Below, piece by piece: positions 1 to 64,000 of a stretch of 64,000 bases of DNA (positions are counted from its first letter, which is position 1; the number at the start of each line of letters is the position of its first letter). Where the stretch lies: NCBI GenBank assembly GCA_013178095.1, contig JABLXK010000003.1:248001-312000 (forward strand), given 5' to 3'. The stretch is from Anaerolineae bacterium. GTDB lineage: Bacteria > Chloroflexota > Anaerolineae > Anaerolineales > Anaerolineaceae. The notes beneath the pieces were generated by a model. It worked only from the letters and a program-made list of their open reading frames with translations. It was not told the DNA's origin and did no database searches. The position numbers and the translations under genes were made by a program.

Positions 1-799
1 TGGTCCCTGCCTTGTCGAAGGTCAGGCTCTTGGTAGCGCTGGTGGCGCCGGTGCTGTCGCTGACGTAGTAGGTGATCTTGCCGGCGTCCGTGGCTGTGAA
101 GCTGATGGTGTAGTCGTTATCGTACGGGCAGGCGTCCGGTTCGTGATCCTCCAGATCGGTGACCACGGCCGAAACGCGGAAGGCCTGGGCGGTGACGTCG
201 ATCTTGACGGTGTTGCCGGAAAAGAACACGCTGCCGTCTTCAGCTTGCAGCGACCAGGAACCGCTGAAGGTGCCCTCGGTTCCGGGGGCTTTCAATGGGA
301 CAGAGACAGTCACCGTGCCATCGGGAGCGACGGATTGGGTCAGGTTGACCGCAGCCGGCCCGCCCATTTGGTTGCCGGAGGCATATATTAACTTATAGTT
401 GGTGTTCCAGGTGCAGGTGCCGGTGTTCTTGAACGTCCACGATTTGGTGAAGCTCTCGTTGAAATTGAAATCGGTCCCGTCGGGAACCGTCTCGCTGACG
501 AATTCGGCCTGGTTGCAGGCGCGCGCGGTGGCGGCAGTGGTCGGCAGCGCCGCACCCAACGTGGCAGTTGGTATGACCGGTTGAGTAGGAGCAGCAGTCG
601 GTGGAATTTCAGTAGGCTGCGCACCCTGGGTGGGTATACCAATTGCCTGCACAGTGCCCGCTACCGCCGTGGCCAGCAATTCGGCATCGCTGATTTTCGT
701 TGCGGTCGGCTGCGCTTGCCCTCTGATCAAGGGAAAATTGCAGGAAATCAGAATCAACCCCAGCAGCGCCAGAGCTAATAATTTTTTGCTCAAAGTCAT
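1..799 (-). CDS. Lipoprotein with NBR1-type Ig domain (partial, runs off window edge)
   Basis: Only the N-terminal 266 residues are visible; the reading frame is open to base 1. It begins with a lipoprotein signal peptide: two Lys, a Leu/Ala-rich core and a lipobox ending ISC, with the lipid-accepting Cys at residue 20, so the product should sit on the outer face of the cytoplasmic membrane. A Pro/Thr/Ala-rich linker (about 45-95) leads to an NBR1-type Ig-like (FW) domain at about 100-203, recognised by SETVPDGTDF, a WTFKNTGTCTW core and GNQMGGP. A further beta-rich segment starts near 205. The two following genes on this strand are paralogues. The ligand is unknown. The ATG at 797-799 is the first in frame and directly precedes the signal peptide. 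Confidence 0.85.
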   Translation of the reverse strand, partial: MTLSKKLLALALLGLILISCNFPLIRGQAQPTATKISDAELLATAVAGTVQAIGIPTQGAQPTEIPPTAAPTQPVIPTATLGAALPTTAATARACNQAEFVSETVPDGTDFNFNESFTKSWTFKNTGTCTWNTNYKLIYASGNQMGGPAAVNLTQSVAPDGTVTVSVPLKAPGTEGTFSGSWSLQAEDGSVFFSGNTVKIDVTAQAFRVSAVVTDLEDHEPDACPYDNDYTISFTATDAGKITYYVSDSTGATSATKSLTFDKAGT

Positions 800-898
800 T
801 CAAACCTCCACTTTCATATACTCAGCTATATTAATAAAACCTTTCGCTGATTTTATCCAGAATTTATTCTACCGGAAAAAGAGGTTTTTAAACGACTG

Positions 899-926
899 AA
901 TAGGCCGGTCGGCGGCCGGCCTATTA
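899..926 (-). terminator. Hairpin between lipoprotein genes
   Basis: A long GC-rich inverted repeat (AATAGGCCGG paired with its complement) lies just after the stop codon of the next lipoprotein gene. There is only a weak U-run (a TTTAAAAA stretch follows on the minus strand), so termination efficiency is uncertain. Confidence 0.55.
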
Positions 927-947
927 ATCGTTGTGGATATACGTTAT

Positions 948-1697
948 TTATTCGACTTTGATCTTGACTGAGAGGGCACTGCCAAACTTGACATCATCGT
1001 CAGTCATGATCTGCCAGTAACCTAAATACGTACCGGCATCCGCGGGAGCGACCAGATCCAGCGAGAGGATGATTTGTTCACCAGGATCAATCTCGCCACC
1101 AAAGTTGATTTCGTCCGGGCCGCCCATCTGGTTGCCGCTCTTGAAGACCAGTTGATAGTCCTCATTCCATGTGCAGTAACCATCATTGCGCAGTGTCCAG
1201 GTTTTGGTGAATGCGTCGCCGCCGGCGAAGGTGGTGTTATCCTTGACGGTTTCACCCAGGAAAGTGGCGTACAAACATTCTTTTCCACGTTTGCGATTTT
1301 TGTCCCAGCCGCCTTTTTGATCCCAGTAGTCATCGTCGAAGCGATAGCAATAATCATCACCGGGTTGGCAGCGGTCGCAGTTATCGTCATCCCACGAATC
1401 GCAGCGGATGCAATCGTCGTCGTACGGATCGCAATGATAGCAATCTTCGTCATACGCATCGCATCTGTCGCCGCTGTATTCGTCTTCAGACTCGTCTTCA
1501 GATTCCGTCGGAACCTGGGTGGGCAGCGGTGCCAGCGTGGGGACGACCTCTTCGGCCGCTTTCTCCGCTTCCATTGCCGCCACCGTTTGGGCCACCGAGT
1601 CGGCCACTGCTGATTCTGTATCCACAAACGGGAAGTTGCACGCCGAAATCAGAAGGGCCAGGGCGACCAACAATGATAGGGTTGTACCTTTTTTCAT
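948..1697 (-). CDS. Lipoprotein with Asp/Cys-rich linker and NBR1-type Ig domain
   Basis: A predicted 249-residue lipoprotein, with lipobox ISAC (Cys 20). The start at 1697 is chosen because GGAGGTTCAA lies just upstream; an in-frame upstream Met would spoil the signal peptide. Residues 60-130 form an unusual acidic linker with eight Cys (79, 86, 89, 96, 99, 107, 110, 117), mostly as CxxC pairs separated by Asp/Tyr-rich stretches. Residues 140-247 are an NBR1-type Ig domain (FTKTWTLRNDGYCTWN, GNQMGGP). It shares the domain with both neighbouring lipoproteins, suggesting tandem duplication followed by linker divergence. The linker might bind metal or form disulfides outside the cell; this is inference. 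The substrate or partner is unknown. Confidence 0.85.
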   Translation of the reverse strand: MKKGTTLSLLVALALLISACNFPFVDTESAVADSVAQTVAAMEAEKAAEEVVPTLAPLPTQVPTESEDESEDEYSGDRCDAYDEDCYHCDPYDDDCIRCDSWDDDNCDRCQPGDDYCYRFDDDYWDQKGGWDKNRKRGKECLYATFLGETVKDNTTFAGGDAFTKTWTLRNDGYCTWNEDYQLVFKSGNQMGGPDEINFGGEIDPGEQIILSLDLVAPADAGTYLGYWQIMTDDDVKFGSALSVKIKVE

Positions 1698-1848
1698 TTG
1701 AACCTCCATTTTTATCTGTAATTCATACAGATAATCCACAAGATTGTTGATAGCCATTATGTTGCAATATTCATACCATAATTGGATATTTCAACGCCAA
1801 TTAATGGCTCCCTGACCAATCTTCTGGAGCAGCTTCCTTACAATTTGT

Positions 1849-2778
1849 TTATGGCGCGCTGACCCCGAACGGCGAAATGCTGGCGGAATTGTTGCCTTCA
1901 TCGCTCTCGTCCACCGAATCATTCACGTCGATGTACACCACCGAGGTCTTATTGACCGGGTACCAGCTGCTGAAGGTGAAATCGCATTCCATCAGGACGC
2001 TGCCGCCCGCCACCAGCCCGCCGGAAATGTTCCAGTTGCAGCTCGGTTCGGCGAAGGTGGAAAGCCCATACCATTGCATCCTGAAACCGCCGCTGTCGGC
2101 ATCGCCGTCGTTATGCGCGCGCACGCGCACATGCGCGTTTTCGCCCATCACCGGCGTGGGGGGGTTGATCGAGAATTCCGTGATGGTCAGGTCGGGTTTC
2201 GCTTCTTCTTCGGGTTCAACCACGTCGATTGCCACCCAGATGTTGTAAACGAAGGTTTCTCCTTCGTCATCCACCACCTGCCAGGTGCCCTTGTACGAAC
2301 CGGGGGTGTTTGGGGCTTTTAATTCGACCGCGATGTCGATCTGCTCATTCGGCCCAACGCTGTGGGCCAGTTTCTGGCTGTTGGGTCCGCCCATTTGGTC
2401 GCCGCTGCCGAATTTCAGGCGGTAATCCGTGTTCCAGGTGCAAGTGCCGACGTTCTTCAGCCGCCAGCTCTTGGTGAAGGGTTCACCCGGCTCAAAGTCC
2501 GTACCGTCCGGGACCGTTTCGCTGATGTAATAGGCGTCGTTGCAGGGCAAGGGCGTTTTAGTGGGGGGCACCGCCTCGGTGTCCTGCGGTTTGGTCGTGG
2601 CGGTCGCTTCAACTGCCTGGGTGAAGGTCTGTCCGCCGCTGGCGGTCAGCGTGGCGGCGATGGCCGTCTGGATGGCTGATTGCTCGTCCTGCTCGTCGCC
2701 TCCGAAGGAAATCTTGCAGGCTGTGACCACCAGCAGCATCGCCAGCGCTGCAATCAATACGTGCTTCATCTTGCGCAT
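1849..2778 (-). CDS. Lipoprotein with NBR1-type Ig domain and CARDB domain
   Basis: A predicted 309-residue lipoprotein. The signal peptide ends in VVTAC with the lipidated Cys at residue 21, and AGGAGGTAAC precedes the ATG at 2778. A Thr/Pro linker is followed by an NBR1-type Ig domain at about 80-190 (SETVPDGTDF, FTKSWRLKNVGTCTWN, GDQMGGP). A CARDB-like adhesion fold follows at about 195-300 (PDLTITEFSINPPTPVMGEN, then a SDEGNNSAS end). It is the last of three paralogous genes in tandem. An extracellular binding or cell-surface role is likely from the folds, but no ligand can be named. Confidence 0.85.
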   Translation of the reverse strand: MRKMKHVLIAALAMLLVVTACKISFGGDEQDEQSAIQTAIAATLTASGGQTFTQAVEATATTKPQDTEAVPPTKTPLPCNDAYYISETVPDGTDFEPGEPFTKSWRLKNVGTCTWNTDYRLKFGSGDQMGGPNSQKLAHSVGPNEQIDIAVELKAPNTPGSYKGTWQVVDDEGETFVYNIWVAIDVVEPEEEAKPDLTITEFSINPPTPVMGENAHVRVRAHNDGDADSGGFRMQWYGLSTFAEPSCNWNISGGLVAGGSVLMECDFTFSSWYPVNKTSVVYIDVNDSVDESDEGNNSASISPFGVSAP

Positions 2779-2851
2779 GTTACCTCCTGTATGTACGGTG
2801 AGTGAACAAACGTAAATTCATTATATAGGATTTCGGGCGGCCAATAAACGG

Positions 2852-2857
2852 TATAAT
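2852..2857 (+). promoter_or_regulatory. -10 element TATAAT upstream of the glycosyltransferase
   Basis: A perfect TATAAT lies 35 bases before the TTG start of the dolichol-phosphate-mannose-synthase-like gene. No convincing -35 box is visible. Confidence 0.5.
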
Positions 2858-2891
2858 CTGAAGAAAATTCAGACAATCACAGGACGCCAAA

Positions 2892-3620
2892 TTGAAAATC
2901 ACCCTGGTCATTCCCACCTACAACGAAGCCGAAAACCTGCCCAAAATCCTGCAAGCCTTGTTTGCTTTGCCCCTGCCGGATCTGAACGTGCTGGTGGTGG
3001 ACGATAACAGCCGCGACGGCACCGGCGAGATCGCCGAAGAGCTCAAGAAAACTTACACAGGCAAACTGGACGTGATGCACCGCGCCGGCAAATTGGGCCT
3101 GGGCAGCGCTTACATCCAGGCTTTCACGCGCCTGCTGGCCGGCGACTCGGACGCCATCGGGCAAATGGACGCCGATTTTTCGCACGAACCGGCCAAAGTG
3201 CTGGAGTTGGTTGAGGCGATGAAAACTTGCGATATGGCGCTGGGTTCGCGCTATGTGCCCGGCGGCAATCTGGATAAAAACTGGCCGATCTGGCGCAAGT
3301 GGCTCTCCACTTTTGGTAATTTCTACGCGCGCACCATCCTGGGCATGCCCGTGCGCGACATCACCGGCGGCTTCCGCCTGTGGAAACGCGCCACCCTGGC
3401 GGCCATGCCGCTGGAACGCGTGCGTTCGAACGGTTATATTTTTCAAGTGGAAATGGCCTACGTGGCCGATCGGTTGGGCTTTCACTTTAAAGAAATCCCG
3501 ATCTATTTCGCGGAACGAAAATACGGGCAATCGAAAATGTCGCTGCGCATCCAACTGGAAGCCGCCCTGCGCGTTTGGTCGCTGCGCGCACAGTACCGCG
3601 ACCTGAAACCCCTCAAGTAA
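2892..3620 (+). CDS. Polyprenol-phosphate mannosyltransferase (GT2, DPM1-like)
   Basis: This 242-residue GT2 enzyme resembles dolichol/polyprenol monophosphomannose synthases, which transfer mannose (or glucose) from a nucleotide sugar to a lipid phosphate on the cytoplasmic membrane face. It starts with the family signature IPTYNEAENLP, followed by VVDDNSRDGTGE and the metal-binding QMDADFSH. GSRYVPGG, the DITGGFRLW segment and the FAERKYGQSKMS end are typical. There are no C-terminal membrane helices, matching the soluble short form of the family. The start is a TTG preceded by AGGA. Its last 8 bases overlap the convergent rsmA gene. The sugar donor cannot be told from sequence. Confidence 0.85.
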   Translation: MKITLVIPTYNEAENLPKILQALFALPLPDLNVLVVDDNSRDGTGEIAEELKKTYTGKLDVMHRAGKLGLGSAYIQAFTRLLAGDSDAIGQMDADFSHEPAKVLELVEAMKTCDMALGSRYVPGGNLDKNWPIWRKWLSTFGNFYARTILGMPVRDITGGFRLWKRATLAAMPLERVRSNGYIFQVEMAYVADRLGFHFKEIPIYFAERKYGQSKMSLRIQLEAALRVWSLRAQYRDLKPLK

Positions 3621-4467
3621 TCAGGTTTTGCTGCGCTTTAAGCTGCAAGCTGGCGTCCGCCAGCCGGCCCCATTCCTCCAGCGTGAGCGTTTGGGCGCGG
3701 CGCTGCGCGTCGATCGCAGCCTTTTCCAGCAGGCGCGCCGCGCCTTCAGCGCCCAGGCCGGCATAGCCGGACAACGCGTTATGCAGCATCTTGCGCTTGT
3801 GGCTGAATGCGGCCTTCGCAAGATTGAAAAACTCGGCCAGATGCTCCTGCGGGATGAGCGGATTTTCCAGCAGTTCCACGGTCAGCACTGCCGAATCCAC
3901 CTTGGGCGCCGGGTAAAAAGCGCCGGCCGGAATGGCCAGCGCTACGCGCGGATTGCCGAACACCTGCACGCTCAAGGCCAGCAGCGAAAGGTCGCCCGCT
4001 TTGGCGCAAATGCGCTGGGCTACTTCCTTTTGAATGGTCAGAGTCATGCGCCCGGGTTTCACGCCGGATTCCAGCAAGTGGCGGATGAGGGCAGAGGTGA
4101 TGTAATACGGAATATTGGCAACCACCTGGTAACCGGGCTGCCGCATCCATTCGCCGGGATCCGTTTCCATCATGTCGGCGTTCACCAGCGTCACGTTGTC
4201 GAAATCCTTGAGCACCTTTTTCAGCACCGGCATAAAGCGGCCGTCCATCTCCACTGCGCACACGCGCCCGGCGCTGGCCGCCAGGTAGCGCGTCAGGCTG
4301 CCCAGCCCGGCGCCGATCTCCAGCACCTCGTCCTGCGGGCTAACGCCCGCCGCTTCCACGATGCGCTGCAAATAGGTATCGTCCACCAGGAAATTTTGGC
4401 CTAAACCCTTTTTAGGATGCAGGCCGTAATCTTTTAAGATGGATTGCACCGGCAGGGGGGAAAGCAT
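3613..4467 (-). CDS. rsmA: 16S rRNA dimethyladenosine transferase RsmA (KsgA)
   Basis: RsmA dimethylates two adjacent adenines in the helix 45 loop of 16S rRNA during small-subunit maturation. The 284-residue protein has normal length. It carries the N-terminal HPKKGLGQNFLVD motif, the SAM-binding VLEIGAGLGSLT, the acidic motif II (AVEMDGRF) and the catalytic VANIPYYITS motif. Its ATG overlaps the stop codon of the upstream 3D-domain gene (TGATG), so the two are translationally coupled. The pairing of a G5/3D cell-wall protein with rsmA recalls yabE-ksgA in Firmicutes. Confidence 0.96.
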   Translation of the reverse strand: MLSPLPVQSILKDYGLHPKKGLGQNFLVDDTYLQRIVEAAGVSPQDEVLEIGAGLGSLTRYLAASAGRVCAVEMDGRFMPVLKKVLKDFDNVTLVNADMMETDPGEWMRQPGYQVVANIPYYITSALIRHLLESGVKPGRMTLTIQKEVAQRICAKAGDLSLLALSVQVFGNPRVALAIPAGAFYPAPKVDSAVLTVELLENPLIPQEHLAEFFNLAKAAFSHKRKMLHNALSGYAGLGAEGAARLLEKAAIDAQRRAQTLTLEEWGRLADASLQLKAQQNLIT

Positions 4468-5681
4468 CAGGGCAGATCTCCCGTGAAACCGGAGGGAACC
4501 GGGGTCATGAAATAAACCGTCAGGTTCCTGCTCCAGGAAACGTAATCAGCGGTTGGGATAAAAACGTCCAGCCAGGCTTTGCCCGAGCAGCCCGGGCACA
4601 CGTCCGTAACGGTGGCCACGCCGTAACCGGGCACGCAGATGCTGCTGCCTTTGAGTATCTTGTACCATTCCGGGCTGACCGCCACCATGCCATAGGTCGG
4701 CCACACGCCGGAGGCGGTGGTTTGGCCGGTGTCGTGATAGGATGTCACGTACACCTCCTTAGCCAGCCAGTAATCCACGTAACATTCGCTGTCCGCCGAG
4801 CGCTGCACTACCACGTTGCTGCCGTAAGCGGTGATTTGGTTGACCGGCTGCCTGGAGATCCATTCCTGTTCCACCGCGCGCGAGACTTCCTGTCCGTTTT
4901 CGTAGCGCACGCGCACACTGGAAACCCGCACACCATTTTCGCCGGTCTGGCGCACTTCTTCAGTGCCCACGTTCAAGTCGGCATCTGCCACGCGCTCTTC
5001 CGCATAGGCGATCGCGCTCTCTTCCAGGATAGTTTCCTCACGCACGCGCACCACGCGGATGAGCCCATCCGCCGGGATAGGCTGGTCTTCAGCCGGAACA
5101 GAAGTATCCAGATTCTGCAGCGCCACGCCCGCTTCGGCCAGCGCCTCGCCCACCGTTTGCGCTGAGGAAGAGATCGAAAATTGTTTATCTCCCACCTGAA
5201 CACTGAGCGGAGTCGCGCTGAGCAGTTCCACCTGCACCGGCGCGTTGAGCGGGGAATTGAGGGGCAGCGAAATGCGGTCACCTCCAGTGAGAGCAATGCC
5301 CTGCTCCCACAGCGCTTCGCCCAGCGTCGGTGCGGAAGAATAGAAGACGCGCTGGCCGGTCGCGCCGATGAGCGTTATGGGGTAAGCCGGTTGATAGACC
5401 AGCTTCTGCCCCTGGCGGGCGGCCAGGCGGAAACTCGCGTCGATTTTCAGGCCTGAATACAGGATGGAGTCTCCCGGGAACAGCCGGATGCCGGCCTTGC
5501 CCAGCCAGTTGGCCGCGATGGGATCGCTGACCTGGATGGTCACGGGTTCCGCCGCATTCTTGACCCAAACCTGGGCACTGTAGGCTTTGGGGGTAACGAA
5601 CCAGGCGTACAGGATCAGCAGAATCCCAACCGCCAGCAAAACCGCCGCCGCCGGACGGCCGAATTTTTTGAGCATCTTCAT
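4467..5681 (-). CDS. G5/DUF348 and 3D domain cell-wall protein
   Basis: A 404-residue exported protein with an N-terminal membrane anchor (hydrophobic residues about 10-30). It contains two or three DUF348-type repeats (segments like GEALWEQGI and VGEALAEAGV), a G5 domain (about 195-280, ending near RQTGENGVRVSSVRV) and a C-terminal 3D domain named for its three Asp residues (YHDTGQTTASG, VTDVCPGCSGKAWLDVFIP). This arrangement matches YabE/RpfB-like proteins that act on or bind peptidoglycan; the 3D domain is related to lytic transglycosylases. The Met at 5681 is preferred because the upstream in-frame Met codons fall inside the tRNA-Phe gene or its terminator. A TACAAT motif just upstream suggests a leaderless or very short 5' end. 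Confidence 0.85.
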   Translation of the reverse strand: MKMLKKFGRPAAAVLLAVGILLILYAWFVTPKAYSAQVWVKNAAEPVTIQVSDPIAANWLGKAGIRLFPGDSILYSGLKIDASFRLAARQGQKLVYQPAYPITLIGATGQRVFYSSAPTLGEALWEQGIALTGGDRISLPLNSPLNAPVQVELLSATPLSVQVGDKQFSISSSAQTVGEALAEAGVALQNLDTSVPAEDQPIPADGLIRVVRVREETILEESAIAYAEERVADADLNVGTEEVRQTGENGVRVSSVRVRYENGQEVSRAVEQEWISRQPVNQITAYGSNVVVQRSADSECYVDYWLAKEVYVTSYHDTGQTTASGVWPTYGMVAVSPEWYKILKGSSICVPGYGVATVTDVCPGCSGKAWLDVFIPTADYVSWSRNLTVYFMTPVPSGFTGDLP

Positions 5682-5701
5682 CGCGGAGATTGTATCAGAA
5701 A

Positions 5702-5727
5702 AAGAAAAACCCCTCGCGGGGGGTTTG
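5702..5727 (-). terminator. Terminator of tRNA-Phe
   Basis: On the minus strand a stem AAACCCC/GGGGTTT closes over a short loop and is followed by TTTCTTTTT. It lies immediately downstream of tRNA-Phe and upstream of the 3D-domain gene. Confidence 0.8.
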
Positions 5728-5729
5728 AA

Positions 5730-5802
5730 TGCCGAGAGCCAGAATCGAACTGGCGACACCGCGATTTTCAGTCGCGTGCTCTACCAACTGAGCTATCTCG
5801 GC
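5730..5802 (-). tRNA. tRNA-Phe (GAA)
   Basis: The 73-nt cloverleaf starts GCCGAGATAGCTCAG and closes with CTCTCGGC plus discriminator A. The anticodon loop reads CTGAAAATC, giving GAA. The TTCGATTC T-arm is intact. CCA is not encoded. Confidence 0.96.
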
Positions 5803-5814
5803 ACAGAGAAGTGA

Positions 5815-5843
5815 ATTCTACCCGGTAGCCCAAGGCTTGTCAA
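5815..5843 (-). promoter_or_regulatory. Sigma70-type promoter of tRNA-Phe
   Basis: On the minus strand TTGACA (5838-5843) and TAGAAT (5815-5820) are separated by exactly 17 bases, and the tRNA begins 13 bases after the -10 box. Confidence 0.85.
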
Positions 5844-5983
5844 GCAAACCAGACGAAAAAACAAAAAGCAGAATCTTGCGCTAAAATTGGGCCATAACCG
5901 GCAATGCCATCGAACTGCTTGTTTATTATGATTAATAATATAATATTGATGTTTATTGATTAACTGATCCATGGAGTAGAAAT

Positions 5984-7348
5984 TTGTCCAGCATCCATAC
6001 TAAAAAAATTCTAATCGCTCTGCTTTCCGTCAGCATAGCGCTGCTGTCGTTTACCCCGCTCCTGGCCCAGGAAACCGCCAGCGGTACGGTCAATATCTAT
6101 TTCTTTTGGGGCGACGGCTGCCCGCACTGCGCAGAAGAAGAACCATTTCTGAATGCGCTGGTCAGCGAGAACAACCGCGCGAACCTGGTTTCGTACGAAG
6201 TCTGGTACAACGAGGACAACCGGCAAATCCTGGAGGATTTCAGCGCAGCCCTGGATTTCGAACCTGGCGCCGTGCCGGTGACTATCATCGGCGACCGTTA
6301 CTGGATCGGTTTTCGCGAAGAATACAAATCCGAGATAGACGCCGCGCTGCAAGCCGCGCTGAATGATCCCAATCCCGTCGATGTCGGAGCCGCCCTGGCT
6401 GCGGCGCCTGAAACGCGAACGCCGGCCGCTGCCGGGCAGCCCGCGGCCGCCGCGGAAATCATCACCCTGCCCCTCATCGGCCAAATCGACCTTACCAGGC
6501 AATCGCTGGCTTTCAGCACCGCCGTCATCGGTTTCGTGGACGGATTCAACCCCTGCTCGCTGTGGGTGCTGAGTGTGCTGCTGGCGCTGACCCTGCACAG
6601 CGGTTCGCGCAAAAAAATCCTGGCGGTCGGCCTCACCTTCCTGCTGGTGACCACCATCGTCTATAGCCTGTTCATCACCGGCGTCTTCACTCTACTCTCC
6701 TACGTCGGTTACCTGAAGTGGATTCAGGTCGCGGTGGCCCTGATGGCTCTGGTTTTCGGGCTGGTGAACCTGAAAGACTACTTCTGGTACAAGGAGGGCT
6801 TGTCGTTCACCATCTCCGATAAGCACAAACCCAAGCTCTACAAGGATATGCGCAGCACGGTCACCGATACGCGCTCGATGCTGGGACTGATCGGTTCCTC
6901 CGCCGCGCTGGCAGTGGGTGTTTCCTTTATAGAATTCTCATGCACAGCCGGTTTCCCGGTGATCTGGAGCAACCTGATCGCTGCCAACGACGTGGGGGTG
7001 TGGCAGTTTATACTGCTGCTGGGTCTGTACATGTTTATCTACCTGCTGGATGAGCTGGCGGTGTTCAGTTCAGTCGCGGTAACTATGCGCGCCAGCCGCG
7101 TGGAGGAAAAGCATGGCCGCCTGCTGAAACTGGTCAGCGGGGCGCTCATGCTGACCCTCGCGATCGTGATGCTGGTCAACCCGCAGTGGATGAACGGCAT
7201 TGGTTCTTCCCTGCTGGTGTTCCTGGCGGCTTCGCTGGCCACCGCCCTGATCTACCTCATCCACCGCAAACTTTTACCGCGCTTCGGCATCCTGATCGGC
7301 AGCGAGTTGCAGCCTGAGAAAATCCGTAAACACCCTAAACGCTCGTGA
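5984..7348 (+). CDS. Thioredoxin-fold domain fused to CcdA/DsbD-like membrane domain
   Basis: A 454-residue protein with a cleavable-type signal sequence (about 1-29), a periplasm-facing thioredoxin/glutaredoxin fold (about 32-125) carrying the redox motif CPHC in FFWGDGCPHCAEEEP, and a C-terminal polytopic domain (about 175-440). The membrane part has the CcdA-type motifs DGFNPC and EFSCTAGFPVIW, each with a Cys expected to relay electrons across the membrane. The fusion would move reducing power from cytoplasmic thioredoxin to its own extracytoplasmic thioredoxin domain. The start is a TTG with GGAG seven bases upstream. The final partner protein is not evident from the neighbours. Confidence 0.85.
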   Translation: MSSIHTKKILIALLSVSIALLSFTPLLAQETASGTVNIYFFWGDGCPHCAEEEPFLNALVSENNRANLVSYEVWYNEDNRQILEDFSAALDFEPGAVPVTIIGDRYWIGFREEYKSEIDAALQAALNDPNPVDVGAALAAAPETRTPAAAGQPAAAAEIITLPLIGQIDLTRQSLAFSTAVIGFVDGFNPCSLWVLSVLLALTLHSGSRKKILAVGLTFLLVTTIVYSLFITGVFTLLSYVGYLKWIQVAVALMALVFGLVNLKDYFWYKEGLSFTISDKHKPKLYKDMRSTVTDTRSMLGLIGSSAALAVGVSFIEFSCTAGFPVIWSNLIAANDVGVWQFILLLGLYMFIYLLDELAVFSSVAVTMRASRVEEKHGRLLKLVSGALMLTLAIVMLVNPQWMNGIGSSLLVFLAASLATALIYLIHRKLLPRFGILIGSELQPEKIRKHPKRS

Positions 7349-7387
7349 TGGTTTGCTGAACAAATCCTCTGCTTAGATTGCAAATAA

Positions 7388-7420
7388 CAGGCTCCCGATA
7401 ATTGTTTATTCGGGAGCCTG
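7388..7420. terminator. Bidirectional terminator between ccdA-like gene and metY
   Basis: An 11-bp perfect inverted repeat (CAGGCTCCCGA ... TCGGGAGCCTG) lies between the convergent genes, followed by TTTC on the plus strand. Confidence 0.7.
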
Positions 7421-7425
7421 TTTCA

Positions 7426-8724
7426 TCAAGCCGCATCAAGCGCCTGATTGAGATCCCACAGAATATCCTCGATATCTTCCAACCCGATGCTGAGCCGGAT
7501 GAAGTCCGGCGAAACGCCGGCGCTCTTCAATTGTTCTTCATTTAATTGGCTGTGCGTAGTGGTGGCGGGATGGATCGCCAGGCTTTTAGCGTCGCCCACG
7601 TTGGCCAGATGGGTGAACAACTTCAGGCTCTCGATGAACTTGCGGCCGGCAGGTATGCCGCCTTTGATGCCAAAGCCCAGCATGGCGCCCGGACCTTTGG
7701 GGAAATACTTGCGGGCGGCTTCATAATCCGGGCTGTCCGCCAAACCCGGATAAGCCACCCAGGCAACCTTTTCGTGTTTTCTGAGGAATTCCGCCGCTTT
7801 TTGAGCATTGGCAACGTGGCGATCCATGCGCAGGCTGAGCGTCTCCAGCCCTTGCAGCAGCAGGAAAGAATTAAATGGCGAGATGCAGCCTCCAAAATCG
7901 CGCAGAATCTGCACGCGGGCTTTGGTGATAAAAGCCGCCGCGCCCAGCGAAGCGAAAACCAGGCCGTGGTAGGAATCGTCCGGTTGGTTGAAATTAGGAA
8001 AACGCGGATTGCCTTCCCATTTGAAATTGCCGCCATCCACGATCACGCCGCCGATGGAGGTGCCGTGCCCGCCGATGAATTTGGTGGCGGAGTGCACCAC
8101 GATATTGGCGCCATACTCAAACGGCCGCAGCAGGTAGGGGGTGGCGAAGGTGTTGTCGATCATCAGCGGGATGCCGAATTCCCGCGCGATCCCGGCCACT
8201 TCCTCCAGCGGGAAGACGTTGATGAGCGGATTACCCAGCGATTCGCCGTACAGGATCTTGGTGTTGGGGCGGATGGCTTTGCGGAAATTCTGCGGATTGC
8301 GCGAATCCACAAAGCTGACCTCGATTCCCAGCCTCGGAAAGGTGTAGGCGAACTGGGTATAGGTACCGCCATATAGCGTAGAAGCCGAGACGATGTGGTC
8401 GCCGGCGCCCACCATTGCCAGGATAGCCTGCGCCTGGGCGGCATGGCCTGAGGCCACCGCCAGCGCACCCACACCGCCCTCCAGGCTGGCAACGCGCTGT
8501 TCGAACACGTCGCTGGTGGGGTTCATGATGCGCGTGTAAATATTTCCGGGTTCTTTTAACATGAACAGGTTGGCGGCGTGCTCCGCGCTGTCGAAAGCGT
8601 AGGAAGTGGTCTGGTAGATCGGCACCGCCATGGAGCGGGTAGTCGGGTCGGGCTGCTGGCCGGCATGCAGTTGCCGGGTGTTGAATCCGAATTGTCTGGT
8701 TTTCTCTTTGTCAGTCATCATCAT
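7426..8724 (-). CDS. metY: O-acetylhomoserine sulfhydrylase MetY
   Basis: A PLP enzyme of the Cys/Met metabolism family that makes homocysteine from O-acetylhomoserine and sulfide. The 432-residue length fits MetY. Family features include FNTRQLHAG near the N-terminus, the SGHAAQAQAI PLP-phosphate region, DNTFATPYLLRP and the PLP-binding Lys in HSATKFIGGHG. The gene follows metA by about 50 bases and must share its SAM-riboswitch-controlled transcript. A Glu in MetA (see that entry) also predicts acetylhomoserine as substrate, so the two genes agree. Confidence 0.94.
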   Translation of the reverse strand: MMMTDKEKTRQFGFNTRQLHAGQQPDPTTRSMAVPIYQTTSYAFDSAEHAANLFMLKEPGNIYTRIMNPTSDVFEQRVASLEGGVGALAVASGHAAQAQAILAMVGAGDHIVSASTLYGGTYTQFAYTFPRLGIEVSFVDSRNPQNFRKAIRPNTKILYGESLGNPLINVFPLEEVAGIAREFGIPLMIDNTFATPYLLRPFEYGANIVVHSATKFIGGHGTSIGGVIVDGGNFKWEGNPRFPNFNQPDDSYHGLVFASLGAAAFITKARVQILRDFGGCISPFNSFLLLQGLETLSLRMDRHVANAQKAAEFLRKHEKVAWVAYPGLADSPDYEAARKYFPKGPGAMLGFGIKGGIPAGRKFIESLKLFTHLANVGDAKSLAIHPATTTHSQLNEEQLKSAGVSPDFIRLSIGLEDIEDILWDLNQALDAA

Positions 8725-8775
8725 TTTTCCTTTTTTAGTTTACGGATGAGATATCATGGTTCATCTTATAAAAAG

Positions 8776-9732
8776 TCAAGCGCCGCTCAACCCACCGGCG
8801 GCGGCCTGGGCCAAATTGGCTACCTGGTTCAGGTCGTAGGGCGTATTCTGGTAAACGTAGTAGTTGATCCAATTGGCAAACAGTAAATGCGCATGCGAAC
8901 GCCAGCGGTCCAAAGGCGGCTGGGTGGGATCATCGTTGGGGTAATAATTTACTGGTATTTGGATGGGCAATCCCGCCGCGCGGTCGCGCTCGTATTCCTT
9001 TTGAAGCGTGAGCGGGTCGTATTCCGAGTGGCCAGTGACGAAAACCTGGCGGCCGTCGCGGCTGGCAGCGATGTAAATGCCAGCCTCGTCCGATTCGGCC
9101 AGCACCTGCAAGTTGGGAACTTTCTCGATATCCGCGCGGCGGATCTCGGTATGGCGCGAATGGGGCGCGTAAAACACATCATCAAACCCGCGCAGCAGCA
9201 TAACGTTCTTTTCAGTCACGTGATGCTTGAAGACTCCGAATTGCTTGGCTGCCAGGGGATACTTGGGAATGCCATAATAGTGATTGAGCGCCGCCTGCGC
9301 TCCCCAGCAAATGAAAAACGAGGCATAGGCGTGCGTCCGCCCCCAATCCAGGATGGCGGTCAGTTCATCCCAATAATCCACTTCCTCAAAAGGCAGGTGT
9401 TCCACCGGCGCACCGGTGATGATTAAGGCGTCGTAAAAATCGGCCTGGATTTGATCAAGGGTTTTATAGAATGCAAGCAAGTGTTCTTCCGGTGTATTTT
9501 TGGATGCGTGGTTGCGGATGCGCAGCAGTTCAACTTCGATCTGCAGGGGGGTGTTGCCCAGCAAGCGCAGCAATTGCGTTTCCGTGGTGATCTTGGTGGG
9601 CATCAGGTTCAGGATCACGATGCGCAGCGGGCGGATGTCCTGGTGGAGCGCACGCGTTTCGTCCATGACAAAGATATTTTCTTCTGCCAGGGTTTGGCTG
9701 GCGGGGAGTTGGTTTGGTATTTTAATCGGCAT
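8776..9732 (-). CDS. metA: Homoserine O-acetyltransferase (MetA family)
   Basis: A 318-residue MetA-family enzyme that acylates homoserine, the first committed step to methionine. The catalytic Cys lies in [15 protein letters not shown] and the His in [13 protein letters not shown]. In the loop [15 protein letters not shown] the residue after GAPV is Glu; in characterised MetA proteins Glu there favours acetyl-CoA and Gly favours succinyl-CoA. This predicts O-acetylhomoserine, consistent with the downstream metY. The start at 9732 has AAGGAG just upstream; the longer in-frame Met would begin inside the riboswitch. It is preceded by a SAM-I riboswitch and terminator. Confidence 0.94.
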
Positions 9733-9747
9733 TAATTTCTCCTTGCT

Positions 9748-9783
9748 AAAAAAAATCGCCTCTTCCGTATGACAAGAAGAGGC
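9748..9783 (-). terminator. Expression-platform terminator of the SAM riboswitch
   Basis: On the minus strand the stem GCCTCTTC/GAAGAGGC (9758-9783, with a mostly paired interior) is followed by a run of U (9748-9755). It lies between the SAM-I aptamer and the metA Shine-Dalgarno site, as expected when SAM promotes termination. Confidence 0.9.
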
Positions 9784-9794
9784 TTTCAGGCTGC

Positions 9795-9898
9795 TCCTCT
9801 CATCTTCCAGAATCATCTGCCGGAATTGGCACCTTGTTATTTTGAACAGGTTGTCGAGGCTTCAACGGGCCGGTCCCTCAGCCTCTCTGGATAAGAGT
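9795..9898 (-). promoter_or_regulatory. SAM-I (S-box) riboswitch
   Basis: The minus-strand sequence holds the S-box landmarks in order: CTCTTATCCAGAGAGGC, then TGAGGGACCGGCCC, TTGAAGCCTCGACAACC, AAGGTGCCAATTCC and GAAGATGAGAGG, which closes P1 with CTCTTATC. It controls metA-metY. In the family SAM binding stabilises P1 and allows the downstream terminator to form. Confidence 0.95.
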
Positions 9899-9965
9899 TT
9901 TATGGTTGTTGATGCTTAATATTCGTCGATGAAATCATCCTTTCACTGGTTTAATCAAGCGGATT

Positions 9966-10901
9966 TCAATCCACGAGGTTGGCAAATAACGGCGTGCTCA
10001 GGTAACGCTCGCCGAACGAAGGGATGATCACCACGATCAACTTGCCCTTATTTTCCGGCCGGTTGGCCACTTGCAGCGCCGCCCAGGTGGCCGCGCCGGA
10101 CGAGATGCCGACCAGCAGGCCCTCCTCCCTGGCCATGCGCCGCGCGATTTCAAAAGCGTCGTCGCCTTTCACGCGGATGATCTCGTCGTAGATGGCAGTG
10201 TTCAGCACCTGGGGGACAAAACCGGCACCGATCCCTTGCAGCGGATGGGGACCTTTTTGCCCGCCGGAAAGCACCGGGGAGGCATCCGGTTCAACCGCAA
10301 TGGCCTTGAAGGATGGTTTGCGCGCTTTGAGCACCTCGCCCACGCCGGTGATGGTCCCGCCGGTGCCCACGCCGGCCACCAGGAAATCGACCTGTCCATC
10401 GGTATCGCGCCAGATCTCCTCAGCGGTGGTGCGCCGGTGGATGGCCGGGTTGGCAGGATTGTTGAACTGCTGCGGCAGGAAGTACCGCTCAGGGTCGCCG
10501 GCAACCAGTTCCTCCGCGCGTTTGATCGCGCCCGGCATGCCCTCGCTGCCCGGGGTGAGGATCAACTCCGCCCCGTAGGCGCGCAGCAGCATGCGCCTTT
10601 CCTTGCTCATCGTATCCGGCATGGTCAGGATTAGCTTATATCCGCGCGCCGCCGCCACCATCGCCAGGGCAATGCCGGTGTTGCCGCTGGTGGGTTCCAC
10701 GATGACGGTATCTTTCTTCAGTTTGCCGTCATTCTCCGCCGCATCGATCATGGCCGCGCCGATGCGGTCCTTAACACTGTGCGCCGGGTTAAAAAATTCC
10801 AGTTTGGCCGCCACTGTGGCAGCCGCGCCGGCGGTCAGGCGGTTCAACCGCACCAACGGGGTGTTCCCGATCAGTTCAGTCACGTCATTCGCGATTTTCA
10901 T
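9966..10901 (-). CDS. cysK: Cysteine synthase A (O-acetylserine sulfhydrylase)
   Basis: A PLP enzyme that makes cysteine from O-acetylserine and sulfide. The 311-residue protein has the PLP Lys in [11 protein letters not shown], the substrate-binding [10 protein letters not shown] loop, the [10 protein letters not shown] phosphate-binding loop and a C-terminal [12 protein letters not shown]. The start at 10901 is chosen for GGAG five bases upstream; a longer in-frame Met at 10916 lacks a ribosome site. A 250-nt leader with its own promoter, a Met/Cys-rich mini-ORF and an intrinsic terminator precedes it, suggesting attenuation. It is separate from the metA-metY transcript. Confidence 0.94.
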
Positions 10902-10940
10902 TTTTCTCCTTTCCATTGTCTTTCATTCGCAGTAATTAAC

Positions 10941-10968
10941 AAAAAAGCCCGAGAGCATTCTCTCGAGC
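10941..10968 (-). terminator. Terminator in the cysK leader
   Basis: On the minus strand GCTCGAGAG pairs with CTCTCGGGC around a 4-nt loop (10947-10968) and is followed by six U (10941-10946). It lies about 40 bases before the cysK start codon, so transcripts must escape it to express cysK. Confidence 0.85.
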
Positions 10969-10983
10969 CATTCTGCGAGGTTC

Positions 10984-11081
10984 TGCTCCGCCAATTTTTA
11001 TTTGGGGAGCAATTCGCCGTTCTGGAAGTTTATCTTTGCGCAGTTATGCTGGCAAATGACTTCCGGGGCAAAGCTGCTCCC
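10984..11081 (-). promoter_or_regulatory. Mutually exclusive stems in the cysK leader
   Basis: Three segments can pair in competing ways. Segment A (GGGAGCA, 11075-11081, inside the leader peptide ORF) pairs with segment B (TGCTCCC, 11005-11011), enclosing nested stems GGAAGT/ACTTCC and TTTGC/GCAAA. Segment B can instead pair with segment C (GGAGCA, 10984-10989), extended by CCAA/TTGG. This is the geometry of an attenuator. How A, B and C influence the terminator is not resolved; only a 4-bp contact between C and its 5' arm is visible. Confidence 0.55.
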
Positions 11082-11113
11082 AAAAGCATGGCCATACACA
11101 TGCACATCATCAT
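11030..11113 (-). CDS. Putative Met/Cys-rich leader peptide upstream of cysK
   Basis: A 27-codon ORF beginning MMMCMCMAM: six Met and two Cys in the first nine codons, then LLGAALPRKSF and a TAA stop. It lies about 45 nt after the predicted transcription start and overlaps one arm of the leader's alternative stems. A Met/Cys codon cluster ahead of cysK fits a leader peptide whose translation senses charged tRNA-Cys or tRNA-Met. The Shine-Dalgarno site is weak, which is a reason for caution. Confidence 0.55.
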   Translation of the reverse strand: MMMCMCMAMLLGAALPRKSFASITAQR

Positions 11114-11163
11114 TTTAGCGAAAAAAACCGTTTCCATCACAAGTTTCCAGTTAATTGAGCAGA

Positions 11164-11192
11164 TTTATAGACGATTTTTACCCGCCTGTCAA
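11164..11192 (-). promoter_or_regulatory. Promoter of cysK leader
   Basis: On the minus strand TTGACA (11187-11192) and TATAAA (11164-11169) are separated by 17 bases. Transcription should start near 11157. Confidence 0.85.
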
Positions 11193-11227
11193 GGTTTTTT
11201 ATGAATACCGCCTTACCGCGCAGAAAT

Positions 11228-11256
11228 TTGACAGTCACTCCCCGCGCGGCTAAAAT
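11228..11256 (+). promoter_or_regulatory. Promoter of coaE, likely leaderless
   Basis: TTGACA (11228-11233) and TAAAAT (11251-11256) are spaced by 17 bases. The coaE ATG lies only 9 bases after the -10 box, so the mRNA should begin at or next to the start codon, in keeping with the absence of a Shine-Dalgarno site. Confidence 0.8.
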
Positions 11257-11265
11257 GAACTCAAC

Positions 11266-12420
11266 ATGACTTACCCGGTTCCCGCGAAAGAGCATTTCCT
11301 GATCGGCCTGACCGGCAACATCGGCACCGGCAAGAGCCTGGTGCGCGCGCTGCTCGAACGCCGGGGCGCGCTGGGCATCGACGCCGATTGGCTGAGCCGC
11401 CTGGCATCCATGCCGGGTACGCCGGCCTTCGCAGCCATCCTCGCCCGCTTCGGCGCGGAAATTCTGGATGCCGGGGGAGAAATCGACCGCCGCAAGCTGG
11501 CCGACATGGTTTTCACGGACGCTCAGGCATTGAAAGATTTGGAGGCCATCCTGCACCCCGAGGTATCGCGCGCCAGCGCCGCGTTGGCAGCCCGCTCCCC
11601 GCTGCCGGTGGTGGTGATCGAAGCCATCAAGCTGCTGGAGAGCGACCTGGCTGCGCAGTGCGGCAGCATCTGGGTGGTGGACGCCGATGAGCAGACTGTT
11701 TTTCAACGCCTGCAAAGCCTGCGCGGCATGAGCCGCGCCGAAGCACAGCGGCGCCTGGCCAGACAATCGCCAGCCGAAGAGAAAATCCGCCGGGCGGATG
11801 TGGTCATACGCAACAGCGGAGATTTAAAGGAAACCTGGGCACAGGTCGCAGCGGCCTGGAATGGGTTAGAATCTCTGCCGCGCCTGCCTGTGGAATACAC
11901 GAAACTCCGCGAAAAGCTGAACCTGTTGCAGCCCTCAGCGGAAAATGCCGCCCGGCTGGGCAATTTCCTGCGCAGCTGCCCCCGCAGCCTGCCGGCCTTG
12001 TACCTGCAGGATATGGTAGGATGGCCGGTGCGTGGCGGCGACTGGTACGAGGACGAGGCACTGCTGTTCGAATGTCTGGCGCGTTATTACATCTCTCTTA
12101 AAAACGGGAATGACTGGACTGTCTGGGATATCCGTCATGCCAGCTGCGGCATAGCCATGCACCTTTCGGATACCGGTTCCAGCCATGACCGGTTGGGTCA
12201 GAGCCTGGCCGATATCGAAGCATTCAGCAAATTCCACTTATGCGAACGGTTCGTTTTGCAGGCCGATCAAAGCGCGGCCGGTCTGCTGCACAATTTGGGA
12301 TATACCCCGCTTGAAGCGCCAAACAATCCAACCGCGCTGCGTCCAAAGGCAGGGTACAATTTATTTACGAAAACCTGCCCTGAAGTGTTGCCTATATTTC
12401 AGGGTTTGAACGGTAGCTAA
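11266..12420 (+). CDS. coaE: Dephospho-CoA kinase with an extra C-terminal domain
   Basis: Residues 1-205 are a dephospho-CoA kinase, which phosphorylates the 3' hydroxyl of dephospho-CoA in the last step of CoA synthesis: P-loop GLTGNIGTGKS, LGIDADWLSR, DRRKLADMVF and the HPEV lid motif are present. CoaE is normally about 200 residues; here about 175 more follow, with no recognised motif, including a WPVRGGDWYEDEALLFE stretch and a mixed alpha/beta pattern loosely like an acetyltransferase fold. The function of the extension is unknown. The stop codon is one base from the cdaA ATG. A leaderless promoter drives the cluster. Confidence 0.85.
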   Translation: MTYPVPAKEHFLIGLTGNIGTGKSLVRALLERRGALGIDADWLSRLASMPGTPAFAAILARFGAEILDAGGEIDRRKLADMVFTDAQALKDLEAILHPEVSRASAALAARSPLPVVVIEAIKLLESDLAAQCGSIWVVDADEQTVFQRLQSLRGMSRAEAQRRLARQSPAEEKIRRADVVIRNSGDLKETWAQVAAAWNGLESLPRLPVEYTKLREKLNLLQPSAENAARLGNFLRSCPRSLPALYLQDMVGWPVRGGDWYEDEALLFECLARYYISLKNGNDWTVWDIRHASCGIAMHLSDTGSSHDRLGQSLADIEAFSKFHLCERFVLQADQSAAGLLHNLGYTPLEAPNNPTALRPKAGYNLFTKTCPEVLPIFQGLNGS

Positions 12421-12421
12421 A

Positions 12422-13306
12422 ATGGCAAACATGATCTCTGAGATCCTTTTTCTGATCCAGCGTTTCAACTGGCTTTCGCTCCTGGATATCTTCCTGGTGA
12501 GCGCCATTTTCTACATCATTTTGTCATCGCTCAAGAACACCCAGGCGCAAACGTTGATGCGCGGCGTGATCATCCTGATCGTCCTGATCGCCATGCTGAC
12601 CACGCTGGTGAACCTGCCGGCTTTTTCCTGGTTGATCAAGAATACCCTGCCCGCGCTATTGTTCGCCATCCCGGTGATCTTCATGCCGGAGCTGCGCCGC
12701 GCGTTGGAACGGCTTGGCAGCGGCAGGCCAATTTCCTTTTTGCAAAAAAGCACCCAAACCGACCTGGAAGTGGTGCAGAGAATGATCAAGGCAGTAGTGA
12801 GCGCAGCATCGCGCCTGGCGGTGTTCCGCCAGGGAGCGTTGATCGTATTGCAGCGCCGCGACAGCCTGCGCGAATACGAAGACACCGGCGTTAAAATGGG
12901 TGCGCAGGTCACCCCTGAACTGCTGCTGCAAATTTTCTATCCCAATACGCCCCTGCACGACGGCGCGGCTATCCTGGTGGGCGACCGCATCACCGCGGCT
13001 GCTTGCGTGATGCCGCTTTCGGCCAGCGGCGTGCTCAACAGCTCACCCGAGCGCCAGATGGGCTTGCGCCACCGCGCCGCGCTGGGCATCTCCGAAGCCA
13101 GCGACGCCATAGCCGTGGTGGTTTCCGAAGAGACCGGTTCCATTTCGCTGGCGCACCGCGGGCGCATCCTGCGGCGTATCAGCGCGGACAAACTCGAGAA
13201 CGTGCTGATGGCTTTTTACCAGCAGCAGGCCGAAGCCCGGGAAAAAGACGTCATCCGCCATTTTTTCGAATCCATTTTCAAAGATCATAAAGAAGGGAAG
13301 GCATAG
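12422..13306 (+). CDS. cdaA: Diadenylate cyclase CdaA
   Basis: CdaA condenses two ATP into c-di-AMP, a second messenger for potassium and osmotic homeostasis and cell-wall integrity. The 294-residue protein has three N-terminal membrane helices (about 15-95) and the DAC domain with the catalytic DGA motif (LHDGAAIL, near residue 180) and RHR motif (GLRHRAALG, near 215), followed by VVVSEETGSIS. It lies directly before the CdaR/YbbR gene, the usual cdaA-cdaR arrangement. Confidence 0.95.
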   Translation: MANMISEILFLIQRFNWLSLLDIFLVSAIFYIILSSLKNTQAQTLMRGVIILIVLIAMLTTLVNLPAFSWLIKNTLPALLFAIPVIFMPELRRALERLGSGRPISFLQKSTQTDLEVVQRMIKAVVSAASRLAVFRQGALIVLQRRDSLREYEDTGVKMGAQVTPELLLQIFYPNTPLHDGAAILVGDRITAAACVMPLSASGVLNSSPERQMGLRHRAALGISEASDAIAVVVSEETGSISLAHRGRILRRISADKLENVLMAFYQQQAEAREKDVIRHFFESIFKDHKEGKA

Positions 13307-13307
13307 C

Positions 13308-14549
13308 ATGAATTTTCTGAAACAATTCGCCAAGAATTTGCCTCTCCTCTTATCTGCCATTTTCCTGGCGATCGTGGTGTGGGCCATGGCCGTCACCACC
13401 ACCGATCCAGTTGAAAAACGCAACTACAGCCGCCCGGTTGAATTGGAAGTCAGCGGGCTGGATCCTTCCCTGCTGATCACCAGCGAGTTGCCCGAGCAAA
13501 TCTCGCTGACGCTCAGCGCCCCGCGATCGGTTTGGTCTTCCGAGTTATCCAACGCCAGCGTCATTCGAGCATTCCTGGACGTGAGCGGTCTGGAAGCCGG
13601 CAATTACAGCCTGCCCATAACATTGAAAGTCTATGCCCACCCCGTGCGGGTGGATAGTTACCTGCCCAATGAGCTGGATGTGCGCATCGAACAGCTTTAC
13701 AGCAAGGACTTGTCGATCAACCTGGTGCAGCCCTCCAGCCCGGCGGTTGGTTATGAGGCCGGTACGCCCAAGCTGAGCACCTCCACCGTCACGGTCAGCG
13801 GACCCGCATCGGAAGTTGAAAAAGTGAGCGAAGTGCGCGCCACGCTGGATATCAGCCAGGCCAAAGAGGATATCGATCGCAACCTGGAATTGCAGGCGCT
13901 GGATGAGAGCGGGCTGCCGGTGGAAGGCATCACGCTCAATCCCGAGATCGTGAACGTCAAAATGGAAGTCAACCAGCGCGGCGGTTACCGCAATGTGTCC
14001 ATCAAGGTGGTCACCAGCGGGCAGATCGCCAGCGGTTACCGCCTGACCAATATCTCCTCCAATCCGCTGGTGGTCACGGTTTACTCGAGCGACCCGGAGC
14101 TGGTCAACAACCTGCCGGGTTACATCGAAACCACGCCCTTGAACCTGACGGATGCCGATGAAGACCTGCAAGTATCGCTGCCGCTGGCTTTGCCCAGCGG
14201 GATCTCGGTGGTGGGCGAATCGACCATTCGGGTATCCGTTTCCATCTCGCCCATCCAGGGCAGCACCACGCTGCCTAACCTGCCGGTGGAGATCGTCGGC
14301 CTGCAGCCGGATTATGACGTAACGCTTTCACCCGACCGGGTGGACGTGATTTTCTCAGGCCCCATCCCCACTTTGGATAAACTGGTTTCCAGCAATGTGC
14401 GGGTTATAATCGACCTCAGCGACTACACCGAAGGCACCTACCAGATCGAACCCAGGGTGGAAGTGGATGTGGAAGACGTTTTGGTGGAATCCAAACTGCC
14501 CGCTTCAATAGAAGTAGAAATCACGCCGGCAGGGAAAGCCGTTCCATAA
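13308..14549 (+). CDS. cdaR: YbbR-domain protein, CdaA regulator CdaR
   Basis: A 413-residue protein with one N-terminal membrane helix (about 10-30) and an extracytoplasmic part built of about four YbbR repeats, visible as recurring segments such as PAVGYEAGTPKLSTSTVTVSGP and PDYDVTLSPDRVDVIFSGP-type strands. In Firmicutes CdaR binds the membrane part of CdaA and tunes c-di-AMP synthesis. The gene follows cdaA with a one-base gap. Confidence 0.92.
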   Translation: MNFLKQFAKNLPLLLSAIFLAIVVWAMAVTTTDPVEKRNYSRPVELEVSGLDPSLLITSELPEQISLTLSAPRSVWSSELSNASVIRAFLDVSGLEAGNYSLPITLKVYAHPVRVDSYLPNELDVRIEQLYSKDLSINLVQPSSPAVGYEAGTPKLSTSTVTVSGPASEVEKVSEVRATLDISQAKEDIDRNLELQALDESGLPVEGITLNPEIVNVKMEVNQRGGYRNVSIKVVTSGQIASGYRLTNISSNPLVVTVYSSDPELVNNLPGYIETTPLNLTDADEDLQVSLPLALPSGISVVGESTIRVSVSISPIQGSTTLPNLPVEIVGLQPDYDVTLSPDRVDVIFSGPIPTLDKLVSSNVRVIIDLSDYTEGTYQIEPRVEVDVEDVLVESKLPASIEVEITPAGKAVP

Positions 14550-14565
14550 ACAAGAAAGAGTCCCA

Positions 14566-15930
14566 ATGAATTTACCGATTGTTGCCATTGTTGGAAGGCC
14601 CAATGTTGGAAAGAGCACGCTGTTCAACCGCCTGGCGGGTGAAAGGCTGGCGATCGTGGATGATACCCCCGGAACCACGCGCGACCGCTTGTTTGCCGAG
14701 TCCGAATGGAACGGGCGCCGCTTTCACATTGTCGATACCGGCGGCATCGACCCAACCAGCTCCAGCTCCAAGACCCCGCTGAGTGTTTCATCGAAGGAAT
14801 ACATCGACCAAATCCGTGACCAGGCGCTGGCCGCCATTCAGGAAGCGGACGCCATCCTGTTCCTGGTGGACGCCATCAGCGGCATCACGCCGGCCGACGA
14901 AGAGATCACCACGCTCCTGCGCAGCCAGCAAAAGAAACAGGACGGTAAAGCGCACCCGCCCATCCTGCTGGTGGTCAACAAAGCCGATAATCAGAAATTC
15001 CGCGACGACGCGGTGGAATTCTACAACCTCGGGCTGGGAGAACCCTTCCCCATCTCGGCTTTTCATGGCACTGGCACCGGCGACCTGCTGGACGCGCTGG
15101 TGGCGGTTTTTCCGCCATCCCCGGAAACTGAAGAAGATGACTCGGTCAAGATCGCCATCGTCGGCATTCCCAACGCCGGCAAGTCCAGCCTGCTGAATCA
15201 ACTGGTTGGCGCAGAGCGCGCCATCGTCAGCCCGATCGCCGGCACCACGCGCGACGCGGTGGACACACCCATTATTTTCAACGACGTTCCCATCACCCTG
15301 ATCGACACCGCCGGCATCCGACGGCGCGGCAAGATCGACCGCGGAGTGGAACAGTTCAGCGTGCTGCGCAGTATGCGCGCCATCGAACGCTGCGACGTGG
15401 CATTGCTGATGATCGACGCTACCAGGGAGATCAGCGCGCAGGACGCGCATATCGCCGGATTCATCCAGGAAGCCGGCAAAAGCGCCGTCATCCTGGTCAA
15501 CAAATGGGACGCGGTGGAAAAGGACACCTTCACCATCGAAGAATACAAAACGCGCATCCGCGCCGCGTTGAACTTCATGGATTACGTACCCATCCAGTTC
15601 ATCTCCGCCAAAACCGGCCAGCGCGTAGATAAGGTGCTGCCGCTGGCGCTGCAGGTGCAGGAAGAACGCTTGGTCAAGCTTGGCACCGGCGTTTTCAACC
15701 GCATCCTGATGCGCGCGCAGGACGAGCACGCACCTACCTCGCGCACCGGCAGGATTCTGCGCATCTATTACGGCACGCAAGTGCGCAGCGATCCGCCCAC
15801 TTTCATTCTGTACGTCAACGAACCGAAGCTGGCGCATTTCAGCTATTTGCGCTACCTGGAAAATCGCATCCGCCAGGAATACCCCTTCAGCGGCACACCC
15901 ATCCGGCTGGTGTTGAAAGGGCGCGAATGA
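14566..15930 (+). CDS. der: Ribosome-assembly GTPase Der (EngA)
   Basis: Der is a tandem-GTPase factor for 50S ribosomal subunit maturation. The 454-residue protein shows both G domains: GRPNVGKST with DDTPGTTRD, VDTGG and NKAD (G1), and GIPNAGKSS with GTTRDAVD, DTAGIRRRGK and NKWD (G2). The C-terminal KH-like domain ends in TPIRLVLKGRE. It lies between cdaR and lepB on the same strand and is probably co-transcribed. Confidence 0.97.
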   Translation: MNLPIVAIVGRPNVGKSTLFNRLAGERLAIVDDTPGTTRDRLFAESEWNGRRFHIVDTGGIDPTSSSSKTPLSVSSKEYIDQIRDQALAAIQEADAILFLVDAISGITPADEEITTLLRSQQKKQDGKAHPPILLVVNKADNQKFRDDAVEFYNLGLGEPFPISAFHGTGTGDLLDALVAVFPPSPETEEDDSVKIAIVGIPNAGKSSLLNQLVGAERAIVSPIAGTTRDAVDTPIIFNDVPITLIDTAGIRRRGKIDRGVEQFSVLRSMRAIERCDVALLMIDATREISAQDAHIAGFIQEAGKSAVILVNKWDAVEKDTFTIEEYKTRIRAALNFMDYVPIQFISAKTGQRVDKVLPLALQVQEERLVKLGTGVFNRILMRAQDEHAPTSRTGRILRIYYGTQVRSDPPTFILYVNEPKLAHFSYLRYLENRIRQEYPFSGTPIRLVLKGRE

Positions 15931-15974
15931 CGGGTTTATAATCTTCACAATCCTGAAGAGCAGAGATAATTAAT

Positions 15975-16556
15975 TTGGAAAACGGTCCTTCCCTTCCCCC
16001 CGTAGAACCTGAAGAACTGCCGCGCTCCAGGCGCATCTGGCGCGAGTTGTTCGAGATCCTGCAGACGCTGCTGCTGGCCGCTGTGCTGTACTTCGCCATC
16101 GACGCTGTCATCGGGCGCGAGCGGGTGCAGAAGATCAGCATGGAACCCACCTTTGAAGCCGGCGAGATCCTGATGGTGAACAAACTGGCGTACAAGTTCG
16201 GCGAATTTGAATACGGCCAGGTGATCACTTTCCATTATCCGCTCGATCCCTCGCTGGATTACATCAAGCGCATCATCGGCCTGCCGGGCGACGTGGTGGA
16301 TGTACAAAACGGGGAAGTGCGCGTGAACGGACAATTGCTATACGAACCCTACATCTCCGCCGCGCCGGAATACGAAGGCACCTGGAACGTGCCCGAAGGG
16401 GAATTGTTCGTGCTGGGGGATAACCGCAACCCTTCGGCGGATTCGCACGTGTGGGGTTTCGTGCCCGAGGAAAACGTGATCGGCAAAGCCATCGCGGTAT
16501 ATTGGCCAATTAATAAAATCCGGGCAATTACCACCCCGGATATTTTCGCTCACTAA
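15975..16556 (+). CDS. lepB: Signal peptidase I
   Basis: A membrane serine protease that removes signal peptides from secreted proteins. The 193-residue protein has one N-terminal membrane anchor (about 27-45), the catalytic Ser 55 in KISMEPTFEAGE and the general base Lys 98 in DYIKRIIGLPGD, followed by LGDNRNPSADSHVWGFV. The start is a TTG with a weak ribosome site; no better start exists upstream. Confidence 0.94.
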   Translation: MENGPSLPPVEPEELPRSRRIWRELFEILQTLLLAAVLYFAIDAVIGRERVQKISMEPTFEAGEILMVNKLAYKFGEFEYGQVITFHYPLDPSLDYIKRIIGLPGDVVDVQNGEVRVNGQLLYEPYISAAPEYEGTWNVPEGELFVLGDNRNPSADSHVWGFVPEENVIGKAIAVYWPINKIRAITTPDIFAH

Positions 16557-16571
16557 TTTTTCAGGAAAAAA

Positions 16572-17318
16572 TTACCATTTGCGCGTCAGGCGCACAAAAT
16601 ACTTATAGCGGTCTCCGCGGTACAGGATGCTGACGAATTCGATCGCCTTGCGGTCCTGCGACCACAGGGTGCGTTCATTCAACAAAAGCGGGCTGTTGAC
16701 CGGAATTTGCATCAATTCGGCTTCTTCCGGCGTGGCTAGTGTGACCTCCAGCGTCTCGTCCGCTTCGGTCGGGTAGATGCCGAATTTTTGCTGCAAAATG
16801 GCGTAGATCGAACCCTTTTGCTCGATCTCCTCGCGGGTGATCACCTGGCCGTTATCCAATGCCAGGTAGGAATCCTGCAAGCCGATTGGTTCGCCGTTGC
16901 CGGTGCGCAGGCGTTTGATGCGCAGCACCTGGGCGTCCTTATCATTCAGGCCAAGTTGTTTGGCGATCTTGGCGCTTGGTTTGAGATAGCCGAATTCCAG
17001 GATGCGCCCGCCGGGGGTCAGGCCGCGGTTGCGCATGTCCTCTGAAAAACTGGTCAGTTCGAGCATGCCCTTCTGCAGTTTGGGCGGAGAAACAAAAGTC
17101 CCTCTGCCGTGCACGCGGTAGAGGTAACCCTGGCGTTCGAGCAGGTCGATAGCCTGCCGGATGGTCGGCCGGCTGAGGTTGTATTGTTCCTCCAATTGCC
17201 GCTCGGAGGGGATGGCGTCTTGCGCCGGGAATTCCCCATTCTCGATCTTCTCGCGCAGGATGTTGGCAAGTTGAAAATACTTCGGAATGATGTTAGCTGG
17301 GTCGATCATACTTGACAT
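16572..17318 (-). CDS. GntR/HutC-family regulator, divergent from the microcompartment operon
   Basis: A 248-residue transcription factor with an N-terminal GntR winged helix (about 10-75: IPKYFQLANILREKIENGEF, SERQLEEQYNLSRPTIRQAI) and a C-terminal UTRA effector domain (about 95-240, LRIKRLRTGNGEPIGLQDSYL). HutC-type UTRA domains bind small metabolites, often sugar phosphates. Its position back to back with the microcompartment operon, with its start overlapping that operon's -35 box, suggests it represses that operon. The effector is unknown but a pentose or deoxyribose phosphate is reasonable. Met 1 or Met 4 could be the start. Confidence 0.9.
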   Translation of the reverse strand: MSSMIDPANIIPKYFQLANILREKIENGEFPAQDAIPSERQLEEQYNLSRPTIRQAIDLLERQGYLYRVHGRGTFVSPPKLQKGMLELTSFSEDMRNRGLTPGGRILEFGYLKPSAKIAKQLGLNDKDAQVLRIKRLRTGNGEPIGLQDSYLALDNGQVITREEIEQKGSIYAILQQKFGIYPTEADETLEVTLATPEEAELMQIPVNSPLLLNERTLWSQDRKAIEFVSILYRGDRYKYFVRLTRKW

Positions 17319-17340
17319 TTATTATTTCCCGTACTACAAT
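17312..17340 (+). promoter_or_regulatory. Promoter of the microcompartment operon
   Basis: TTGACA (17312-17317) and TACAAT (17335-17340) are separated by 17 bases, about 90 bases before the first gene of the operon. Confidence 0.8.
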
Positions 17341-17352
17341 TATAGTCAATAA

Positions 17353-17387
17353 GATGTTAAGAGGTCTTTACCAGTTATTTTAACATC
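17353..17387 (+). promoter_or_regulatory. Inverted repeat in the microcompartment operon leader
   Basis: A perfect 8-bp inverted repeat (GATGTTAA at 17353-17360, TTAACATC at 17380-17387) lies in the predicted 5' UTR, just after the start site. It could be the operator of the divergent GntR protein or a leader hairpin. Confidence 0.5.
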
Positions 17388-17427
17388 CTGAACCTGCTTT
17401 TGTCAAATTCAAAAGATAAGGTACACC

Positions 17428-18018
17428 ATGAATTATATATCTGAAACCGATATTCGGAATATCGTCCAAAAGGCGCTCGCCCAGGCGGTGCCGCCTGCCA
17501 GCCCCGCCCCGGCTTCGGCCGTCCCTGCGACCGCTGAAAACCCTTGCGGCACGGGCAAAAAACGCACCATCGCGGTCGGCAGCGACCACGGCGGTTACGA
17601 ACTTAAAACCATCGTGATCGCTTACCTGCAGGAATTGGGCCACACCGTGATCGATTGCGGCACCACCGGCAAGGAAGCCGTGGATTACCCCGATTTTGCG
17701 CTGGCGGTTGCTGAAAAAATCCGTTCGCACGAAGCCTGCCGTGGGATCGTGATCGACGCCGCCGGTATCGGCAGCTGCATGGCCGCCAACAAGGTGCCCG
17801 GCGTGCGTGCGGCCATGTGCGTGGACTACGCCACCGCCTCTAACAGCCGCGAGCATAACAACGCCAACGTGCTCTCTTTGGGCGCGGGGCTGCTGGGCGT
17901 CAACCAGGTCAAATTGATCATCAAGACCTTCCTGGAGACGGATTTCGGCGGCGGCCGGCATGCCCGCCGCGTGGACAAGATTACCGATATTGAAAAAAAG
18001 TACATGAAAGAGGGATGA
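17428..18018 (+). CDS. Microcompartment-targeted RpiB/LacAB-like isomerase with altered active site
   Basis: A 196-residue RpiB/LacA/LacB-family sugar-phosphate isomerase with an N-terminal encapsulation-peptide-like helix ([16 protein letters not shown], residues 5-20) and a Pro/Ala linker (about 23-45) that precede the enzyme fold ([12 protein letters not shown]). The family's catalytic-loop Cys is missing: canonical RpiB reads ICGTGIG but here it is [14 protein letters not shown], with Asp in the Cys position and Ala for Thr. The second RpiB in this window (28882-29343) keeps CGTGIG. The role may be pentose-phosphate isomerisation inside the shell with a different catalytic residue, or a specialised or non-catalytic role. 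It is the first gene of the operon, four bases before deoC. Confidence 0.85.
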
Positions 18019-18022
18019 TCCC

Positions 18023-18949
18023 ATGATTACCGATCCCAAAAACGTTGAAAACATCGCCCAAATCGTCACGCGCGAGATCCTGAATGCACTGGTGGAAGAA
18101 GCTGTGCAAACTGCAGCGCCCCAGGGGCAGCAGTGCAAGGTGGAATGTGTGGATAACCTGTGCGTCAAAACCTGCTTCGACGAGCTCGGCCATGTGATCA
18201 GCGCCGGCGCGGAACGCATCAGCAGCACGCTGGGCAGTCTGCCGGACGACCTGACCAAAGCCAGCTACATCGACCACACCATGCTGAAACCCGAAGCCAC
18301 CACCGCGCAAATCACGCAGCTTTGCAAAGAAGCGCGCGAATATCACTTCGCCTCGGTATGCGTCAACCCCATCCATGTCAAGCTGTGCGCGGAACTGCTG
18401 CGCGGTTCGGACGTCAAAGTAGGCTGCACCATCGGCTTTCCTCTGGGAGCCAATACCCCCGAAGTAAAAGCCTTTGAAACCCGCCAGGCGGTAGCCGACG
18501 GCGCAGGCGAAGTGGATATGGTCATCAACATCGGCGCGCTCAAAGACCGCAACCTCAATCTGGTCGCGCGCGACATTCTGGGGGTGGTTCAGGCCGCGCA
18601 CGAAGGCGGCATCCTGCTTAAAGTGATCATCGAAGCCGCCCTGCTGACTGACGAGGAAAAGCAGATCGCCTGCCTGCTGGCCAAGGAAGCCGGCGCGGAT
18701 TACGTTAAAACCTCAACCGGTTTTTCAATCGGCGGAGCTACCGTGGAAGATGTGGCGCTCATGCGCCGCACAGTTGGCCCGTTGGTGGGCGTCAAAGCCG
18801 CCGGCGGCATCCGCACCGTCGAGGACTTCGAGAACATGATCAAAGCCGGGGCCACGCGCATCGGCGCCAGCGCCGGCGTACGCATTATTAAAGGCGACGA
18901 TAAAGCCGCCCAGCCCGCCGCTAAAGCCGACGGCCCCAAAAATTATTAG
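18023..18949 (+). CDS. deoC: Microcompartment-targeted deoxyribose-phosphate aldolase
   Basis: DeoC cleaves 2-deoxyribose 5-phosphate into acetaldehyde and glyceraldehyde 3-phosphate. The DERA domain covers about residues 85-300, with the Schiff-base Lys 229 in [12 protein letters not shown] and VKAAGGIRT. An N-terminal encapsulation helix (about 7-30, [20 protein letters not shown]) is followed by a short Cys-rich segment, C38-x3-C42-x4-C47-x3-C51, not part of standard DERA. The volatile acetaldehyde product would be handed to the acylating aldehyde dehydrogenase encoded next in the operon. The Cys cluster could bind a metal or Fe-S centre; that is inference. Confidence 0.93.
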
Positions 18950-18978
18950 GGAAATGATTAGAGAAAGAGGAAACGACC

Positions 18979-19269
18979 ATGCTGATTGCCCGTGTCATTG
19001 GAACAGCCGTATCCACTATGAAAGATGAAAAACTGGAAGGCCGCAAACTGCTGGTGTTGCAGCAAACGGACGAGTATGGCAAAGGCAGCGGCAAGCCCTT
19101 CGTCGCCATCGATTCGGTGGACGCAGGCGTGGGCGACCTGGTGCTGACCGCATCCGGTTCCAGTGCCCGCCAGACCACCATCACCAAAGATCGGCCGGTG
19201 GACGCCGTCATCATGGCGGTGATCGATTCGCTGGAAGTCGAAGGCAAAGTCACCTTCAGAAAAAGCTAA
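18979..19269 (+). CDS. BMC-P pentameric shell protein (EutN/CcmL family)
   Basis: A 96-residue EutN/CcmL-fold protein that forms pentamers capping the vertices of the microcompartment shell. Family signs are LIARVIGTAVSTMKDEKLEG at the start, LLVLQQTDEYG, FVAIDSVDAGVGDLVLTASG and VDAVIMAVIDSLEVEG. It is one of three BMC-P paralogues in this operon. Confidence 0.94.
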   Translation: MLIARVIGTAVSTMKDEKLEGRKLLVLQQTDEYGKGSGKPFVAIDSVDAGVGDLVLTASGSSARQTTITKDRPVDAVIMAVIDSLEVEGKVTFRKS

Positions 19270-19297
19270 CAAGAAAAGCTAACCGAAAGGGAAAGGA

Positions 19298-20785
19298 ATG
19301 GCTCTGTATCCGGATCTGCAATCGATGCAGGAAGCGCGCGACCTGGCCGAGGCGGCTTATCAAGCCCAATTGATCTGGGGCCGCGCCACCCAGGAAGAGG
19401 TCGACCGCGTCTGCGCTGCCATGGCCGAAGCGGCTTTTGCGGCTTCCGCCCGCCTGGGGCAGATGGCGCACGACGAAACCGGTTTCGGCATTCCCGCCCA
19501 CAAGAAGCTGAAGAACGAACTGGCTTCCATGGGTGTGTGGAACAGCATCAAAGACGTAAAGACCGTGGGTGTGATCCGCCAAGACGAGCAGCGCCGCATC
19601 TACGAAATTGCCTGGCCGATGGGCGTGGTGGCTGCGCTAACCCCCAGCACCAACCCCACTTCCACTGCCATCTACAAATCGCTTTCCGCGGTAAAGGCGC
19701 GCGACGCCATCATCATCGCGCCGCACCCCTCTGCCGCGAAATGCACCTTCGAAGCCTGCCGCATCCTGCAGGAAGCCGCCCAAAAGGCCGGTGCGCCCGC
19801 CAACCTGGTGAATTGCATGCAGAATATTTCGCTGCAGGGCACGGACGAACTGCTCAAGCATAAATACGTGCGCGTGATCCTGGCCACCGGCGGCACGCCC
19901 ATGGTGAAAGCCGCCCATTCGGTCGGTAAACCCGCTTACGGCGTGGGGCCGGGCAACGTGCCGGTGTACGTGGATCGTAGCGCGGACTTGCAGAAAGCCG
20001 CGCGCTACATCGTGGCCAGCAAGGCTTTCGACTGCTCCACCATCTGCGCTTCTGAGCAGGCCGTGGTGGCCGACAAGCCCATCGCGCGCCAACTGGAACA
20101 GCTCATGCAGGCTGAAGGCGCCTATTTTGTGAATGAAGAACAGGCCGGCAAGCTGCGCAAGCTGCTCTTCCAGCCGGACGGCAGCATCAACGCGCGCACG
20201 GTCGGTAAGTCCGCCCAAACCCTGGCCGGCATGGCCGGTTTCAGCGTTCCGGCTTCGGCGCGCGTGCTGGTAGCCCGCCTGAGCGTCACCGGCAGCAGCG
20301 AACCGCTCTCGCGCGAAAAGCTGACCACCGTGCTGGGCTGGTACGAAGAAGACGGCTGGGAAGCCGGCTGCGAACGCTCGATCGAACTGATTATGTTCGG
20401 CGGCCGCGGCCACACCCAGGTCATTCACGCGCAGGACGAACGCGTCATTATGGCTTTCGGGCTGGAAAAACCCGTCTTCCGTATCCTGGTCAACACCATG
20501 GGCACGCTGGGCGCGGTCGGCCTGACCACCGGCCTGATGCCCTCGCTCACGCTGGGTTCCGGCGGCGAAGGCGGCGCGATCACAGGCGATAACGTCACCG
20601 TGCACCACCTCTATAACGTCAAGCGCCTGGCTTACGAAATAACCCCTCCCCCTGAAGCAGCCCTGCACGCTTCGCCCTTACCGGCGGCTGCCGCTTCAAA
20701 CCCAGCCGGTGCTCCGGCTGCCAACGTGCAGGATATTGAAGCAATGGTACGAAAAGTAGTTCAAGAAATCATCCAACAAAAATAA
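19298..20785 (+). CDS. CoA-acylating aldehyde dehydrogenase (PduP/EutE type)
   Basis: A 495-residue NAD- and CoA-dependent aldehyde dehydrogenase that converts acetaldehyde to acetyl-CoA. The catalytic Cys 250 lies in CSTICASEQAVV, as in EutE/PduP, and LTPSTNPTSTAIYK and GGTPMVKAAHSVGKPAYGVG-type nucleotide-binding motifs are present. A C-terminal extension after a Pro/Ala linker (NVQDIEAMVRKVVQEIIQQK, last 20 residues) is a typical encapsulation peptide; many family members carry it at the other end. It follows deoC and two shell genes, consistent with consuming DeoC acetaldehyde inside the shell. Confidence 0.95.
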   Translation: MALYPDLQSMQEARDLAEAAYQAQLIWGRATQEEVDRVCAAMAEAAFAASARLGQMAHDETGFGIPAHKKLKNELASMGVWNSIKDVKTVGVIRQDEQRRIYEIAWPMGVVAALTPSTNPTSTAIYKSLSAVKARDAIIIAPHPSAAKCTFEACRILQEAAQKAGAPANLVNCMQNISLQGTDELLKHKYVRVILATGGTPMVKAAHSVGKPAYGVGPGNVPVYVDRSADLQKAARYIVASKAFDCSTICASEQAVVADKPIARQLEQLMQAEGAYFVNEEQAGKLRKLLFQPDGSINARTVGKSAQTLAGMAGFSVPASARVLVARLSVTGSSEPLSREKLTTVLGWYEEDGWEAGCERSIELIMFGGRGHTQVIHAQDERVIMAFGLEKPVFRILVNTMGTLGAVGLTTGLMPSLTLGSGGEGGAITGDNVTVHHLYNVKRLAYEITPPPEAALHASPLPAAAASNPAGAPAANVQDIEAMVRKVVQEIIQQK

Positions 20786-20813
20786 TTTGCAGTGAAAGGA
20801 AAGGAAAACAAAA

Positions 20814-21119
20814 ATGGCAACAAATCCTGAATTAATCGCTCTCGGCATGGTCGAGACCAAAGGGCTGGTCGGCTCCATCGAAGCCGCCGATGCCATGGTC
20901 AAGGCTGCCAACGTCGTCCTGATCGGTTCGGAATACGTGGGCGGCGGTTACGTGACGGTCATGGTGCGCGGAGATGTGGGCGCAGTGAAAGCTGCTACCG
21001 ACGCCGGCGCCGCGGCTGCCAAACGGGTTGGCGAACTGGTTTCGGTCCATGTCATCCCGCGGCCGCACAGCGACGTCGAAATGATCCTGCCTCAGAAATC
21101 CAAGGGCAGCATCGGCTAA
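20814..21119 (+). CDS. BMC-H hexameric shell protein
   Basis: A 101-residue single BMC-domain protein of the PduA/EutM/CcmK group that tiles the flat facets of the shell. It starts [24 protein letters not shown], has [23 protein letters not shown] and ends [19 protein letters not shown], all diagnostic. It is the only BMC-H in the locus, so it is likely the bulk shell component. Confidence 0.96.
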
Positions 21120-21180
21120 TCAGCGCGCAGGGAAAAACGATCATGACGGCTGGCGTTAACCCGCCGGCCGCCCTGCTGCG

Positions 21181-22050
21181 ATGATGACGCGCGAGAGGTT
21201 CGACCTCGGCAGCTACCTGCAGCGTGCCCGCCAGACCATCCTGCCCAGCCGCAACGGCGCGGTTCCTTTGGAAGAACCGCCGGACGGCCCGCTTTACGTG
21301 GGCGCCGACCTGGGCACCGCGTACCTGGTTCTGGTCGCGCTGGATAAAGACCTGCAGGTGGTGGCTGGAGAATACCAGTTCGCCCAGGTGGTCAAAGACG
21401 GCCTGGTGGTGGATTACATGGGCGCGGTGGACCGGCTGAAAGCCATGAAAACCCGCCTGGAAGCCCGCATCGGCCGCGAACTGACCAGCGCCGCCAGCGC
21501 CTACCCGCCGGGCGTGCCCCTGGCCGAAGTGCGCGCCACCGCTAACGTGGTGGAAGCCGCCGGGATGACATGCACCAGCCTGGTGGACGAACCCAGCGCA
21601 GCCAATGCCCTGCTGGGCATTGAGAACGGCGCAATTGTGGACGTGGGCGGCGGCACCACCGGCATCGCCGTGGTCGAGAACGGGCGTGTGGTTTACACCG
21701 CCGACGAGCCCACGGGCGGCACGCACTTTACCCTGGTGATCGCCGGCGCCAAAGACATCAGTTTCGAGGACGCCGAGGACTTTAAAAAGGACGATGCGCA
21801 TCAGGCCGAACTGTTCCCGGTGCTGAAGCCGGTGATGGAAAAAGTGGCCAGTATCACCGCCCGCCATCTGCAAGGGCGCAATGTGGAGCACATCACCCTG
21901 GTAGGCGGCACCTCGCGCTGCAGCGGCATGGCGCGGGTGGTGCAGGAATACACCGGTATTCCCACCTCTGTCCCGCCGGATCCGCTGTTTGTGACGCCCA
22001 TCGGCATCGCCCTGCAGCAGGCAATGAATTTGAGTAATGAAAGTGAGTAA
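21181..22050 (+). CDS. eutJ: EutJ-like actin/Hsp70-fold protein
   Basis: A 289-residue EutJ-family protein with the actin/Hsp70 ATPase fold: phosphate-1 motif YVGADLGTAYLVLVAL, phosphate-2 VDVGGGTTGIAVV and adenosine motif TLVGGTSRCSGM. EutJ proteins occur in ethanolamine and other microcompartment operons as presumed chaperones or assembly factors. The N-terminal 35 residues before the fold are variable. Met 1 and Met 2 are adjacent, so the exact start is unclear. Confidence 0.88.
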   Translation: MMTRERFDLGSYLQRARQTILPSRNGAVPLEEPPDGPLYVGADLGTAYLVLVALDKDLQVVAGEYQFAQVVKDGLVVDYMGAVDRLKAMKTRLEARIGRELTSAASAYPPGVPLAEVRATANVVEAAGMTCTSLVDEPSAANALLGIENGAIVDVGGGTTGIAVVENGRVVYTADEPTGGTHFTLVIAGAKDISFEDAEDFKKDDAHQAELFPVLKPVMEKVASITARHLQGRNVEHITLVGGTSRCSGMARVVQEYTGIPTSVPPDPLFVTPIGIALQQAMNLSNESE

Positions 22051-22056
22051 AGCAAT

Positions 22057-22683
22057 ATGGCAGATCAATTTCAATTAAGGTGCTATTGCATGCTCGACCG
22101 CATGCAAGCCCAGTACGCCGCTTTCATCGGCACGGTCACCCAGGGCGACCTTTCCACCGAAGGCATGGCCTCCCTGTACGTCGAAATGGCCCCCGGCAAT
22201 GAGGTCTTCCGGGTGGTGGATATCGCCGTCAAGGCCACCGAAGCCCGCCCCGGCGCGCAAATCGTCGAACGCGAATTCGGCATGTTCGAGGTGCATTCGC
22301 ACAACCAGGCCGCCGTGCTCGAAGCCGGCGAAGTGGTGCTCAGCCGCCTGGGCATGAAGGTCGAAGACCGCATCAAACCTCAAATCGCCTCCATCCAGGT
22401 GATCACGCGCGTGGATCCTTACCAGGCGCAGTTGCTCAACCGCTTCCGCCGCGGCTCCATGATTGTGCCGGGCGAAACCATGCTGGTGTTGGAGTGCGCT
22501 CCGGCCGCCTACATTAATTTCGCCTGCAACGAAGCCGAAAAGAAAGCCAGCATTAAGATCATCCACGTTTCCAGCGTCGGCCGGTTCGGCCGCATGTGGC
22601 TCTCCGGCTCGGAAGCCGAAATCATCACCGCGCGCGACGCGGCCGTCAAAGCGCTGGAAAGCCTGGAAGGAAAAGCCGGATAA
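22057..22683 (+). CDS. BMC-T trimeric shell protein (tandem BMC domains)
   Basis: A 208-residue protein with two BMC domains in tandem (about 5-100 and 105-205), forming trimers with hexagonal outline in the shell; such proteins often have a gated central pore. The second domain ends KIIHVSSVGRFGRMWLSGSE and RDAAVKALESLEG. The first domain is divergent (MLDRMQAQYAAFIGTVTQGD). It may conduct larger metabolites or cofactors such as NAD and CoA. Confidence 0.9.
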   Translation: MADQFQLRCYCMLDRMQAQYAAFIGTVTQGDLSTEGMASLYVEMAPGNEVFRVVDIAVKATEARPGAQIVEREFGMFEVHSHNQAAVLEAGEVVLSRLGMKVEDRIKPQIASIQVITRVDPYQAQLLNRFRRGSMIVPGETMLVLECAPAAYINFACNEAEKKASIKIIHVSSVGRFGRMWLSGSEAEIITARDAAVKALESLEGKAG

Positions 22684-22735
22684 TCCTTCCGGCAGCAGCA
22701 GGCCGGGCAGCCGCCCGCCTGACAAGGAAAAGCTT

Positions 22736-23125
22736 ATGGCAAAAGTTTTTTACACGGAACATGACATCGAGGATATGGTCAAACGCGGTGAACGCAGCCT
22801 GGTGGTGACCAACGACGTCGTGCTGACCGACCTGGCCTATGAGATGGCGCGCCGGCTGGGCGTGCAGCTCGTACAGCCCACCGACACGCCGCCGGCGGCG
22901 CCCATCCGCCCGTATATCAACAAAACCGCCTCGCCCGCCGCGGTGCAAACCCCTGCGGCAATTCCTGCAACACCTGTTGCGGCGCCGGCAGCCGGCGCGC
23001 GCGTGGCCGCCATCAAAGCCCGCGTAAAAGCCGCCGTACTGGCCCAACTGGGCAGCAGCGCGGTGGACGAAGCCACGCTGGATCGCATTATCGAGCGCGT
23101 GGCCGCCGACCTGGGATTGAAATAG
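22736..23125 (+). CDS. Small microcompartment-associated protein, function unknown
   Basis: A 129-residue protein. The N-terminal part (about 1-48, YTEHDIEDMVKRGERSL, VLTDLAYEMARRLGVQLV) resembles the N-terminal segment found in several microcompartment proteins such as EutT/EutQ. A Pro/Ala/Thr-rich linker (about 55-90) follows, then a C-terminal amphipathic helix (VDEATLDRIIERVAADLGLK) that looks like an encapsulation or shell-binding peptide. It may bridge cargo and shell; no enzymatic motif is visible. The start at 22736 is chosen because AAGGAAAAGCTT lies upstream and because the longer open frame overlaps the BMC-T gene. Confidence 0.75.
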   Translation: MAKVFYTEHDIEDMVKRGERSLVVTNDVVLTDLAYEMARRLGVQLVQPTDTPPAAPIRPYINKTASPAAVQTPAAIPATPVAAPAAGARVAAIKARVKAAVLAQLGSSAVDEATLDRIIERVAADLGLK

Positions 23126-23127
23126 CT

Positions 23128-23448
23128 ATGTTATTCGGACGCGTCAAGGGAACCGCCATCTGCAGCATCAAGTACCCCGGCACCGAGGGGCTGAAGCTCC
23201 TGCTGGTGCAGCCGCTCGACAAAGCCATGCAGCCGCAAGGCGTGCTGCAGGTGGCCGCGGACGTGGTGCAGGCCGGCGAAGGCGACCTGTGCATGATGGT
23301 GCGCTCGCGCGAAGCCGCGCTGGCCATGCCGGAGATCAAGTTCGTGCCGGTCGACCTGGCGCTGGTGGGCATCGTGGATGACCTGGAAGTGCGACCGGAC
23401 GGCGAATTCGATTACACCCTCAAAAAAGGCAATAACCGCTACACGTAG
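23128..23448 (+). CDS. BMC-P pentameric shell protein (second copy)
   Basis: A 106-residue EutN/CcmL-family protein (LFGRVKGTAICSIKYPGTEG, LLLVQPLDKAM, ADVVQAGEGDLCMMV, LALVGIVDDLEV). It differs clearly from the other two BMC-P proteins of the operon, so mixed or alternative vertex caps are possible. It lies 2 bases after the preceding gene. Confidence 0.93.
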   Translation: MLFGRVKGTAICSIKYPGTEGLKLLLVQPLDKAMQPQGVLQVAADVVQAGEGDLCMMVRSREAALAMPEIKFVPVDLALVGIVDDLEVRPDGEFDYTLKKGNNRYT

Positions 23449-23456
23449 GTAACCGC

Positions 23457-23729
23457 ATGATCATCGCAAAAGTTGTCGGCACTGTCGTCACCACCATCAG
23501 CCACCCGGCCTTCAAGCACCGCCGGCTGTTGGTCGTGCAGCCCCTGACCCTCGACCCCGAGGACAAGGGCGGCGACTTCATCGCGCTGGACGCCAGCCAG
23601 GCCGGCATCGGCGACACCGTGCTGGTGCTGCGCGAGGGCGGCGGCGCGCGCCAGGTGCTGGAGAACAAGGACGCGCCAGTCATCTCCGTAATCGTGGGCA
23701 TCATCGACTCGGTCAATATTGAAGCTTGA
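23457..23729 (+). CDS. BMC-P pentameric shell protein (third copy)
   Basis: A 90-residue EutN/CcmL-family protein (IIAKVVGTVVTTISHPAFKH, LLVVQPLTL, FIALDASQAGIGDTVLVLREG, VIVGIIDSVNIE). It is the last gene of the shell operon and is followed by an intrinsic terminator. Confidence 0.93.
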   Translation: MIIAKVVGTVVTTISHPAFKHRRLLVVQPLTLDPEDKGGDFIALDASQAGIGDTVLVLREGGGARQVLENKDAPVISVIVGIIDSVNIEA

Positions 23730-23754
23730 GGACCGCTTTCAATTCCTCAACCAG

Positions 23755-23776
23755 AATCCGCGCCAGCGGATTTTTT
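23755..23776 (+). terminator. Terminator of the microcompartment operon
   Basis: A stem AATCCGC (23755-23761) pairs with GCGGATT (23766-23772) over a 4-base loop and runs into six T. It lies directly after the last BMC-P gene. Confidence 0.85.
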
Positions 23777-23795
23777 GGTTAATTTGGGGTGTATA

Positions 23796-24137
23796 ATGAC
23801 CAAAATAAAGGGCAATAACGATTTTGAGGGCTCAGATTTGAGAAAGTATAGCGAACCGCAGAGCATGATTCCCTGCAGCGAGTGCAACATCGGCATGATG
23901 CACAAAACCAGCGTGACCTATTTCACCTGGCTGGCCGACGAGCTCATCACCGTGCCGGATTTCCCGGCCTGGATCTGCGACGTATGCGGCAAGCGTGAGT
24001 ACGACGCGCAGGCGCTCAACAACCTGGCGCTGCTGCTCAGCCCCCTGCCCGGCCAGGTGCGCAGCCCCCGCCCCAAAAAAGCGGCCCCCAAGAGCGGCCA
24101 GCCAAAACCCGGCGCCCGCCCGCCCCTGCCCGAGTAA
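23796..24137 (+). CDS. YgiT-type zinc finger protein
   Basis: A 113-residue protein with two CxxC pairs (IPCSECNIGMM and WICDVCGKREY), the YgiT-type zinc-finger seen in MqsA-like antitoxins and many small stand-alone proteins. The C-terminus is a basic, Pro/Lys-rich tail. No toxin gene is adjacent. A TATAAT overlaps the presumed ATG, so translation may begin further in (for example the TTG at codon 17). Role unknown. Confidence 0.7.
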   Translation: MTKIKGNNDFEGSDLRKYSEPQSMIPCSECNIGMMHKTSVTYFTWLADELITVPDFPAWICDVCGKREYDAQALNNLALLLSPLPGQVRSPRPKKAAPKSGQPKPGARPPLPE

Positions 24138-24162
24138 ACAAGACTTTTTAAGATAATCTCGC

Positions 24163-24193
24163 GGGTTTGCTTCGGAAAAATGGCGAACCCGCG
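24163..24193. terminator. GC-rich hairpin before tRNA-Lys
   Basis: The inverted repeat CGCGGGTTTGC ... GCGAACCCGCG follows the zinc-finger gene. It lacks a U-run and ends next to the tRNA -35 box, so termination is only likely. Confidence 0.5.
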
Positions 24194-24222
24194 TTGACGT
24201 TAAAAGAAGGGCGTGTTAAAAT
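24194..24222 (+). promoter_or_regulatory. Promoter of tRNA-Lys
   Basis: TTGACG (24194-24199) and TAAAAT (24217-24222) are spaced by 17 bases, 12 bases before the tRNA. Confidence 0.8.
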
Positions 24223-24234
24223 ATATCCTCTTGT

Positions 24235-24306
24235 GGGCGCGTAGCTCAATGGAAGAGCAGTGGCCTTTTAAGCCATTGGTTGAGAGTTCGAGCCTCTCCG
24301 CGCTCA
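24235..24306 (+). tRNA. tRNA-Lys (TTT)
   Basis: The 72-nt cloverleaf starts GGGCGCGTAGCTCAATGG and ends CCGCGCTC plus discriminator A. The anticodon loop CCTTTTAAG gives TTT. Its 3' end is duplicated at 25009-25032. Confidence 0.95.
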
Positions 24307-24310
24307 TTTT
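24287..24310 (+). repeat. Putative attL: 3' end of tRNA-Lys
   Basis: Twenty-four bases starting TTCGAGCCTCTCCGCG, from the T-arm into the flank, recur at 25009-25032 with two mismatches. Such tRNA 3'-end direct repeats usually mark the ends of an integrated element. Confidence 0.65.
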
Positions 24311-24333
24311 GTGTTTAATTAACAAAATAGATA

Positions 24334-24918
24334 TTATTTAGTCGTCCCTTTATTGACTTTCCCGATATTTCGTAACAGTTTTGCTACTCCCTTTTTCATT
24401 CCTTCAAATGGAAAACGTAAGCGCTCGATGTGTTTAAACCCAAATCCTACAATATAAACACTGACGCCAAACAAGAATCCAAAAACAAAGCTGATTACAT
24501 CAAACGATCGGGTTATTATAAAAACTGTTAATACGGAAAAGAAAATCAGTGATGACACGAAACAAGATAAAGTCACAAAAAGTTCATCGCTCTCATCCGT
24601 TCTGCAAATCCAGTACATAAATAAAAATCCAAAGGCAAAACCAACTAAAAGTAATGCGTAAAATGGCCAGGATACTTTACTAGCTATTGCATAAATTTCG
24701 CTATAAAGAACGGCGTACAAGCTTAATAAAAATGGCAAAAATACAGCAACGCCCCTCCTAAATTTATGGTTATCAGCAATTCCTTGCTCATTAATCATAT
24801 TAACAGAGTATGCAACCAAGATATATGATTCTAAAATGATTGAAATTGGAACAAAAAGATAGAGGTATAGAAAAGTAAAAAAAGTAGATAGATAATTAAA
24901 GTATTCTGGTGTTTGCAT
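24334..24918 (-). CDS. AT-rich polytopic membrane protein, unknown function
   Basis: A 194-residue protein with about six predicted membrane helices and short charged loops (ICRTDESDE) and a basic C-terminus (MKKGVAKLLRNIGKVNK). No family was recognised. Its base composition is far richer in A/T than its neighbours and it lies between the tRNA-Lys gene and a duplicate of that tRNA's 3' end, so horizontal acquisition is likely. The start at 24918 has AGGAGGG upstream. Confidence 0.75.
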   Translation of the reverse strand: MQTPEYFNYLSTFFTFLYLYLFVPISIILESYILVAYSVNMINEQGIADNHKFRRGVAVFLPFLLSLYAVLYSEIYAIASKVSWPFYALLLVGFAFGFLFMYWICRTDESDELFVTLSCFVSSLIFFSVLTVFIITRSFDVISFVFGFLFGVSVYIVGFGFKHIERLRFPFEGMKKGVAKLLRNIGKVNKGTTK

Positions 24919-25008
24919 TTTTCCCTCCTGATGCAAATAGATATCGAAATTATACTGTATTTATTTTTCTAATAAGGATAGATGATATATGGAAATAATG
25001 TTTAAAAT

Positions 25009-25032
25009 TTCGAGCTTTTCCGCGCTCATTTT
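25009..25032 (+). repeat. Putative attR: duplicated tRNA-Lys 3' end
   Basis: Matches 22 of 24 bases of 24287-24310 in direct orientation. The pair brackets about 0.7 kb of AT-rich DNA with one gene and no integrase. Confidence 0.65.
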
Positions 25033-25041
25033 TAGTTAAAG

Positions 25042-25066
25042 ACAGGATGCTTTGCATGCATCCTGT
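25042..25066 (-). terminator. Terminator of the higA-like gene
   Basis: The stem ACAGGATGC/GCATCCTGT closes a 7-base loop just after the stop codon and is followed by CTTT on the minus strand. Confidence 0.65.
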
Positions 25067-25073
25067 TGTTTAT

Positions 25074-25379
25074 TTATACCGGGATAGGTTCTACTTCCCG
25101 CTCAATTTTTTTTCCTTCTTTTCTGATCGTTGTTTGTAGATCATAGTCCATCTGAAGCGACAACCAAAACTCGGGGGTCGTACCAATGACTTTGGCGAGG
25201 CGGATGGCCGTATCGGCAGTAATCGCGCGCTTGCCATTAATGATCTCGTTAATCCTCTGCGCCGGTATCCGCATGTTCAAAGCCAGGCATTTCTGGCTGA
25301 TGCCCAGCGGTTTTAGATACTCCTCTAAAAGCACCTCTCCAGGATGGAGAGTTTGTATATCGATTTCCTTAATAGTCAT
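25074..25379 (-). CDS. higA: HigA/VapI-type antitoxin, no toxin adjacent
   Basis: A 101-residue XRE helix-turn-helix protein with the HigA signature: LHPGEVLLEEYLKPLGISQ at the N-terminus, the HTH core (AQRINEIINGKRAITADTAIRLAKVIGT) and PEFWLSLQMDYDL. HigA normally neutralises the HigB RNase and autorepresses the pair. No higB-like ORF precedes or follows it (flanked by degV and the AT-rich segment), so it is an orphan or the survivor of a lost module. Confidence 0.85.
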   Translation of the reverse strand: MTIKEIDIQTLHPGEVLLEEYLKPLGISQKCLALNMRIPAQRINEIINGKRAITADTAIRLAKVIGTTPEFWLSLQMDYDLQTTIRKEGKKIEREVEPIPV

Positions 25380-25440
25380 TTATTACCAACCCTGGTAGCA
25401 AAATACGAATATCAAATTATTATTCTACTTATATTTTTGT

Positions 25441-26298
25441 TTACTTCCCAAACACAGCGCATACCCCAACCAGCCCCGCGCCGGTGTGCACCGAAAGCCC
25501 CGGATTGATCTCCACCAGCGGCATCTCGGCCGGGCAATCCAGCTCGGCTTTCAACAGGCTTTCGAACTGGCGCGCGGCAGGCGCGTCGTTGACGTGCAGC
25601 ACGGCCATCTTTTCAATCGCGCGCCCGCCCACATCCGCCCGCAGCAGCTCGAGCATGCGCTGCCAGGATTTGCTGCGCGTGCGCACCTTTTCCAGCATGT
25701 CCAGCTTGCCGTCGCGCACCGACAGGATCGGCTTGATGGCCAGCATGCCCGCTAGGCCGGCCGCCACGTGGCTCACACGCCCGCTCATCGAGAGGTATTT
25801 CAGGGTGGAGAGCGCCCCATACAGCACGGTGCGGCCGCGTACTTCCTCCGCGGCGCTGACCACTGCTTCCACCCCCGCGCCTTTCCCGGCGGCCTCGGCG
25901 GCTGCCAGCACCATATAGCCTTGCGCCATGGAGAGCGTGCGCGAATCGATCACGCGGATATCCAGCGGTTTCAACTCTTCTGCCGCGATCTGCGCGGATT
26001 GGATCGTGCCGCTCATCGCGCTGCTGATGGCAAAGTAAACCAGGGTGTCCGGTTTTTGTTCCTCAAATACCTGTTTTAAATACTCAACAAACACCGCCGG
26101 GTTGGGCGCCGCGGTGGTGGGGAGCTTGCCAAGCGCGTCGACCTTCCTGAAAAGGGCCTCGTTGCTGATGGTGTGGTCATTGCCCGAAAAATTCTCGTCC
26201 AGGTGGATGGATATCGGCACCTGCAGCAGGCCGTATTGGGCGGCAATTTCACGCGGCAGGCTTGAATCGGTGTCGGTTATTACGGAAATTTTCTTCAT
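25441..26298 (-). CDS. DegV-family fatty-acid-binding protein
   Basis: A 285-residue DegV protein, related to the FakB subunits that present bound fatty acids to FakA kinase. Family motifs are ITDTDSSLPREIAAQYG at the N-terminus, TTAAPNPAVFVEYLKQV, ISSAMSGTIQSA, VIDSRTLSMAQGYMV and LSVHTGAGLVGV at the end. No fakA-like gene is in the window. Confidence 0.92.
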   Translation of the reverse strand: MKKISVITDTDSSLPREIAAQYGLLQVPISIHLDENFSGNDHTISNEALFRKVDALGKLPTTAAPNPAVFVEYLKQVFEEQKPDTLVYFAISSAMSGTIQSAQIAAEELKPLDIRVIDSRTLSMAQGYMVLAAAEAAGKGAGVEAVVSAAEEVRGRTVLYGALSTLKYLSMSGRVSHVAAGLAGMLAIKPILSVRDGKLDMLEKVRTRSKSWQRMLELLRADVGGRAIEKMAVLHVNDAPAARQFESLLKAELDCPAEMPLVEINPGLSVHTGAGLVGVCAVFGK

Positions 26299-26518
26299 GA
26301 ATTATCCTTTGTCCTAGTTTATCATCCATTCGGGAATATTCTGTAAATTGGTCATTACGGTATTGCATTTCGAATTGGCCTGCTTACGTAAAAAAACATC
26401 CAACAAATGTCGTTATGGTAGACTTGGGGGTGATGTTTGTTTGCGCGCTTTTATTGCATCCGAATCATCAAAACAAAACGTCGTTTTTGCCAATCATCAC
26501 GCATTACTTGGAGGAAAG
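26299..26518. other. Intergenic region between degV and the DUF89 gene
   Basis: This 220-base divergent spacer was checked on both strands. It holds a Shine-Dalgarno site (GGAGG) before the DUF89 start but no convincing promoter pair, RNA or small gene. Confidence 0.5.
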
Positions 26519-27364
26519 ATGCAATTTTCGCTTGATTGCTATCCCTGCGCCGTCCGACAGGCTTTGCTGGCCATCCGCCAGACGGGCATGGACGAAGCTG
26601 CCCAGAGCGCTGCCATGCGGCGCGTACTGGGAGAGCTGATCGATATCCATGTCGGCGCTTCCGCGCCGGAGATCACCATGCGCATGCACGCGCTGCTGCG
26701 CGAGATCACCGGCGTTGAGGATCTCTATCATGAACAGAAAGCGTTCAGCACGAGGGAAGCGCTGTCTTTATACCCCTCGCTCAAAGAAAAAATCCAGCGT
26801 TCGAGCGATCCCTTCGAGACCGCGCTGCGCCTGAGCATCGCCGGCAACATCATTGATTTTGGCCCGCAGGACAGTTTCGACCTGGCAGCCACCATCCAGC
26901 GGGTGCTGGATCAGCCTTTCGCCCTGGATGATATGGAAAGCCTGCGAGCTGCGCTCGCGGAATGCGGGCAGGTCATGTTCCTGGCCGATAACGCCGGGGA
27001 AACGGTGTTCGATCGCCTGCTCATCGAAACCATCGGCAAACCGACTGTCTACGTTGTGAAAGAAGCTCCCATCCTGAACGACGCCACGCGGGAAGACGCG
27101 CTGGCGGCAGGATTGGACCAGGTAGCCGAGGTGATCTCCTGCGGAGCCAGGTCGCCGGGTATCTTGCTGGAGAAATGCTCAAGCGATTTTCTCGATCGTT
27201 TTTGGAAAGCCAGTCTGATCATCGCCAAGGGTATGGGCAATTACGAAGCGCTCAACACGGTGCAAGCGCCGATTTATTTTCTGCTGCAAGTCAAGTGCGA
27301 GCTGGTCGGGCGCGACCTGGCTGTCCCGCGCGGGAGCATTGTGGTCACCAAGCGGGGAAAATAA
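26519..27364 (+). CDS. DUF89 (ARMT1-like) metal-dependent protein
   Basis: A 281-residue DUF89 family protein. The N-terminal DCYPCAVRQAL motif and the central FLADNAGETVFD metal/phosphate-binding motif are characteristic, with KGMGNYEAL and IVVTKRGK at the C-terminus. Family members act as metal-dependent phosphatases on damaged sugar phosphates or related metabolites. The ATG at 26519 is chosen for GGAGGAAAG directly upstream. It is followed by a strong terminator and is not clearly part of the adjacent PTS locus, which reads the other way. Confidence 0.88.
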   Translation: MQFSLDCYPCAVRQALLAIRQTGMDEAAQSAAMRRVLGELIDIHVGASAPEITMRMHALLREITGVEDLYHEQKAFSTREALSLYPSLKEKIQRSSDPFETALRLSIAGNIIDFGPQDSFDLAATIQRVLDQPFALDDMESLRAALAECGQVMFLADNAGETVFDRLLIETIGKPTVYVVKEAPILNDATREDALAAGLDQVAEVISCGARSPGILLEKCSSDFLDRFWKASLIIAKGMGNYEALNTVQAPIYFLLQVKCELVGRDLAVPRGSIVVTKRGK

Positions 27365-27421
27365 AGGCCTTTGCCTTCTGATCAATTCAGTATCATCGCT
27401 ATCGGTGTCCTATTAAGACTG

Positions 27422-27454
27422 GCAGGCGGCTGGACTACCAGCCGCCTGCTTTTT
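27422..27454 (+). terminator. Terminator after the DUF89 gene
   Basis: A 12-bp perfect stem (GCAGGCGGCTGG with CCAGCCGCCTGC) over a 4-base loop runs into five T. Confidence 0.92.
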
Positions 27455-27511
27455 CTCTATAAATATTCAGTGCAGTGTTTTCGTGACGAAATGCCAGCCT
27501 AAAGATCTTCC

Positions 27512-28822
27512 TTATTTTCTTTGCATTTCAATCGCCAGGCGCAGTTCTTCATGCACGCGGGCATGCTCTTCCAGGCTCACGCCCTTGCGTACGGCTTCCC
27601 AACCCTGCCGCAGACTGGCGGCGCCTCCGCGCGGGCCCTGCGGATGCCCGAACACCGCCCGGCCGGGCACGATGCCGAAATCGACCGTTCCCAGCGTTTC
27701 GTAAAGCGGCTGCAACGAACCTGCCCATTGGCTGCCCGCCGGCACCGGCAGCATCGGTTTGAGGCTGCCCAGCGGTTGCAGGCAAGCGCGCGCGTTGGCC
27801 AGCACGTCTTCCTTGCTGGTCTTCAGGCGGCTGTCGAAACCGGGGTAGATCAATACGTCGAAACCCGCCATACGCTGAATTTTGGTAAACACCTGGTCTT
27901 TCACGCCGAACCAGGGTAATTGAATGAAAGGCGCCATGAAATCGAAATGCGAGACGATCGGCACGCGGGCATGTTTGCGCAGCATGCGCACCGCGCTGAA
28001 ACCGGCAGCCATGCCGTTGACCATCACCGCGTTGGCGCCGTTTTTCACGGCGATATCGTGCAACTCAACCAGCCGGTCGACCTCGTCGGTGATGTTGCAT
28101 AAATAAACCTTCTTCTCGCCGGTCAGTTCCTCTGCGCGCTTGCGCAGCGCGCCCAACCTGTGGGAACGTTCCTCCACGCTGGACCAGGCCACGTCGCCCA
28201 ACTGTTCGTCGTCCTTGGCCACGTCCAGCCCGCCCAGCCAGGCTTCAAACCCCAACTGCGCAAAAGGCGCCGGCGCCAGGCCCACGTTGGGCTTGATCAC
28301 GCCGAACAACAGCGGCCGGTCGCGCACGCCCAGCATCTCGCGCAAGCCCTCCACGCCAAACTGCGGCCCCTGGAAATCGGCCAGAAAGCTCTCTGGAAAG
28401 TCGATGTCCAGCAGCCGGATGGCGCAGATATTGGGCGTGTGGAATACGCCCTCACCGCACACCGCGGTCAGCAGGTTGGGGATTTTGGTGCCAAAATTGT
28501 GATAGGGGTACCAGATAACCACGTCAACCCGGAAGACGCGTGCGGCGCTGCTGCCCATGGCCGCCACCAGGTAGGGGCTGCTTGGCGGCGCCTGATCGTC
28601 CAGCACTTCCAGCCGTACAACTTTGGCCCCGAATTCCGGCCGGTAATCTTCATTCACGCCCACGCGGCTCCATTGCGCCGTGGACATCTCCTGGCACAGG
28701 TGGGCGGCCGCTTCGTGCGGGTCGATCAACGTTTCCAGGTAGTAATTGAGAACAATATACTTTTGCCGGTCCAGGCTGGCCGGATCGGCGTAAAAAGCGT
28801 CAATGTCGGACTTTTTCATCAT
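27512..28822 (-). CDS. RuBisCO-like protein (form IV)
   Basis: A 436-residue RuBisCO large-subunit homologue. It keeps the catalytic lysine and metal ligands of the active-site signature (GGLDVAKDDEQLGD: Lys 203, Asp 205, Glu 206) and the KPNVGLAP motif, but lacks the standard loop-6 signature, so it is a RuBisCO-like protein rather than a CO2-fixing enzyme. Known RuBisCO-like proteins enolise or decarboxylate sugar-acid phosphates or methionine-salvage intermediates. Here it closes an operon encoding PTS subunits, a class III aminotransferase, a class II aldolase and RpiB, so a role in breakdown of a PTS-imported sugar derivative is likely. The substrate is unknown. Confidence 0.9.
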   Translation of the reverse strand: MMKKSDIDAFYADPASLDRQKYIVLNYYLETLIDPHEAAAHLCQEMSTAQWSRVGVNEDYRPEFGAKVVRLEVLDDQAPPSSPYLVAAMGSSAARVFRVDVVIWYPYHNFGTKIPNLLTAVCGEGVFHTPNICAIRLLDIDFPESFLADFQGPQFGVEGLREMLGVRDRPLLFGVIKPNVGLAPAPFAQLGFEAWLGGLDVAKDDEQLGDVAWSSVEERSHRLGALRKRAEELTGEKKVYLCNITDEVDRLVELHDIAVKNGANAVMVNGMAAGFSAVRMLRKHARVPIVSHFDFMAPFIQLPWFGVKDQVFTKIQRMAGFDVLIYPGFDSRLKTSKEDVLANARACLQPLGSLKPMLPVPAGSQWAGSLQPLYETLGTVDFGIVPGRAVFGHPQGPRGGAASLRQGWEAVRKGVSLEEHARVHEELRLAIEMQRK

Positions 28823-28881
28823 GCCTCACCAATTGTTATTCCATATGCCGGATCGAACCGATATCGGCCGAAACGGCCGGG

Positions 28882-29343
28882 TTACCGCTTCTCATCCAGC
28901 GCTTTGATCATGTCCACCTTGGGCTGCGATTTGCTGCCTGGCACGAATTCGCTATCCAACCAGGCATCCAGCACTTTTTTGGCCGCGTTCGGGCCGATCA
29001 CCAGTGAACCGAAGGCAGCCACCTGCGCGTCGTTGCTGGCGCGCGCCCGCTCGGCGGAATAAGCATCGTGGATCACGGCCGCGCGCACGCCGGGGACCTT
29101 GTTGGCCGTGATGGCCATACCGATGCCGGTGCCGCACACCAGGATGCCGCGCGTGAATTCACCGCCGGCAACACGCTCTGCCAGCTTGACGGCAATCTCG
29201 GGGTAATTCACCGGCGTTTCCTCGTTCACGCCGATGTCGGTGACCGGATAACCCTGTTCCACCAGGTAATCCCGCAATATGTTCTTCAATGGCAGCCCTA
29301 AATGGTCTGCCCCGATAATGATGGCTTCTTTCTTTACGATCAT
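28882..29343 (-). CDS. rpiB: RpiB/LacAB-family sugar-phosphate isomerase
   Basis: A 153-residue isomerase that interconverts aldose and ketose phosphates. It has the intact active-site ILVCGTGIGMAITANK and GADHLGLPLK motifs. LacAB, ribose-phosphate and erythrulose-phosphate isomerases all belong here. In this operon it should act on the phosphorylated sugar delivered by the PTS or released by the neighbouring enzymes. The start at 29343 is preferred because GGAG lies 5 bases upstream; an in-frame GTG two codons earlier is possible. Confidence 0.9.
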   Translation of the reverse strand: MIVKKEAIIIGADHLGLPLKNILRDYLVEQGYPVTDIGVNEETPVNYPEIAVKLAERVAGGEFTRGILVCGTGIGMAITANKVPGVRAAVIHDAYSAERARASNDAQVAAFGSLVIGPNAAKKVLDAWLDSEFVPGSKSQPKVDMIKALDEKR

Positions 29344-29425
29344 GTTCACTCCAAATGGAAAAGGAAATTAAGGCGGGAGATAAACCGGAGGTCATTGAAG
29401 CGCTGGTTTATCTCCCGGATATTGG

Positions 29426-30073
29426 TTATTTCTTGGCTGGTGCGTATGCGCCATGCAGTTCGTCGATCTCTTGTTGGGACAAAATACGGATTTTCTTGCC
29501 CATCGCCAACGCGTTGAAGTAAATGTTCGCGCCGGTTTCAAGGTTGTACGCGTTCTGGAAGGTATCCTTCAGGCTGGAACCCAACGATATGGCGCCGTGG
29601 TTTTCCAGCAGCGCGGATTTCTTCTCTGGATGGCTGCCGAAATAACCTGCCACCGTGTTGGCGAAATCCAGCGACCCGGGCAGAACGTAGGGCGTGGTCT
29701 GAATGGGCGCGCCCAGATTGATCATTTCGATGCTCAGCGGCGGGATCTCCGCGCCGATCAGCGAAAGTGTAATGGCGTAAACCGAATGTGTGTGAATCAC
29801 AGCCTGTGCATCCGAGCGCGCTTTGTAGGTATTGATGTGCAGCATCTTCTCCACGGACGGCTTCAGCTTGCCCTCCACCGCGTTCCCCTGCATATCCAGG
29901 ATGACGATCTGAGAATAATCCAGTTCGTCATACGGGATGGACGAGGGCGTGATTGCTACGTTGCCGTCCGCCGTGCGCATGGAAACATTGCCCGAAGAAA
30001 TGCGTATCAAACCGGTCTGCACCAGTTTTTGCGTCACCGCATAGATTTCTTTTTGATATGGTATATATTTCAT
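29426..30073 (-). CDS. Class II aldolase/epimerase (FucA/AraD family)
   Basis: A 215-residue zinc-dependent aldolase of the FucA/RhaD/AraD family, which cleaves or epimerises sugar phosphates through an enediolate. Zinc ligands are in AVIHTHSVYAITLS and LLENHGAIS, and the catalytic Glu in KPSVEKMLHINTY. SSGNVSMR is the phosphate-binding start. It lies 4 bases downstream of the aminotransferase gene. It likely releases a C2 or C3 fragment such as dihydroxyacetone phosphate or glycolaldehyde; the exact reaction is not known. Confidence 0.9.
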   Translation of the reverse strand: MKYIPYQKEIYAVTQKLVQTGLIRISSGNVSMRTADGNVAITPSSIPYDELDYSQIVILDMQGNAVEGKLKPSVEKMLHINTYKARSDAQAVIHTHSVYAITLSLIGAEIPPLSIEMINLGAPIQTTPYVLPGSLDFANTVAGYFGSHPEKKSALLENHGAISLGSSLKDTFQNAYNLETGANIYFNALAMGKKIRILSQQEIDELHGAYAPAKK

Positions 30074-30077
30074 CTTC

Positions 30078-31502
30078 TTATCCTTGCACCGGGATCATCG
30101 CGAGCACTTTTTCCCAAGCAGCCAGGGTTTTGTTTAGCGCGTTTTCATCATGCTGCATGCAAGCATACATGCGTTTGCAATCGCCCAACAACAGCACGCC
30201 TTCGTTCATTAAGGCGATGTAGATATCTTCCGCGGCTTTTGTGCGCAGTTTCTGCTCTTCGGCGCTAACGCCGCGGCTGTTGGCCACCAGGAAAGTGCCG
30301 GACGGGCAGGAGGTTTCCACGTGCACAATGGAGCGGATGTTATAGGCGAAGAAGGGTAAATCTTTGCGGGTCGCGAACAACTCGTTGAGCCGGGCGGTGA
30401 TGCGGTCGCCGTAATCAGAGGCCTTGGTGATAGCATCGTATTTCTGGATGCATTTCAACGATTCGTACCCGGCCGTTGTGGAAATCGGGTTGGCGGACAT
30501 GGTCCCGCCGGTATAGGCGGATTTTCCAGCCACTCTGCCCGGGTGGCACAAGGACATCATCTCGTGCTTACCGCCCACCGCGCCGCAGGAAGGATAGCCG
30601 TGCGTGATGATCTTGCCCATAACGGTCAGATCGGGGATGGTATTGTAGTATTCCTGCCCACCGCCCAAACCAAGGCGGAAGCCGGTCACCACTTCATCAA
30701 AAATCAGGAGCGCGCCGTTTTCGTCGCAAATCTTGCGCATGGTTTTGTTCCAATCCGGATGGTTGGGAAAGGTGCCCGCGTGTCCGCCGGTCGGTTCGGC
30801 GATAATGGCGGCCACGTCGCCCTTATTTTCAGCAAATGCTTTTTCCAGCGCGTCGTAATCGTTGGGCATAATCTCGATAGTGTGCATGTAACTGACCTTG
30901 GGAATGCCGCAGGCGTGCACGTTGCCCGTGCCGGGGCGGTCGGATGATAGCAGCATCTGGTCCGACCAGCCGTGATAGGAACCCATGATCTTGATGATCT
31001 TGGTCTTGCCGGTGTAAGCGCGGGCGATCCTGACCGCCAGCATATCCGCTTCGGTGCCCGAAGCCAGGAAGCGCACCATATCCACACCCGGCATGAGGCG
31101 CACAATTTCTTCAGCGCACAGGATCTCGCTTTCGCAGGTCAGGCCGGTGGAGGGACCGTAATTTTGCAGGAGTTCAATGATCTTTTCGTCGACTTCTTTG
31201 ACCTTATGGCCTAAAATGATCGGCCCGCCGGCCATCAGGTAATCGACGTACTCGTTTTCATCCACATCCCAAATGGTTGCGCCCTGCGCGGTTTTCATGG
31301 TCAGGGGGTAGGGGTTGGCGAGACCAAGGTTGTGTTCCAGCCCTGCAGGAATGACCTTTTTGGCGCGCTCGTAGGACACGATCGAACCCTTGCATTTTTC
31401 TGCATATTGTTTCTTAACATCCGCAATAACCGCTTCGGGGATGGATTTGATCGTGGTTGAGAGAATCGCTTTTTTCCGTTCTATGATTTCCTGATATTCC
31501 AT
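30078..31502 (-). CDS. Class III (glutamate-1-semialdehyde-like) aminotransferase
   Basis: A 474-residue PLP enzyme of the GSA aminomutase/class III aminotransferase family. Motifs include FLASGTEADMLAVRIARAYTG, GSYHGWSD, LLIFDEVVTGFRLG and the PLP Lys in VMGKIITHGYPSCGAVGG. It is not hemL: the N-terminus is extended and no other tetrapyrrole gene is nearby. An aminotransferase inside a PTS sugar operon suggests an amino sugar or sugar amine is made or removed. It lies immediately upstream of the aldolase gene. Confidence 0.85.
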   Translation of the reverse strand: MEYQEIIERKKAILSTTIKSIPEAVIADVKKQYAEKCKGSIVSYERAKKVIPAGLEHNLGLANPYPLTMKTAQGATIWDVDENEYVDYLMAGGPIILGHKVKEVDEKIIELLQNYGPSTGLTCESEILCAEEIVRLMPGVDMVRFLASGTEADMLAVRIARAYTGKTKIIKIMGSYHGWSDQMLLSSDRPGTGNVHACGIPKVSYMHTIEIMPNDYDALEKAFAENKGDVAAIIAEPTGGHAGTFPNHPDWNKTMRKICDENGALLIFDEVVTGFRLGLGGGQEYYNTIPDLTVMGKIITHGYPSCGAVGGKHEMMSLCHPGRVAGKSAYTGGTMSANPISTTAGYESLKCIQKYDAITKASDYGDRITARLNELFATRKDLPFFAYNIRSIVHVETSCPSGTFLVANSRGVSAEEQKLRTKAAEDIYIALMNEGVLLLGDCKRMYACMQHDENALNKTLAAWEKVLAMIPVQG

Positions 31503-31663
31503 TTCATCTCCTGATTTGGGCCATGTTCTTAATTCCAGAATTAAGAAATATGAACCCGCCCTGCCGTCAGGCAGGTTATTTCATTATTTTTTTATTGTTC
31601 TTTTTGGAAGAAGCGGATGACCGCTTCAGCTTCAATCTGGTTGCGGAGCTGAACCGCAGCCGT
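31503..31663 (-). other. Intercistronic hairpins between EIIB and aminotransferase genes
   Basis: This 160-base gap contains two inverted repeats, CTTAATTC/GAATTAAG (near 31530-31547) and CCTGCC/GGCAGG (near 31561-31575). They are candidates for mRNA processing or a dispersed repeat. No gene is seen. Confidence 0.45.
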
Positions 31664-32008
31664 TTACTTGGCGCGTTTAGCCTCGTATTCTTCAACGATT
31701 TTCAAGGCGGTCCTGCGGATTTCTTCGATGGTTTCCGCTTCGCCAAAACCGCTGAGCAGCGAGTGGCCGTTGATCACCGGAACTGTAATTTTTTCCACGT
31801 CAGGGATCGGCGAGGAAGTGATGATCATATCTACCTTGGCAGTTTCCAGCGTGGAGTGGACCTGTGTCGGACGGATTTCGTCGATCACGCTGCGAATTCC
31901 TTCTTCCTCCAATACCTCTTCCACCCGCATGGCCAGCATGGTCGAAGTGACCGTCCCGGCTCCGCACACTCCCAAAATATGAATCACTTTGCTAGTTTTT
32001 GCTTTCAT
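31664..32008 (-). CDS. PTS EIIB component (galactitol type)
   Basis: A 114-residue GatB-type phosphotransferase subunit. The phosphorylated Cys lies in ILGVCGAGTVTSTMLA. It takes phosphate from EIIA and passes it to the sugar as EIIC imports it. The C-terminal part (LLSGFGEAETIEEIRRTALKI) is typical. It lies 12 bases after the EIIA gene. Confidence 0.93.
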   Translation of the reverse strand: MKAKTSKVIHILGVCGAGTVTSTMLAMRVEEVLEEEGIRSVIDEIRPTQVHSTLETAKVDMIITSSPIPDVEKITVPVINGHSLLSGFGEAETIEEIRRTALKIVEEYEAKRAK

Positions 32009-32020
32009 ATTTTTTTATAA

Positions 32021-32491
32021 TTACCTTTCATCCATATTATTAATTTTTTCTGCCAGTATCGAAACTACTTCCTTTTTTGATTGCGCCTTTTTTAGATTCG
32101 GCAGTGTCTCATCCTTGAATAAATCCATGATCTTTCGCAGGTAAAAAACCTGCTTTTTCGGATCCAGGATTGTCAGAAGAAAAACGATCTCCACGTTTAG
32201 AATGCTTTGCGGATCGCCCATATTGCGAAATTCAACCGGTTTCTTCAACGTTGCCACAGCCAGGGATGTCTGTTTGACAAATTCGGCTTCTACGTGGCAC
32301 AGCGCAACCGGTATCTTGGTGGGCAAGCCGGTTGGATATTGCCGTTCGCGAGCCAGCACTGCTTCAGCAAATCCTTCTTCCACGTATCCACAGCCGTCCA
32401 ACTTGCCGGATAGCAGGCGGATGACTTCCTCGTTATCGGCCGCTTCCAGCCCGACTTCCACCAGTTTTTCATCGATGATCAAATTAATCAT
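32021..32491 (-). CDS. PTS EIIA component (galactitol/fructose type)
   Basis: A 156-residue EIIA domain of the fructose/mannitol/galactitol superfamily. The active-site His lies in VALCHVEAEFV, within the family region that usually reads (A/V)PH. It relays phosphate from HPr to EIIB. A sensible partner HPr is encoded at 49789-50058. Confidence 0.9.
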   Translation of the reverse strand: MINLIIDEKLVEVGLEAADNEEVIRLLSGKLDGCGYVEEGFAEAVLARERQYPTGLPTKIPVALCHVEAEFVKQTSLAVATLKKPVEFRNMGDPQSILNVEIVFLLTILDPKKQVFYLRKIMDLFKDETLPNLKKAQSKKEVVSILAEKINNMDER

Positions 32492-32514
32492 GAATAATTC
32501 CTAAATTGTTTTCT

Positions 32515-32549
32515 AATGAGGGCATTCAAAGACAGGTAATGCCCTCATT
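32515..32549 (-). terminator. Intercistronic hairpin between EIIC and EIIA
   Basis: A perfect 12-bp inverted repeat (AATGAGGGCATT / AATGCCCTCATT) lies between the EIIC and EIIA genes. On the minus strand it is followed by A/T-rich sequence without a long U-run, so it may weaken or protect the transcript rather than end it. Confidence 0.6.
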
Positions 32550-32585
32550 ATTTTGCACAACCTACTTACTTGATCGTGAGATTAT

Positions 32586-33995
32586 TTACTCGGATTCAAC
32601 ATCCAATTCGGCCTGTTTCTCGAGCCATTCGGTTACCTTGACCTTATTCTTCTTGTACCACAAGGTCATGACAACATAGATAACAAACAGGACCGCAACC
32701 GCCAACCAGCCTTTGTTCATGGTGAACATGGTGAAGCCGCCCCAGAAGGGTTTGTTCATGATGATGAAGCTTGTAACCAGCGAGCCGGGTGTCGCGTTCG
32801 CAGCCACCGAGTTGTAAACCTCCGAGAAAATCGGAGAGGTAGCAGTGGCGATCAAAATACCACCGGCGAACCAAATGGCCGATGAGATGATCGACTTGAA
32901 GATATTGCCGTTGGAGAAAGCGATGAAGGACTGGATAGCGAAGGGGATTGCAACCAGGTCAACCAAAGGCAGAACACGATTGCCGGGCAGAATCGCGGCG
33001 ATCAACAGCATGATCGGGATCAGGACGATACCGGTGATGAGGGTGGCCGATTCGCCGTAACCGGAAGCATCGTCTACACCCACGTAGATTTCCTCACGAC
33101 CCTTGTCCACCGCGAACTTACGGGAAGCAGCGGAAAGGTGCGTGAAGGCCTGCGCGAAGATGGCCGCCACGCGGGGGAAGATTGCCATTACGGCAGCGGT
33201 ACCCATGGCAACGACCGCAATCTGGCCCCAGGCAGACAATGAACCCAGATTCTTGAGGTTGCCCAACAGACCAAGCATGAAGCCCAGGATGAAACCGAGC
33301 GCAATCGGGTCGCCCATGAAACCAAGTTTCTCGCGCAGGTCTTCCGGTTTCCAGCGGATCTTATAAGCGCCGCATTTATTCAATAACCAGTTACTGAAGA
33401 TCGCAAATGGCACCGGGTCGACGTTGTGCAATTGAACGATAGTGCAGTTGGGATACTTGTAGTACTTCGACCAACGCTTGGCAAGCACTTCGTAGAAAGT
33501 CGTCGCCCACAGGTTCAACACTAGCATCAGAGCGATGGAAAGAAACATATCATTCGTAACAAAATAGACCAACGAACCCCACAGGGCATAGCTGTAAAGA
33601 TCCCACAATCCCGAGGGTTGGAAAACGTTGGTCCATCCGGTTATGAACAGGACCAGTTGGAAAATCAATCCCAGCGCCAAATAGATCATACCTGCCTTGG
33701 TGGAATACGCCACGATTGCCGTAACCTGCCAACCCATATCCACGATGGGAAGGTTGATCCCGGCTTCTTTAACCATATTTTCCACAACAGGCGTCACCAC
33801 AGGCAGGTATGCCCCCACCAGGAATGAATAACCGGTCAAGCCGATCCCAGCATATAAGGCAGTCTGCACTGCTTTGTTGGCCTTGATCCCGAAAGCCAGC
33901 GAGATGAAGAACAATATGATGGGAATCACAATAATTGAGCCGAAGGTATTGACCACCTGGCTCAAGCCTTGCAATATTGAATCTAATACTGTCAT
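32586..33995 (-). CDS. PTS EIIC permease (galactitol type, GatC-like)
   Basis: A 469-residue membrane permease with about nine to eleven helices, related to GatC and ascorbate-type EIIC proteins. It should carry a polyol or a related sugar and couple transport to phosphorylation by EIIB. It opens the operon that goes on to EIIA, EIIB, aminotransferase, aldolase, RpiB and the RuBisCO-like protein. The start at 33995 has GAGAGGAAAAG upstream. A second, clearly different GatC-like permease is encoded at 43914-45284. Confidence 0.92.
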   Translation of the reverse strand: MTVLDSILQGLSQVVNTFGSIIVIPIILFFISLAFGIKANKAVQTALYAGIGLTGYSFLVGAYLPVVTPVVENMVKEAGINLPIVDMGWQVTAIVAYSTKAGMIYLALGLIFQLVLFITGWTNVFQPSGLWDLYSYALWGSLVYFVTNDMFLSIALMLVLNLWATTFYEVLAKRWSKYYKYPNCTIVQLHNVDPVPFAIFSNWLLNKCGAYKIRWKPEDLREKLGFMGDPIALGFILGFMLGLLGNLKNLGSLSAWGQIAVVAMGTAAVMAIFPRVAAIFAQAFTHLSAASRKFAVDKGREEIYVGVDDASGYGESATLITGIVLIPIMLLIAAILPGNRVLPLVDLVAIPFAIQSFIAFSNGNIFKSIISSAIWFAGGILIATATSPIFSEVYNSVAANATPGSLVTSFIIMNKPFWGGFTMFTMNKGWLAVAVLFVIYVVMTLWYKKNKVKVTEWLEKQAELDVESE

Positions 33996-34141
33996 CTTTT
34001 CCTCTCAATAAAATATTTTTCCGTTAAGAATAAGTTGAATGATACTGTATCTGACAGCGTTCACCTCCTGAACTGGATTTTCTGAGGCCAAAATTCGTAA
34101 AAACTTGATATCTGGTTGTCAATATATCAATAACTTGTGTT

Positions 34142-34171
34142 AATATACCATTATTATTGGTATTATGTCAA
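34142..34171 (-). promoter_or_regulatory. Promoter and operator of the PTS/RuBisCO-like operon
   Basis: On the minus strand TTGACA (34166-34171) and TATATT (34142-34147) are spaced by 18 bases. A palindrome ATACCA ... TGGTAT (34145-34163) sits between the boxes, a natural operator for the adjacent DeoR-type regulator. Other TCAAT/ATTGA and TGATAT repeats lie in the AT-rich spacer. Confidence 0.7.
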
Positions 34172-34274
34172 TCAAAATTGATATATTTATTACAATTTAT
34201 CATTATTATTTGTGATAAATGTATGGAATTGGGTTGAAAATACTATATAATTATCAAAAATAAGGGAAGAAAAG

Positions 34275-41302: not shown

Positions 41303-42952
41303 TTGAAATCCTTACCGGCCGACAGAAAAAAGAGGGAAAGACCCTTTTCCATACTGGCATTACTTCTGGCTTTGCAGGTTCTGTTTGCCTATGCCATTTC
41401 AAAATTTGGTATCCCCGAGAACATTTTCTCTCAGCTGATGTATTTACCCATTATCACGGCAGGGTATCTGTTTGATTACCGCATCGGTATCCTCAGCGGG
41501 GTGATTGCCGAGTTGCTGATCGAAGTCTTTGCCACAGAAAGCCTGGCATTGTTCCAGCCGCAGCGGTTGTACGCCGCCAGCTTCCGGGTTTTCTTTTTCA
41601 TGAGTTGCGGTTATATCACCGGAAAGATAAAACAAAAAATGGATGAAATGAAAATACCGGCAAACCATCCCAAAATCCATCCGTTCACGCAATTGCCCTA
41701 TTGGGGGTCGATAACTGAAGAAATGAATTCGTTATTGAACAATCACAAAATCCTTCATTTCCGCTTCTTTCTGATCGAGATCTCCAATCAAAATGTGTTG
41801 TTTGCCACCTATGGTCTTGATTACATCGATAAAGTGAACCAGATCATCATCGCTAAACTAAAATCTCACTATAAAGGGTGCAAATTGTTCCTGGTGCGCC
41901 TGAATACGTTTGCTATGATTTTGCCGGAGGTGCGCCAGGATGTAGAGGAGTTGGTCAGATTGTTCGAACAACCAATTTTGGTGAACGGCATACCAATCTA
42001 TTGCGAAGTGACCATAGGTGAAGCATCTTATCCGGAAGGCGGGCAGACGGCGGATGCTATTCAGAAAAACGGATTCGTCGCCCTGAATGAAGCCCAATTG
42101 CACCAGAAACCTTATCAGCAATATCAGCCTAAATTGCATAACCCTGAAATTTCCGTATTGCTGGGTCAATTCCAAAACGCCATTCAAAATCAGGAAATCG
42201 AATTTCATTACCAGCCCATCGTCGATACCAACGGGAAGGTGCACAGCCTGGAAGCCCTGGTGAGGTGGAACCATCCAGTCAAAGGCATGATCCCGCCGGA
42301 CCAGTTCATCCCCGATCTCGAATTCACGCGCATCACCAATATCCTGACCTACTATTCCCTGGAATATAACTTGAACAACATGGCGCGCCTGTACCAGGAA
42401 GGCTTCAACCTGGATATTTCCATCAATATATCCATCACCAACCTGTACCAGCCGGATTTTGCCAGCCGGGTCATTGCCATCCTTGCCAAACATAATTTTC
42501 CCTCCCATCATCTCGAACTCGAAATCACCGAACGGGGTTTTCTGGCAGACAACCCCGAATGCCGCAGCAATCTGGATGATTTGGTCAATGCCGGGATAAA
42601 GTTATCGATTGACGATTTCGGCGTGGGATTCACCAGCATCAGCAATTTTCGCAATGAAATGATTTACTCCATCAAGATCGATAAATCGTTTGTTGAGGAA
42701 ATTCACGCCAATCCGGCCAACCAGGCCATTCTGGAAGGCATCATCGCGATCGCGAAAGCCTCCAATGTGGCTGTTATCGCCGAAGGCATTGAAAAACAGT
42801 CTGAAAAAGAGAAACTGGTCGAATTGGGAGTGGATTACCTGCAGGGCTACCTGATCTCCAAACCGCGCAGTTATACTTCTATCCGCTCCTGGCTGATTGA
42901 TAGTTCGCTTCGAGCAGGGAAGCTGCCATCTGAAGAAATCCCGGAAAAATAA
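41303..42952 (+). CDS. EAL-domain c-di-GMP phosphodiesterase with degenerate GGDEF-like domain
   Basis: A 549-residue protein. Residues 15-120 hold several membrane helices (a MASE-like sensor), about 130-280 a GGDEF-like domain without the GGDEF signature, and about 295-535 an EAL domain with intact EALVRW, IDDFGVGFTSIS, KIDKSF and AEGIE motifs, so it should hydrolyse c-di-GMP. It is preceded by a c-di-GMP riboswitch, giving a feedback loop. The TTG at 41303 is chosen as start because GGAG lies 6 bases upstream; the ATG at 41288 falls right at the terminator end without a ribosome site. Confidence 0.88.
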   Translation: MKSLPADRKKRERPFSILALLLALQVLFAYAISKFGIPENIFSQLMYLPIITAGYLFDYRIGILSGVIAELLIEVFATESLALFQPQRLYAASFRVFFFMSCGYITGKIKQKMDEMKIPANHPKIHPFTQLPYWGSITEEMNSLLNNHKILHFRFFLIEISNQNVLFATYGLDYIDKVNQIIIAKLKSHYKGCKLFLVRLNTFAMILPEVRQDVEELVRLFEQPILVNGIPIYCEVTIGEASYPEGGQTADAIQKNGFVALNEAQLHQKPYQQYQPKLHNPEISVLLGQFQNAIQNQEIEFHYQPIVDTNGKVHSLEALVRWNHPVKGMIPPDQFIPDLEFTRITNILTYYSLEYNLNNMARLYQEGFNLDISINISITNLYQPDFASRVIAILAKHNFPSHHLELEITERGFLADNPECRSNLDDLVNAGIKLSIDDFGVGFTSISNFRNEMIYSIKIDKSFVEEIHANPANQAILEGIIAIAKASNVAVIAEGIEKQSEKEKLVELGVDYLQGYLISKPRSYTSIRSWLIDSSLRAGKLPSEEIPEK

Positions 42953-42953
42953 A

Positions 42954-42985
42954 AACACCTGAAAGATTATTTCAGGTGTTTTTTA
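42954..42985. terminator. Terminator after the EAL gene
   Basis: An 11-bp perfect stem AACACCTGAAA/TTTCAGGTGTT with a 5-base loop is followed by six T; it could also serve the convergent gene. Confidence 0.9.
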
Positions 42986-42997
42986 ATTAATACCGGA

Positions 42998-43771
42998 TCA
43001 ATCAACTCCCGGAGGGGTGCCGGCAATCAAATCGTAAACTTTTTTCTCAACTTCTTTTTGCGCGCTTTCCGATAATTTGTTTTTATGCTTGCTGAAGAAG
43101 TCAAATATGTCCCGAACAGTCATCACGCGCGTTTTGGGTTTGCAATAGGTGTGGTACATGGTTACCAATTTGGGATTGGAAAAGATTACGATGGGTAGCA
43201 CGGATTGTCCGATGGCATTGCCCAGTTTCCGGCTGGCTTTCTCAAACTCCGGTCCGGGGTCATTGAAATTCTTCCGGTCCGCAGCCTCGGCGATTGGTTG
43301 GGTGGTGAAAACACCCCCCGAGCCGACAATCACCTGGGGAATGACAAAATCGCAATCCGGCGGTTTGACCTGAGAAAAATACGCCCAATCATCGCTCAAT
43401 TGGAATAAGCGGGCGAAAACGGCTTTGGTGAAATCATTTTTTCGCGGCGGGTCGAAAGGCTCATTTTTCATGATGGTGGATATTTTGTAAAAAGTGGTCT
43501 TCGCCAGCGGGATTTTTAAAATCAACGCGCCTATGATATACAGGAAACATCCGGCGGCAGCCACGTAAATGGACCAGGTTTGCACTTCCCGGTAATGGAC
43601 ATGCCATTGATCCTGGATCATCTCATGGTAAAAAAACGCTGAAAAGAACCCGGCCACGCCGACGATCAACACGCAAACGCCTGCCGCCAAAATGTAGAAT
43701 GGCAGCGTTTTGCGCTTTTCGGGCGGAACCAGCGGTTTGGGAGTCTGGATTTCATTGCGGATAAAACGCAT
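42998..43771 (-). CDS. Membrane protein with possible NERD-like domain
   Basis: A 257-residue protein with two N-terminal membrane helices (about 30-50 and 75-98) and a cytoplasmic domain (about 115-250). The segment CDFVIPQVIVGSGGVFTTQP resembles the core of NERD (nuclease-related) domains, and a basic C-terminus follows. The catalytic residues of NERD are not clearly complete, so function is uncertain. The start at 43771 is the Met followed by RFIRNE; an earlier in-frame Met would add a hydrophobic stretch. It is not obviously linked to its neighbours. Confidence 0.6.
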   Translation of the reverse strand: MRFIRNEIQTPKPLVPPEKRKTLPFYILAAGVCVLIVGVAGFFSAFFYHEMIQDQWHVHYREVQTWSIYVAAAGCFLYIIGALILKIPLAKTTFYKISTIMKNEPFDPPRKNDFTKAVFARLFQLSDDWAYFSQVKPPDCDFVIPQVIVGSGGVFTTQPIAEAADRKNFNDPGPEFEKASRKLGNAIGQSVLPIVIFSNPKLVTMYHTYCKPKTRVMTVRDIFDFFSKHKNKLSESAQKEVEKKVYDLIAGTPPGVD

Positions 43772-43865
43772 TTTTTTTGCTCCTGAAATTTTTGCAGAGG
43801 TCGAAGTAAAAATGATGAAAGACAAGTTCAATGATTGTAAATGAGAAATGGGAAATCTGCAGAGT

Positions 43866-43899
43866 CAAAAAAAGGATGAGCCAATAGCAGGCTCATCCT
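43866..43899 (-). terminator. Terminator of the second PTS operon
   Basis: A 10-bp perfect stem AGGATGAGCC/GGCTCATCCT is followed on the minus strand by seven U. It comes right after the EIIC stop codon. Confidence 0.92.
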
Positions 43900-43913
43900 T
43901 TCCTATAAACAGC

Positions 43914-45284
43914 TTACGCAGCAGCGGTTTGTGTCTTGATATTCTTGAGATAGCGCAAGCGGAAGACGATCGTGATTACAATCACAACCGCGCAGAAAGC
44001 GATCAAACCGGCCATGCCGATCTTGCCGTAGTTTTCACCCAGAAGACCAGCCACCAGCATTTCGGGGCAGAGGTGGTTGAACCAGGAGGTTACACCGGTG
44101 CCTTCGGCAACTTCCACGCCTTGGGCAACCGCAACCATGGAGGACCATTTGGCAACGCCCAGGGTGGCGGCGAAAGTACCGTATATGCCCATTAGAATGG
44201 TGGTGATCAAGGTGCGCAGCATGTCGAATTTATTGGGGGCAACCACGAACACCCAGAAGAACAACAGGGAGGGCAAGTCAGCCAGAGGATGATTGACCGA
44301 ACCAGGGATAATGAAAGCCATGACCAGCAGGATCGGGACCATCAATACGGTGGTGGCCAACACGGTCGTGTTGCCGACCGCGATGGCGGGATCCACGCCG
44401 ATGTAGATCTGCTTACCGCTAGCCTTAGACTTCATAAAGCTGCCTGCCGCTTCGGAAACCGGCACCAAAGCCTGCATAACAATACCGGACATCATGGGGA
44501 TGAGCACAAGCGAGGTGGCCAGGGCAATCATCAGCATGATAATGTCGATCCAGTAATAACCTGCGCCGATGCCCATGAGCATGCCGATCAAACCGCCCAA
44601 AACCGCGGGCTCACCGATCACACCAAATTTTTCCTGGATGTAATCGGGGGTGAATTTGGCTTCCAAACCGGTCTTATCGAGCAGCTTGCCGACATAGTGG
44701 CCGAAAGCGCCCCAGGCCACATTGGTGCCCTGATAGAAAGACAAACCTTCAAAACCCAAATCCGCACAGTAACCGCGCTGGGCATTGAAGTCGGACATCA
44801 TCAGGTTGAACCAGGCCAGGAAGGTGGCGAAAACCAAACCGGCAACGATGTTGTTGGTCAGTGCGTAGACAATCAGGCAGGCAATGATCGCTTCCCAGAA
44901 GTCCCAGATGTTCAGGTTGAGGGTGTCGGTCATGGAGGTGAAGATCATGACCAGGTTGACAGCCAGGCTCAACAAAACAATGACGTATGCCCAGGGAGAG
45001 CTCCAAGCGAATGAAGCGAAAGCAGCCCAACCGATATCGGTGTAGGTGAAGACGCCGCCAAAGCGGGTAGCCAAAGCGGAGGCTGCGGGAGCAACTTTCC
45101 CCAGGAAGTAATCCACCACGATGTACACGCCATTGAAACCAACAGCGATCATCAAACCATTGCGGACGGCTTTCAGGAAGCCCAGGCGCACGACCAACCC
45201 GATCACAGTGAATACGATGAAGATCATAAAGAGCGGACCCGCATTCATGATCGGATCAAGAATTGTATTTACAAATCCTAAGTC
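43914..45284 (-). CDS. PTS EIIC permease (GatC-like), second system
   Basis: A 456-residue polytopic permease, with about ten or eleven helices, of the galactitol/ascorbate type. It is last in an operon with EIIA, a HisC-like aminotransferase and EIIB. The start at 45284 is chosen because GGAGAAAATATA lies upstream. It differs clearly from the permease at 32586-33995, so the two systems should import different sugars. Confidence 0.92.
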   Translation of the reverse strand, partial: DLGFVNTILDPIMNAGPLFMIFIVFTVIGLVVRLGFLKAVRNGLMIAVGFNGVYIVVDYFLGKVAPAASALATRFGGVFTYTDIGWAAFASFAWSSPWAYVIVLLSLAVNLVMIFTSMTDTLNLNIWDFWEAIIACLIVYALTNNIVAGLVFATFLAWFNLMMSDFNAQRGYCADLGFEGLSFYQGTNVAWGAFGHYVGKLLDKTGLEAKFTPDYIQEKFGVIGEPAVLGGLIGMLMGIGAGYYWIDIIMLMIALATSLVLIPMMSGIVMQALVPVSEAAGSFMKSKASGKQIYIGVDPAIAVGNTTVLATTVLMVPILLVMAFIIPGSVNHPLADLPSLLFFWVFVVAPNKFDMLRTLITTILMGIYGTFAATLGVAKWSSMVAVAQGVEVAEGTGVTSWFNHLCPEMLVAGLLGENYGKIGMAGLIAFCAVVIVITIVFRLRYLKNIKTQTAAA

Positions 45285-45402
45285 CATTATATTTTCTCCT
45301 TGTTTTATTTTATTTTCCTGCAATGCGATAAGAAATAAATTACCTTGTTTGCACCTCCTCACCTTGTGTTTTCAGAATATCCATATGAATTAACGATGGC
45401 GA

Positions 45403-45711
45403 TTATTGACCCAAGCCCATGCTTTCAATGTAAGCAAAAATATCGTCATACAGTTTTTCCTGACCCACTGTGCTGATCAGGGGCACGCCGCTGAATACCT
45501 TGATGTCGTCGCGCGCTCCGGTCTGCGCAGTTGCCACGATCAAATCCGGTTTCATGGTCGAAATCAGGGTGTTCATGTCGGCAATTTTGCCTTTTTTAGT
45601 CACGATTTTTACCTTGCGCCGTTTGGCTTCATTTTCCAGCTTTACTGCCGCAAGGTTGGATGTGGCGATAGATGAACCGCACATCACAAGAATTACTGCT
45701 GGCCTTCCCAT
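45403..45711 (-). CDS. PTS EIIB component, second system
   Basis: A 102-residue GatB-type subunit. The phosphorylated Cys lies in VILVMCGSSIATSNLAAV. It passes phosphate to the substrate of the adjacent EIIC. AAAGGAG precedes the start at 45711. Confidence 0.92.
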   Translation of the reverse strand: MGRPAVILVMCGSSIATSNLAAVKLENEAKRRKVKIVTKKGKIADMNTLISTMKPDLIVATAQTGARDDIKVFSGVPLISTVGQEKLYDDIFAYIESMGLGQ

Positions 45712-45760
45712 ATTGATTAATCTCCTTTTCAATAATTATTGATGTCGGAATTTATCCGCA

Positions 45761-46870
45761 TCATTTATTTTTTACGAATTCGCTTAAATAAGCAACCAGT
45801 TCTTCCATATCTTTCTTTAAACCAACGGAAATGCGGAAATGTGTGTCGGGTTCCAAACCGGCTTTTTTGGCGAAGCTGCGCACGAAAAATCCTTTTTCAA
45901 GCAGCAGGTCCACGCATTGGGTGGCGGTTTTGCCGGAATCCTCTACGTTGACCATCACAAAATTGGCCTGTGATGGTACGGGTTTGAAACCGGGTATCTT
46001 GGCCAATTCCGCGCTCAACCAGTCGCGCGTATCCGCCAGCTTGCGGAAAACCTGGCGGCACTCGTCCAGGTGATCCATGGCGGCGATACCGGCGGCCATG
46101 GCAGCAATGTTGACGTTGAAAATGTGGCGCGAGCGGTTGAGGTAACGCACCAATTCCGGATTGGCCAGCAAATAACCCAGGCGGATGCCTGCAAGGCAAA
46201 AACCTTTGCTGAAAGTGCGCATCACCACCAGGTTTTCATATTCGTTCACCCATTCCGAAACCGAGGTGCCTTCATCGGCCATTTCCACGTAAGCCTCATC
46301 GACCACGATGATCTTGCCGGTGCCCAGCATGCGCTTGATTTCCTCTTTGGGCATGACAATCCCCATGGGATTGTTCGGCCGCGAGAGCAGCACGAATTTG
46401 GTATGGTCCGAAATGGTCGCCATCACCTGGTCGGCAGCTTTATCCAACCCGGCGGATAATTCCGCGAAGTTGATCTTCCATCCGAAGTATTTGAGCCGGG
46501 GAACGTAAGCGGAATAATCGGGTTGAACCAGCACCGCCTCATCCACGCCCGGATTGGCCATCAAAATCTGGAAAAGCAGGTCGAGCAATTCAATTGAGCC
46601 ATTTCCCAGCGCCACGTTCTCGGGTTTGACGTGCGCGTAATCCGCCAGTTTTTGGCGCAAAGTTAATGCGTAGGAAGGATCTTCCGCATAATAGTTGGCT
46701 TTGTCCGCCACGCTCTTAATGGCTTCCTGCACGGCCGCGATGGGCGCATAGTTGGATTCATTCGACATCTGGCGCCGGATGGTCGGATCCTGCCAGCACT
46801 TGGTCACGTGAATTTGGTCGTAATCGGGAATGTCGAATAATCTGGGATTGACGATTTCTTTGAAATTCAT
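45761..46870 (-). CDS. Histidinol-phosphate aminotransferase-like enzyme in a PTS operon
   Basis: A 369-residue fold-type I PLP aminotransferase of the HisC/CobC group. The motifs LGNGSIELLDLLF, LLSRPNNPMGIV, VVDEAYVEMA and the PLP Lys in TFSKGFCLAGIRLGYL are intact. No other histidine or cobalamin genes are nearby; the gene sits between PTS EIIA and EIIB. The enzyme could transaminate an imported sugar derivative, but its substrate is not visible from sequence. Confidence 0.87.
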   Translation of the reverse strand: MNFKEIVNPRLFDIPDYDQIHVTKCWQDPTIRRQMSNESNYAPIAAVQEAIKSVADKANYYAEDPSYALTLRQKLADYAHVKPENVALGNGSIELLDLLFQILMANPGVDEAVLVQPDYSAYVPRLKYFGWKINFAELSAGLDKAADQVMATISDHTKFVLLSRPNNPMGIVMPKEEIKRMLGTGKIIVVDEAYVEMADEGTSVSEWVNEYENLVVMRTFSKGFCLAGIRLGYLLANPELVRYLNRSRHIFNVNIAAMAAGIAAMDHLDECRQVFRKLADTRDWLSAELAKIPGFKPVPSQANFVMVNVEDSGKTATQCVDLLLEKGFFVRSFAKKAGLEPDTHFRISVGLKKDMEELVAYLSEFVKNK

Positions 46871-46899
46871 TGGAACAATATCTCCTTGCCTATAAAATC

Positions 46900-47358
46900 C
46901 TATTTCATATTTCCGCGGATCTTCTCCACCAACGGCTGCGGATCGCCGCTATTCCTAAAGTCAATTAAAACCTGAGGAACCTCCATCAAGGTTGAGAAGG
47001 CTCTTAGGAAGTCAACGTGTTCGGAAGGATCTTCTATAGTGAGCATAAAAATCAACTCGGCTTGCACATCCCCGCCTTCCCCTCCCATCGGTTCAAATAT
47101 CACCGGTTTTTGCAATATACCGATCACCAATGAAGGCTGCAGCGTCCATTCGGCATCCGCATGCGGCACTGCCACTTCGATCAGCGGGGTATGCAAACCG
47201 GTCGGATATTTGATCTCCCGTTCCAGGATGGCCTGGTTGAAACCCTCCCTGGCATAACCGGCTTTGATCGCTACGGCTGCCATCTCTTCCAACACTTCTT
47301 CTTTTGTCGATTTGCTGCTTTTAATTACCTGTAAGTTTGATAATAAATCGGCTGCCAC
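46900..47358 (-). CDS. PTS EIIA component, second system
   Basis: An EIIA of the fructose/mannitol/galactitol group with the active His in VAVPHADAEWT. An ATG at 47442 would give 180 residues, but it overlaps a TATAAT -10 box, so the mRNA should start after it. The GTG at 47358, with GAGG upstream, gives a normal 152-residue domain and is preferred. It is the first gene of the operon and lies back to back with the PRD regulator. Confidence 0.8.
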   Translation of the reverse strand: MAADLLSNLQVIKSSKSTKEEVLEEMAAVAIKAGYAREGFNQAILEREIKYPTGLHTPLIEVAVPHADAEWTLQPSLVIGILQKPVIFEPMGGEGGDVQAELIFMLTIEDPSEHVDFLRAFSTLMEVPQVLIDFRNSGDPQPLVEKIRGNMK

Positions 47359-47440
47359 GTTTGAAGATACCTCGTTTGATAATTTTTTGCTTCTTTCAGG
47401 TACTGATGATTCAAAAAATTGCTTCCATCTTACTGGCAAC

Positions 47441-47446
47441 ATTATA
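47441..47446 (-). promoter_or_regulatory. -10 box for the second PTS operon
   Basis: TATAAT on the minus strand, divergent from the PRD regulator. No clear -35 box. Confidence 0.5.
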
Positions 47447-47493
47447 CAAATCTATCCCCCGGATGAGTTGTCTTATTTTTGACGCATATAGTT

Positions 47494-47522
47494 ATGACAT
47501 TAATAAACTGGCGTGGTACAAT
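47494..47522 (+). promoter_or_regulatory. Promoter of the PRD regulator, likely leaderless
   Basis: ATGACA (47494-47499) and TACAAT (47517-47522) are 17 bases apart. The ATG at 47530 lies 7 bases after the -10 box, so translation probably starts at the first base of the mRNA. Confidence 0.7.
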
Positions 47523-47529
47523 CATTTTC

Positions 47530-49596
47530 ATGATATCGCACCCCCCCGAGATCAACATCCGCCAGCAAACCATCCTGAGGGCGCTTCTTTCAGCCAACGG
47601 CAAGGTGACTTTTTCGGAATTATCCAGCCAGACCGGGCTGAGCCCGCGCGTGATCCGCTACAACATGGATGTTGTCCGCTCCTGGATGAAATCGGCCCAG
47701 GTCGATTTCATCAACCGGCCCGGTTATGGGGTGGAGGTGGTTGCCTCGCAGGAAAAGAAAACCAACCTGCTGCAAATGATCAACCAGCTCGCGGATTGCG
47801 ACATCATCCTTTCACGCAAGCAGCGCGTGCACATCATTCTGCTTTACCTCCTGCTCTTGGAAGAACCGATATCGACCAAGCAGTTGGTTGAGGTGGAAGA
47901 ATTTTCACGCTCGACGCTTTTCAAAGATATTTGCGATGTTGAGATTTGGCTGGAAAAATTCGGTTTGAAGTTGAAGCGCAAATCGGCCAAAGGGCTATGG
48001 ATCGAGGGCCTGGAAGAATCCCGCCGCTTTGCCCTGTCGCGCCTGTTACGCGAGGAGATCGGCGACAAGAATTGGTATCAGCTCTCCAACGTTTTTCTGA
48101 CCGCCAATAAATACAGCAATTCGGCCATCTCCAACCGCTTTGAACTGTTCATCAACCAGCTTGAGCTGCCTTTCTGCCGCCGGATCGTGCAATATATTGA
48201 AGAGAACCTCGCCACCACCATGTCGGTGATCGCGCGCGCAACCATCATGATCTATCTGGGCATCGCGATCTTCTCCATGCGCATCGGCAACCTGATCGAC
48301 GGGGATATTGACCCCGAGATCCTGAACAGCGATGAATTCCCTATTTCCCAGGTGATCGGCTACCAGATCGCCAAGAAGTATGATATCAAGGTCACCGATA
48401 AGGAGCTGGAGATCATCGCCGCCATGATCATGAGCACCAAATGGGACAATATTTACAGTTTCGAAAGCGAAAAAGACGCCATCCCGCAGGCAGCCACCCC
48501 CCGCAGCGAACAAATTGCCTCCCAAATCGTGGATATCAGCTCAATGCGCCTGCACCCCATGCTGAAAATCGATAAAGTCCTGATCCGCGAGCTTTCCCTG
48601 CACCTGGATTACGCCATTTTCAGGATGAAATACCACATTCCTATTCGCAATTCGAACCTGCAAACCATTCAGGAAAAATACCCTCAGATTTACCAGGTGG
48701 CGGAAAATAGCGTCTTCATACTGGAAAACGAAATCAATATCAACGTCCCGCCGGAGGAGATCGGGTTCATCGCTATGTACCTGCTGGCCGGTCTGGAACG
48801 GCTGCGCACGGTTGAAGATTCGCGCCTGTCAGTCACAATCGCCAACGATGGCGTCCGTTCTAAAAGCTCGCTGCTCAAAGCCCGCCTGGAATATGAATTT
48901 CCCAACCTTAAGGTGACGCAGATCATCAACACATTCGACGAAATCCCGGATGCCAGCCAGCTCACCGAGGTGATCGTGAGCACCATGCCGGTCGAGAACT
49001 CGCCCTTGCCGGTGATCGAGGTCAGTCCATTTCTGGAGATCGAAGACATCAAGAATATCCAGCGCTGGATCACAGAGAAAAACCAGAGCCAGCGCCTGAA
49101 AAAATTGAGTTACCGCGAACAGCAAAATTCCCTGGTCGATTTATTGAAAATGTCGCACATCTGCCTGCTGCCGGACGTGAAAACCTGGCAGGAAATGGTG
49201 GAAGCCGCCAGCCGACCGCTCATTCAAAGCCAATGCATCCAGCCGCGCTATACCGCCGCCATGATCGACCTGATCGAAAATCACGGTTTTTACATGTACA
49301 TGGGCGCCGGGACGCTGCTGCTGCATGCCAAACCTACCGACGGGGTGAATGAATTGTGCATGAGCATGCTGCGCCTGTCGACTCCTTTTCATTTCGCGGA
49401 CAACCGCATCCCGGATGTCAACCTGATCTTCGTGCTGGGCGCCACCGATGACACCTCGCATCTGACCGCCCTGTTCCAGCTCAACGAACTGGTGCAAATC
49501 CCCGAATTCATGCAAAGCGTTCATTCCGCCGACAAGCCCTCGGAAGTGATGCACCATCTTTGGGAATGGCTGCCCAGGCTTACCGGGGAGATTTAA
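47530..49596 (+). CDS. PRD-containing (BglG/MtlR-type) PTS transcription activator
   Basis: A 688-residue regulator. Domains in order: helix-turn-helix (about 8-60, LRALLSANGKVTFSELS), PRD1 (about 175-285), PRD2 (about 300-410, ELSLHLDYAIFRMKYHIP, IGFIAMYLLAGLERL), an EIIB-like domain (about 415-510, whose phosphorylation Cys is absent in VTIANDGVRSKSS) and an EIIA domain (about 540-680) with the active His in LLLHAKPTDG. Such regulators are switched by PTS phosphorylation. It is divergent from the second PTS operon, which it likely activates. Confidence 0.9.
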   Translation: MISHPPEINIRQQTILRALLSANGKVTFSELSSQTGLSPRVIRYNMDVVRSWMKSAQVDFINRPGYGVEVVASQEKKTNLLQMINQLADCDIILSRKQRVHIILLYLLLLEEPISTKQLVEVEEFSRSTLFKDICDVEIWLEKFGLKLKRKSAKGLWIEGLEESRRFALSRLLREEIGDKNWYQLSNVFLTANKYSNSAISNRFELFINQLELPFCRRIVQYIEENLATTMSVIARATIMIYLGIAIFSMRIGNLIDGDIDPEILNSDEFPISQVIGYQIAKKYDIKVTDKELEIIAAMIMSTKWDNIYSFESEKDAIPQAATPRSEQIASQIVDISSMRLHPMLKIDKVLIRELSLHLDYAIFRMKYHIPIRNSNLQTIQEKYPQIYQVAENSVFILENEININVPPEEIGFIAMYLLAGLERLRTVEDSRLSVTIANDGVRSKSSLLKARLEYEFPNLKVTQIINTFDEIPDASQLTEVIVSTMPVENSPLPVIEVSPFLEIEDIKNIQRWITEKNQSQRLKKLSYREQQNSLVDLLKMSHICLLPDVKTWQEMVEAASRPLIQSQCIQPRYTAAMIDLIENHGFYMYMGAGTLLLHAKPTDGVNELCMSMLRLSTPFHFADNRIPDVNLIFVLGATDDTSHLTALFQLNELVQIPEFMQSVHSADKPSEVMHHLWEWLPRLTGEI

Positions 49597-49653
49597 ACGC
49601 TAATTCGGTACTTTTGTCTGATTAAGGTGCAAAAAATCGGCAAAAGTCTGACT

Positions 49654-49686
49654 TTGTCTTAAGTTTCTATTACAAATATAAGACAA
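49654..49686 (+). promoter_or_regulatory. Inverted repeat upstream of ptsH
   Basis: Perfect 8-bp arms TTGTCTTA and TAAGACAA separated by 17 bases, upstream of a TATAAT at 49708-49713. A candidate operator. Confidence 0.5.
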
Positions 49687-49788
49687 TCGCTTTCACGAGC
49701 ACTATCCTATAATCAAATCGTTCCACCAAACCATCCATGCCTAATCGGTTTGGATGCACGGGATAATTTCTTTTTTCGGGAGCGAGAC

Positions 49789-50058
49789 ATGGTTCAAACG
49801 GATTTAACCTTGAATAACGAACAGGGGCTGCATGCCCGGCCGGCCGATCTTTTTGTGCGCACGGCTAACAAATTCAAAAGCGAGATCAAGGTCTCCAACC
49901 TCTCCACCGGTTCCAACGACGTAAACGCCAAGAGCATCCTGCGTATCCTTTCCCTGGGCGTATACAGCGGGCACACCATCCGGGTCTGCGCCGAAGGTGA
50001 GGACGAAGCTCAGGCGATTGAAGAACTCAAAGCGCTGGTCGACCAGAATTTTGCATAA
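49789..50058 (+). CDS. ptsH: Phosphocarrier protein HPr
   Basis: An 89-residue HPr that carries phosphate from enzyme I to the PTS EIIA domains. The phosphorylated His 15 is in NEQGLHARPAD, and a Ser in VNAKSILRILSLG aligns with the regulatory Ser46 of Firmicutes HPr, so HPr kinase control is possible. The start at 49789 has GGGAG upstream. Enzyme I (ptsI) is not in the window. Confidence 0.93.
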   Translation: MVQTDLTLNNEQGLHARPADLFVRTANKFKSEIKVSNLSTGSNDVNAKSILRILSLGVYSGHTIRVCAEGEDEAQAIEELKALVDQNFA

Positions 50059-50077
50059 CTCCAAAATGAAATAAGCG

Positions 50078-51367
50078 ATGTCCACATCCCTCATTAATCC
50101 CTTCCAAATGGCCCAGCAGCAATTCGACCACGTTGCCGATTTGCTGCAGCTTGATCCGGCAGTGCGCGATTTTTTGCGCTGGCCGCAGCGCGAGTTCCAT
50201 TTCCGCATTCCCGTCCACATGGACGACGGCAGCGTGCGCATCTTCCAGGGTTACCGCGTACAGCATAACGACGCACGCGGCCCGCACAAAGGCGGATTGC
50301 GCTTTCACCCTTCCGAAACTATTGATTCGGTGCGCGCGCTGGCAACCTGGATGACCTGGAAGTGCGCCGTGGCGGATATCCCGCTGGGCGGCGGCAAAGG
50401 CGGCGTGATTGTCGACCCTGCCACGCTTTCGACCAGTGAAAAAGAACGCCTGGTGCGCGGCTGGGTGCAGCAGATGTGGAAGAACATCGGCCCGCGCCTG
50501 GACGTGCCAGCCCCGGATGTGGGCACCACTCCGCAAATGATGGGCTGGATGATGGACGAGTATTCCAAATTGGCCGGCGAGTTCACCCCAGGCGTGATCA
50601 CCGGCAAACCGGTGGGCGGCGGCGGGTCGCTCGGCCGCACGGAAGCTACCGGCTTCGGCGTGGTATACACCATCCGCGAAGCGCTGCAGCACCTCAAGAT
50701 CGACAGCCGCAACACCCGCGCCGCCGTGCAGGGCTTCGGCAACGTGGCGCAATACGCCGCCATCGGGTTTCAGGAAATACTGGGCGGCGAGGTGGCTTGC
50801 GTCTCCTACTGGGATCGCAGCGACCGCACCTCCTACACGGTCAGCAAAGCTTCCGGTTTCGACGCGCGCTTCCTGCAAAGCATCACCGACCAGTATGGCA
50901 CAATTGATAAAGCTAAAGCGCTCGACAGCGGTTACAAGATCGAAGACAGCGAAGCCTGGTTGAGCCAGGAAGCCGACGTGCTCATCCCGGCCGCGCTGGA
51001 AGGGCAGATCAACGCCCTGAATGTACACGATATCAGCAGCCGCGTGAAGATCATCGCGGAAGGCGCCAATGGTCCAACTACCCCCGAAGCGGATACGGTC
51101 ATTCGCGAACGCGGCATCTTCATGCTGCCGGATTTCCTGTGCAACAGCGGCGGTGTGACCGTTTCGTATTTCGAATCGGTGCAGAATGATATGAATTATT
51201 ACTGGCCCAGGGAAGAAGTGCTGCAAAAAGAGGACCACATCCTCACCAGCGCTTTCCATGCTGTGCTGGATATGGCGCTCTCGCAAGACGTTTACATGCG
51301 CGACGCCGCTTACATGGTTGCCATCGCGCGCGTGGTCAAAGCCATGCAATTGCGCGGCTGGATTTAA
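50078..51367 (+). CDS. Glutamate dehydrogenase (Glu/Leu/Phe/Val family)
   Basis: A 429-residue amino acid dehydrogenase that interconverts glutamate and 2-oxoglutarate with NAD(P). The catalytic Lys lies in DIPLGGGKGGV, with HNDARGPHKGGLRFH, KPVGGGGSLGRTEATGFG, and the nucleotide-binding AVQGFGNVAQYAA. It starts 20 bases after ptsH and may be co-transcribed with it. It could feed nitrogen to the aminotransferases in the window. Confidence 0.93.
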   Translation: MSTSLINPFQMAQQQFDHVADLLQLDPAVRDFLRWPQREFHFRIPVHMDDGSVRIFQGYRVQHNDARGPHKGGLRFHPSETIDSVRALATWMTWKCAVADIPLGGGKGGVIVDPATLSTSEKERLVRGWVQQMWKNIGPRLDVPAPDVGTTPQMMGWMMDEYSKLAGEFTPGVITGKPVGGGGSLGRTEATGFGVVYTIREALQHLKIDSRNTRAAVQGFGNVAQYAAIGFQEILGGEVACVSYWDRSDRTSYTVSKASGFDARFLQSITDQYGTIDKAKALDSGYKIEDSEAWLSQEADVLIPAALEGQINALNVHDISSRVKIIAEGANGPTTPEADTVIRERGIFMLPDFLCNSGGVTVSYFESVQNDMNYYWPREEVLQKEDHILTSAFHAVLDMALSQDVYMRDAAYMVAIARVVKAMQLRGWI

Positions 51368-51421
51368 TAAAAAAAGAGGCCTTTCCTACAAAATAACCTC
51401 CGGGAAAATCTCCTTTATCAA

Positions 51422-51456
51422 TCGAAACAGCCCTCCCGAGCCGTGGGCTGTTTCGA
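51422..51456. terminator. Convergent terminator hairpin
   Basis: A 12-bp perfect stem (TCGAAACAGCCC / GGGCTGTTTCGA) lies between the glutamate dehydrogenase and the GT-C gene. The U-runs are short. Confidence 0.6.
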
Positions 51457-51475
51457 ATTAAAAGCAAGGTTTGAA

Positions 51476-53128
51476 TTAATCCGGGATGACCTTGAACAGG
51501 CGGTAGCGCACCAGCGTGTCGGGGAATTCGTCCACCAGCACCGCCCAATCGTAGGCGCCGTCGTAAATGCCGGGGTAGGTGCGCGAGAAAACATTGTCCT
51601 CCGCGGGCACCAGAATGTAACTGACCTTGCCGCGCGGGTATTGCAGGGCGGAGAGGAAATCGGTGTCGTTGGTGATCATCAAGCGTTCGGGGTGGGCGGT
51701 TTCGAGGATCACGTAGTAACTCTTGTTGGCGTCCACCATCACCAACCCGTCGGCAGAAGCCTCGTCCACCCTGGCCGCCAGGATGGGCGCGTCGTGCCGG
51801 AATTTATAGTAACTGTCGTTCGCGCGGCGTTCGGGTTCAACCGCAGGGTTGAGCAGGTACGCACCCAGGCGCTGCATATCGCCGCCGGTATTTTGATCCT
51901 GGTACATGGTGAATGCCGAAACGAGGATGCTGAGCACGTATAACCCGATCAATCCGGCCACCAGCAGATTGCGCGCGCGCCCCTTCATCATGCGGTAAAG
52001 CATGCCGATCACAATCGCGCCGTAGGGAATGGCGTAGAACCAGTAGCGCAGCCAGGTTGCCAGCGAACCGCTGAACACCTGGAAAGCAGTGAAAGCCGGA
52101 ACACTGACCAGAATCAGCAGCATGCCGATCATCTTGCGGTTGCGGTCCACGATGGCCGCCAGGCTGCTGACCACCACGCCCGCCACAAAAGCAATATTCT
52201 GCTGGCTGAGGCGCTTGACCGTATAGGAAAGCGTGTAGAAAATGTTGTGCCAGGCCAGGAACAGGGGATGCGCGAGGCCGGCGTTTTTCGCGATGTCTGT
52301 TGCGTTGGCCAGGCTGTACTCGCTTTGCACGAAATACAGCGGGCTGTCCATCACCATCCAGTTCAGGAACAGCCAGATCGCCACAGCGTAAGCCGGGGGA
52401 ACCATCACCGCCAGCAAGCGCCCCTCCATCTCGTCGCGCCATTGCCCCGATTCCGGCCAATACACCAGCACCAGGGCGACCGCCACGCCCATGATCAGCG
52501 CCAGAGCTTCATAACGCACCAGGAAAGCCAGCGCCAGCCCGATCCCGCAGATCACCCACGAGCGCGTGCCGTAAGGCATTTGCTGGTAGCCCCACAGCAC
52601 CAGCAGGATGAAGAACAGGATCATCGTCTCGGCCATGCCGCTGGCCGACAGGAATACGAAGTTGGGATGCAGCAGGGTGATGGCGGTCAACAGCCAGCGC
52701 ACTTTTTCAGGCGTTTTCAGCCGGGCCAGCACGATGTTCAACATCGCCAGTGAAGCCGCGCCGAACAGGGCGGAGATGATCGGGCCGGCCATGATGGCCA
52801 ACCTGAACGGGCGCAGCAGAAGCAGCAGCGGGAGCTGCATGAAACTGGGCAGCGGGGGCCAGATGAAGCCGATGGCCGCCAGGTGCGGATCGCGCGAAAA
52901 CAACACGTAATAGGCGTTGGCGGTGCGCGAAAGGGCGTCGCCGTTGCCCAATTTGAGATCCAGGGTGAGAACGACCGCCCAAAACAGGTAAAACGCCAGG
53001 CTTGCCAGGAAGATGATCAGCGATTCATGCCGGCGCACGTAGATGCGTTCGACCATAGCGGCGGCGTCCAGGTGCGGGCGCAGTCTGGAATTCGCCGGCA
53101 GGCGTGGGAGGGTCTGTTCGGGGTTCAT
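51476..53128 (-). CDS. Membrane GT-C glycosyltransferase (ArnT/PMT-like)
   Basis: A 550-residue protein with about ten membrane helices and a soluble C-terminal region. The first extracytoplasmic loop carries GNGDALSRTANAYYV, like the acidic loop of GT39/GT83 enzymes that move sugars from lipid carriers. Its start overlaps the stop of the large glycosyltransferase gene by 4 bases (ATGA), so it is the last gene of the exopolysaccharide operon. The substrate is unknown. Confidence 0.8.
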   Translation of the reverse strand: MNPEQTLPRLPANSRLRPHLDAAAMVERIYVRRHESLIIFLASLAFYLFWAVVLTLDLKLGNGDALSRTANAYYVLFSRDPHLAAIGFIWPPLPSFMQLPLLLLLRPFRLAIMAGPIISALFGAASLAMLNIVLARLKTPEKVRWLLTAITLLHPNFVFLSASGMAETMILFFILLVLWGYQQMPYGTRSWVICGIGLALAFLVRYEALALIMGVAVALVLVYWPESGQWRDEMEGRLLAVMVPPAYAVAIWLFLNWMVMDSPLYFVQSEYSLANATDIAKNAGLAHPLFLAWHNIFYTLSYTVKRLSQQNIAFVAGVVVSSLAAIVDRNRKMIGMLLILVSVPAFTAFQVFSGSLATWLRYWFYAIPYGAIVIGMLYRMMKGRARNLLVAGLIGLYVLSILVSAFTMYQDQNTGGDMQRLGAYLLNPAVEPERRANDSYYKFRHDAPILAARVDEASADGLVMVDANKSYYVILETAHPERLMITNDTDFLSALQYPRGKVSYILVPAEDNVFSRTYPGIYDGAYDWAVLVDEFPDTLVRYRLFKVIPD

Positions 53129-56100
53129 GCGTTTTGTTCTCCCTCTTTTTCAACATTCAGCCCGTGGATGGTCTTTTCCCAGAAGTGCGGTTTGGTCAGC
53201 AATTGCAGGAAGCCTTTCCAGGCGCCCAGGCTCATCAAGCCCCAATAAGCCGGGCTGAAAAGCGTGACGCGCACCATGTCGTAATACTTGCGCCGCATGG
53301 CGCCGGCGATATTGACGTAGGTGAATACGAAGTTGCCCACGTACAGGCACAGGGCGCCAATGTAGAAAATCGAGCCCGGGAAAAGCGCCTGAATCAGATC
53401 CCAGCGGAAGAAGAACCAGGCGGAGGTCATCAGCCAGTAGATCGGGTTGACCAGCAGCGAGAAGAAGGTTCCCCCGATCAGCAGTTGGAAGCTGAAAAAC
53501 GCGCTGGGGCCGATTTCGCGCAGCAGCTTGAGCGGGTGGCGCATGTGCACCAGCCAGGTTTGAATGTAACCCTTGATCCAGCGCGAGCGCTGGCGGATCC
53601 AGTTGCCCACCTGGCTGTTGGCTTCTTCGTAGGTGGTGCTGTCGACGATGCGCGTGCGGTAGCCGCGCTTGAACAGGCGGATGCCCAGGTCGGCGTCTTC
53701 GGTGACGTTGTACGGATCCCAGGCGCCCACTTCGATCAGAGAAAAGGTCTTGAAATGGTTGGAGGTGCCGCCCAGCGGGATGGGCGCGCGCGCGTTATCC
53801 AGCCCCGGCAGCAGCAGGTCGAACCACATGGAATACTCCGAGGTGAACCACTGCGTCAGCAGGTTCTGCTTGCGGTTGTAATAATTCAACTTGGCCTGGA
53901 TGCAAACCACGTCGGCCGGCGTCTTTTGGAAAGCCGCAATCACGCGCTTCAACTGGTCGGGGTCGGGCAGGTCTTCGGCGTCGTAGATCACCAGGTATTC
54001 CCCGCGCGCGTGGATCAGACCGTAATTGCAGGCTTTCGGTTTGGTCTTGGGCTGCGCGTCGGGCACGATCACCGCGTGAATGAAATCGGGCGGTTCGGCC
54101 AGGAAGAAAGCGTCGATGGTCTCGCGGTCGTTGGCTTCCATCAGGATCTTGATATCCAGCTTGGTGGCTGGATAATCCAGCTCGCCCAGCCGCTTGAGAA
54201 TTTTGGCCAGCACCGCCGCTTCGCGGTATACCGGCACCAGGATCGTGTAAATGGGCAGGTCGCGGTCTTTGAGCGCGGCCACTTCTTCGTCGCTGACGTC
54301 CACTTCCAGGTCGCTGCTGAGGGCTTTGCTGATTAAAGCCGCCTTATAGACCGAGAAGAACAGGTAGAAAATGCTGACGATCGAGTTGATCACGATCAGG
54401 TAACTCAGGTAATCCCAAACCAGCCAGGCAGCCGAAAGCAGCGCGAATAGGATGAATGCGATCACCTGCCCGCGGCTGAATACCCGGAAGGCAGAATCCT
54501 GCGGCGAGCGTTTCAGCAACTGGGAGGTGCTGGTATCCAGGTATTCCGCGCTGTACAGTTTTTCCATCGCCAGGTCGAAATCATTTTCCGTGACCAGGAT
54601 CGGATGCACCTGCCTGGCAGTGCGCTCCGCCGCCGATTGGATGGCGCTTTCGTTGAGCGGATCGACCATCGCCAGGTAGACATGCTCATCGTCGGCCGCC
54701 AGCGGCAGAAAACCTTCCCGGCGCTCGCTCTCCGCGTCCAGCAGGCGGGCGGCTTGCGGGCTCAGCTCGACCTCCGACAGGTCGAATAACGGCAATCCGG
54801 CCTGGCGCGCCAGGAATTGATACAACTCGCCCTCACGGATGTAGCCGCGGTGCACCAGCGCCCGCCCCAGGCGGATGTTGCTGTTGTGCGCCAGCGCCAG
54901 CGCGTCGTTTAACTGGCTGAGGGTAATGCGCCCGGCCATCAGCAGCGAAGTACCCAGGTTCATCTGCCCCAGGATGCGCTGGATGGCCGCTTCGATCTCG
55001 CTGCGCGCCGCCAGGCAGGGGATGATGCTGCGATTGGTCAGATAAGCGATTTCCGTCAACGCGTCTTCAAAGAACGGGTCGGCGAACGCCACACGCAGGC
55101 CGTTTTCATCCTGCCCCACTGGAATGGCGCACAGGCGCCGCGCGGTTGGCGCGTCCAGCAGCCTGGCGCTGTCGGCGTCCAGCGGCTCGTTCCAGCGGGT
55201 GTACGCGCGCCGTTCTCCCAGGGAATCGTAGAACTCTTCGCGTGTGCGGGTGAGTTCCAATGAAATATTTTCGACTTGTTTGAATTGGGCCAGGAAAGGA
55301 ACCAAAACTGCCGCTTCCACTTTTCCATATTCCAGAACAGCCTGATCGAAGGGCATTTTCCGTTCAGCCGCTGCTGCAACGATCCGGCCGGCTTCCACCT
55401 GCGAGATCAGCGCAGCTTTCACCATGCGGTCGGCCAGGGCGTTGATTTCGGCCGCGAGCGGCGCGGCGCGGTTGAATTGATAACAGCGGTTCAGGGCCGC
55501 GGCCAGCGCGGTGCGCGGAACCAGCACCGGCCAAACGCGCTTCCCGCAGCGTTCCGCTGCCTGCCCCAGCATATCGCAGCTTTTTAAATCCGCCACCCCC
55601 ACCCACAGGTCGCCCTCCCGTTCGAAAAGCGGCAGCACGCGCTGCTCGAGCGCCCAATCCGCGGGCAGCAGCCCGGTGACGCTTTCATCCAATTGGAAGT
55701 ATTCCAAGGTCAGATAAGGGATGCCGCTCATCAGGCTGTAAATCTCGGCCAGGTCGATTTCATTCAGCAAATTGGCTTGCAGCAGGGCGCTTTCGAGGTC
55801 TGGCGCCTGCTTTTTTTCTTCGTCTGTAATTTCCGCCAGTTGGCTGCGCTGCACCAGCGCGCTTTGCGCCAGAAAATCTGCCAGTGCCAGCGGCTTCCAC
55901 CCGCCGGCGGCAGCCACGCCCGAAGCGGCTCGCGCACCCTCCTGCAGAGCGTGGATCAGTTCTTCCTCCATCAGCCGGACTTCGATGCGATACCCGCTAA
56001 ATGCGGCTGCCAACTCCGCCAGATCCGGGTCGTATTCCGTCATTCCCAGCACCAGTGTGTCTTTTTCCAGGTTCAGCGGCAGCAAATTGAACTGCAGGGA

Positions 56101-57063
56101 CACGATTTCGGGGATTAAATGCCACAACCGGCGTACGCGCTCGGGCATATCGTCGGGCAGATCTTCGGCGTGAATCGGGATGCGATTCTCGATTTCCGCG
56201 CTGGCGTCCAGCCAATCGCGGGCTTTTATGGCGTGTTGTTCCTGCAAAATCCGTTTGAGCCCGATGCCGGTGCGCGCCTGCAAATCCAGCGCCGGCGCCA
56301 AATCGCCGGCTGTCAGGATGCGCTCGCTGACCAGCCGCTCGGCAATTTCGCGTTCGCTGGTGCGTTCGTACCGCGCGGTCCTGAGCTGGTAGATAGTTTT
56401 TTTCAATTGCCCGAAAACCAGTGGATCGCAAATCACCGGACGCGCAGCTTCCACCTCGCCGGCAGCCGCTGCGTCGGTCACAGCCACATAGAGCGTACCG
56501 TTAACCCACCACAGCGGCAGCGCCTGCTTCGCTTCGGCTTGCTCGTATGGAAAAAAGACGCGGATATTTTTCAGCGGATTCGCCGTGCGCTGGCGGATGT
56601 GGGGCAGGCAAGCCGTCCATCCCAGCGCTTCGCTGGTTTGTTCCGCGCTGATCAGCCCGGCATGCAGGGCCGCGGTTATCAGGCCGTTGTCATCAACGCC
56701 CAGGTTGCCCCGTAGTTTCTCAATCTGTGCCTCGTCCAGCAATCCCAGCGCCTTCAGCGCTTCCGCCGGCGGCAGGTATGCGGGGGCTTCATCCGCGGCG
56801 CCGTAAAGCCGCTTGCGCGCGGCGCGCACATCCGGCAGGCTGGCCTGGACAAAATCCAGCGGATAATGGAGTTCGCGCTGCAGTTCGGCTTTCTCAGCGC
56901 GCGATAACTGCCAGCCGCAGGCAGTCACCAGGCGGTTTTCGCGCAATTCCAGGGGAACCACTTCGTAGCGCCGCGCAACCTCCAACGGCAGCAGCCGCGC
57001 CAGGAATTTTTGGGGCTGCAGGTTAGTGAGCTGTGCGTACGGAAGGGTGCTTTGGCCTGCCAT
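53125..57063 (-). CDS. Large fusion of GspE-N/MshEN repeats with a processive GT2 glycosyltransferase
   Basis: A 1312-residue protein. Residues 1-860 consist of about six divergent GspE N-terminal (MshEN-like) repeats. The last (about 700-760) matches the c-di-GMP-binding MshEN pattern, with NLGTSLLMAGRI and RLGRALVHRGYIREGELYQF as its two motifs. A membrane segment (about 870-900) precedes a GT2 domain (about 932-1165) with the DAEDLPDPDQ, TEDADLG and QRSRWIKG motifs of cellulose-synthase-type enzymes, then C-terminal helices (about 1195-1300). E. coli NfrB has the reverse order. The enzyme should build a polysaccharide under c-di-GMP control. It lies in an operon with a BcsB-like protein. 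Confidence 0.85.
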   Translation of the reverse strand: MAGQSTLPYAQLTNLQPQKFLARLLPLEVARRYEVVPLELRENRLVTACGWQLSRAEKAELQRELHYPLDFVQASLPDVRAARKRLYGAADEAPAYLPPAEALKALGLLDEAQIEKLRGNLGVDDNGLITAALHAGLISAEQTSEALGWTACLPHIRQRTANPLKNIRVFFPYEQAEAKQALPLWWVNGTLYVAVTDAAAAGEVEAARPVICDPLVFGQLKKTIYQLRTARYERTSEREIAERLVSERILTAGDLAPALDLQARTGIGLKRILQEQHAIKARDWLDASAEIENRIPIHAEDLPDDMPERVRRLWHLIPEIVSLQFNLLPLNLEKDTLVLGMTEYDPDLAELAAAFSGYRIEVRLMEEELIHALQEGARAASGVAAAGGWKPLALADFLAQSALVQRSQLAEITDEEKKQAPDLESALLQANLLNEIDLAEIYSLMSGIPYLTLEYFQLDESVTGLLPADWALEQRVLPLFEREGDLWVGVADLKSCDMLGQAAERCGKRVWPVLVPRTALAAALNRCYQFNRAAPLAAEINALADRMVKAALISQVEAGRIVAAAAERKMPFDQAVLEYGKVEAAVLVPFLAQFKQVENISLELTRTREEFYDSLGERRAYTRWNEPLDADSARLLDAPTARRLCAIPVGQDENGLRVAFADPFFEDALTEIAYLTNRSIIPCLAARSEIEAAIQRILGQMNLGTSLLMAGRITLSQLNDALALAHNSNIRLGRALVHRGYIREGELYQFLARQAGLPLFDLSEVELSPQAARLLDAESERREGFLPLAADDEHVYLAMVDPLNESAIQSAAERTARQVHPILVTENDFDLAMEKLYSAEYLDTSTSQLLKRSPQDSAFRVFSRGQVIAFILFALLSAAWLVWDYLSYLIVINSIVSIFYLFFSVYKAALISKALSSDLEVDVSDEEVAALKDRDLPIYTILVPVYREAAVLAKILKRLGELDYPATKLDIKILMEANDRETIDAFFLAEPPDFIHAVIVPDAQPKTKPKACNYGLIHARGEYLVIYDAEDLPDPDQLKRVIAAFQKTPADVVCIQAKLNYYNRKQNLLTQWFTSEYSMWFDLLLPGLDNARAPIPLGGTSNHFKTFSLIEVGAWDPYNVTEDADLGIRLFKRGYRTRIVDSTTYEEANSQVGNWIRQRSRWIKGYIQTWLVHMRHPLKLLREIGPSAFFSFQLLIGGTFFSLLVNPIYWLMTSAWFFFRWDLIQALFPGSIFYIGALCLYVGNFVFTYVNIAGAMRRKYYDMVRVTLFSPAYWGLMSLGAWKGFLQLLTKPHFWEKTIHGLNVEKEGEQNA

Positions 57064-57122
57064 GAAGAGTCTCTTCTTTTATGTGTCTTTTCATTTTTAG
57101 CCGCAAGCGGCATGTGCCGGAT

Positions 57123-57374
57123 TCAATCTTTCCGGTCGCGGAACGTGTCGCGATATTTTTCAGCTTCATCCGGGTTTGCCTTGACCACGCGGTCGCGCAC
57201 GGCCAGATAGGTCAGCACAATCCCGATCACCAGCAGCGGTATGGAAAAATACCCTACCAGCATGCTCACGAACAATGCCAGCCAAATGATGATCGTCAGG
57301 ACCACGGATAAATTGACCGCGATGATATTGCGGATCCGGCGCCAAATCTGTCGATCTTGATCTTGATCTGTCAA
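57123..57374 (-). CDS. Small two-helix membrane protein
   Basis: An 83-residue protein with two hydrophobic segments (about 18-40 and 42-62) and charged ends (QDQDRQIWRRIRN, DEAEKYRDTFRDRKD). It lies between the GGDEF-like gene and the large glycosyltransferase gene with a one-base gap to the former, so it is probably an accessory membrane protein of the exopolysaccharide complex. Confidence 0.65.
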   Translation of the reverse strand: MTDQDQDRQIWRRIRNIIAVNLSVVLTIIIWLALFVSMLVGYFSIPLLVIGIVLTYLAVRDRVVKANPDEAEKYRDTFRDRKD

Positions 57375-57375
57375 A

Positions 57376-58557
57376 TTATTTTTCCGTTTTCATTTTTATT
57401 TGGATGATGCGGCGCTCCGCATCAACCTTGCCCGGCGTAAAGAATGGCAATCCGCCCAGCGCCTGGGCCGGGTCAGCCCCTGAAACGCTGACCTTGGCGG
57501 TCAGTTTGTTTCCTTCCAGGCGCAGGAAACTGAATGCTTCCAGCGCACCGCTTTCCCTGATCGTTTTCTCAAGGTCAGGCAGCGAGCCCATATTCTTGAA
57601 ATTTTGGATCTCCAGCAGCCATTCCCGCGGGCCCAACGCTTCCTGCGCGGCTTGCCCGCCCGCCTGCGGCGCAGCGGATTCTTCCTCCGGCTGTTCTTCT
57701 TTGCCGGCGGCGGCGCGCAGCCGTGCGGCCGGGATGACGGGCTGGTCGCCGCTGGCGGCGAGTTTCAAGGCCAGCTCGGCCTGCTCCAGCAGGGCTTCGG
57801 TGGTAACCGCGTCGCCCGGCACGCTGGCGATGCCGATCGCCACATCCACGCGCGTTTTGCGGAAGACTTTCTCGACCAGGCGGGTGGAAAAGATTTGCGC
57901 GCCCTCCGAGGTGGTTTCAGGCAGCAAGATGCCCATCTTTTCACCGATGAAGGGCATGTCGATATCCTTGCGCAGGCTTTCGACCAACACGTCCACCACC
58001 TGGCTGTACAATCCCGCCAGTTCGATTTCCGAGAGCTGCGCGTTCGCCGGAACCATCACCTGGATCAAAGCCAGCGAAAGGTCTTTCTTGTATCGCACGC
58101 TGCGCAGCACTTCCGCTTTCAGGCGCTGCTGGGCGAACTTCCAGCGCAGGATACCCGTCGATTGGTCGTACTGTACCAGGTCATCCATCAAAGTATGCTC
58201 TTTTTCGAACTGGTCGCGCAGATTGCCGATTTGGCGGGCAAACATGTTCCCCAAAAGCGAGGTGACCAGGTAAATGGCGAAGGCCAGGCCGCTGGTGAGC
58301 AGCATGGTGGTACCCAACCCGAACAGGCTGTAGCTGATCGCCGCGTAGGTCAAGCTGCCGGCCAGCATGGCGAACCACGATGCCAGCGGGAACGGCCGGA
58401 TGAGCGCGAGCACCGCCACGAACACCAGGATGGCGATGGCAGCCAGGCTGGTTTGAATGTTCATGGCGATCAACACAACCACCGACAGGACGCACCAGAT
58501 CAGCATCACCGCGGCGTAAATGGCGTTTTTCTGCAAACTCAAATATGACTTTTTCAT
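57376..58557 (-). CDS. Membrane protein with degenerate GGDEF domain
   Basis: A 393-residue protein with four N-terminal membrane helices (about 15-120), a short coiled linker and a GGDEF-fold domain (about 135-275). The GGDEF signature is replaced by FIGEKMGILLPE, so it should lack diguanylate cyclase activity; it may bind c-di-GMP or act as a structural partner. A long, Pro/Ala/Glu-rich C-terminal region follows. It lies within the exopolysaccharide operon, 6 bases after the BcsB-like gene. Confidence 0.85.
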   Translation of the reverse strand: MKKSYLSLQKNAIYAAVMLIWCVLSVVVLIAMNIQTSLAAIAILVFVAVLALIRPFPLASWFAMLAGSLTYAAISYSLFGLGTTMLLTSGLAFAIYLVTSLLGNMFARQIGNLRDQFEKEHTLMDDLVQYDQSTGILRWKFAQQRLKAEVLRSVRYKKDLSLALIQVMVPANAQLSEIELAGLYSQVVDVLVESLRKDIDMPFIGEKMGILLPETTSEGAQIFSTRLVEKVFRKTRVDVAIGIASVPGDAVTTEALLEQAELALKLAASGDQPVIPAARLRAAAGKEEQPEEESAAPQAGGQAAQEALGPREWLLEIQNFKNMGSLPDLEKTIRESGALEAFSFLRLEGNKLTAKVSVSGADPAQALGGLPFFTPGKVDAERRIIQIKMKTEK

Positions 58558-58563
58558 GCGAGC

Positions 58564-60738
58564 CTACCTATCCGTGTTCTTTTTGCCGAAAGTGGTGACC
58601 ACGTGCAGGATCAAAGCCACCAGGGTGACGATCAGCACCGCCAGCGCTGTGTACAGCACGCCGCTGGGCTGGAACCAGACCGACAGGGTTTGCTGGGTCT
58701 GGGCCGCCGGTGAAAGCGCGGCGCCCGTTTCGCTGCTCTTTTCCACCCACAGGCTGGCGGCCAGCGTGTCCGAGGTTGTAACAGCCAGGTCGCCGGTCAG
58801 CAGGATGGATTTGGCGGCGTCGCCCAGGTGGGCGGCCGCGCCGAGCATGCCGTTCTCATTGTTGCCGCTCACCACCAGGCGCGGCAGGCCTTTTTTGGCA
58901 AAGTAAGCCTGAATGTAACCGGTGGAAGTGCGGCTGGTGTCGATGGTCGCCAGCCCCGCCACCGGCAGAGCCTGCCCGCTGGCCGGATCGAACGGCTGGG
59001 GCAGCGCGCTGCCCGCTTTCAGGATGGCGCTGTTTTTCAAGGGCAAGCCGATCAGGATGCGGTAAGGGTAGGTTTCGTCGGATTCCGGCGCTTCGCCGGC
59101 CGGCAGCACCTGCGGCTGCAGCAAATTGCCCGAGGCGATCTCGCCGATGCGCACCGCCAGAGTGCTCATAACTTGCGCGTCCGCCAGCCCGGGGGCGTCC
59201 GGCAGGATAAAAGCCAATTGCGAAAGGTCGCCGGCTCCAATGAATTCATAGGGGAAATTGGCGATGTTGGCGGTCGCCTTGTCCGGCTGCGACGGGAAGG
59301 TGATCTGTGTATCGTTGGCAATGGTCAACCAGGCTTCGTTGTAATGCGGGTCGGTGCAATAATCATGATCCTTATTGAAATCGTCGGAAAGCTGGATGCT
59401 GGACTGAACCGTCAGGTAATTGGCGCCGGTTTTCAGGAAACTCAAAGGAATCTGGAAAGTTTCGCGCCGTTCGCTGGAAGCGCCGCCGGTGACCACCACG
59501 CTGCCCACCGGCAGGTTGTTGACCGCCACCGTGAGCGTGAAGCGCTCGCCCGCTGCCAAGGCGGAATGGATGAAATGCAGGTCCAGCGCCGCGGAAGAAT
59601 TGCTCTGCCAGAGCGCTTTCAGGGGAATGTTGTAGCTGGTCTGCTGATCGCGCGTTCCGTACACCGCCGTGCTGGCGTAACCGAGTTGTTCGAGGGTAAA
59701 TGCTGCGCCCGCTGAATCGCCGCTGCTTTTGCCGGCAGGCAAATCCAGGATCACGGCTGTATCGCCCGCCAGGCGCGCATAAAGCGAATCGCCGGTGAGC
59801 GCCCGGCCGGCTTTTTCCACATCCGCCTGGGTTTCGCCGCTGATTGCCAGCAACAGCGCGCTGTCGTCGAAAGGAGAGATTTGCTCGTGCAGGGTGCCGC
59901 TGCCGGCCGGCGCGCTGACGGCAGCCAGCTCGGCCGATAGCTGTTTCAGGCTGCCGGCGGCGGCTACCGCGATCAGGTTGCCGCGCGGGCGGTTCTTGAG
60001 CGCGTCCGGGATCGACATCACCTGCACCTCCAGCGGGCGCCAGCCGCCGGTGAGTTCGCCCAGCTTGGCGCTGACCGCAGCCAGGGCGCTCAACTCGCCA
60101 AAAGCGGGTTCAGCCGGAACGACCAGGGTGACGTGGTTTTGCGCTACAGGGCTGGAATCGATGAAGGGCAGCGGGAATGCGCTCAATTCGGCAACCGGCG
60201 CGGCCGCCCGCGGAGCGAGCGCCAGCGTGCTGGCCTGATGCACGGTGGCCCACACTGCCGGGTTGTCCACGTCGCTGCAAAAATCGTCCGAAATGCCCAT
60301 GTAGAATTCCACGTGCAGGGTGTTATAACCCGCTGTCAAATTTTCGGCTGGAATCTGGACGGCCAGCGACCCGGCTTGCGCGTTCCCTGCGGTCAGCGCC
60401 TGGCTGCCCAGGCGCACGCCGTTCCAGTCCACCGACAGGGTGGATTTGGGGTTGAGCGTGGGAGAGTGGCTGAAATACAACGTCAACACGGCTGCTTCCG
60501 AATAACGCCAGGCAGCCGGCAGGTTGATGCCGTAATCGCGGCTGACCAGCACACCCTGGTAAGTATCGTCGGCCGCCAGGCCGAAATCCTCCAGGGTGAA
60601 GGTGGTTGCGCTGCCGCCGGTATCCGTTGTTTCCGATTGGGCCAAAACCCCGCCCGCATGCAGCAGGAGCGCGGCGATCAACAGCAATCCGCTGAAAATT
60701 GAAAATCCCCTGCGCCTGGATATGTTTTTTCCGTCCAT
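58564..60738 (-). CDS. BcsB-like cellulose synthase regulatory subunit
   Basis: A 724-residue BcsB-family protein with a signal peptide (about 1-34, LLLIAALLLHAGGVLAQ) and a single C-terminal membrane anchor (about 690-715). It has two BcsB-type carbohydrate-binding and flavodoxin-like repeats; GMLGAAAHLGDAA is a recognisable segment. BcsB proteins guide the nascent glucan through the membrane and are needed by their synthase partner. Here the partner would be the MshEN-GT2 fusion. It is the first gene of the operon. Confidence 0.85.
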   Translation of the reverse strand: MDGKNISRRRGFSIFSGLLLIAALLLHAGGVLAQSETTDTGGSATTFTLEDFGLAADDTYQGVLVSRDYGINLPAAWRYSEAAVLTLYFSHSPTLNPKSTLSVDWNGVRLGSQALTAGNAQAGSLAVQIPAENLTAGYNTLHVEFYMGISDDFCSDVDNPAVWATVHQASTLALAPRAAAPVAELSAFPLPFIDSSPVAQNHVTLVVPAEPAFGELSALAAVSAKLGELTGGWRPLEVQVMSIPDALKNRPRGNLIAVAAAGSLKQLSAELAAVSAPAGSGTLHEQISPFDDSALLLAISGETQADVEKAGRALTGDSLYARLAGDTAVILDLPAGKSSGDSAGAAFTLEQLGYASTAVYGTRDQQTSYNIPLKALWQSNSSAALDLHFIHSALAAGERFTLTVAVNNLPVGSVVVTGGASSERRETFQIPLSFLKTGANYLTVQSSIQLSDDFNKDHDYCTDPHYNEAWLTIANDTQITFPSQPDKATANIANFPYEFIGAGDLSQLAFILPDAPGLADAQVMSTLAVRIGEIASGNLLQPQVLPAGEAPESDETYPYRILIGLPLKNSAILKAGSALPQPFDPASGQALPVAGLATIDTSRTSTGYIQAYFAKKGLPRLVVSGNNENGMLGAAAHLGDAAKSILLTGDLAVTTSDTLAASLWVEKSSETGAALSPAAQTQQTLSVWFQPSGVLYTALAVLIVTLVALILHVVTTFGKKNTDR

Positions 60739-60968
60739 TCTTCCTCGCTTGATTGAACCGATTAATTGGAATCCCGTCTATTGCTCCGGCGCCCGGCCGG
60801 ATGCGTGAATATGGAATTATATAAGAGATTGCGAATTCTTCCCATGTTTGTACGCCTATTTGGTAATATAAATGTTTTTCTCTCCATTGTTTATCAATAT
60901 TTTGTTAATGACTATACCATTTCCTGAGGAGAAGAATAGGCCAGCACGCGATTGATTCCCTGAATTCC
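60739..60968. other. Divergent spacer before arsR
   Basis: This 230-base region was checked on both strands. Apart from the arsR promoter at its end no gene, RNA or clear promoter for the BcsB-like gene was seen. Confidence 0.5.
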
Positions 60969-60997
60969 TTGACAAACCACGGGAACGGTCGTATATA
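60969..60997 (+). promoter_or_regulatory. Promoter of arsR
   Basis: TTGACA (60969-60974) and TATATA (60992-60997) are spaced by 17 bases. Confidence 0.85.
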
Positions 60998-61023
60998 TAG
61001 ATATATTCATGTTATTCTATATA
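60994..61023 (+). promoter_or_regulatory. ArsR operator (palindrome)
   Basis: Perfect 8-bp arms TATATAGA (60994-61001) and TCTATATA (61016-61023) overlap the -10 box and the transcription start. The half-site TATATAGA recurs before arsM at 61338-61345, within ATATCGATATATATAAATAT-like sequence, so both genes are probably repressed together. Confidence 0.7.
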
Positions 61024-61025
61024 TT

Positions 61026-61304
61026 ATGAAAACCGAAATCGATTGTGTTGATTTTTGCAAGGCGCTTTCCGACCCCACCCGCCAAAAGATCCTGGAGATG
61101 CTGCTGGCCGGGGAGAAAACCGTGTCGGAAATAGTGGACGCATTTAACTTGAGCCAGCCGACCATTTCGCACCACCTGGATCTCTTGACCCGTTACGGAC
61201 TGCTGGCCAGCCGGAAGGAGGGTAAACAGGTCTATTATGCCACTGATCAGGATAAGGTATCCTGTTGCTGCGGCCGCTTGATGGCCAAGTTCGAAAATAA
61301 ATAA
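61026..61304 (+). CDS. arsR: ArsR/SmtB-family arsenic-responsive repressor
   Basis: A 92-residue winged-helix repressor. The core LSDPTRQKILEML, TVSEIVDAFNLSQPTISHHLDLL and REGKQVYYAT-type wing fit ArsR. Cysteines near the N-terminus (DCVDFC) and a C-terminal SCCCGRLM cluster could bind arsenite. The start at 61026 is chosen because the promoter and operator overlap the longer in-frame Met. It is followed by arsM. Confidence 0.92.
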   Translation: MKTEIDCVDFCKALSDPTRQKILEMLLAGEKTVSEIVDAFNLSQPTISHHLDLLTRYGLLASRKEGKQVYYATDQDKVSCCCGRLMAKFENK

Positions 61305-61362
61305 TTTTTTTTGATCATTTATATCGATATATATAAATATATAGATTTTTAGGAGCTGAAAA

Positions 61363-62211
61363 ATGACGCAGGATAATTCACCTGAAAAAATTAAAGATGC
61401 CGTAAAAGAAAAATACGGCGGGTTGGCGGAAAAACAACTCGCCGCGGCGCAGCGCGCCTGCTGCTGCGGTCCAGCCCAGTCGTGTTGCTCCGGCGAAGCC
61501 GGTTTGGCGGAAAGCGCTGCCAACCTGTATCCCACCGCGCAGATTTCCGATTTGCCGGATAGCGTGACCGGCATTGCGTTGGGCTGCGGCAACCCCACCG
61601 CCATCGCCGAATTGCAGCCCGGTGAAATCATACTCGACCTCGGGTCGGGCGGCGGCATCGATTGCTTTCTGGCCGCCAGGCAGGTGGGGGCAGACGGGCG
61701 CGTGATCGGCCTGGATATGACGCCGAAAATGCTCGACCTGGCGCGCGCCAATGCGAAGAAACAGGGATTAAATAATGTGGAATTCCAGTACGGTTACATC
61801 GAGGATATCCCCCTGCCGGATGACAGCGTGGATGTGATCATCTCCAATTGCGTGATCAATCTTTCCGCGGACAAGGACGCAGTCTTCCGTGAAGCTTTCC
61901 GCGTGCTGAAACCCGGCGGCCGTTTGAACGTGTCCGACATCGTCACGCAAGGCGACCTGCCCGAAATCGTGGTCGAGCATCTCTCCGCCTGGGCCGGCTG
62001 CGTCGCCGGCGCGCTGGATGAAGAAATTTATCTTGAAAAAATGCGCCGGGCAGGTTTTGCCTCAATTGAAGTGATCAACCGCAAGTTCTACAGCAGCGAC
62101 ATGATGGCGGCGGATGACGATCTCAAAAAGCTGGCCGCGGAAAAAAACCTCTCGCTGGCCGACCTCGATCAAAAGATCGCCAGCATTACCCTGAAAGCCT
62201 ATAAAAGCTGA
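61363..62211 (+). CDS. arsM: Arsenite S-adenosylmethionine methyltransferase
   Basis: A 282-residue ArsM that methylates As(III) to volatile or less toxic species. It shows the N-terminal Cys cluster (RACCCGPAQSCCSGEAG), the SAM motif ILDLGSGGGIDCFLA, the conserved Cys in ISNCVINLS and a later Cys in WAGCVAGAL. AGGAG lies upstream of the ATG. It is regulated by arsR from the same region. Confidence 0.94.
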   Translation: MTQDNSPEKIKDAVKEKYGGLAEKQLAAAQRACCCGPAQSCCSGEAGLAESAANLYPTAQISDLPDSVTGIALGCGNPTAIAELQPGEIILDLGSGGGIDCFLAARQVGADGRVIGLDMTPKMLDLARANAKKQGLNNVEFQYGYIEDIPLPDDSVDVIISNCVINLSADKDAVFREAFRVLKPGGRLNVSDIVTQGDLPEIVVEHLSAWAGCVAGALDEEIYLEKMRRAGFASIEVINRKFYSSDMMAADDDLKKLAAEKNLSLADLDQKIASITLKAYKS

Positions 62212-62322
62212 ACACGCATTATCTTCTTTATTTGGGCAGCAGATCCGGGCTGCGCTGAGAACGCGCGCTTCAAGCGGGTCGAATCCCATGCCGGTCAACT
62301 CGCTTCATTGTTGTTAAAGGTA

Positions 62323-62350
62323 ATCAGCCCACCTTCACAGGTGGGCTGAT
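62323..62350. terminator. Convergent terminator
   Basis: A 12-bp perfect stem (ATCAGCCCACCT / AGGTGGGCTGAT) with a 4-base loop lies between arsM and the repeat surface protein. No long U-run. Confidence 0.65.
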
Positions 62351-62375
62351 CCATAGGCGGGGCGATCCAGCAGGC

Positions 62376-63566
62376 TTACCGCCTAACTCTCCTTTCAACG
62401 CCAGCCAGCATCAGGCTGATCCCCAAAAAGAGACCGCTGGCGGAAACCAGCGCCTTGCGGGTACCGGCCGCCTGTTCGGCAAGGTCCAGGCCGGTGACCG
62501 GGATCAACAGCAGTTCCTCGGTTGGGCCGCCCGCCCCCGGCGCAGTCACCGGTATGATCGCGGTAGTGGTAACCGTGGTCGTGCCGCCGCCATCCCCGCC
62601 ATCGCCCGGGTCATCCGGTTCGTACGCGCAGCTCTGGTCATCGGCGGTCGCCTCCGGGTTGAAGTTCAAAGCCAGCGGGTCGGTGCATCCGAAAATCTCT
62701 TCTTCTTCATATTCACAGGTTTGGTCGTCCATGGTCGCGTCGGGATTGAAATTCAAAGCCAGGGGATCGGTGCAGCCGTAGACTTCTATCTCATACTCGC
62801 AACTCCCGTCATCTATCGTGGCCGCGGGGTTGAAGTTCAGCGCCAGGCGGTCCATGCAGCCAAAAATCTCCTCTTCCTCATTTTCGTCGGATACATACCA
62901 AAAATGGATCATGTTGTATCCTTTATAACCGTTGCCCTGCGTTTGGTAGGAATAAACGCTCACGCCGCCCTGGTCATCAAATTCCACGCAGAAGCTATCT
63001 CCCACGCAAGTTTCGCCGGAGCCTTTCTTGAAGAAATACCACTGGTTGCCTTCTTTGATGGCAACGATATTGGCTTGGTTGCCGCCGATATCCGGCAGGG
63101 TGTAATCCTTCTCTCCATAAGTTCCTTGATCGGTATACTGGTTGGGATTGGTCACCGGTTCCGCGGTTTCACATGCGTCGTTGGTGACGCAATCGCCGTT
63201 GCCGTAGTTCGTGCCGAAATCCGGCAGATCGTTCTGCAGCGCGGGATCGTCCCCTTCCGCGCCCAGCGACATGGCCGACAGGCTCATCGCCCCCAGCGAG
63301 AATTCATCTTCCGGTTCTTCCGGCGTCAATTCCTCTTCCGGGGTCGGTTCGGAGGCTGCTTCGGAAGTTGGTTCGGTGGTTGCCTCGACGTCGCCCGCCG
63401 GATTTTCAACCGCAGGGACGGCGTCGCCCCCCTCGGGGGTCTCGGAAGTCGATTCGGCGTATACCGGGTTCACTTTGCCCAAAACGGGCACTGTCATGAA
63501 GCTCAGCAGCAAAGTCAAAACTGCCAGCGCCAGCGATGCGTTTTTGAAAAACTTGATTTTAAACAT
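62376..63566 (-). CDS. Surface protein with GCTDPLALNFNP repeats and C-terminal anchor
   Basis: A 396-residue exported protein. It has a signal peptide (about 1-35), a Glu/Thr/Ala-rich spacer (about 40-100), a central region (about 120-235) and then four repeats of about 24-30 residues of the pattern GCTDPLALNFNP-x4-DDxxCxYE (about 240-345). A C-terminal IPVTGLDLAEQ motif, a hydrophobic segment and a basic tail (ERRVRR) resemble a cell-wall sorting signal. The repeat is common in secreted bacterial proteins; its role is unknown. The start at 63566 follows AAGAGG; an in-frame GTG two codons earlier is possible. It is preceded by a structured leader. Confidence 0.8.
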   Translation of the reverse strand: MFKIKFFKNASLALAVLTLLLSFMTVPVLGKVNPVYAESTSETPEGGDAVPAVENPAGDVEATTEPTSEAASEPTPEEELTPEEPEDEFSLGAMSLSAMSLGAEGDDPALQNDLPDFGTNYGNGDCVTNDACETAEPVTNPNQYTDQGTYGEKDYTLPDIGGNQANIVAIKEGNQWYFFKKGSGETCVGDSFCVEFDDQGGVSVYSYQTQGNGYKGYNMIHFWYVSDENEEEEIFGCMDRLALNFNPAATIDDGSCEYEIEVYGCTDPLALNFNPDATMDDQTCEYEEEEIFGCTDPLALNFNPEATADDQSCAYEPDDPGDGGDGGGTTTVTTTAIIPVTAPGAGGPTEELLLIPVTGLDLAEQAAGTRKALVSASGLFLGISLMLAGVERRVRR

Positions 63567-63582
63567 GCTCACCTCTTGGATT

Positions 63583-63612
63583 AAAAATAAAAACCGGCGG
63601 TATCACCGGTTT
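63583..63612 (-). terminator. Terminator in the leader of the repeat protein
   Basis: On the minus strand AAACCGG pairs with CCGGTTT over an 8-base loop and is followed by a U-rich run (TTATTTTT). It directly precedes the ribosome site of the gene. Confidence 0.85.
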
Positions 63613-63705
63613 CGCTATTGGCTCCGCGGACCTCCCGTCAGGTTGGGATTGCTCCCATACCAGCGCAAGCGACCAAATGAAAAGTCCGTTTCAAAGCCTT
63701 AACAT
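63613..63705 (-). ncRNA. Structured leader RNA, possible riboswitch, class not identified
   Basis: Minus-strand RNA between promoter and terminator. GGCU/AGCC and CGGAC/GUCCG close the element; inside is a hairpin GGU-A-UGGGA with a GCAA tetraloop and UCCCA-ACC. A GGUCGCU segment could also pair with AGCG-AA-ACC at the base of the terminator, suggesting an alternative fold. No known aptamer core was recognised. Confidence 0.55.
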
Positions 63706-63719
63706 TACTATTAAGATAA

Positions 63720-63748
63720 TATTTATCCTATTTTATTTACGATTTCAA
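63720..63748 (-). promoter_or_regulatory. Promoter of the repeat protein leader
   Basis: On the minus strand TTGAAA (63743-63748) and TAAATA (63720-63725) are spaced by 17 bases. Confidence 0.7.
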
Positions 63749-63968
63749 GCCCTTCGGACAGCGTTAATAATTCTCTAATAATTCATTGTTAATGATGTCA
63801 CGGGGAATACGGCGGCGGGGCATGCCGGGGCTTTTCAATACAAACGCCCGCGCAGCCCCTGGGAATGATCGCTTCTTTCAAGGGGATTCCGCACGGTCAA
63901 ACTGCGGACGCGCTATTTTTTTTACAATGACTCTGGAAACGGAATGCATCTGCTGCCGGGAAATTAAA
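63749..63968. other. No gene recognised
   Basis: Checked on both strands. The region holds no convincing ORF or RNA and probably contains upstream promoter sequence. Confidence 0.5.
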
Positions 63969-63972
63969 TACG

Positions 63973-63997
63973 GCCAGCTCCCAAGGCGGGAGCTGGC
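63973..63997. terminator. Hairpin at the window edge
   Basis: A 10-bp perfect inverted repeat (GCCAGCTCCC / GGGAGCTGGC) is probably the terminator of a gene beyond the window. Confidence 0.55.
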
Positions 63998-64000
63998 TAT

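Follow-up and report, generated by a model that had tools for sequence, protein, structure and literature searches.

A probable tRNA-Cys-sensing attenuator upstream of cysK in Anaerolineales and its diverged copy in an Anaerolineae contig

What signal controls cysK in this Anaerolineae genome? The gene, encoding O-acetylserine sulfhydrylase (cysteine synthase A), lies on the minus strand at 9966 to 10901 of the window, the whole 64-kb stretch of DNA analyzed (TIGR01139, 488.6 bits against a cut-off of 351). Upstream of it is a leader of about 250 bases on the same strand, to which all coordinates below refer unless marked otherwise. The -35 element TTGACA (11187 to 11192), read from the sequence and recurring in relatives, and the -10 element TATAAA (11164 to 11169), 17 nt away, match 11 of 12 consensus bases, in agreement with the promoter that a sequence-only reading of this DNA had placed ahead of a short ORF. 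A generic promoter scan misses the site because it accepts only -10 elements whose last base is T. The same reading gave the ORF 27 codons, beginning MMMCMCMAM (MMMCMCMAMLLGAALPRKSFASITAQR, 11113 to 11030); the frame holds, but the likelier start is eight codons further upstream, since the ATG at 11137 (METVFFAKMMMCMCMAM...) is nearer the promoter and is preceded by GGAAA. The 35-codon ORF so defined (METVFFAKMMMCMCMAMLLGAALPRKSFASITAQR, 11030 to 11137) starts about 27 nt past the -10 element and carries two putatively regulatory Cys codons, TGC (11102 to 11104) and TGT (11096 to 11098), in a C-x-C arrangement. Just before cysK stands the terminator already described in that reading, an intrinsic hairpin (TTTTTGTTAA, 10946 to 10969) of 10 pairs, 6 of them GC, with a loop of 4 and a T-run after it. 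We argue that the leader is very probably a ribosome-mediated transcription attenuator sensing charged tRNA-Cys, and the window copy a diverged member of an element found across the order Anaerolineales.

Is a cluster of sulfur amino acid codons in a single leader more than chance? To see how relatives are arranged, cysK was located in 60 of them and in 80 named loci, and the upstream DNA was read. Without any model, this showed that most Anaerolineales have a short ORF in which a single codon separates two Cys codons, and that GC-rich sequence comes next. Leader peptides such as MLTCMCLRRG, MISCICLRRGL and MFTCSCLRRGL, each running to its stop codon, are typical, and the cultured type strain Levilinea saccharolytica has MLTCMCLGRDL, again up to the stop. 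The C-x-C ORF before cysK, whose absence from related leaders would have spoken against the sequence-only reading, is thus conserved, and the recurrence of the Cys codon pair and of the stem architecture in most relatives indicates that the observation in the window is more than chance. A covariance model built from 26 such leaders, R1, matches 180 of 301 genomes and 78 of 112 genera of Anaerolineales. Of 301 genomes drawn from across the phylum, R1 matches 25, namely 21 from the same order and, more weakly, 4 other Anaerolineae, and none of the matches listed comes from another class. At the cysK loci from Betaproteobacteria and Actinobacteria that the search also returned, Cys-containing ORFs are only scattered and lack the C-x-C pattern; one mycobacterial cysK locus among those read carries a poly-Cys ORF like the ones reported from mycobacteria.

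The codons themselves point to the amino acid that is sensed. All 89 distinct leaders contain TGy-NNN-TGT, a pattern that R1 favors through its TGC and TGT codons and that was first seen without the model. The middle codon encodes Leu in 33 leaders, Met in 24, Ser in 13, Ile in 12, Val, Thr and Ala in 2 each and Phe in 1; it is free at all three positions and both Cys codons are constant, implying that the leader senses cysteine rather than methionine. The original proposal, in which both amino acids are sensed, could appeal to MMMCMCMAM in the window copy, to MCMCMAM in the sister genome G035 and to MMMCMC in leader L012. The middle Met is replaced in 65 of the 89 leaders, though, and methionine synthesis at this locus has its own SAM riboswitch, leaving dual sensing highly improbable; Met sensing was rejected on this lack of conservation. 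Of the codon cluster first thought to be beyond chance, it is therefore the Cys pair that recurs in most relatives, and the supposed Met/Cys leader-peptide attenuator stands as a leader-peptide attenuator for Cys. The second Cys codon is always UGU and the first is UGC in 86 leaders and UGU in 3, a bias also seen in the common-form leaders collected without the model; reading by wobble or a constraint on the RNA are candidate reasons for the constant UGU.

Furthermore, the ORF is specific to one frame. In the Cys frame, 88 of 89 leaders have an ORF with an ATG start that covers the site; for the other two frames, which served as a control, the counts are 3 and 12. The stop codon follows 7 to 9 codons past the first Cys in 79. 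A TTGACA-16/18-TATAAT site scoring 10 to 12 of 12 is found in 82 of the 89 leaders and in 5 of 89 mononucleotide shuffles, and a U-run is present in 79. The leaders thus contain what appears to be a translatable, and presumably translated, short ORF containing codons for the amino acid that the pathway makes, as in trp-type attenuators. Could the ORF instead be incidental to a riboswitch binding cysteine or a sulfur compound? Conserved GC-rich segments, a long-range helix between two segments termed A and C, terminators and the sulfur gene context would all suit such an RNA. A frame-specific ORF with a start and a near stop, and fixed Cys codons around a freely varying one, would not, and on this frame and codon evidence the riboswitch was rejected; we give it only the slimmest chance. 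Nor did Rfam return a relevant family for the window leader, at gathering thresholds or with E up to 10, with no T-box or SAM riboswitch match, and no Rfam family matched in the loci of ten relatives.

How is the RNA of a leader-peptide attenuator organized here? The common form runs in the order C-x-C, A (within the ORF), stop codon, B, D5, E5, C, E3 with a U-run and D3 with a U-run. In the window, segment A (GGGAGCAG, 11074 to 11081, within the ORF) forms an 8-bp helix with segment C (TTGCTCCC, 11005 to 11012), a helix also present in the sister and covarying in relatives. Segment B (ATTTGCC, 11051 to 11057), here also within the ORF, pairs with E5 (GGCGAAT, 11012 to 11018), as indicated by complementarity, folding and a shuffle test. 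C is complementary, and in folding pairs, either to A or to segment F (GGAGCAG, 10983 to 10989), a feature of the window variant that also pairs weakly with the 3' arm of the terminator. The sequence-only reading had noted competing stems that reuse GGGAGCA, TGCTCCC and GGAGCA, and GGGAGCAG, TTGCTCCC and GGAGCAG are indeed mutually complementary. Its first stem is the A:C helix, which is kept and covaries across relatives; its second, C:F, exists but among the leaders examined occurs only in the window copy and the sister; and B:E5 had been missed.

Pairing of own partners was compared with that of partners swapped in from other leaders, a test that ignores kinship. In 33 leaders this partner-swap gave z values of 5.6 for A:B, 7.4 for A:C, 4.3 for B:E5, 8.2 for E5:E3 and 17.5 for D5:D3, with 0.1 and 0.4 for the negative controls B:C and A:E5; with 89 leaders, again ignoring kinship, A:B reached 6.9 and A:C 6.4. 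In an alignment fitted to the A:C helix, double changes in its columns amount to 29 cells, a count attained by 0 of 500 shuffles; the A:C column count of a MAFFT alignment was attained by 7 of 500, both tests ignoring kinship. The A:B column count was attained by 0 of 500 shuffles and only marginally exceeded them in a larger alignment (17 of 500), with kinship ignored as well. The register of B:E5 slips, and with the alignment register held fixed this helix therefore does not exceed shuffles. The E and D stems of relatives, followed by U-runs, are intrinsic terminators, as is the window hairpin. On this comparative evidence the leaders appear to hold mutually exclusive pairings backed by covariation, a further trait of trp-type attenuators, and the best-supported antiterminator in relatives consists of two nested helices, A:C around B:E5. 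A:B was considered as the main anti-antiterminator and set aside, as folding shows that A:C and B:E5 displace it once C is made. Some leaders before cysK are non-canonical (MCCCSCLLRR in L041, CTCLCSCA in L018/L044 and CMCICLGQG in L023/L027); they have more Cys codons, lack the common A segment and look like further variants of the device.

Another intriguing question is raised by the peptide, in which C-x-C-[LP]-[RG]-R-G is strikingly conserved. Such conservation would be expected if the ribosome were arrested not at hungry codons but by the nascent CxC(L)(R)RG peptide responding to a small molecule. The R-G residues, however, track an RNA segment: in L012/L038 GGCGGGGC is retained and read in another frame (NGGAK), suggesting that the RNA rather than the R-G residues is conserved there, and L104/L118 carry CHMRNS and the window copy has no R-G, all with A:C pairing retained. 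Arrest by the peptide is accordingly very unlikely, and a nascent-peptide motif RRG was disfavored on the L012 evidence. Sensing of charged tRNA-Cys at the codons remains our preferred reading.

In the mechanism that we propose, RNA polymerase would transcribe the leader with a ribosome translating the short ORF at the same time. With Cys-tRNA plentiful, the ribosome would pass C-x-C and reach the stop codon, masking A and B; E5 would then be free for the terminator (in the common form E5:E3 and D5:D3, in the window form C:F together with the 10969 to 10946 hairpin), and transcription would end before cysK. With Cys-tRNA scarce, it would stall at UGC or UGU and leave B exposed; B would then pair with E5, an enclosing A:C helix would add support where it can form, and the polymerase would read through. 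Early A:B pairing is probably a pause hairpin. What the sequences display is the conserved ORF with its codons, the covarying helices, the terminators and the gene context; from these we infer the translation, the stalling, the direction of the response (starvation turning cysK on) and the continued switching of the window copy.

Folding with a masking ribosome, for which a 3' footprint of about 13 nt was assumed, is consistent with this scheme. When the RNA reaches C, nearly every leader folds A:C enclosing B:E5 (the 33 relatives average 9.3 and 11.7 expected pairs), and the window copy does likewise (9.4 and 9.6). Mean B:E5 pairing in relatives is 11.7 pairs with the ribosome at UGC or UGU and 0.8 with it at the stop codon. 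Once the RNA reaches E3, moving the ribosome from a stall at UGC to the stop codon raises the terminator stem from 0.43 to 0.80 and lowers B:E5 from 0.48 to 0.07; the shift is weaker (0.59 and 0.32) when only a stall at UGU is considered. In full-length RNA at equilibrium the outer terminator stem dominates every ribosome state (0.79 to 0.90). Since the outer stem wins once D3 is made, antitermination must be kinetic, acting during transcription, which is when known attenuators switch.

How well does the window copy fit the family? Its C-x-C, A:C (GGGAGCAG:UUGCUCCC) and B:E5 (AUUUGCC:GGCGAAU) are kept, and the sister keeps A:C together with a B:E5 helix in other letters (CUGGUGGU:ACCAUCAG). 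Its fold beats 200 of 200 dinucleotide shuffles (z -4.2), and its summed A:C and B:E5 pairing, over segments chosen after inspection, tops 300 of 300 (299 of 300 in the sister). The E and D stems are replaced by C:F and then a separate terminator. R1 gives the window just 12.6 bits, through the TGCATGTGT block alone; no copy in the window's genome reaches E 0.001, and with E up to 10 the two best matches there look coding and have no C-x-C leader, the third being the window leader, ahead of four weaker ones. Among 147 genomes of the family, the window variant has exact matches only in this genome and the sister, besides 13 matches with two mismatches. In the sister leader a second C-M-C comes right before the stop codon (SYPCMCR), so that Cys codons flank segment A.

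With a ribosome stalled on the growing RNA of the window copy, A:C and B:E5 are favored until F emerges, return in part while the 3' arm of the terminator is made and then yield to the terminator; a ribosome that has reached the stop codon leaves C:F formed throughout. A:C and B:E5 vary with ribosome position but do not overlap the terminator, F pairs with it weakly, and the terminator forms in all modeled equilibrium states. This different terminator module makes the predicted switch of the window copy less certain than that of its relatives. The family might then be a real attenuator of which the window holds a decaying or re-purposed remnant, its terminator constitutive or its switch lost. 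The divergence, the weak coupling to A:C and B:E5 of a terminator predicted in every ribosome state, and the lack of the leader before one cysK copy in each of two same-genus genomes (G002 and G003) fit such decay. An open frame with both Cys codons, a near-consensus promoter, A:C and B:E5 both preserved, the latter in different letters in window and sister, and pairing beyond 300 shuffles speak against it, and we consider a remnant unlikely. A diverged but presumably still working attenuator is the reading that we retain.

The leader is not confined to cysK. Second and third copies precede genes for CBS (TIGR01137), CysM-type synthases, a sulfurtransferase with SufE, and DUF4395 proteins, and cysE and MoeB/ThiF genes follow within the operons; representatives were assigned by family search and the remainder by sequence resemblance. 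On these assignments, the shared theme of the leader-bearing genes is cysteine and sulfur transfer, that is, a cysteine/sulfur regulon. The DUF4395 genes, which encode membrane proteins, carry the same cysteine leader (L138, L140 and L145), and this suggests a role for DUF4395 in sulfur or cysteine metabolism. The evidence leans toward an undescribed, order-wide class of Cys-tRNA attenuators that have a nested-helix clamp as antiterminator starting in the ORF, serve a whole cysteine/sulfur-transfer regulon and exchange terminator modules.

Within the window, the leader neighbors a SAM riboswitch (RF00162, 87.3 bits, 9797 to 9897) with its own terminator (9783 to 9758), a separate device before the metA-like gene, as the sequence-only reading had stated. 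Its core, a leader-peptide attenuator upstream of cysK and beside a SAM riboswitch, is supported by comparison with relatives. A second methionine gene follows metA at 7426 to 8724 (O-acetylhomoserine sulfhydrylase-like, by resemblance). Elsewhere in the window, a c-di-GMP-I-GGC riboswitch (RF03167, 66.1 bits) lies on the plus strand at 41164 to 41251, and the gene right after it encodes a protein of 554 aa resembling EAL-type c-di-GMP phosphodiesterases.

In the literature searched, the only records of cysteine leader-peptide attenuation concern Actinobacteria and a single cysS motif of Alphaproteobacteria; in a phylum that has received little study, the Anaerolineae leader would mark a cysteine regulon spanning an order, tie unannotated genes (DUF4395 and sulfurtransferase-SufE operons) to cysteine status and offer a two-helix antiterminator testable in L. 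saccharolytica. The kind of mechanism, ribosome-mediated cysteine attenuation, is already known, and it is this Anaerolineae RNA that is absent from Rfam and from the descriptions searched; no Chloroflexi or Anaerolineae case was found there, in a search mostly of freely readable papers, whose silence is no proof of novelty.

Classical trp, his and ilv attenuators combine a leader peptide holding codons for the product, mutually exclusive RNA segments and an intrinsic terminator, and distinguish a stalled from a completed ribosome. The Anaerolineae leader shares this logic but would sense cysteine, and has two nested predicted antiterminator helices, one starting in the ORF, and in its common form two nested terminator stems. 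The uORFC-8-2 motif before cysS in Rhodobacterales is similar in its short ORF with two Cys codons, its stems and its U-run terminator, and Cys-tRNA-sensing attenuation has been proposed for it (PMC8632094). That alphaproteobacterial motif has adjacent Cys codons 14 and 15 and two stems (PMC8632094), in contrast to the C-x-C, cysteine and sulfur genes, long-range A:C and B:E5 helices and nested terminators here, which place the Anaerolineae leader outside its definition. In actinobacterial cys leader peptides the Cys codons form runs close to the stop, and a conserved terminator hairpin is lacking (PMC1262725); mycobacterial polycysteine leaderless small ORFs are cysteine-responsive attenuators according to Canestrari et al. 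2020, as cited in PMC9094748. A Cys-rich short ORF before cysteine genes and, as far as that citation goes and as predicted for the Anaerolineae, cysteine-responsive attenuation are common to these and the Anaerolineae leader; its two spaced Cys codons, an ATG away from the promoter and intrinsic terminators set it apart from the polycysteine small ORFs. The adjoining SAM riboswitch likewise exerts transcriptional control over sulfur amino acid genes, but by direct ligand binding with no leader peptide, and the cysK leader does not match RF00162. With two such sensors side by side, one locus would read both ends of the sulfur amino acid supply.
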